A stretch of 35,935 bases of DNA from Candidatus Altimarinota bacterium (GTDB lineage Bacteria > Patescibacteriota > Gracilibacteria > Absconditabacterales > Absconditicoccaceae). Location: positions 1-35,935 of the forward strand of contig JALTWR010000026.1 in the NCBI GenBank assembly GCA_027046965.1, given 5' to 3'. The position numbers and the translations under genes were made by a program. Below the pieces are notes generated by a model, which worked only from the letters and a program-made list of their open reading frames with translations, was not told where the DNA came from and did no database searches. Of the stretch, positions 1 through 35,935 are shown piece after piece. Position 1 is the first letter of the stretch. Each line of letters begins with the position of its first letter.

Positions 1-2
1 TT

Positions 3-590
3 CCACATAATACTCATTGATTTAATCCTATAGACCAAAATAATAATTCTGAAAAAATATGGGATATATTAAAAAACTATATAGATTATTTAAATCCATT
101 TGCTATGATTTTACATCCTGAAGCAGAGTGAAATTTTGAAATTTTAAGACAAAGGTTAAATTATTTTAATGATAAAAGAATCTTAATAGAAAATATGCCT
201 TATAAGTCATGTGTGTATAATAATTATAAGTTTTGGTGATATTCTATTGAACAGTTGAAACAAGTTATAGAATTGTGATATAAAATATGTTTTGATTTTG
301 CAAAAGCTAAATCAGCAGCTAATTCTAAACAAACGAATATTATTGATTACTGGAATGAAATGATAGACCATTTGAATCCAAATTATTTTCATATATCTTG
401 ATTTTTAGATAATACAGAGTGTGATGAACACTTTGATTTACGGGAAGTAGATAAAAAATTAATTAAAAAAATGAAAGAAATAATATTAAATCTGTGAAAA
501 CAAAAAGATATTTTTATAGTTTTTGAATGTAGAAAAAAAGAATGAGTAATAAATGATATTAGAAATCTAAAGTATTTCAAAGCAATTTAG
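3..590 (+). CDS. TIM-barrel AP-endonuclease-2/sugar isomerase-like protein (5' partial)
   Basis: Runs in from the left edge and ends at TAG. About 195 residues are visible with TGA read as Gly; TGA interrupts the frame several times. The sequence has the look of xylose-isomerase-like TIM barrels (AP endonuclease family 2): a HPEAEGN segment, LIENMP, CFDFAKAKSA, YFHISGF and, near the C terminus, FIVFECR. These resemble the metal-binding Glu/Asp/His strands of that fold. The exact substrate (damaged DNA or a sugar phosphate) cannot be told, and the N terminus is missing. It converges on the minus-strand glycan operon, and the two 3' ends overlap by 32 nt. Confidence 0.7.
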
Positions 591-1959
591 ATATTTCAAA
601 CCCGAAATTATATAAAGAGTTGCTTTTAAAAAACGCTTCCTTGTCAAAATATTTACTACCAACAGGTCATTTAGCTAATATTGATTTTATTTCTTCTATA
701 TCTTTAACCTTATGGACAATACTTTGTTTTACCAAATCTTCAAGATACTCACTACATGGAAAATCAATTATCAAAGTAGTTAAACCATATCATAGCCCTT
801 CATATAAAGCAGTAGAACAAACCCCTAGCTGAAAATCACTTATAGAAAACAAATCATAAATATCTAATTCATCTCATATTATTTCTATATTATGTATTCA
901 TAACTTTTGTAAAATATTTATATACATTTCTTTCTTTTCTGATGGATGAATTTTGAATAGAAATTTATATTGATATAGACTCTTAGATATATCTATCACT
1001 TTTTTAAGCAGTTTATCCCCAAATATTGGTTGATTTATAACTAGAACATTATTTCTTCACAAGCCAACTTCTTTGGAAGAAAATTTCTTTAAAATCTCGA
1101 AATGAGGAAAACCCGTAGCGATAGCCTTAGTATTCTTTATGTTTATAAACTGATTCCAATAATTCCCCCATGTAAAAATATAGTCTGGATTATAATGTAA
1201 TCTCAAAGTTCTAGGTATATAATATCATCGATGATACTTTGTTATAACACCATGCTGAAGCTCTATGGTAATAATACCTTTATCCTTAGCAACTGAATAT
1301 AAAGCTTGGTTATATAATTGATTTTTATTAACAGACACTACCACCTTTAAATCAGTCTTTCTCAATAAAACAGAAAATATAGTTTTATAAAACAAAAATT
1401 TCTTAATTGCTTCTATCACTATTGGTTTAATATCAATTGATATATCAAATATATGATTTATTTTTTTGTTTATATACCAAATTAGTTCTTCTTCTTTTAT
1501 AGACAAAGAGATCAACCTAAATTTCTTTTGTATATTGGCTAATACAAATAGAGGATCTAATACTGCATCATAATTATGACCCAATATATAATGGTCTTCT
1601 AAGTATTGTATATCCCATACAGTTATATGAATGCTATCTTTTATATAATCAATTATATAATCTGTATATATATCCTTATATCCATTAGAAATACTTATTT
1701 TTCTAGGACTTTTTACAAATAATATTTTGCTATTAGGAATAACTCTAGGAGGTTTAACAAATCATCTTATAAAACCCTTTAAGATCCCTTTTCAAAACTT
1801 CTTGGTAGACTTGTTATCTATTATCTTAATATCTCTTAAAATTTTAGATATTATATTAAATCTAATCAATTCCCAAAAAAAAACTCATTGAATACTTTTA
1901 GCAAATAAATCTAGCTCCTGCTCTAGATTATAAATCTGTAAAATCTTAGTTTTTAGCAT
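559..1959 (-). CDS. Capsule/polysaccharide biosynthesis GT-B-like protein
   Basis: A 466-residue protein, last gene of the glycan operon. Its start ATG lies 14 nt after the stop of the upstream glycosyltransferase. Features seen: an IELQHGV segment near the middle, FTWGNYW, IATGFPH, then FKIHPSEKK and a C-terminal CSTALYEGLGYG-LTTLIIDFP block. This pattern (His-Gly, KxHP, S/T-x-x-EG) is that of GT-B-like capsule biosynthesis proteins related to KpsS/polysialyltransferase and CDP-glycerol transferases. The donor sugar is unknown. Several of the motif glycines are TGA. No signal peptide is evident, which fits a cytoplasmic enzyme building surface glycan. The 3' end overlaps the convergent TIM-barrel gene. 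Confidence 0.75.
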
Positions 1960-1973
1960 TAGATAAAAACTGA

Positions 1974-3086
1974 TTACATAAAAAACCTGTCATAAAAATT
2001 TAAAAGCTTTTTCTCTTCATTTTCTCGTGTATATTTATTCTTTATCCTTTTACAGTTATTAACAAATTCTTTATAGTTTTTATAAATATTTTCAATCGCT
2101 TTTACGGCTTCATTTATATTTCAATATTCTACAGCCAATCAAGCTCACTCATCCACAATAAATCTCTTAAAATATATGTTATTATTTGTTCCAAGAACAG
2201 GTTTACTAAAATGAATGTATTCAAATACTTTAATTTGTATTCAATAACGATTATTAAAGGAATTATCCAGAAAATTTAATCAAACATGAGATTTTTCAAT
2301 ATATTTTCAAACCTCCGTAAATGGGACCTTCCCTGGAATTTCTACAACTCCTTCTAAATTGTATTTTTTGACAAAGTTTGTTATTTCCTTAGCAAATTCA
2401 TCATTTTCAATAGGACCTAACAATATCAATTTTATATTATAAGTTCTATCTTTCAGCTCTTTGACCATTCTAAGATACTCCATAATTCATCTTCTTTTGC
2501 TAACTCAGCCCTGATACAAAAGAACGAAAGCATCAGCAACATATTTATCTTCACTATTTGACACCATAAATTTAGATATTGGGAAGTTATATACAACTTC
2601 AGTATTTTTAGATTTATAAAATTTTTCTTTCATTAAAGGAGTAACAACTGTAAATCAATTAAATAAAAATTTAGTTAAAGGTTTTAATATAAAAGTGTAT
2701 ATAAAATAAAATATTCTATGAGACTTAAGCAAAGTTTTATCGTTCCGCATTTTTTCATAATATTCATGCACATCAAAAATAATTTTACTATTCCACCTAA
2801 ATAACTTTATAAGAACAACTACAATATAACTATCTATATCATGAGCTACATAAATATCAGCTTTATTTTTTATGCCATACCATCGTGCTTTTAAAAGAAC
2901 AATTAATCTATTTCACTTGAGTCAAATATTTTTAATTCACTCGTCCTTCCATTCTCATTTTCTATCAGAAAAAACTCACCATATACATTCCACATCAAAT
3001 TGTTTTTTTAGAGAAATAGCTTGTTTATAAAAAATCCTACTGTCTCAATTTCTATGTCATAATCAAAATATCAATATTTTTTTCAT
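1974..3086 (-). CDS. Glycosyltransferase family 4 protein
   Basis: 370 residues. The N terminus MKKILIFGLGHRN with following D-S-R resembles GT4 enzymes. A Rossmann segment ADIYVAHDIDSYI and IIFDVHEYYE lies in the N-terminal half. The C-terminal half has the usual donor-binding pattern: LLYQGGVSKRRG, LILLGPIEND, VPFTEVGKYIE, and the E-x7-E-like KVFEYIHFSKPVLGT block. It probably transfers a nucleotide-activated sugar in surface glycan assembly; the substrate cannot be read from the sequence. The start ATG is 8 nt downstream of the wecB stop, so it is very likely in the same transcript. About a dozen Gly positions are TGA. Confidence 0.85.
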
Positions 3087-3094
3087 TGTAATAA

Positions 3095-4156
3095 TTATAC
3101 TAATATCTTACCAAATAAATCCTCTAATTTCTCTCCCTCTGCATAAAAATTTTTATATTCACCTCATCTATAATTTTCTATCACTTCTTTTGTATTATGT
3201 AATAATTTTCCATTTTCATCTAAAATAAGTTTATTTTTTCAAGTTTCAACAGTTTCTATCCATTCAGTAGTATTTCTTACAGTAAAAATATTTTTTCATA
3301 AAATATAAGCTTCTTTTTGTAATCAACCAGAATCAGTAATTACAGCATCAGAATTATCCATAAAGTACAAAGTTTCCAAATATCAAGTTGGCTGAATAGC
3401 TACGATATTCTCTCATAATTTTATATCAAAACTCTCTAACCTAGATTGAGTCCTTGGATGAACTGGAAACAAAACCTTTTTATCTAAAGAATTTAACAAA
3501 TTTATTATAGATTTTAGTTGTTCTTTATCATCCACATTTGAAGGTCTATGTAGAGTCAAAAAATAATATCATCCTCTCTCAAGTCAGTATTTTCTGAGTA
3601 AATCTAATTTTCTAGCTTTTTCTACAAAATGGCCTACTGTAAGATACATAGGATCTTGTACTCTAAAAACTCATTTTGTTATTCATTCATTTTTTAGATT
3701 TTCTATTGCTTGTTTTGTTGGTGCTAGCAGATATGTAGAAACATGATCTGTTAAAATTCTATTTATCTCTTCTGGCATTTTTTTGTCTCAGCTTCTGAGT
3801 CATGATTCTATATGGATTATTGGGATATGAAGTTTGGCTCCTACCAAAGCCCCTGCCAATGTAGAATTTGTATCTCCATAAACCAAAATAAAATCAGGTT
3901 TTTGATCTAAAACAATTTTCTCTATTTCTATCATCATTTTTCCGGTCATTCCACCATGATTTCATCAATGAATACTAAGATTATAATCCGGTTTTTCTAT
4001 TTCAAGTTGTTTAAAAAATATCTCGGACATATTTCCATCAAAATGTTGTCAAGTATGAATCACAATATTTTGTGCATATTTTTTAACTATTTTATCAACA
4101 GGTGCATGCTTTATAAATTGAGGTCTAGCTCAGATAATAGTTATTAGTTTTTTCAT
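3095..4156 (-). CDS. wecB: UDP-N-acetylglucosamine 2-epimerase (non-hydrolysing)
   Basis: 353 residues, close to the usual 360-380. Interconverts UDP-GlcNAc and UDP-ManNAc, giving ManNAc-type precursors for surface polysaccharide. Family hallmarks are visible in order: GARPQFIK (residues 9-16), HTGQHFD (34-40), YGDTNST, HIESGLRS, DHVS, LTLHRPSN-D, and TDSGGLQKEAY near residue 270. The start overlaps the 3' end of the upstream GT4 gene by 13 nt (translational coupling likely). The neighbouring glycosyltransferases support a capsule or glycan role. The symbol mnaA would be equally suitable. Confidence 0.93.
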
Positions 4157-5346
4157 AATTCTTTATTTACCACATTTAAAACATTATCTTTAAAACTTTC
4201 AAATGAAAAGTAATCTTTAACCAATTTTATACTATTTTTAGGATTATGATTAAATTTTTCTATATCCTCAACAAGTTTAATATTATATTTTGGATATACA
4301 ATTCAAGCTTGGTATTCTTCGATTTTATTTGCCAAATCTCATCTTAAAAAAGCTATTACTGGCTTTCAATACGCTAGATATTCAAGTGTTTTTGTAGGTA
4401 TAGCATCTTCAAACAATGGTGTATCATCTAATGAAGTAATACAAAAATCAGCTATTTGTATAAATTTGTATACTGTTTCTTTATTTTGAAATCATAAAAA
4501 ATGAATATTGTTTATATCATCTTTTTTGGCTATATTTTCTAATTCTTGTTTTGTTTCACCATCTCCTAACATATAAAATTCTCAATTTTTGTAATCTTTT
4601 GCTAAATTTAAAATATTTTCTAAACGCTGTGCCTTTGAATGATTTCAAGCATAAACAAATACTTTTTTATTCCCTGGTATATTATATTTGTTTTTAAAAT
4701 CTTCTAATTCTTTTTTTGAAAAGATCTTTAGATTACTTCAATCAAAAACATTATATTGTAAAACAACTTTATCATATCACATTTTTTCAATCTCCTTTTG
4801 AATTCACTTTGTAACAACAATAACTCTTTTTGCATTATCATATATTTTTCTTTCAAACCAAGAAAATATCTTGTAAGACAAGCTTTCTTTTTTCATAAGT
4901 CACAAAGCTACCACACTTTGCGGCCATAAATCTCTAATTTCTAAAATATAAGGTATTTTTCTAATTTTATTTAGCCATAATACTCAAATAGCTGAAAATA
5001 ATGGAGGAGAAGTTACTATGATTAAATCAGGCTTTGTGGCAAATAATCAGTAAATAAAACTTGATAACATAAAAGAAACATAATTTAAAGTTCTTTTAAA
5101 AAATCATTCATTTTTAGTTGGGAATTCATAAATTCTAACTATTTTTTCTCAATATGGTCAAGTTTCTTTTAAAAATAACTTTCATCTATATTTTTTAGGT
5201 TTTATTCAAGTAGGATAATTTGGCATTCAAGTAACTATGGTAATATCATAATTATCTTTTAATGCTTTCACATACTTTTCAATTCTATTTGCAGGAGCAT
5301 TTGAAACAGGCCAATAATATTGAGTATATATATGGATAGTTTTCAT
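4144..5346 (-). CDS. WbuB-like glycosyltransferase family 4 protein
   Basis: 400 residues, first gene of the minus-strand glycan operon. The N terminus (HIYTQYYWPVSNAPANR, then TGMPNYPTG) is typical of the GT4 WbuB/fucosamine-transferase-like subfamily, as are YILEIRDLWPQSVVALG and RVIVVTKG. The C-terminal domain has VFVYAGNHSKAQRL, FYMLGDG and the sugar-nucleotide site TPLFEDAIPTKTLEYLAYWKPV. It likely adds an amino sugar to a lipid-linked acceptor at the inner membrane face. That acceptor and donor are inferred from the subfamily, not seen. It is preceded by a plausible promoter at 5380-5407 and followed by an overlapping wecB. Confidence 0.85.
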
Positions 5347-5379
5347 TAAAAAATAGGTTTAATCTTAATTAACTTATTA

Positions 5380-5407
5380 ATAATAGTAGTTTCAATTACG
5401 TTTCCAA
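5380..5407 (-). promoter_or_regulatory. Promoter for the surface-glycan operon
   Basis: On the minus strand TTGGAA (5402-5407) and TATTAT (5380-5385) are separated by 16 nt. The -10 box lies about 33 nt before the start codon of the first glycosyltransferase. The spacing matches that of the stronger TTGAAA-N16-TATAAT sites elsewhere in the window. The match is moderate. Confidence 0.4.
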
Positions 5408-5427
5408 GATATTTTCCTGCTTTTAAT

Positions 5428-5456
5428 TTGCATAATTTAAAGCGTGTGCTTAAAAT
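5428..5456 (+). promoter_or_regulatory. Promoter for the HD-domain gene
   Basis: TTGCAT (5428-5433), a 17-nt spacer, then TAAAAT (5451-5456), about 39 nt before the start codon at 5496. It is arranged back to back with the glycan-operon promoter in the same 149-bp divergent intergenic region. Confidence 0.4.
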
Positions 5457-5495
5457 TAAGTTATAAAAACAACTTTAAAAATATCTATTTATATT

Positions 5496-6500
5496 ATGGA
5501 AAATGAAAAAAGTCTATCAAAATATCCCGTAGGAAAAGAAGAATTATTTAATCATACCCAGTCCACTAAAGCAGAACTCATTAAGCGATTGGACGCCAAC
5601 AATTTAACAATACAGCAAATTCTTAAAAGAATATATGAAACTGCTAAAAACTTAGCTGAAGAAGTTGAAAAAAAAGAACCTTGACACCCTTTTGGTGCGA
5701 AGAAAATGTTACATGAAATAGAACTGGAAGAACAAGTAAGTAACTTAGCAAGACTACTTAAATTAAATTCATATGAACTTTCTTTATTAAAAATAATTAT
5801 GCTTTCCCATGATTTGGGTAGATTTATAGAAGCATTGGAACATATAGAAAAATGAAAAAGGCCTACATCAAATCATGCAGAAATAAGTGTAGATATTTTA
5901 CAAAAAAATAATTTATTAGTCGGTTTACCTCAAAAGGATAAAAAAATTATATATTTTGCTGTTAAATGGCATGCTGCCAAACAACAACCTCCATCTAATT
6001 GTGAAAATGAACTTTCTAAAAATGAATGTAAATTAGCAATAAAATTAACACATATATTAAAAGATCTAGATAAAATAGAAATCATAGAAAACTTGGATAA
6101 ATATCTTTCTCCTCAGGGAATAAAAGCCCAAGTTTACTTACATTATCCTCATCCTGAAGAAATTATAAATGAAAATAGTGAGCCTATAATAAAAAAAATA
6201 CATCCAGAAGCTCTAAAAGATTTTGAACAATTTAATTTGATAGATAGAAAATTTATAACATTTTCTCATCCTACATATATTTTATTTCAACTAGCTTTAA
6301 TATTTGACATTAAAAATCCAGAGCTTTTAATTAGAGCTTTAGACTCTCCAGGCATTAAGGCTAGGCTTAAACGTTTAAAAAAATATATTCCTAAAGAGCA
6401 ATTTGAAAAAATTAAAACAACAATTCAAAACTTCATTAACAAGAAATTAGATAATACGACAGCATCAACACTTATAGAAAATCTGTTTAAGGATTTATAA
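5496..6500 (+). CDS. HD-domain protein (putative metal-dependent phosphohydrolase)
   Basis: 334 residues. An HD signature is visible: His73, then LSHDLGR with the His105-Asp106 pair, then NHAE (His127) and VKWHAAK, followed by an Asp-containing LKDLDKIEII segment. This is the H...HD...H...D spacing of the HD superfamily. The N-terminal 60 residues are helical and charged. The C-terminal third (FEQFNLIDRK onwards) is not recognised. The substrate (nucleotide, tRNA end, or signalling nucleotide) cannot be told. It stands alone, with its own candidate promoter, 69 nt ahead of ttcA. Two in-frame TGA codons sit at GHPFG and EKGKR. Confidence 0.75.
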
Positions 6501-6569
6501 TTTTCCACTTCCTTTTGATTTCCATTAAAATTTCACTACACTTTGCACGTTATTTTTGATACTAAGAAA

Positions 6570-7331
6570 ATGGCTCAAATAGTAGAAAGACTTAGAAAAA
6601 AGATAATAGCAGCTATTGATGATTTTGGGATGATTCAAAACTGAGATAAGGTAATCTTAGCAACTTCTGGAGGGAAGGATTCATTGACCCTACTACAACT
6701 TTTACATTGGCTTCAAAAAGACTACAGAGTTTGGGATTTTGAATTAAAAGCAGTATATGTAGTACCCCAAATCCCATGATACAAACATCACTGGCAAGAA
6801 CTTAAGCAATTTTTCCAACAACAAAAAATTGACTATCATATTTTGCATATGCAGGTCCCTGAAGGTTCTAAGCTCCATCAATGATTTGCCAAAAAAAGAG
6901 CCTGTCAACGATGTACATATGCTAGAAGAATTTCTCTTTTTAAATATGCTGAAAAACAGTGATTTAACAAAATAGCCTACTGACATCATATGGATGATAT
7001 GATAGATACTTTGTTTATGAATATCTATACTTGAACAAATCTTAAAATTATGCCTGCTGTCAATAAACTCAAAAGCGGAGATCTCACCATTATAAGACCC
7101 TTAGCATATATTAGAGAGGCTGAAATTGTTAAGTATCTATCTCACAAAAGATTCAAAGTATTTCCTTGCGGATGTCCTGTATTAAAATATGCCAACAGGT
7201 TGACTTTCCGCAGAGCCATTGATAAACTTGAAGAACAATTTCCCTGATTTGTAGAAAGGATGTTTCGGGCATATCAAAAAAGATTACCTGACGATTTAAT
7301 AGTTGATCTAAGTCAATGAAACAATCAATAA
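6570..7331 (+). CDS. ttcA: tRNA 2-thiocytidine biosynthesis protein TtcA-like
   Basis: 253 residues. A PP-loop ATPase that thiolates C32 of tRNA in the characterised family. The PP-loop SGGKDS is at residues 33-38. The pair Cys112-x2-Cys115 (CQRC), GHHMDDMIDT, and a third Cys block at residues 200-202 (CGC) match the Fe-S cluster ligands of TtcA. The related TtuA branch (2-thiouridine at position 54, a thermophile modification) is an alternative; TtuA normally has extra zinc-finger cysteines at both ends, and these are not seen. The 3' end overlaps the next gene by 16 nt, suggesting a tRNA/rRNA modification operon. Confidence 0.85.
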
Positions 7332-7996
7332 GACTTGATAAATATCTAGCAAATCTAGGGCTGATCCCTAGACGCCAGCTAAAAAAGCTTCTAAAGCAAT
7401 GAATAATACTAATAAATAATATACCTGCACGAAGCTGAGATCAAAAACTTTCTTTGTGAGATAAAATCCAAATATTGGGAGTAGGGGAGTTTGAGGTAAA
7501 AAAAGATATACACTTACTTTTTTACAAACCAAAAGGCTATGTAAGCACGGACGTAGATGAACCTAATTGCCCATCTTACAAAAACTTACTAGCAGACTAT
7601 CCATACGTAAATCTTGTGCATGCTGCGTGAAGACTAGATTGTGATGCTCATTGACTCTTGTTACTTAGCTCAGACGGAAATTTCATACATCAAATAATAT
7701 CCCCAAAATCCAAAGTTGAAAAAGAATATGAAGTAGAGCTAAAAGATCCCATAACACAACCTCAAATTGATAAATTACAAAAATGAGTTACTTTGGATGA
7801 CGGATATAAAACTTTACCAGCCCAAGTTAAACTTATTAATCCTCAAAAAATAAAATTAACTATTCATGAAGGCAAATACCATCAAGTAAAAAGAATGTTA
7901 GAAACTGTAGGCAATAAGGTCATAGACTTAAAAAGAATCAGAATTGGGCAATGGGAACTAGGAAATCTAAAACCTGGAGAGCGACAAGAAATTTAA
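7316..7996 (+). CDS. RsuA/RluB-family pseudouridine synthase
   Basis: 226 residues. An S4 RNA-binding domain lies at the N terminus (RLDKYLANLGLIPRR). The catalytic domain follows: YKPKGYVST, then GRLDCDAHGLLLLSSDG with catalytic Asp108, then KEYEVEL and GKYHQVKRML. This is the RsuA/RluB/RluE/RluF family, which isomerises uridines in rRNA. Which site it modifies is not deducible. Many Gly codons are TGA, including the one in the GRLD motif. The start overlaps the ttcA 3' end and the stop is 16 nt before rdgB. Confidence 0.88.
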
Positions 7997-8012
7997 ATTT
8001 TAAAAATAAAAT

Positions 8013-8591
8013 ATGAAATTATACTTTGCCACTGGAAATCAAAAAAAGTGTGATGAAGTAAAATCAAATATGCCAAATTGGATAGAGTTAAAATGTCAAA
8101 AAATAAATTTACCAGAAAAACAAACTCTAGATTTGGTAGAAATTTCATATCAAAAAGCTTTAGTGGCTTTTAATAAGCTTAAAAAACCGGTTATCGTTGA
8201 TGATACAGGATTTTATCTTGAGGCTTACAATAATTTTCCTTGACCTTTGGCAAAATATGTAATGGAGGGCATTGGTTACAAAGGATTCAAAAGACTTGTG
8301 GAATGAGTTTCACCAAAAGCAAAATTTGTAGCAGTGATAAGTTATATGGATTCCAACTTACTTGAACCGGTAAGCTTTATTTGAGAAATGCCTGGAGAGC
8401 TAGATTTTTCAGATATGGATAAAGAGATAGATCCCAAAGTAAAAAAATATTTCCCTTATAATCTAATATTTCGTCCTAGAGGCTCAAAAAAGCTATATCG
8501 AAGATTTGACGAGGAGCAAACTAAAGCAATTTCCCATAGAGCCAAAGCTATAAAAAAACTCTTAACTTGGCTTCACCAAAAGAAAGTTTAA
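8013..8591 (+). CDS. rdgB: Non-canonical purine NTP pyrophosphatase (RdgB/HAM1 family)
   Basis: 192 residues, normal family length. Hydrolyses ITP/XTP and similar damaged nucleotides to monophosphates, keeping them out of DNA. Motifs seen: ATGNQKK (6-12), PVIVDDTGFYLEAYNNFPG with Asp63-Asp64, and the C-terminal SHRAKA. The middle part (VISYMDSN, FIGEMPGEL, YNLIFRPRG) is somewhat divergent, resembling the branch seen in archaea and CPR. It closes the ttcA-rsuA-rdgB run and meets galU tail to tail with a 4-nt overlap. Confidence 0.85.
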
Positions 8592-9460
8592 AAACCAAGA
8601 TTCTTCAAAAATTCCTTTAACTCATGAGCAAGTCCATTTCATTCTTTAAGTCCAAAATGAATAGTAGCTTTGATATATCCTAGTTTACTTCAAGTATCAA
8701 ATCTTTTTCATTCTATTTCCAGTCCATAGATTTTTTTTCAATCTTGAAGCATCAAAGCAAAAGCATCTGCCAATCTAAATTCGTCATTTGGAGAATTTAT
8801 TTGAGCCCTTTTTAAATAATCAAATATCTCTGGAGTAACTATATATTTACCCACTATTCAATTTCTGGAAGTTGTTTGATCAGGAGAAGGCTTCTCCAAT
8901 ATATTTTGAGCTTTAATAAGTCTTCAATCTTTCTGTCCCTCTATAATTCAATAACTGGAGACTTCTTCATCTTTAACAGGAATAGTAGCAATCACAGGAG
9001 CTCCAGTTTCAAAAAAATTATCTGCTAGCTGTTGAGCTGCACTAGGTTCATTATCTATTATATCATCTCCAAACAATATTAAAAATGGCTCATTCCCCAA
9101 AAAATCTTTAGCTCTCAAAATAGCATCTCCATCTCATCTAGGATAAGGCTGCCTTATATAAACAATATTTGCTAGAGAATTTAATCTTTTAACCTTCTCA
9201 AGGGCTTGAGTTTTACCTCTTTGTTCAAGTAATATTTCAAGTTCAGGATTAGCATCAAAATGATCTTCAATAGCTCTTTTGTTTCTTCATGTAACTATAA
9301 CTATATCTTCAACTCATATATTTACAGCTTCTTCTACAAGATATTGCATTACAGGCTTATCTACTATAGGAAACATTTCTTTTGGTAAGGCTTTGGTAGC
9401 TGGCAAAAATCTAGTTCCAAAACCTGCAGCTGGAATAATAGCCTTCCTGATTTTTTTCAT
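8588..9460 (-). CDS. galU: UTP--glucose-1-phosphate uridylyltransferase
   Basis: 290 residues, normal for GalU. Makes UDP-glucose from UTP and glucose-1-phosphate for glycan synthesis. The nucleotide-binding signature [11 protein letters not shown] is at residues 13-23, followed by [57 protein letters not shown] and [12 protein letters not shown]. Gly in both FGNEPF-type and GVED-type positions is often TGA. It is transcribed from the divergent region at 9461-9568. The product would feed the glycan operon at the left end of the window. Confidence 0.93.
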
Positions 9461-9493
9461 TTTATTTCATATAGATAAACTATTACCAAACCA

Positions 9494-9537
9494 ACATTAT
9501 TACTTACATTTGAAATTTCAAGTCTAAAATCTATAAT
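9494..9537. promoter_or_regulatory. Divergent overlapping promoters sharing a -35 palindrome
   Basis: A perfect 12-bp palindrome TTGAAATTTCAA (9510-9521) supplies a TTGAAA -35 box to each strand. On the plus strand a 16-nt spacer leads to TATAAT (9532-9537). On the minus strand a 16-nt spacer leads to TAATGT (9494-9499). The sites face the membrane gene at 9569 and galU at 9460. The two polymerases could not bind together, which suggests mutually exclusive firing; that last point is inference. Confidence 0.55.
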
Positions 9538-9568
9538 CAATTGACCTTTAAAATAAAAAGATACTTAT

Positions 9569-10072
9569 ATGAGCTCCCAAGAAACAAAAAAAGCTATTAT
9601 CAGGCAATCAATACTGGCCTATATTATTCACTCTATCTCCAATGTATTATTATTTTTAGGATGAGGGACGCTAACGTATCTTGGATGGGTACGAATATTT
9701 TATGGAGATCTACAATTCCATGTAATTGAAGGTATAATACTGGGTATATACATATTTGGAGTAATGTTTTTTTGGTGGTATTTTCGGTACTTCACGTATC
9801 TCCTTATAACCTCTCATCGTATCGAAAAAAATTCTCCAACAATATATTTATGAGCCAAGAAGGAAATACTATGGTATCATGAAATTATCAAAATATGGTT
9901 TTTTTATCCTTCTTTCATAGCTAAGTTATTACATTATTGAACTATTGAAATCACCTCTTGAGATGAAGAAAAAAACAATATAAGATTTAAAAATGCCCCC
10001 GAACCTGACAAGATAGTTAAAAAACTAAGAAAAATCAAAACTGATTATCACAAAAAATGATACGATAAATAA
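9569..10072 (+). CDS. Two-helix membrane protein with bPH-like C-terminal region
   Basis: 167 residues. Two hydrophobic segments are seen, roughly residues 15-40 (IHSISNVLLFLGGG) and 55-75 (EGIILGIYIFGVMFFWWYF). They are followed by YLLITSHRIEKNSPT, which resembles the start of bacterial PH (YdbT/DUF304-like) domains, then KEILWYHEIIKIWF, LHYGTIEITSGDEE and a charged tail. The order (two transmembrane helices followed by a bPH fold) fits small PH-domain membrane proteins. Function is unknown. It stands alone with a strong promoter 30 nt upstream. Confidence 0.65.
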
Positions 10073-10429
<357 letters not shown>

Positions 10430-10453
10430 TTTACAACTTAATCAAATACACCA

Positions 10454-10873
10454 ATGTTAAATGATTTTAAAAAATTCTTGATCAAGGGGAATGCGGTGGA
10501 TATGGCCGTAGGTTTCATATTTGGTGCAGCATTTGCAACGGTGGTTAAGTCTTTTGTCAACAATATTGTTATGCCACCATTGGGTAAACTATTGGGGAAT
10601 GTAGATTTTAGCAATTTGTTTATAGCTCTTGATGGTAAAAAGTATGACTCTTTAAAGGCATTGGAAGAAGCAGGAGCGCCAGCTATTAAATATGGTATAT
10701 TTATCAATGACCTGATTTCATTTATAATACTAGGATTTGCTATTTTTATGATTGTCAAAATAATATCAAATATGCAGCAAAAAAAGGAAGAAGAAGCTGC
10801 TAAACAACCACCTCAACCTTCAGAAGATATATTGTTATTGAGAGAAATTAGAGACGCTTTAACAAAAAACTAA
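10454..10873 (+). CDS. mscL: Large-conductance mechanosensitive channel
   Basis: 139 residues. The N-terminal amphipathic helix and first transmembrane helix (FKKFLIKGNAVDMAVGFIFGAAF, then VVKSFVNNIVMPPLG) match MscL closely. A short periplasmic loop and the second helix (NDLISFIILGFAIFMIVK) follow, then a cytoplasmic helix LLLREIRDAL. It opens under membrane tension to release solutes in osmotic downshock. No TGA occurs in this gene; its glycines are all GGN. The next gene starts 3 nt after its stop. Confidence 0.95.
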   Translation: MLNDFKKFLIKGNAVDMAVGFIFGAAFATVVKSFVNNIVMPPLGKLLGNVDFSNLFIALDGKKYDSLKALEEAGAPAIKYGIFINDLISFIILGFAIFMIVKIISNMQQKKEEEAAKQPPQPSEDILLLREIRDALTKN

Positions 10874-10876
10874 AAA

Positions 10877-11383
10877 ATGAAAAAAAACTTTTGGGAAAAA
10901 GTGTTGGAATCCTTCTTACGAAATTCTAGGTTCCTAATACTTTTGCCAATCATATCTTTGGTTATGTTATTTTTTGCTATAGTAATTTTAACTGTTTTCA
11001 AAAGCTTTTTGATATTACAAAAGTTTGATATTAATAACATTTCATCTGCTTTCTTGGGAGATTTGATAAGCATTTTGGATATTATTTTGCTTGGGATCAT
11101 AATTTTGATATTTAGTTGGTGAATATATGAACTCTTTATAGATGAATTCCAAATCAAAAAACACCAAGGAAGCAAAGCTAAGTTGTTAATCATTCACAAT
11201 ATAGATGAACTAAAAGAAAAAGTCACAAAAGTGATAATTATAATGCTAATAGTATCTATTTTTAAGCAAATACTCTCGTTTGAAGCTACTAATACATTAG
11301 ACATTCTATATTTGGCTATTTCTACACTAACCTTAGCAATTGCAGCTGCAGCTATATCATTCAGACCTAAAAATGATGAATAA
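10877..11383 (+). CDS. UPF0114 (YqhA) family membrane protein
   Basis: 168 residues. The opening WEKVLESFLRNSRFLILLPIISLV is characteristic of UPF0114/YqhA proteins. Three to four hydrophobic segments are seen (about 15-45, 60-85, 115-135 and 142-160), with IYELFIDEFQ in the central loop. Function of the family is unknown. It sits between mscL (3 nt spacing) and the reverse gyrase helicase gene, whose start overlaps its 3' end by 11 nt. Confidence 0.85.
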
Positions 11384-13070
11384 TGAAATAGCAATTTATC
11401 AAAACTTTTGCCCAAATTGCTGAGGAAACATCTCCAATGAAAGACTAGAAAAAGGCCTTCCTTGCAAAACTTGTCTTCCAGTAATTCCCAATAAGACTTT
11501 AAATCTCAAAGATTTAGTATCACTACTTCCTCCTGGTAGATTACAAAAAGTTTTAGAGCTAGAAACTAAACTAAACCAACGAATTGAATATTTTAAGGCT
11601 ATATCGGGAAAAAATCCCCGAACTTTACAACAGCTACGAACCCAAAGAGTCCTAAAAAAGCAAAGTTTTTCAATAATAGCACCCACAGGGATCTGAAAAA
11701 CAACCCGAGGCGTACTAACAAGTAGCTATATTACAGATCAAATTAAAGCATGAAAAGCTATTATCATAGTTCCTACTAATTTGCTAGTAAATCAAATTTT
11801 AAACAAATTTAAGTTATATGGGTTAGAGGAGTGAGTTTTGTTTTATACAACTTCCTTATCCACTAAAACCAAAGAAAAAACTAAAAAACAAATACAAGAT
11901 GGAGATTTTAAAATCCTCATAATAACATCAATTTTTTTATCACGTAATTTTGAGATAGTCAAAAAATGAGCTTTTGATCTAAGGTTTTTGTTTGTAGATG
12001 ATGTGGATTCTGTTCTTAAAAACTGAAAAATCATAGAATACATTGTTAAACTTGCATGATTTGATGATGAAGACATTCAAAAAGTATGGAGGCTTCTATC
12101 ACTGATAAAAAAATCTGATCCTAAATCGGCAAGTTTAGCTAATAAGCTTTACAACTATTTTCAAGTTAAAAAGGAAAAATCGAGTGTATCTGTAGTGACA
12201 TCTTCAGCCTCTGCTAGACCAAAGGGAAGAAGATTATCTCTTTTGAAGTATTTGTTGGGATTTGAAATTTGAATCACTAAGACAAATCTAAGAAATGTAG
12301 AAGATCTGTATATCAGCCAACCCTCATGAGATAAAATTATAAACAATTTACAGCTTCTACTAAAGTTAATAGGATTTTTTGAAAATGGAATATTGCTTTT
12401 TTTACCCTCAGACCTTTCAGACAGGCTATTGGAAATTGAAAACTTTCTAAATTCTCAAAGTATAAAAGCAGTCCCTTATAATCAATTGAATACTCAAGTT
12501 ATCCAGGGATTTATCCACAAAGAAATTAAAGTCTTAATAGGCATAGCCTCTTATAAAAATCCATTAGCCAGAGGATTGGATATCCCTCAACAAGCTAAGT
12601 ACGCAATATTTTGGTGAGTCCCTAAACTTATATTTAAACTAGGAGAAAACTTATCTCCTCCTGCCGCTTTAGGCATTATCATGTCTTTAAACAATATTTT
12701 AACTCAAGATCTTAAAAAGCAGTTAAATCGAGAATCATTTTTTATAAAATCTATCAAAATATTAAAAAAGCAATTTGAGGTCTCACAAGATATACAAAAT
12801 TTTATTCAAACTATACTATCCAATCCTAAGGTAAAAAATTTACTCAAACAATCCCCACAAGTAAGTTTTGATGGTCAAAAATTTATAATAGGGGACATCA
12901 GCTGATATATCCAGGCTAGCTGAAGAGTTTCAAGACTTTATCCTTGAGGTTTAACTAAATGAGTAGCTATAATGGCAATAGATAATTCCAAAGCATTTAA
13001 TTCTTTGCAAAAAAAAGCTGCCCTGTGGTATGATATAGAATTTAAACCCCTTGACTTATCTTCTTTGTAA
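11373..13070 (+). CDS. rgyA: Reverse gyrase, helicase-like subunit (split gene, part A)
   Basis: 565 residues (two in-frame ATGs, 11373 and 11376; the first is used). This is the N-terminal half of reverse gyrase, the enzyme that introduces positive supercoils using ATP. Seen: the N-terminal zinc finger Cys13-x2-Cys16...Cys31-x2-Cys34, the Walker A motif APTGIGKTT (103-111, with Gly108 encoded by TGA), and the reverse-gyrase-type motif II VDDVDS (Asp209, Asp210, Asp212). A second RecA-like domain includes LFLPSDLSDR, IGIASYKNPLARGLDIP and QASGRVSRLYPGG, the motif VI region. The frame ends cleanly at TAA where the TOPRIM domain would begin in fused enzymes. Its partner subunit is encoded at 13666-15534. 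The symbol is descriptive. Confidence 0.92.
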
Positions 13071-13108
13071 AATATAAATTAATCAAAATTATATCTTCAT
13101 AGGTACAA

Positions 13109-13693
13109 ATGAAAAATTCAAAAATAGCTTTAATAATTATATTAGCCATATTATTAATAGTGTTGGTCATAGCAGGTTATAAAATAAAACCGCAAAACAA
13201 TAAAGATAATAATTTAATTTCTAATAAACCTACTCAAATGAACCTAGTAATAACTTCACCCTATTTCAAAGACTGAGAAAGAATTCCTCCTCAATTTACA
13301 TGCGATGGAGCAGATGTCTTTCCAGATTTGGCTATAAAAAACTTACCAGCTGAGACCAAAGCCTTAGCTATAAGCGTAGAAGACCCTGATGCACCTTTTA
13401 AAACATTTATTCACCTTGTATCAATCATTCCATTTGCTACAAATCAAATAACTCAACAAACCCTAGATCAAAGTATTTTAGGATTAAATGATTTTTGAAC
13501 TCTGGGCCGAAGAGGTCCTTGTCCCCCTCCAGGAGACAAACCACATCGCTATTTTTTTAAAGTATGGGCTTTGGGCAATATCCCTATGCTTCAATCTGGT
13601 TTTGATTATGAACAATTTGTATCTACCATTAATTCATCTGAAATTTTAAACCAAGGCCAACTAATATGAACATACAGCAGGACCAACAAGTAA
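13109..13693 (+). CDS. PEBP/YbhB-family protein with N-terminal membrane anchor
   Basis: 194 residues. A hydrophobic helix at about residues 5-25 anchors or exports the protein. The rest is a phosphatidylethanolamine-binding-protein (RKIP/YbhB) domain: PPQFTCDGADVFPDL, AISVEDPDAP, then GRRGPCPPPGDKPHRYFFKVWAL. The conserved DPDAP and HRY-F elements form the ligand pocket in this family. The role in bacteria is poorly known. It lies between the two reverse gyrase subunit genes, 38 nt after the first and overlapping the second by 28 nt. It must therefore be co-transcribed with them. Confidence 0.88.
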
Positions 13694-15534
13694 TTTGAAT
13701 TAAAGATCTTCTATCATTGAAAAAAGAAATAAGCAAAGAAAGAGAACAGGTAAAAAAAATATTAGAAAGTTCTCAAAATAGTAATTCTCCTATCAATATG
13801 TCTACTGCACTAATGATAGTTGAATCACCTACAAAAGCTAAAACTATTGCTTCATTTTTTTGAAAACCCACCAAAAGATTACTAAAAACTACACTAGTTT
13901 ATGAAGTAATCATTGGAGATAAAATTTTAACCATAGGAGCTTCACTAGGACATATTGTAGAATTACCAACTCAAGTTTATCTACGATGAATAAAGATCAA
14001 AAACAACATCTTTTTGCCCTACTATCAATCAATTAAATTATGTAAAACCCCTTTAGAGACCATTAATTTTGTAGACAATCCTCCTCATCAAAGGTGTCAA
14101 AATATTTTGGACAAAAAAGATCTAGTAGAAGATTTTCAATCTTTAGCCAATGAAGTAGATGAGGTATACCTAGCCTCTGATCCAGATACTGAATGAGAAA
14201 AAATAGCATTTGATTTTTACAATCTTTTGAAACCATTTAACCAAAACATTTATAGAATTGAATATCATCAAGTTACTAAAAATGCCATCATTGAAGCTAT
14301 AAACAACAAAAGAGAAATTGACTATAATCGAGTAAAAGCCCAAATAGTTAGAAGGCTGGCTGATAGGTTGGTAGGCTTTGCTTTGTCCCTCAAATTGCAA
14401 TATAAGTTTAAATCTCCTAATTATTCAGCCTGAAGAGTCCAAACTCCAGTACTTTGATGGATTATCCAAAGAGATCAACAAACAAAACAAAAGATAATGG
14501 AGATAAAGTTAAAGATTAGTTCACCCCCAATTGTATTAAAAGAAGAGGATATAACATTATATTCTCAATTACAGCAAATACATTATGTAAATATTAATAA
14601 GATATCTTCCACTATACAAGATATTAATCCGTATCCACCTTTTACTACAGATAGTCTGATATCTACTGCTTCTGAAAAACTCGGATTAACCCCCGAAGAA
14701 ATAATGAATTTAGCCCAATCTTTGTTTGAAAAATGAGTAATAACCTATCATAGGACTGATTCAACTCATATTTCTTCTACAGGAATAAACATAGCTAAAG
14801 AATATTTAAAATCTTTAAATCTAGAAGATTTATTTGTTCCAAGAAGCCGATGACCTCAATCAACCCATGAATGAATAAGGCCTACAAGGCCTATGGATAA
14901 AAATATGCTTGTAGAACGAGCGTCTATATCCAATGCAACCTTCTTTCCTCAGGAGTTGCAACTTTATGAAATGATTTTCAATAGATTCATTGCTTCTCAA
15001 GTAAAAGAGGATAGTGCAAATATTGATACATTTAATATTGGCTTGCTTTCTAAAGAAAAAGAGAGAATTCGTGAATATGAAATCTCTTTGGCAACTAAAA
15101 TTTTAAAAAATACTTGGACTAAATTTTGGCCTTATCCAGTCTATAATATCCAAGATGGAATCTATAAATTTAAGGGAGGTGTTAGCCTAGTTCCTAAAAT
15201 CTTTCACTATAGTTTTTCAGAAATAATCAAACAAATGAAACAAAAATGACTCGGTAGACCATCAACTTATGCTACCATAATACATACACTATTAAAAAGA
15301 AAATATGCTATTCGCATTTTACAAAAGTATATCAAACATACTTCAAAAGGGGAAAAAGTTTATACTTACTTACAAAATCTCTATCCGGATCTAATTAGTG
15401 AAGAGTTTACTAGAGATTTAGAACAAAAAATGGATCAAGTAGAAAAAGGCACAAACCATCATGAAATACTGCTAAAGTTGTACAAGCACCTTGTTAGTTT
15501 AAACCTAATTCCCCCCAAATGAACCACAAAATAA
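13666..15534 (+). CDS. rgyB: Reverse gyrase, topoisomerase IA subunit (split gene, part B)
   Basis: 622 residues. The C-terminal half of reverse gyrase. About 45 residues of charged helix precede the TOPRIM domain [21 protein letters not shown] with Glu53; the acidic triad DPDTEGEK follows (Asp172, Asp174). The typical SAGRVQTPVLGWI segment and the catalytic tyrosine Tyr361 in [12 protein letters not shown] are intact. GPQSTHEGIRPTRP and [21 protein letters not shown] are standard topo IA/reverse gyrase blocks. No zinc finger is seen in the TOPRIM region. With part A the total is 1187 residues, the size of a fused reverse gyrase. A lone topo I is unlikely given the reverse-gyrase-type YHRTDST motif and the neighbouring helicase subunit. 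Confidence 0.92.
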
Positions 15535-15740
15535 TTATAACCATAGGTCTTGTACTAATCTTAGCCGGAATTTTCTTTATTTTACTGGGGTTTTTAGGAT
15601 TAAAACTAGGTAGACTTCCATGAGATATCTTGATTAAAAAAGAAAATTTAGAGATATACATTCCTATCACATCTTCAATTTTAATTTCTTTGATTTTAAC
15701 TTTAGCAGTTAATCTATTTTTTTATTTCACCAGCAAATAA
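15519..15740 (+). CDS. DUF2905 small membrane protein
   Basis: 73 residues with two transmembrane helices (about 4-25 and 48-70). The connecting loop GLKLGRLPGDILIKKENLEIYIP is the DUF2905 signature. Function unknown. The start overlaps the reverse gyrase topoisomerase gene by 16 nt, and the 3' end overlaps the convergent glycosidase gene by 27 nt. Confidence 0.85.
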
Positions 15741-17681
15741 GGAGGTATCCTTCAATATTCATTCAAGATACAATGATTGAATCTTATCCAGCAAGTATGG
15801 CTCAAGGCTTAAGTTTGAAATACTTCAATCTTCATTTTGCCATTTTTCATACCAAAAAGATATTGCTTTGAGATTTAGTACTCAACTATAAGTACCAACA
15901 GCTTGAAAAAAATCTTTATACCAGCTTTTGGTTACCTCTGTTCACAAATTTGCATTTATGCCAAACTCCAAGACCGCCAAAGGCTTAACTTTTGCAAACT
16001 TCTTAAGGATAGGTAAATAATCTTTTAAAATCCTACTAGGCAAATGGAAGTTATCACCTTGATACAAAGGACCATACAAACTAAACCCAACTCGATCTAT
16101 ATATTCATCTCCTGGGTAATACGCCAAAGGATTATTCCAAGACTCATTAGGATAAGAAGGAAGATTAAAATGATAAAACCATGTTACGTTTTCAACTTGT
16201 TGTTGTCTAAATATATCAATTATATGTCTATAAGCTTGCTTAAAAAGATTAGGACGCTGGCTCCAAGGGAACCAGTTACCATTTGTCTCTGGTGCAAAAT
16301 CAATTAAGATAGGCTCTCAATAAGATTTAATATCTTGAGCTAGCTTAACTATTTGAGAATCATATTTCCCTCTAGCAATATTGACCAACGAATATTTGTA
16401 TTTATTAACATTCAAATCCAAAGTAGGCATCAATCTTAAAAATGGTATTTCTCAAAATTTAGTAATTGTATCCACATCCTTAAGAGGAAACTTTATTCAT
16501 TGCTGATCAAACACCAACGAAAAATAAGCCCATGTAGGCCTAAAATCTATTATGTGCTGGAAGTTAGTTAGACGCTCTTTGGAAACAAGATTTTCTTGAT
16601 TACCAAAAAACTGGAATGCTCCAAAATAAAATCAGTCACTAGGAGGTTGTAGTTTTAGGTGCTCTAGATTGTATGCCCATTGATCCAGTTTAACTATTAG
16701 ATAGTCTAATATCCACTTTTGTAGGCTACCTTTGGTATAATGATTTTTTAATTTGTTTGCATAATGCCTTAGCCTGCCAGCAAGCCAATAAGAAGATTTT
16801 TTAGATAGCTGATGAGTAATGTAATTAGCAAGAATCTTATTAATTTTAGATTTCACGTGTATATATTTTGTTGCTTTTTTGTTTGGACAACGCACTGACC
16901 ATTGATCCAAATCTAAATTTTTAAGTAATCATACATATCACCATTTTTCAAGTTGAGGACAAATGGTTTGCTTAAAATATGAAACAGAAACCTCTGGCAT
17001 ATATTCTACGGCAAATACAGGTTTGTTTTGAACAACATAATCCTTAAATTTGTGGGCCCAACCTTGTTTTCGACCATCTTCTATCAAAGCTCCATCAAAT
17101 TCTTTGCTCAATGAATTTATTAGTTCAGGGGCATTTTTTTGCAAGACTCGTAAATCTCTACTATGAGCTTCATCTAATAGTCGGTTAAGATAAGCTATCA
17201 TATCTTCCTGGCTTATATCAAAACCTACTGTATTAGGATCATCATATATATCAATGTTATCAAATTCTATAGCATCAAATCACTTTTGTTTTGCCACATT
17301 TAGCCTCCAAACCATCCTATCTTTGAATCTATGATATTGCCCTATATCCAAAAATCTCTCATCTTCCCAGCCAGGATAAATCTTGCCAATTACATCTTTG
17401 GGGAATAGATTGATATCTTCCCTATAATCTTCTATAGCTCAAACATTTATATAACCCACAACTATCTTTCAATGATTTTTAAGATATCTAATATAGTTTT
17501 CAGGAGCATCTATTACATCAACTTCCACGACGCTAGCATCGGGAATGAAGTTATCTAAATTATCTACTCCAAGCAGCCGTTCAAAAGAGTCTATATCTCT
17601 AGCATCCCACAAAATTTCAGCTTTTGTAAAAGAAAATCAAACTAGAGATAAAAAACCAATAATGATTATCCTCCAAAACAT
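15714..17681 (-). CDS. Secreted two-domain glycosidase, GH114-like plus GH26-like
   Basis: 655 residues, ending at TAG. A signal peptide is likely (MFWRIIIIGFLSLVGFSFTKA). Residues about 22-260 resemble GH114/TM1410 endo-alpha-1,4-polygalactosaminidases: VVEVDVIDAPENY, GKIVVGYINVGAIEDYR, FLDIGQYH, then GFDAIEFDNIDIY with the acidic catalytic-site residues. Residues about 350-650 resemble GH26 beta-mannanases: FYFGAFQFFGNQE, FLRLMPTLD, then ILIDFAPETNGNWFPW with the acid/base Glu near residue 465, and AVLEFGINANLG with the nucleophile-type Glu near 573. A 90-residue linker region lies between. It may trim or degrade amino-sugar and mannan-type polymers outside the cell, of host or own origin; this is inference. 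Its convergent end overlaps DUF2905. Confidence 0.75.
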
Positions 17682-17684
17682 CTT

Positions 17685-17712
17685 TTGAAATTAATTGATA
17701 AAAAACTATGAT
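17685..17712 (+). promoter_or_regulatory. Promoter for the excalibur-domain gene
   Basis: TTGAAA (17685-17690), 16-nt spacer, TATGAT (17707-17712), 41 nt before the start codon at 17754. Same form as the other TTGAAA-N16 promoters of the window. Confidence 0.5.
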
Positions 17713-17753
17713 AATTTTAACTATATTTTTAAATATTTAAAACCTATTTTAAA

Positions 17754-18233
17754 ATGTCATCTAAAAAAAGGAGCTGGTTTCACAATTGCAGAATCTCCAA
17801 AAATTGCAGACTTACTGTAATCTGAATTTTAATTTTAATTGTTCTTTTTTTGCTATGGTCTGGAAGCAAGTTCAAGGCCTTGCTAATAGGCTTATTAATC
17901 GTGCTAGCTTGAGCGTTTTGACTAGAACTGTACAACTATGATATCGATTTGGGAAGGCTTATCCAAACAGGGTCTTTAAGTTGATCAAGAGTTGAAACAG
18001 TTAAAGTATGAGGCAAAAGCATAAGACTGATAGGAGAATGCGTAACAGACAATCTAAACTGTTCTGATTTTAACACACAAGAAGAAGCCCAGGCTATGTA
18101 TCAAAAATGTTTGGAACAAATCAAAGCAGAAAACCCAGATATTACTGATCCACATGCTTTAGATGTATACGGCCTAGATAGGGATCATGATGGTATTGTT
18201 TGTGAACATTTACCAAAAGCAGCTGCTTACTAG
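17754..18233 (+). CDS. Membrane-anchored excalibur calcium-binding-domain protein
   Basis: 159 residues, ending at TAG. A basic N terminus is followed by one long or two short hydrophobic segments (about 21-58). The C-terminal 60 residues form an excalibur domain: NCSDFNTQEEAQAMYQKC, then DVYGLDRDHDGIVCEHLP with the Asp142-x-Asp144-x-Asp146 calcium loop and two Cys. Such domains lie on the outer face of the membrane and are often found with nucleases or wall proteins; here no catalytic domain is attached. The next start codon (folB) follows its stop directly. Confidence 0.82.
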
Positions 18234-18371
18234 ATGAAAATAGTTATTAAAGACTTAACATTTGCAGCTTTAATAGGGGTATATCCTCACGAGCGTGTCC
18301 AACCCCAGCTTTTGAGAATAAATGCCCAAATTGAATATCAACGGGGGAGAGTTCAAGGCTCCGTGCACTAA
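18234..18371 (+). pseudogene. folB: Dihydroneopterin aldolase fragment (truncated)
   Basis: The first 35 residues (KIVIKDLTFAALIGVYPHERV, then LRINAQIEY) match the N terminus of FolB/dihydroneopterin aldolase, the folate-pathway enzyme of about 120 residues. After about position 18338 the frame enters unrelated, GC-richer sequence and stops at TAA after 45 residues. The catalytic Lys and the C-terminal part are absent from the window. The remaining expected length (about 250 bp) would fit exactly into the space now filled by the foreign island, so the 3' part appears replaced rather than displaced. An assembly error is possible. Confidence 0.65.
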
Positions 18372-18624
18372 GTGGGGGCTCGCAATATTGTCCCCCACAA
18401 AAGACCCTCCAGTAAAGGTGACTTTTTTCTCCTTATGGGGAGAAGAAGTGGTTACAATCCAGATCAGGCCAGAATGGAGCGAAAAGAGGCAGAAGTACAT
18501 TGCCAAGGTTCCTGTAATGTGCATTCTGCCAGATCGGATGGAATGGGAGGGAGTCATTGTTTTTGATAGTGAAAGGTTTGATGGATTCACAGTCTTTACA
18601 GTAACAACTGAAGGCAGGGAGTAA
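18322..18624 (+). CDS. Foreign-looking ORF of unknown function (possible chimera)
   Basis: 100 residues, no family recognised; beta-rich with many Trp and Val (VTFFSLWGEEVVTIQI, EWEGVIVFDSERFDGFTVF). Its base use is unlike the neighbours: about 46% GC over 18361-18600 against about 30% around it. All seven Gly codons are GGN and none is TGA. The stop is TAA followed at once by TGA, then a GC-rich terminator. These are marks of a standard-code genome. The ATG at 18322 lies in folB sequence in another frame, so the true 5' end of the inserted gene is probably missing. Either a transferred fragment or a mis-joined contig. Confidence 0.5.
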   Translation: MPKLNINGGEFKAPCTKWGLAILSPTKDPPVKVTFFSLWGEEVVTIQIRPEWSEKRQKYIAKVPVMCILPDRMEWEGVIVFDSERFDGFTVFTVTTEGRE

Positions 18625-18626
18625 TG

Positions 18627-18654
18627 AGGAGGTGGGAACCCCCACCTCCTTTTC
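18627..18654 (+). terminator. Rho-independent terminator of the foreign island
   Basis: A perfect 9-bp stem GGAGGTGGG (18628-18636) and CCCACCTCC (18641-18649) with a 4-nt loop, followed by TTTT. It is far richer in GC than any other hairpin in the window and directly follows the foreign ORF. Confidence 0.85.
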
Positions 18655-18655
18655 C

Positions 18656-19621
18656 TTATTGGCTAAAATTATTTTCAACTTTCTTTTTTAAATATTCTAC
18701 CAATGATGTAGCATAACTACCACGAGGTAGTTCAAACATCAAAAGCAAGTCCTTATTTTGCCATTTCCACTTTAAATCCTTTGGTATCACTAAAATAGGT
18801 CTACGGATACCAAATACTCCAAAATCTTTGAACTTTTCCAAAATCTCCAATCATTTACCAAAAAAATCTTTTAAAATCTGCTCTTCAAATTTCCAAGCTT
18901 GAGAACCTTCTATAGGCAATGGCAAATCTCGTCAATAAACAGGGCCTAGCACAATTCAGCTTTCATTCATTAAGTCACCTTCAAGAGGATTATCCCAATC
19001 CTTTCCAAAGTTTCTTATCCTAGCAAGCAAATATTGGTTGAACAAACGTGAACTTAAAGCTTGAACTTTAAACTGCTTTTCAAAAGAAGGTAAATTTTTG
19101 TGATAACTTCCTTCTATTAGTTTTTTTCCTATTTTCCAATTTTCACCTCAACGTCAAAATCTCTGAGTGCCAAAAAAATTCGGAAATCAATTTTTAGCAA
19201 TCAAAGCAAGTTCCTTTTCAATACCATTTTTGACAGCCCAATCTACATCCCTTAATCTCAAAAAAAACAAATTACCGGTATTTTTACCAACCTTCAAAAG
19301 CTCATCTCCCCATCAATACTTAAGTACTTGGGCAACTTCACTCAATGCTTTTAAAAACTTTGATGGTCATCATCTACGAGACAAAGTGTTTTTGTAAATA
19401 CTAATCCGTTGTCTTGTAATACCGTACTTGTCTTTTAATCAGGCAATACCTAAATGATTTCTTTGCAAATGAAGTCTTCTCATCAAATGATGCAAGATAT
19501 CCATGGTGTTTTTGTTTTTCTTTTCAAAAAACACATAAAAAACTTTACCCTTTGAACCAATAGAGTAGGGGATTTTTTCTTCTACAATGAAATCCTGTGG
19601 CTTTTGCTTAAATTTAAACAT
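18656..19621 (-). CDS. truD: tRNA pseudouridine(13) synthase
   Basis: 321 residues. Isomerises U13 of tRNA in the characterised family. The N terminus FKFKQKPQDFIVEEKIPY and the catalytic motif GLKDK (61-65, Asp64, with the Gly encoded by TGA) identify TruD. NFFGTQRFG and the C-terminal ELPRGSYATSLVEYL are further family blocks. The stop codon TAA at 18656-18658 directly abuts the terminator of the foreign island, so the last few residues could be affected if that junction is artificial. Confidence 0.93.
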
Positions 19622-19863
19622 CTAGATTATCATTTTCTCTAAATATACTATTTCAAAATCCTTTGAACTCACTATTTAACAATGAAAGAGCATATATGAT
19701 AACAAATATATTGCACCCGGATAGATCATCTAATCATAATCGCTATCTTAGCTTTTTCCCAAAGCATTATTATAATACCGGTTTATATTGATAACTTAAT
19801 TATTACGCTTTTTCTCTCAGATTTAAAGACCTATTTGAACAAAAATTTTTTTTCATTTTATCC

Positions 19864-19891
19864 TTGATTTTTAAATCAGATGGAATATTTA
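19864..19891 (+). promoter_or_regulatory. Candidate promoter for nrdG-nrdD
   Basis: TTGATT (19864-19869), 16-nt spacer, TATTTA (19886-19891). The match is moderate; spacing agrees with the other promoters. Transcription would begin about 30 nt before the nrdG start codon. Confidence 0.35.
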
Positions 19892-19912
19892 GTAGCTATA
19901 TCAATTTTTACA

Positions 19913-19926
19913 TACTATATATAGTA
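19913..19926. promoter_or_regulatory. NrdR-box-like palindrome upstream of nrdG
   Basis: A perfect 14-bp palindrome TACTATATATAGTA, three bases before the nrdG start codon. Its core CTATATATAG equals the centre of the NrdR box, the repressor site typical of ribonucleotide reductase operons. NrdR usually binds two boxes; only a weak second candidate is visible upstream. Confidence 0.45.
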
Positions 19927-19929
19927 CCA

Positions 19930-20625
19930 ATGCTAACATTTCGATGAATAGATTTTACCTACTATGATCACCCAGGTAAATATTCCGTAGTACTTTATAC
20001 TACTGGTTGTAATTTTAAATGTTTTGGATGTCACAATAGAACTTTGGCAGGATGGGATTACAAAGATGGAAAACAGCCAATAATTAACAAAAATCTTCAA
20101 GCCTCCAAAATATCTTTAAATCCCGCTGATTATCACAAACCAATTCCATGGGAAGAAATTAATATGGCTATTTCCAATGAATTTATAGATATGGTTATTT
20201 TTTGTGGGGGAGAGTTTTTGATAAATCCATTGGACAAAATCAAACAAACCATATTAAAAATAAAGCACATCAATCCTTACATACAAATAAGGATAGATAC
20301 AAATTGAAGTTTCCCTCAAAAAGTTGAAGAAATCATAAAACGAAATCTAATAGACGGCTTTGCTATAGATATTAAAGGGCCTTACCGAAACCCAAAACGG
20401 CACCCTCTAATATCTCAGATAATATGAATTCCCCTTCCTAGAGCCAAAAAAGTATTTGAAGATATTATAAAATCTCTCAAATTAGCCTCCCAACTACCTG
20501 AAAGCATCTTTAGAACAGTAAAATATCCAGTTATCAAAGACCCTAGTTATTTTGAGGAGATTGACCAACGAGTAAACAGAAATCTCAAAAAAACTTACCA
20601 ACAAAACCAATTTGTAGTAGTCTAA
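19930..20625 (+). CDS. nrdG: Anaerobic ribonucleoside-triphosphate reductase activating protein
   Basis: 231 residues. A radical SAM enzyme that installs the glycyl radical on NrdD. The cluster motif is Cys27-x3-Cys31-x2-Cys34 in TTGCNFKCFGCHN, preceded by DHPGKYS as in the archaeal-type NrdG/pyruvate-formate-lyase-activase-like branch. VIFCGGEFL (GGE motif) and IRIDTNGS follow. It is longer than the 150-residue E. coli NrdG and belongs to the longer radical SAM branch. nrdD begins 30 nt downstream, so the pair is a two-gene operon. Confidence 0.9.
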
Positions 20626-20655
20626 CAATTTTTAAATAATTAAATATATGCCAAA

Positions 20656-22638
20656 ATGAGTAACAAATATTTTGATTTGATCTATGGGTATCTTTGAAGA
20701 GATGACTATTCTAGAAACAATGCAAACTTAGTTTATTCTTTACCAACTTTAAATTCATTACTGGCCTGAGCCATAGCAAAGGATTTTTGGTTTGATGAAG
20801 TTTACAAAGACTTTAAAGGTAAAAAAGCTAGGGATTTGTATGAGGAATGATGGATATATTTTCACAATATGTCTATCCTAGGACCATATTGTGCTGGATT
20901 CAGTGCCAAAGATATTGCAACTAATTGATTAAATTCCATTGCCTCAAATAATATCTCAACCAGGCCTCCTAAATACTATAGGTCACTTTTGGATTTATCC
21001 GCAAATTTTATAAGCGTAATCTCTCAAGAAATCCATTGAGCTGTAGCCTTAAATGATTTAACTGCCATAGTGGCAAGTTACCTACGGCATCAAGAAGAAA
21101 TCAAAAATAAACCCATTGATTACAAAGACCTTCAAAATGCTTATGAAAGCTTTATATATGCTGTTAATACACCGTTTAGGGCTTGAAATTCTCCATTTAC
21201 CAATATTACTATGAACTTTGAACGAGATCCACATTTGGTGGATGAACGAGTAGTAATTTGAGGAGAAACGATAAACAAAAAATATGGACAAATCCCCAAA
21301 AAATACTTAGACATATCCAATAGAGCTTTTATAGACGCTATGAAACTGTGAGATGCCAAAGGCAAACCCTTCACTTTCCCTCTCATTACTGTCAATATAT
21401 ATGACGATTTTGATTGGGAAAATGAAACATTCAATTACTTGCTACAAAATATGGATAAATGGTGATGAGCCTATTTTGAAAACTATCAAACAAAACCGTT
21501 TGAAGATCCAAATTGGAAAAAAATTAACAAATATATTGAACCTAGGGATGCTGCTTCCCAAAGGAGCTTTTGCTGTAGATTTAGAGTAGATTTTGATGAT
21601 ATCTTAAAAGCTGCCGGAGGAAGTAGTTTTAGATCAAATGCCTGAGTTGGTGGAGTAGGAGTATTCAATATTAATTTAAATAGATTAGCATATGTTAGCC
21701 AAAATGAGGATTGAAGCTGGGATGAAAAAAGATTTTTTGAATTATTGGATTTTTTGCTTGAGGCGGCTCAATATTTTGCTCAAAAAAGAAGGCAGTTTAT
21801 CTTAAATCACAAAGAGCTTTACCCATACTTTTTCTTTTACAACAAAAGTTTAGATACTTATTTCAATGTTATTTCGGTAGTAGGAGGCGAAGAAGCAATC
21901 GTAAATTTATGATATGAAAACTGACTAAAGGATCCCAAAGGCAGACAGATAGCTCATAAAATAGCTGATTTTATAGTTCAAAAAATAAATCATTTTATGG
22001 AAAGAGACAAAGTACCTGTTTCATTAGAATATGCACCTTCTGAAAACTGATGACCTACACTTGCCAAAAAAGATCTCCAATTTGTAGCAAAGCTAGCTCA
22101 AGGAGAGCAATCCAAAGTTTTCCAAGAATACGAGTTCAAATACCATGGCCCTATATTTGTTCAAGGTAATGAAAATGATGTATTCCTAACTTCCTGATTT
22201 CAACCTCCTTATCAAGAAAAAAACATAGGAGCTCAAATTCAAATCTCTGGAGAATTCCAATCATACGCCACTTGAGGAAGTGTTCAACATTTCTTTTTGG
22301 GAGAGCCTATCCCATTGGAAGGAAAGAAAAAACTGATACAAGCAACATTTTCAAAACCTGTCTCCTATATGACATTGACTCCAACTATTACCATATGTCA
22401 ATCTTGTAACCATCAAATGGTATGAGAACATCTTAAATGCCCTAAATGTGGTAGTGAAAAAGTAATGGTAGCATCTAGGATAATCTGATATCTACGTCCT
22501 ATAGCTTCTGGTAAAATTTCTAAAGAAAATTGAAAGTTTAATTGAGAAGAAAATTATTGGCAGGATTCAAGACGCGTTGATCGAGCAACCAGAAAACAAA
22601 CAGTAGAGGAAGATATAGAATTACTATTACAAGATTAA
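20656..22638 (+). CDS. nrdD: Anaerobic (class III) ribonucleoside-triphosphate reductase
   Basis: 660 residues. Reduces ribonucleotides to deoxyribonucleotides without oxygen. No N-terminal ATP-cone is present; the protein begins at the barrel (NLVYSLPTLNSLLAG). YFHNMSILGPYCAGFS and QRSFCCRF carry the active-site Cys residues. GTPF-equivalent NTPFRAGNSPFTN and SVVGGEEA are also seen. The C-terminal zinc site has Cys581, Cys584, Cys595 and Cys598. The glycyl-radical loop is RIIGYLRP, with Gly611 encoded by TGA. A terminator follows at 22657. Confidence 0.95.
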
Positions 22639-22655
22639 CGAGTTTAAATCACACC

Positions 22656-22696
22656 TAAAATCCCTTCCATCTCTTGTTTTGGGAGGGATTTTTTAT
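22656..22696 (+). terminator. Rho-independent terminator after nrdD
   Basis: A 12-bp imperfect stem (AAAATCCCTTCC, 22657-22668, against GGGAGGGATTTT, 22681-22692, one G-T pair) with a 12-nt loop, followed by T residues. It separates nrdGD from lysS. Confidence 0.75.
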
Positions 22697-22733
22697 ATAC
22701 TCAAGATGTTTTTATCAATATATCAATCTGAGA

Positions 22734-24651
<1,918 letters not shown>

Positions 24652-24674
<23 letters not shown>

Positions 24675-25653
24675 AAGACAAATACGGTTTAGTGTAGCTA
24701 CTAACCTAACTCCATCTCAACGGCAACTCCAAAAAGCTGTCCCAGATTTTGAGATTCCCATCGAAATTAAACATCTTTTGGAAAAATATCCAATTAAAGC
24801 ATTAGAAACTCCCTTACCAACACGTTTTATAAATATCAGACCTGCTCCTAAATTACTATACTTTGTAGGAAATTTGGAAATTTTACACTCAAAAATAATA
24901 TGAATTGTTGGTCCAAGAAAACCTTCCTCAGAATGAAAACAGATAATTCAAAAAATATTTGAGATTTTGAAAGATTATAAGATTACTACTATATCAGGAT
25001 TGGCACCAGGTATAGATAATTTAACCCATACTTTCTCTATCAAATACCAAATTCCTACCATCGCCGTCTTAGGATGAGGAATATGATTTTTTTTGAAAAG
25101 TAAAAACCGTGAACTAATAAATCAAATATTACAAAACAATTGATTGATAATTTCTGAATTTAAATTATTTGCTCAGCCTGCTAAATACACATTTCCACAA
25201 AGAAATAGGATAATAGCAGGGTTAAGCGATATATTGTTTTTACCTCAAGCTAGTCTTAAAAGTGGATCTTTGATAACTGCCGAATTCGCTCACAAATTTA
25301 AAAAAGATATATACTGTACTCCCGGAAGTATTTTTGATAAAAATTTTGAAGGTACTAATGAACTAATTAAAAATAATAAGGCTACTATACTTACCAAATT
25401 TGAAGAAATACCTAACCTTTGGGAATTAAAACCCATACCAAATCATTTGACTCTACAAAATCATACCACAAGCAAACTTTCTGAGATCCAAACAAAAATA
25501 TTAGACACTCTTAAAACCCTGGGGCCGCTCTCTACAAACCAACTAGCAACTAAATTAAACCTCCCTGTCTTTAAAATCTTACCAGAAATTACCCATCTGG
25601 AAATGAATAACCAAGTATACACCCAATCTGGTCAACGGAAAATTAAACTTTAA
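24652..25653 (+). CDS. dprA: DNA-processing protein DprA/Smf
   Basis: 333 residues. Loads RecA on incoming single-stranded DNA in natural transformation. The Rossmann domain shows [22 protein letters not shown] (115-122), AVLGGGI, and then [33 protein letters not shown] and CTPGSIFD. A winged-helix (DprA_WH) domain forms the C terminus ([29 protein letters not shown]). The N-terminal 80 residues replace the usual SAM-like domain and are divergent. The start overlaps lysS by 23 nt; the end overlaps the convergent PrsW-like gene by 4 nt. Confidence 0.92.
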
Positions 25654-26477
25654 AATATCTTACACGTTCCTTTAGAAAGACTAGTCCATACTACATAAGC
25701 CACAAAAACAAAAAAACTTACTATAATAAAAAACAAACCTATTTGCCCAATAGCATGATAATATCACATTATACCAACCAATACAATTAAGGTCCCCCAT
25801 AAAAACAAATTCAATGATGAGATCCTAATAATTCAAGGCAAAAAAGTAAGAATAAAGAGCCAAAGCCCCCCAAGAAGCCCTAGTATGTAAATATTAGACT
25901 CATACAAAAATGTTAAACTCAAGTTGTAAAATAAATGTAAGATCACTGGCATTATCAGCAAAAACAGATATTTTTTATCATAACTTCAATAAAATTTACC
26001 AAAAATTAATCCCATCAAAGCTCAATTGAGTCAATGGACCACAAAGCCATTTACTAAAAGCTGCCTATACAGATTGACTAACACATCTTTATTAGTAGAT
26101 ACCATATACCATAAATTTTCATAAAATCAAAAGCCCAATCATACAAAAATACCTAGCAAAATTATTTCTTCAAGATTTTTAATTTTTTTCCTCAATGATC
26201 AAAAAATTGTTAAAAACATCAAAAACTTTAACCCTTCTTCAAAAAAAACTGATAAAACCTTGGACTCAAAAGAGGAGTGTACGTGCCAGCCAAAAAGCTC
26301 GTAAAAGTAAATAATCAAACTCCCAGCTGCTATTCATCCCAAAAATGACACAAAAGAAAAAATAAAAATTTTTCTTAACTTATGACAATGTTTAAAATAA
26401 GGCAAAAGCCATATAGCATATACTAATATTAGAGCTAAAAACCAAAGTTTAACACTCATAATCAATTTCTCAATCAT
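25650..26477 (-). CDS. PrsW-family intramembrane metalloprotease
   Basis: 275 residues with about eight hydrophobic segments. The three PrsW motifs are present: EEGLKF (Glu80, Glu81, Lys84), GFGFYEN (Glu120) and VVHGLNGALMG (His148). In the family these residues bind zinc and catalysis occurs in the membrane; PrsW of Bacillus cleaves an anti-sigma factor. The substrate here is unknown. A second in-frame Met at residue 7 is an alternative start. It has its own strong promoter 13 nt upstream of the start, which implies a very short leader. Confidence 0.82.
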
Positions 26478-26489
26478 AAAGATACTTAT

Positions 26490-26518
26490 ATTATAATTAC
26501 TTTGCAGCTAATTGACAA
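26490..26518 (-). promoter_or_regulatory. Promoter for the PrsW-like gene
   Basis: Minus strand TTGTCA (26513-26518), 17-nt spacer, TATAAT (26490-26495). The -10 box is 12 nt before the start codon, so the transcript may be nearly leaderless. Confidence 0.6.
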
Positions 26519-26607
26519 GATTTAAAAGTTTTTATTAAATACTCAAAAAAAACAAACCATCGAAATTAACAACTAATAATTTTAAGCCTTTATAAGCAAA
26601 CAACCAC

Positions 26608-26639
26608 TTACTTTGCACAAGATGCCTTGTGCAAAGTAA
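26608..26639. repeat. Perfect 14-bp inverted repeat
   Basis: TTACTTTGCACAAG and its exact reverse complement, separated by ATGC. No T-tract follows on either strand, so it is not a typical terminator. One arm (TACTTTGCACAA) recurs at 26812-26823, and shorter forms appear at 6539-6548 and 26498-26506. Confidence 0.8.
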
Positions 26640-26864
26640 ACAATATATAATAATCGAGTTTTTAACTTACTAACAAAAATCCTCATGTTTTAAAATCTGT
26701 CAATTAATTTTAAGATCATATTTTATTATCATTTTTTATCTTTTATTTTTAGCTAGAACCTCAATAGAAAATACATTTCAAGCTCAAGATCCCACAAATC
26801 TATCTACACCCTACTTTGCACAATATAGAACTCAAAAAAACAACATTTTAAAACCATTCAAGCT

Positions 26865-27740
26865 TTACCCCTTTCTTTTTCCCATAAACTCAATTAACCA
26901 CACCAGTTTATCTTCTCCGATTTGATTCGCTATATCAGTTCATTCTTTAACTATTTGTTTTAACAGCTCTTGGGTCTTTTCTAGTCCCAAGAAATATACA
27001 TATCATTTTTGTTCTCATCACACACTTTTACCAGTTTCTTCAACTGTTCAAGTCACATCTAGTATATCATCAGAGATTTGAAAAGCCATACCCAACAATT
27101 CTCAATATTTTTCTAGTTTGCACAATATTTCCTCCTCTCAGGCTATTATAGCTCATCAAACCAATGCTAATTTTATAAGCGCTCATGTCTTCTGAGCGTG
27201 AATTTGTTTCAAGATTTCGTAAGTGATATCTTGGGGATGTAATTCATACCACACATCCATATATTGTCCCCCATTCATTCCTTTAACCCCGATAGCCTCA
27301 CTTAATAGTTTTAATAATTTTTTGATTTTTTTAGGATCTTGTAAATCTGAAAGCATTTCAAAACCCAACATCATTAAATTATCCCCTACTAATAAAGCTT
27401 CCCAATCACTATAAGCCGCCCAAACAGTTGGTTTTCACCTTCTTAAAGTATCATTATCCAATTCCGGCATATCGTCATGAACCAAAGAAAAAGCATGAAT
27501 CAACTCTAAAGCCCCCGCCCACGGCATTACTTCCTCAAAATTAGACTTTCATATTCAATACCCAACCATTGCAAGCACTCCTCTAAACCTTTTACCACCA
27601 TCAAATCCATATTCAGTAGCCTCCAAAAATCTTTTCAAGATCCCCGAAGAAATCTTGTCTTTAAAGTAAGTATTTGCAAACCATTCCTTCAAAAATAGTC
27701 CTACTTTGTTTTTGTAGTTTATATACCATTGTGGTAGCAT
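26865..27740 (-). CDS. ispA: Polyprenyl (farnesyl/geranylgeranyl-type) diphosphate synthase
   Basis: 291 residues. Condenses IPP with allylic diphosphates to make C15-C20 or longer prenyl diphosphates. GGKRFRG (48-54), the first Asp-rich motif [10 protein letters not shown] (Asp89, Asp90) and the second [11 protein letters not shown] (Asp224, Asp225, Asp228) are all intact. The insert DDMPELD (two residues between Asp pairs and the last Asp) is of the bacterial FPP synthase type; the product length is uncertain. Third gene of the dtd-prmC-ispA operon, starting 9 nt after the prmC stop. Confidence 0.9.
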
Positions 27741-27749
27741 AATATTGTA

Positions 27750-28613
27750 TTAACTTTTTAAAACCTTTAGTATAGATATATTAAAGTGAAAAGTCGAAGC
27801 TGTTTCGAGTTTAAAACTCTCAAACTCCTTCTTTAAAATATTGCTTTGCCAACTCATCATCTCAAAAAATCAAACAATCTTAAAAGGCAAAATTTCTAAT
27901 TGTTTTAATAACTGCCTATAAAGAGTTAATCCGTCTTCTCCTCCTAAGAAAGCAATATGAGGCTCCCACTTTTTAACATTCTCTTCAGCATTTTCAAAGA
28001 ATGTACGATCAGGTATATAAGGCAAATTTGCCAATACCCAAAGTTCATCTATATCAGATTTCCATTTGATTCTTTCCAACAAAGAAGTTTTGACAAACTC
28101 TATATAAGGCTTGGTCTCTCCTAAAAGATTATTAACATTTTCCTCAGCAACCCTAAGAGCTGGAGCTGAAATATCAGTAAAAACTATTTGTTCAAAACAT
28201 TTTTGCTTACAAAAATCAAACTCTAATACTTTTTTCAAAAAAACTCCTCAAAGCACTCCACATCCTGTTCCTACATCAACTAAAGCTTTTTTAGAACTAT
28301 ATTTATCTACTCTCTGCTGCTTAAAATAGTTTATAGCATCATTTAAAAGATACTCTGTTTCTGGACGAGGAATTAATACATCTGGTGTTACCTTTATCTT
28401 CTCTCCAAGTACATCCACATACCCCAAAATATATTCAAGCGGTTTCTTTTTTGTTACATACTCATCATACAATTTTTTTATCAATGAAAAATTAGTTAAT
28501 GAGTAATCCAAATAAGTCTGATTTAAATCAATTCCCTCCACATGAGCTATTATTTTTCTTAGCACCTTTTTGTACTTGAAATACGGATCCTGTAGGAGCT
28601 GCTCTACTTTCAT
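27750..28613 (-). CDS. prmC: Peptide-chain release factor N5-glutamine methyltransferase
   Basis: 287 residues. Methylates the Gln of the GGQ motif of release factors. The N-terminal helical domain precedes PLEYILGYVDVLG and PRPETEYLL (83-90). The SAM site is VDVGTGCGVLGG (112-123), and the catalytic NPPY motif appears as NLPY (196-199), a one-residue variant. In a UGA=Gly organism only RF1 (UAA/UAG) would be expected as substrate; this is inference. It starts 3 nt after the dtd stop. Confidence 0.87.
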
Positions 28614-28616
28614 ATT

Positions 28617-29063
28617 TTAAAGGTCCAATATTAAATTTACCGGTCAGGCAACCACAGATTCTATTTCCATATATGATCAAAATTCCCCAAAATGAACAGG
28701 CTTGTCTTTGAGAAGAGTCTTTAAATAATCATATAGCTGTTGTCCTCTTTTAAATGATAATGCCTTAGAATAATCCAAAGAAGTTCATTTTTTGTTCCTA
28801 CCACATAAAGTGAAATTAGGAACAACTATCAATTCACCTTTTATATTTTCCAATGATAAAGAAATTTTTCAACTTTGATCATCAAAAATAGGTAAGTTAA
28901 ATATTTTACCAACAAATTTTTCTATTTTAACCTCATCATCTCATTCGCAAAATCAAACATATACAACTGCTCATTTTTTTATTGCTCCAACACCCAAGAG
29001 CTTTCATTGGTGATCTCGGGATTTTATCCAACCTCTTTTTACAGACTGAATTACTATCTTCAT
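28617..29063 (-). CDS. dtd: D-aminoacyl-tRNA deacylase
   Basis: 148 residues, normal for DTD. Removes D-amino acids (and mischarged glycine) from tRNA. IQSVKRGWI opens the protein, PNFTLCGRNKKG contains the conserved Thr of the SQFTL motif, and the C terminus AGPVNLIL holds the Gly-cisPro motif. That Gly is encoded by TGA. The QFT-type Gln is replaced by Asn here, a mild departure. First gene of the dtd-prmC-ispA operon, with a promoter at 29096-29123. Confidence 0.85.
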
Positions 29064-29095
29064 TTCAAATAAATATTAAGTTTTAATTATTTCAT

Positions 29096-29123
29096 CTTAT
29101 ATATATTTCAAGCTTCTCTTCAA
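29096..29123 (-). promoter_or_regulatory. Promoter for dtd-prmC-ispA
   Basis: Minus strand TTGAAG (29118-29123), 16-nt spacer, TATAAG (29096-29101), 32 nt before the dtd start codon and just after the terminator of the upstream unit. Confidence 0.5.
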
Positions 29124-29127
29124 TAAC

Positions 29128-29157
29128 AAAAAAGGAGCCTCTACCGGCTCCCCTTTG
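29128..29157 (-). terminator. Rho-independent terminator after the 29178-29816 gene
   Basis: On the minus strand GGAGCC, a 6-nt loop and GGCTCC form the core stem, extended by A-T pairs with one bulge, and are followed by TTTTTT. Confidence 0.8.
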
Positions 29158-29177
29158 ATTAAAACAACTATTAAACA

Positions 29178-29816
29178 TTAGTTATTTTCAGCCTCACTCT
29201 CATTAGAAGTTTTCTCTTTTTGCTCTTCTCCACTCTCAAAATCAGATAATTGTAAATTTTTAGTTAGTTCTTCAAATTCTTCAATTTCTTTGGCAAAAAC
29301 TTTAACAAACCTAGTATTTAAATATATATTCATAAACAACCCTATAAGCATCAAAGACAATACTGCTATTGCTGCCCCCACAGAAACTGCCGCAGCGGTT
29401 GGCAAGGGAACACCAATATAAACCAACACTAGTCATACAACAAATACTAACGAAATATCATAATAAATACTAAAAACCTTATTAACTTCGGCAACCAACC
29501 CTTCAACAAAAAACAATAAGTTTGCTTCTTCCAAAAATTTTATCAAATCATTTTTTGTTACTTCTCTTTTAACTTTTCCTACAATATCCTCTCCTCTCTC
29601 AACCATACTCAAAACATTCAATGCAAAAAAAGTACCTCCAAATACCCTCGAATAAACTATCAAAAAAGCCAAAAAACTAATCACAAAAGCCTTTTCTGGT
29701 AAACTAAGAGATGCTATCATCTGAGGCAATAAAAAGAGCAATGCCACAAACAAAATAAGCAATATCCAACTAACTGCTCTTGTCCAAAAGCCATTGGATG
29801 TAGAGTAATTCATCAT
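29178..29816 (-). CDS. Membrane protein of unknown function (four helices)
   Basis: 212 residues. Four hydrophobic segments are seen: about 12-35, 40-62, 113-138 and 140-162. A cytoplasmic-looking loop (MVERGEDIVGKVKREVTKNDLIKFLEEANL) lies between the second and third. The C terminus is acidic and low-complexity (EIEEFEELTKNL, ESGEEQKEK, SEAENN). No family is recognised. One TGA occurs inside the third helix. It is 24 nt downstream of the Ig-like anchored protein gene and shares its transcript, ending at the terminator at 29128-29157. Confidence 0.75.
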
Positions 29817-29840
29817 TATAGTTTTTAAAATCTAAAAAAA

Positions 29841-30401
29841 TTATTTTGTGTTCTTTACTTTCTCCTCATAAGCTTGTTTAATAGTCTCATTAGACTGATT
29901 TTGTGATTTTACCATTCCAGACTCATTTGTATCGGTACTCTTAGTAAACATATGAACAACACTATAAAGGTCTCTTGATACAGGCAATCTATAAGTTATA
30001 GTACTCAACAAAACATCACCAACCTTAAATTTTCCCTTAGCTTCTGCACTAATCTGCATATTTATAACTACTTCATCTCATCCATTCAGAACTATACCTA
30101 GTGGTATTTCCACCATAGCTATTTCAGGAATATTAGATTGAGCTGGCTTTAACATCACAGATTTACTGACTAACTCTACAGGCATACTACCTGGATTTAC
30201 TACTTTTAATGTTAATACTCATTTTTCCTCATCATAATAAGAATCCATCACCATAGGTGAAACAGGTATGAGTTGCTTTTGAACTTCACAACTTACAACA
30301 GCCTGCCCCGCTCTAAAAAGGCCAAAATACTCTCCTCATATAATTCCCAATCCCAAGGTTAAAAAAGGCAAAAGTATTAACCACAACGTTTCTTTTTTCA
30401 T
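29841..30401 (-). CDS. Membrane-anchored Ig-like/beta-sandwich envelope protein
   Basis: 186 residues. A signal-anchor helix at about 5-22 (LWLILLPFLTLGLGIIGG). The exported part reads as beta strands of an Ig-like or CARDB-type fold (VLTLKVVNPGSMPVELVSKSVML, VINMQISAEAKGKFKVGDVLLSTITY). The C-terminal 40 residues are hydrophilic and probably disordered. No enzyme motif is seen. A role in envelope structure is only a guess. It is transcribed with the 29178-29816 membrane protein from the promoter at 30451-30478. Confidence 0.65.
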
Positions 30402-30450
30402 CGTTTTAAATTAACGATATAAAATATATCACCTTTTCGCTGCTGGTGCT

Positions 30451-30478
30451 ATTATACTCCATAAGATAAATTTTTCAA
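30451..30478 (-). promoter_or_regulatory. Strong promoter for the 30401 gene
   Basis: Minus strand TTGAAA (30473-30478), 16-nt spacer, TATAAT (30451-30456), 50 nt upstream of the start codon. It shares the flanks CTCTTGAAAAATTT and TATAATAGCA with the promoter at 33856-33883. Confidence 0.75.
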
Positions 30479-30490
30479 GAGAAAATATTT

Positions 30491-31141
30491 TTATTTTAAA
30501 TCTTTTAATAGCCCCAAAAATTCCTTATCTTCCACCTGGTTAAATTTAGCATAACCTTGCCCAACTGCCTGGAAGCTTTTAATTGGTGAAAGACAAATAA
30601 TTTCATCAATATTAGCTTTTAAAACATTAGGGGCTTCATATGGACAAATAGGAACGGCCAAAACAACCTTTTGGGCTCACAAATTTTTTAAAAACCTACC
30701 TGCTACAGCTGCAGTGTATCATCTAGCAATACCATCATCAACTATTATCACTAATTTTTCACTAACCTTTTCAAATTCTTTAGGACTAATTCAATATTTT
30801 TTTAACCTTTCTTCTATCTGCTTCCAAGCTTTATTTTTTAAAATCCTTAACATTTCATCACTTATGCTCAAGTAATTCACCAAATAATGATCTACCAGAT
30901 AAGATCCATCAGGAGCAATTGCTCCAATAGAAACTTCCTCACTATAAGGAGAAGGAATTTTTTTCACGGGCAATATCACAAAATCTATTCAGGTATCTTT
31001 TAAAAATCTATAGGCAACTGGCAATCATCCTCTAGGTAAGATAGCTACTACTACGTTATCTAAGCTAATATTCATTTGAGATAAATAGCCTTTTAAAACT
31101 TCAGACAAGATTTCTCAAGCATGATATCTATCTTCAAACAT
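30491..31141 (-). CDS. Phosphoribosyltransferase-domain protein
   Basis: 216 residues. The PRPP-binding loop is VIIVDDGIARGYTA (about 130-143, Gly by TGA), and VAILPRGGLPVAY marks the pyrophosphate loop of type I phosphoribosyltransferases. A segment IGAIAPDGSYLVD and a C-terminal VVLAVPICPYEA...DEIICL are as in the predicted PRTases of the COG1926 type. The base acceptor is not known. The start overlaps the AMMECR1 gene by 14 nt, which ties it to the AmmeMemoRadiSam operon. Confidence 0.85.
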
Positions 31142-31748
31142 TTTTTAAAAATTTATTGATATCTAAAATCTTATCCCAAGATTCTCCAAATTCCTCAGAA
31201 TCATAAAAATGTATATTTGCTATATCAAAATTTCTAACAAACTCCTGAGGATTTATACCAGCTTTTAAAAGCAAATGAATTAAAAATTGTTCTTCATCAG
31301 GTAATTCTTCCCATACACTTGGCAAAAAAGTGGCTTGTTTTCATCAAAGTTCAATTATAACACCCGGTTTTTGCTTCCTTAAGGAATCCAACAATTGATT
31401 TATATTTTCAAATTTAACCTCATAAGGACTTGACAAAACACTTATTTCTAAAAAATGAGGTTGGCTTAATTCAGATAAAGAAAGAGGAGAAAATCTTGGG
31501 TCTCTAAATGCAGCATTTTTGGCATTTTGAATAATATCTTGGCATAAAAACCTGGTAGGAATCAATGATCAAATACATCATCTTAGCTCTCCCCTTTTAT
31601 CAGATCATTTTTTTAGAGTTACAAAAGCTGCTCAAGGCATCTGAAGTTGTTTAGAAATAGGTTTATAATTACCAAGAGTAGATTGTCAGAGTCCCTCTAA
31701 AATAGCTGACTTAGCCAACGACAATCACTCTTGCTTCCATAATTCCAT
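31128..31748 (-). CDS. AMMECR1-domain protein (AmmeMemoRadiSam system protein A)
   Basis: 206 residues, ending at TAG. The signature LRGCIGSL (55-62) is intact, with both glycines encoded by TGA. FLCQDIIQNAKNAAFRDPRFSPLSLSEL, FLEISVLSSP and GVIIELGGKQATFLPSVWEELPDEEQFL are further family blocks. The biochemical function of AMMECR1 is not established. In many prokaryotes it occurs with MEMO1 and a radical SAM enzyme, as here. It starts 27 nt after the MEMO1 stop. Confidence 0.92.
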
Positions 31749-31775
31749 TTTAAAATACTAACATTATAAATAAGT

Positions 31776-32576
31776 TTATACATATATCACTGATGAATAT
31801 CCAACTACCCTACTTTTGTCTCCTGCTGTATCTCCAGAATTAAGATACTTTAATAGCATAGGTTTCCACTTTTTTAATAAGCTTATCACTGTTAAACTAA
31901 CCCAAGGCCACTTACCACAGGCATCAGCAACCTCTACTATTTTAGTAATATCTTGAGATAAAAAAGCTTCAAGAGTAAATTTATCTCTTTTAATTGCTTC
32001 ATCATAAGGCAAATAATGAGACAAATCTGAGCTGACTATAAAAAATACATCATCCAATTTTGACAAAATCTCACCTACCTTTACTACATCTACTTGGCCA
32101 AATACCAAAGGCAATATCTGCTTTTCAACTCCCCTTTTATCAAAAATATACTTTAAAAAAGGTAGCTGAGTTTCTACCGCATGTTCTGGAAGTTGAGGTT
32201 CTAAGTAAGAAGTAAATAATTCAGGATATTCTTTAACCAATCTCTCTCCTAATTCTACTGCTCCATAAAGCTTGCCAAAAGGTGTCTCTAAATAGTCAAA
32301 AATTCCCACACTTACTCCCTCAAAAATAGCATAATGAGATGGAGCCAAAATTATAATAGTAGAAGGCAAACTTTCCAAATACTGAAAAATAGCCTTATAA
32401 GTATAAGTAGCGACTATACCTGAATAGATGTATCCTGCATGTGGTGCAACTGCGGATTTGGGTCTAGATCCTATATCTAATTTTGCAATTGCAAAAAATT
32501 CCTCTAACATATTTTTTAACACAAGAGGATTTCATGAGTAAAAACTATCTGCTACTGTCATTGGGCGAATCTTCAT
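31776..32576 (-). CDS. MEMO1-family protein (AmmeMemoRadiSam system protein B)
   Basis: 266 residues. The N terminus RPMTVADSFYSGNP is the usual MEMO start and favours the ATG at 32576 over later ones. VAPHAGYIYSG (His46), LAPSHYAIFEG, PEHAVETQLPFL and VSSDLSHYLPY carry the His/Asp residues that form the metal site in MEMO1 and class III extradiol dioxygenases. No catalytic role is established for bacterial members. Its gene lies 32 nt after the radical SAM gene and before AMMECR1. Confidence 0.92.
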
Positions 32577-32608
32577 TCTTAATTTTTTATTAAAATAAAA
32601 TTGTAGAA

Positions 32609-33808
32609 TTATCTATTATTTTCATTGTTTACAATAGTATGTTTCACAGCTACCACTTTTCAATCTCTATACCAAATTCCAGGTATCTGTGTCCCACACC
32701 TTGGACATATCCCTTCTACATCCCAATTAACCTTTACATTTTCTCAAACAAATCCTGATCTTTCAACCAACGGTGTATTACAAGTAGGACAGTAAGTTGT
32801 TTCATATTTTGGCATATTTAAATTTCATAAATATATATATCTCAATCATTCCTGCTTTCAAATTTCGTAAGCCTTTAACAAAGTTTCAGGTGACGTAGAA
32901 GGTCTATCCAACATTTTCCAGTCTGGATGGAATCTACTAATATGCCAAGGGATATCAGGAGATACACTTTTGATAAATTTAGCTATCTGACGCAATTCTT
33001 CTTCACTATCGTTTTCTCATGGAATTATTAATGTGGTAACCTCTAAAAAGATCCTTCTTCTATGATATACTTCTTCAATATTTTGAAGTACAGGTTTAAG
33101 CCTACCTCAAACTACTTTACGATAAAACTTTTCAGAAAATCATTTAAGATCTATATTTATAGCATCAAGATATCCTTCTGCTACATCCCATAACTCATTT
33201 GTTTCATATCCATTTGACACAAAAACATTAAAAAAATTAGCACCAGAGATAGACCAGTTATAAACATCTGCTGTCTTTATTTTTTGTGCAATTTCTTTAG
33301 ACCTAGTTAATACCATCGTATCATATGCATACTCAAAAAATACTGTAGGTTCATTATAAGTGTATGCTATAATCGGGATCTTGTACTCCTTACATAATTT
33401 AATTATATCTTCTGGAAGCAAAGTAACTCAAATTTGATTAATTCTTTCCTCGGGTAAATATATCCTCCCATCTTCTTTGTTAGCTTTAGCAGTAGGAGAC
33501 TTATCAACTTTTACCTGAGACATCTGCCAGTTTTGACAAAAAAGACATCAAAAATTACATCCAGCAGTTCAAAAACTAAAAGCTCATCTTCAAGGCAATA
33601 CATGAAACAATGGTTTTTTCTCTATAGGATCTACATTTACTCCTAATGCTTTTCACCAAGTAATCAAAAACAATTTACCCCCCTCATTTAATCTTACTCC
33701 ACACAAGCCACTTTGCCCGTCTGGTATTTGGCAATAATGATTACAAGCCGTACATTGCACCCATCAAGGCTTTTTGCTTGGTTTTTGTAAAATTGCTTCC
33801 CTGCGCAT
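32609..33808 (-). CDS. amrS: AmmeMemoRadiSam system radical SAM enzyme
   Basis: 399 residues. The SAM cluster motif is Cys84-x3-Cys88-x2-Cys91 (GCNFGCLFCQN). An N-terminal Cys-rich region (Cys19, Cys22, Cys26, Cys36; CTACNHYCQIPDGQSGLCGVR) is typical of the family, as are YTYNEPTVFFEYAYDT, NVFVSNGYET, INIDLKGF and WHISRFHPD. A zinc-ribbon-like tail (YCPTCNTPL, GICPRCGTQIPG) closes the protein. About 19 extra residues lie between YDT and NVFVSNGY compared with my memory of the family. The reaction is unknown. It heads the operon with MEMO1, AMMECR1 and the phosphoribosyltransferase. Confidence 0.92.
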
Positions 33809-33829
33809 AAAATTTAATTTAAAATCCTA

Positions 33830-33858
33830 AATAGCAGGCGTCTGTATCACCTGCTATT
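33830..33858. repeat. Inverted repeat overlapping the amrS promoter
   Basis: AATAGCAGG (33830-33838) and its exact complement CCTGCTATT (33850-33858), with an 11-nt loop. The right arm overlaps the -10 box of the promoter. It could be an operator or a 5' hairpin; the following T-run on the minus strand is weak, so terminator function for the upstream gene is uncertain. Confidence 0.6.
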
Positions 33859-33883
33859 ATAAAGTGCTATAGAAATTTTTCAA
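33856..33883 (-). promoter_or_regulatory. Strong promoter for the AmmeMemoRadiSam operon
   Basis: Minus strand TTGAAA (33878-33883), 16-nt spacer, TATAAT (33856-33861), 47 nt before the amrS start codon. Nearly identical in form and flanks to the site at 30451-30478. Confidence 0.75.
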
Positions 33884-33889
33884 GAGATT

Positions 33890-34786
33890 TTAAAATTGAT
33901 TATCTAAAAGTCTTTGGGCTTCTAAAAGTTGACATTGAGTTTTAAGCTCTCCGCCTAACTTATCACATCAGTTTTGAAGTCAATATTCCAATTTACATTT
34001 TTTACTCAACTTATCATTAGGGAAAAATTTAGAATCAATAATATCACATAAGTTAAGATTCTTTAAATAAGCATTATACCTGATCGCATTATCCCAACAA
34101 GACAAAGCTAAATTTGGATCTTTATTGTATTTTTTAATTAAACTTTCTAGTTTTCTACAATCATCAAAAGCCAACTGAAATTGCTTAGAATTATAAAAAG
34201 AAAATAGACAATTTCCCAGTTGTTCATCTGAGATATTCATGCAGGCCTCTAAACTAGCTGGATTATCAGCTAAGAAAACTTGAACTTGATCTAAACATAT
34301 ATTATAAAGAACCTCATCACTATCTATTTTCTCACATATTTGAGGTTCTCAAAGCTGTCTTGCTAGCATATAATAACAATTATTTTTCGTCGCAATATCT
34401 ACAAAATTATCACAACTTTCCTTGTCTAAATTACCTGATAAAGCAAGCTTATCCATTATATCCAATCTACAATCAAAATCATTTGGATCATCACAATATT
34501 TTGCAAAAAAAGTATTTTCATAATCATTGGCCTCTTCCTGTGCTTGTGAGGGACGTATTTCGACGTTATTTTTTGAATCCACATCCCCTGTGCCAACAGT
34601 TTTAACAACACTTTCATTTTTTATATTTCAAATCCTACTCTGCGAAATTTGATTATTATTTACTTCCACATTAGATTGTTTACTCGTGCTTCACTTTAAA
34701 GAAACAAATACAAATGCTCCCACAATTCATCCTATTAACCCTAGAAAAAAAATTTTGAACAAATAACTTTTATCAGAATTAGCCAT
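33890..34786 (-). CDS. Cys-rich membrane-anchored extracellular protein
   Basis: 298 residues. A signal-anchor helix at about 9-29 is followed by a low-complexity Ser/Asn-rich spacer (about 32-90). The rest is helical and rich in Cys (about 17), often at paired spacings such as DCRLDIMDKLALSGNLDKESC, NNCYYMLARQL and YNICLDQVQ. This suggests disulfide-linked helical hairpins like short TPR-like repeats. No family is recognised. It starts 11 nt after the stop of the surface-protein gene, so both are probably one transcript. Confidence 0.7.
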
Positions 34787-34797
34787 TTTTATTTATT

Positions 34798-35935
34798 TTA
34801 GTAATAACATCTAAATTTGAATCTCCAGTAATATCAATCCGGATTCGTAAAATTACCTGCCCGATCAACAGTGTATCTTGCGGAGTCTAACCATTGCACT
34901 TTAACACAGTTATACTTAGCCATATATTCCCCAATCCTGGCTACACCAAGCCTATATGCTGTAGTAGATGCAGATAACCGTCAAGCTCATTCATCAATAT
35001 AATTACCATAAAAATCCACTATAGCCCCTGCATAAGTCCGCACATCAGTATATGTTCATCTTATATTCCAAGATCTATTACTAGAGTAATAAATCCTTAA
35101 ACCATCATAATATCCTCTACTCGACCTAGTTATATAACTACCATCAGTGTCTCTAACAACGAAATAATCATCTACTGTAAGAAATACTTGTCCTCAATAC
35201 CTGTACAAAGCTCAATCCTCATTTAAATGTGCTCCTCTATTAGATCGTCAAAATCCTATTCAATAAGGAGTTCTCAAATAAGGAGAATCTATTCAAATCC
35301 CTACTGCTGTACCATTAGGAGAAACAACTTGCTTTGCCTTATCAACAGTAGATGTAACTGTAGTTGCACTTCACGCACTAGCGGCGTATCAGGCTGTAGT
35401 AGCATAATCTACCCTCACATTTTTCCCATCAGTAGAAGAACTTACATCTATATTTGCACCAAGATCTGCCGCAGTTATTGTTCAATCCCTTATATCTGCA
35501 CTTGTGACCTCTCCATCCCTTATTTTAGCACTTGTTACTGAATTATCCTGAAGCTCACTATTTCCTACACTCCCTGCTCATAAATCTGCAGCAGTTATCG
35601 TCCCATCCACTATCTTATCACTTGTAACCGAATTAGCAGCCAAATTTGTATTTACAACTTGTCCAGCTCATATATCTTCAGCCCTTATAGTTCCGTTTGC
35701 AATATCTGCACTTACAATAGTACTATCTTTAATAGCTCCTGGCTGGATATTTAAATCGCCTTGCATAGTAATACTTCCATCTTGTCAATCAACCACAATA
35801 GTAGTGGCGCCGCTAGGAGTACCATCATTGGTCAAAAACAAAGCTTTAAGATAAGCCCTCAAAGATGGTATAGTCTCATCCACTGTAAGGGCTGCTACTA
35901 TGGCTCACCCTACAAATACCCCCAAAAAACCTACA
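34798..35935 (-). CDS. Repeat-rich surface/adhesin-like protein (5' partial)
   Basis: About 378 residues are visible; the N terminus lies beyond the right edge. A hydrophobic segment (VGFLGVFVGGAIVAAL) at the visible start is probably the end of a signal or anchor. It is followed by imperfect repeats of about 20 residues of the form NSVTSDKIVDGTITAADLG (three to four copies), as in fibre-like and trimeric surface proteins. The C-terminal 200 residues (GIGIDSPYLRTPYGIGFG, FVVRDTDGSYITRSSRG, YYWRFKFRCYY) are rich in Tyr, Gly and Arg. That region looks like a globular tip domain. It is probably exported and used for contact with other cells or surfaces; this is inference. Confidence 0.7.

Follow-up and report, generated by a model that had tools for sequence, protein, structure and literature searches.

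Code-11-compatible phages predicted for, and targeted by, Gracilibacteria or Absconditabacteria have been described, whose genes lack in-frame TGA and carry several stops at their ends (PMC10746230). Transfers into Gracilibacteria have been proposed, and folate biosynthesis genes were reported missing in another Gracilibacterium (PMC6851277). The window analysed here, a stretch of 35,935 nucleotides, is contig C26 of an 855-kb genome in 32 contigs that uses code 25, with TGA read as glycine; TGA makes up 40% of the glycine codons in the 33 genes of the window. Between the beginning of a folB gene and a convergent truD gene lies a GC-rich island (Table 1) which, like the genes of the code-11-compatible phages, is free of in-frame TGA and has different stops close together at its gene end. 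Unlike them, it is a fragment of only 93 codons and has no phage homologue. The explanation that we tentatively prefer, with a probability of about 0.4, is that what is left of an acquired gene, together with the gene's terminator, most likely from a host-adapted code-11-compatible phage or element, took the place of the end of a dispensable folB.

Table 1. Features around the folB/truD junction (positions in the window)
Feature	Position	Strand	Description
Upstream host gene, 159 aa	17754..18233	+	Hydrophobic N-terminal region and Excalibur calcium-binding domain; code 25, 5 in-frame TGA
folB stub	18234..18341	+	First 36 codons of a FolB/dihydroneopterin aldolase gene; codon usage host-like
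GC-rich island, 315 bp	18342..18656	+	48.6% GC; codon usage outside host windows
Open frame, 93 codons	18343..18624	+	TAA stop, then TGA; all-beta model; no homologue
Intrinsic terminator	18626..18653	+	GAGGAGGTGGG-AACC-CCCACCTCCTT, tail TTCCTTATTG; z -3.4
truD (tRNA pseudouridine synthase D)	18656..19621	-	Complete, convergent; 10 in-frame TGA=Gly; Pfam PF01142, E=1e-47

The folB stub and its folate context

The TAG stop of the Excalibur-domain gene adjoins the folB ATG at 18234. Similarity to FolB covers profile positions 1-34 of 113 (18240-18341; Pfam PF02152, E=4e-7, 31 bits); the NCBIfam models TIGR00526 and TIGR00525 also match (E~1e-5) and end at residue 34-36 (about 18336-18341), and the tblastn alignment of the stub with plasmid folB genes stops at residue 34. 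These ends agree with the sequence-only reading, which had placed the loss of FolB homology near 18338. The frame continues for 9 codons past the match and then meets a stop. By profile, the stub holds the N-terminal part of the FolB T-fold domain, and its 34-36 residues resemble those of PF02152 and TIGR00525, including the GVYPHER segment; the best plasmid matches are to Azospirillum folB, with 48% identity over 33 residues. Unlike FolB, the stub lacks the last ~77 residues, so that the complete domain of about 113 residues, with its C-terminal half, was not found, the stub stopping at position 34-36. The stub is not expected to be a working aldolase.

The missing C-terminal part (about 77 codons) matched nothing elsewhere in the assembly, even at E<=10, and therefore the island replaces rather than shifts it, as had been claimed. 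None of the other frames matches the profile, so a FolB C-terminus concealed in one of them was rejected.

A serious rival, which we consider less likely, is an assembly chimera or wrong gap fill, in which a foreign read or short contig from the sample joined two host contigs, one ending in folB and one starting at the end of truD. It is favoured by the cutting of two genes at one point with both frames broken, by the absence of the FolB C-terminus from the assembly, and by the length of the missing folB (about 240-250 bp plus spacer), close to that of the 315-bp island. The assembly also has a scaffold gap of exactly 10 N that was left unfilled (L080:13933-13942, contig C12). It is opposed by the right border, which falls at a terminator and the truD stop, an improbable outcome for a random join, and by the examination of ~610 kb without meeting a similar island that interrupts a coding gene. 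Since a single run of N was seen inside a contig in about 610 kb of assembly, with some small contigs masked as N, systematic gap-filling is not evident, which favours acquisition.

None of the 48 other genomes of the same family has folB, whereas 66 genomes elsewhere in the class do; the 30 FolB sequences fetched from those 66 are not close to the stub. The genome has no second folB copy, and dihydropteroate synthase (PF00809) was not detected in it, while 13 of 14 control genomes were positive. Because folB is lacking in the family relatives and dihydropteroate synthase in this genome, folB is here probably a late arrival or a relic under little selection, with a stub that was either decayed or acquired. 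Its loss would therefore cost little, and this apparent dispensability is in line with the acquisition that we prefer. The description of the gene as an interrupted folB hence holds for the truncation, the stub being better read as decayed or acquired.

Composition and coding capacity of the island

The left border of the island lies at about 18336-18345 and the right one somewhere within 18624-18656. No other window of 315 bp in the contig has a higher GC content (mean 30.7, sd 4.0); the sequence-only reading had recognized the GC-rich stretch and its length, with a lower figure (about 46%) than the 48.6% of the island proper. Codon usage of the frame 18343-18621 lies beyond all 761 equal-sized host windows, whereas that of the folB stub scores within the host range, and GC3 of the island frame is 0.51 against a host maximum of 0.37. 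The break in composition after folB was thus rightly noticed, and the GC and codon usage outside the host range, with a stub inside it, argue for acquisition. Precisely at the border between folB and the island stands a run of five G (18343-18347). The open frame changes there by one base, to +1 relative to folB, and reading both jointly gives a second part without FolB similarity. Restriction-site avoidance gave no signal of foreignness. Against acquisition, there are no matching repeats at both borders and no integrase or target duplication at the flanks, and elements of a host of 31-33% GC would not usually have 48% GC. A transposon or insertion element was rejected, since terminal inverted repeats and target duplication are absent and the 315 bp hold no transposase.

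None of the 93 codons of the island frame is TGA, and the frame ends in the tandem stops TAA-TGA at 18622-18627, both as previously described. The TGA-free frame with two different tandem stops shows the marks reported for the phages of PMC10746230, in support of acquisition. The use of the standard code, also claimed, fits this frame and is weakly shown, given that 0 of 7 glycines are TGA (P=0.028 under host usage) and that an open frame does not by itself decide the matter: some fully open code-11 frame is present in 7% of dinucleotide shuffles of the island, and the island itself has a second one on the minus strand. Coding statistics are weak and speak against acquisition of a gene (period-3 P=0.12; amino-acid composition no better than in shuffles). 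Single-sequence AlphaFold, however, gave a pLDDT of 65.5 and a pTM of 0.54 for the plus frame, well above the overlapping antisense frame used as control (37.2 and 0.26), and on the basis of these models the plus frame probably encodes a real, mostly beta protein. As no start codon with context exists inside the island, a possible and fortuitous ATG at 18322 being within the folB stub, the frame resembles a gene's 3' end, probably that of an orphan gene cut exactly where folB is cut.

The plus strand may have a further property. The RNA fold of the island reaches z -4.2 with the terminator and -3.2 for the body without it, host coding windows reaching -4.4. Shuffles that preserve the protein and the codon counts also fold less well than the strand itself (z -3.0, 0/300 shuffles), so that an RNA role is possible; Rfam gave no match to the island up to E=1. 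Such folding counts against acquisition and agrees with a native locus, in which the terminator closes a resident GC-rich sequence (an orphan gene or else a structured RNA) and the decay of folB reached as far as the edge of this sequence. The correct layout of gene end, terminator and convergent gene also speaks for this origin. Codon usage far beyond the host range, a frame without TGA, a fold model that favours protein and searches of relatives that did not find the island speak against it, and we regard it as a serious rival that is less likely than acquisition.

The GC-rich terminator adjoining the truD stop was also correctly described: its strong 11-bp hairpin occupies 18626-18651 and the tail runs into the truD stop codon (18656-18658). 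As in intrinsic (rho-independent) terminators, an 11-bp hairpin with a 4-nt loop is followed on the plus strand by a T-rich tail; unlike in them, the tail, TTTTCCTTA, is not an unbroken T run. A search allowing up to 3 mismatches detected no other copy in the genome, and the terminator may just as well be part of the native junction of folB and truD as of the island. The truD relatives align over the full length with 39-42% identity; no close ones showing the same site without the island were found, and gene order near truD is not conserved within the family. A 21-bp exact match links the terminator/truD junction (18648-18668) with contig C29:26789-26809; it lies inside an unrelated coding gene, was rejected as a related locus and is probably due to chance.

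Relatives and dinucleotide signature

The island protein found nothing credible in Pfam, PHROGs, NCBIfam, PADLOC and PDB sequences, in phages, plasmids, IMG/VR and GTDB contigs, or in 48 family relatives, 353 class genomes and 380 phylum genomes, and its exact 8-residue seeds gave no relative in 84,980 species. The scans of IMG/VR and GTDB contigs are seed-based and detect close relatives only, so that distant ones could be missed. Matches at E 0.002-0.005 (two genomes, G185 and G591, and PADLOC Cas4d with 15 bits) were dismissed as short or at noise level, and matches of a degenerate motif in IMG/VR as chance. Foldseek of the model against PDB and viral models gave nothing below E 0.28. As no phage relative was obtained with PHROGs, INPHARED phages, phage tblastn and blastn, or the seed and motif scans of IMG/VR, the island is not filed as a phage gene. 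That the protein is an orphan in all the collections searched supports acquisition; that no phage or genome collection yielded a homologue counts against it and leaves the source a proposed one. The searches of other genomes, which did not find the island sequence, also disfavour its insertion by the assembly from another organism.

The dinucleotide signature of the island is host-like, which was unexpected. The GC-corrected delta* between island body and host is 0.110, host windows having a mean of 0.138; E. coli windows have a mean of 0.238, and 0.3% of them are as close to the host as the island. CpG o/e is 0.27 in the island, 0.37 in the host, 1.12 in E. coli and about 1 in GC-rich relatives of the class. 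Host-like signature and CpG depletion make an arbitrary mid-GC bacterium an unlikely source and agree better with an element adapted to the host, with a donor poor in CpG or with a native origin. Both traits are expected of a host-adapted element, as our preferred reading has it, the signature also agrees with a resident locus, and their resemblance to the host and not to E. coli or other GC-rich genomes further weakens a misassembly.

On these grounds, it appears highly improbable that homologous or illegitimate recombination brought in a gene fragment of some ordinary bacterium with the standard code, such as a prey or host cell. The 48.6% GC, the GC3 of 0.51 and the lack of TGA as sense would suit such a donor, as would the assignment of these CPR bacteria to a group thought to live on other bacteria, for which incoming transfers were proposed (PMC6851277). 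However, the CpG o/e and delta* given above are atypical of a mid-GC bacterium such as E. coli, and the 8-residue seeds met no relative in the 84,980 species. The sequence-only reading had suggested a code-11 donor or a gap fill from a co-occurring species, and had named neither a phage gene nor a native structured or orphan locus. The discontinuity is real, and GC and codon usage agree with foreign coding DNA, but neither of the two suggested options is established, no relative having been found and the signature being host-like.

Proposed origin and other GC-rich stretches of the genome

For the acquired fragment that we prefer, we infer acquisition, a phage-like source, recombination and loss of function in the following way. 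The source would be mobile DNA adapted to such hosts, most likely a code-11-compatible phage or element of code-25 bacteria, and the acquired piece would be a gene 3' end, 93 codons and stop, with its own intrinsic terminator. Recombination would have deleted the last two thirds of the dispensable folB, with the terminator coming to lie beside the convergent truD. Stub and fragment would now be non-functional remnants, and at most the terminator may still end transcription between two convergent units. A broader proposal, that the island is the end of a host-adapted standard-code mobile gene class which crosses code-25 bacteria, its own terminator settling between convergent genes, is very unlikely; if true, such a class would be a direct record of gene flow over the TGA=glycine code barrier.

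Real junctions would mean that standard-code, or code-compatible, DNA has been fixed in a TGA=glycine genome with loss of the recipient gene, and transfer cases of this kind bear on the degree to which lineages are isolated by an altered code. An assembly join would be a warning that short GC islands in metagenome bins of such bacteria need read support before transfers are claimed.

Outside tRNA clusters and coding genes, the other GC-rich stretches met in about 610 kb of the genome are an RNase P-like RNA (L077, recognized by eye), leaders of pheT and tyrS, and a segment upstream of mutL, these three gene names being read from translations and not from profile search. Because these GC-rich, non-tRNA intergenic segments are mostly RNA-like, and the two leaders and the mutL segment end in terminators, the resident-locus explanation stays alive; the two clear structured RNAs, on the other hand, fold far more strongly than the island (z -9 to -10). 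Placing the island in one RNA family with the pheT and tyrS leaders was rejected, no convincing alignment being found and its fold being much weaker.

The pheT leader (L070:15960-16250, minus strand, contig C2) is a GC-rich, RNA-like and extremely stable stretch of 291 nt directly upstream of the gene, with z -10.2, multiple hairpins including a long one of 37 bp, and a terminator. Rfam, including T-box, gave no credible match to it, and it is a candidate new attenuator of an aminoacyl-tRNA synthetase gene. The leader directly upstream of tyrS (L079:2950-3245, minus strand, contig C11; 296 nt, z -9.0) has a similar layout of hairpins, a long 36-bp hairpin and a terminator; the loop context GGUAUUCC and UUGGACAAG is common to both leaders, which share little other sequence. 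The GC-rich mutL segment with its terminator (L098:1400-1625, plus strand, contig C31) has z -2.1 and contains a Shine-Dalgarno-like site and a Phe/Tyr-rich frame of 14 codons (GTG AGC GTC GTA TTT GTC TAT TTC TTT CTC ACC ...), which resembles an attenuator leader peptide.
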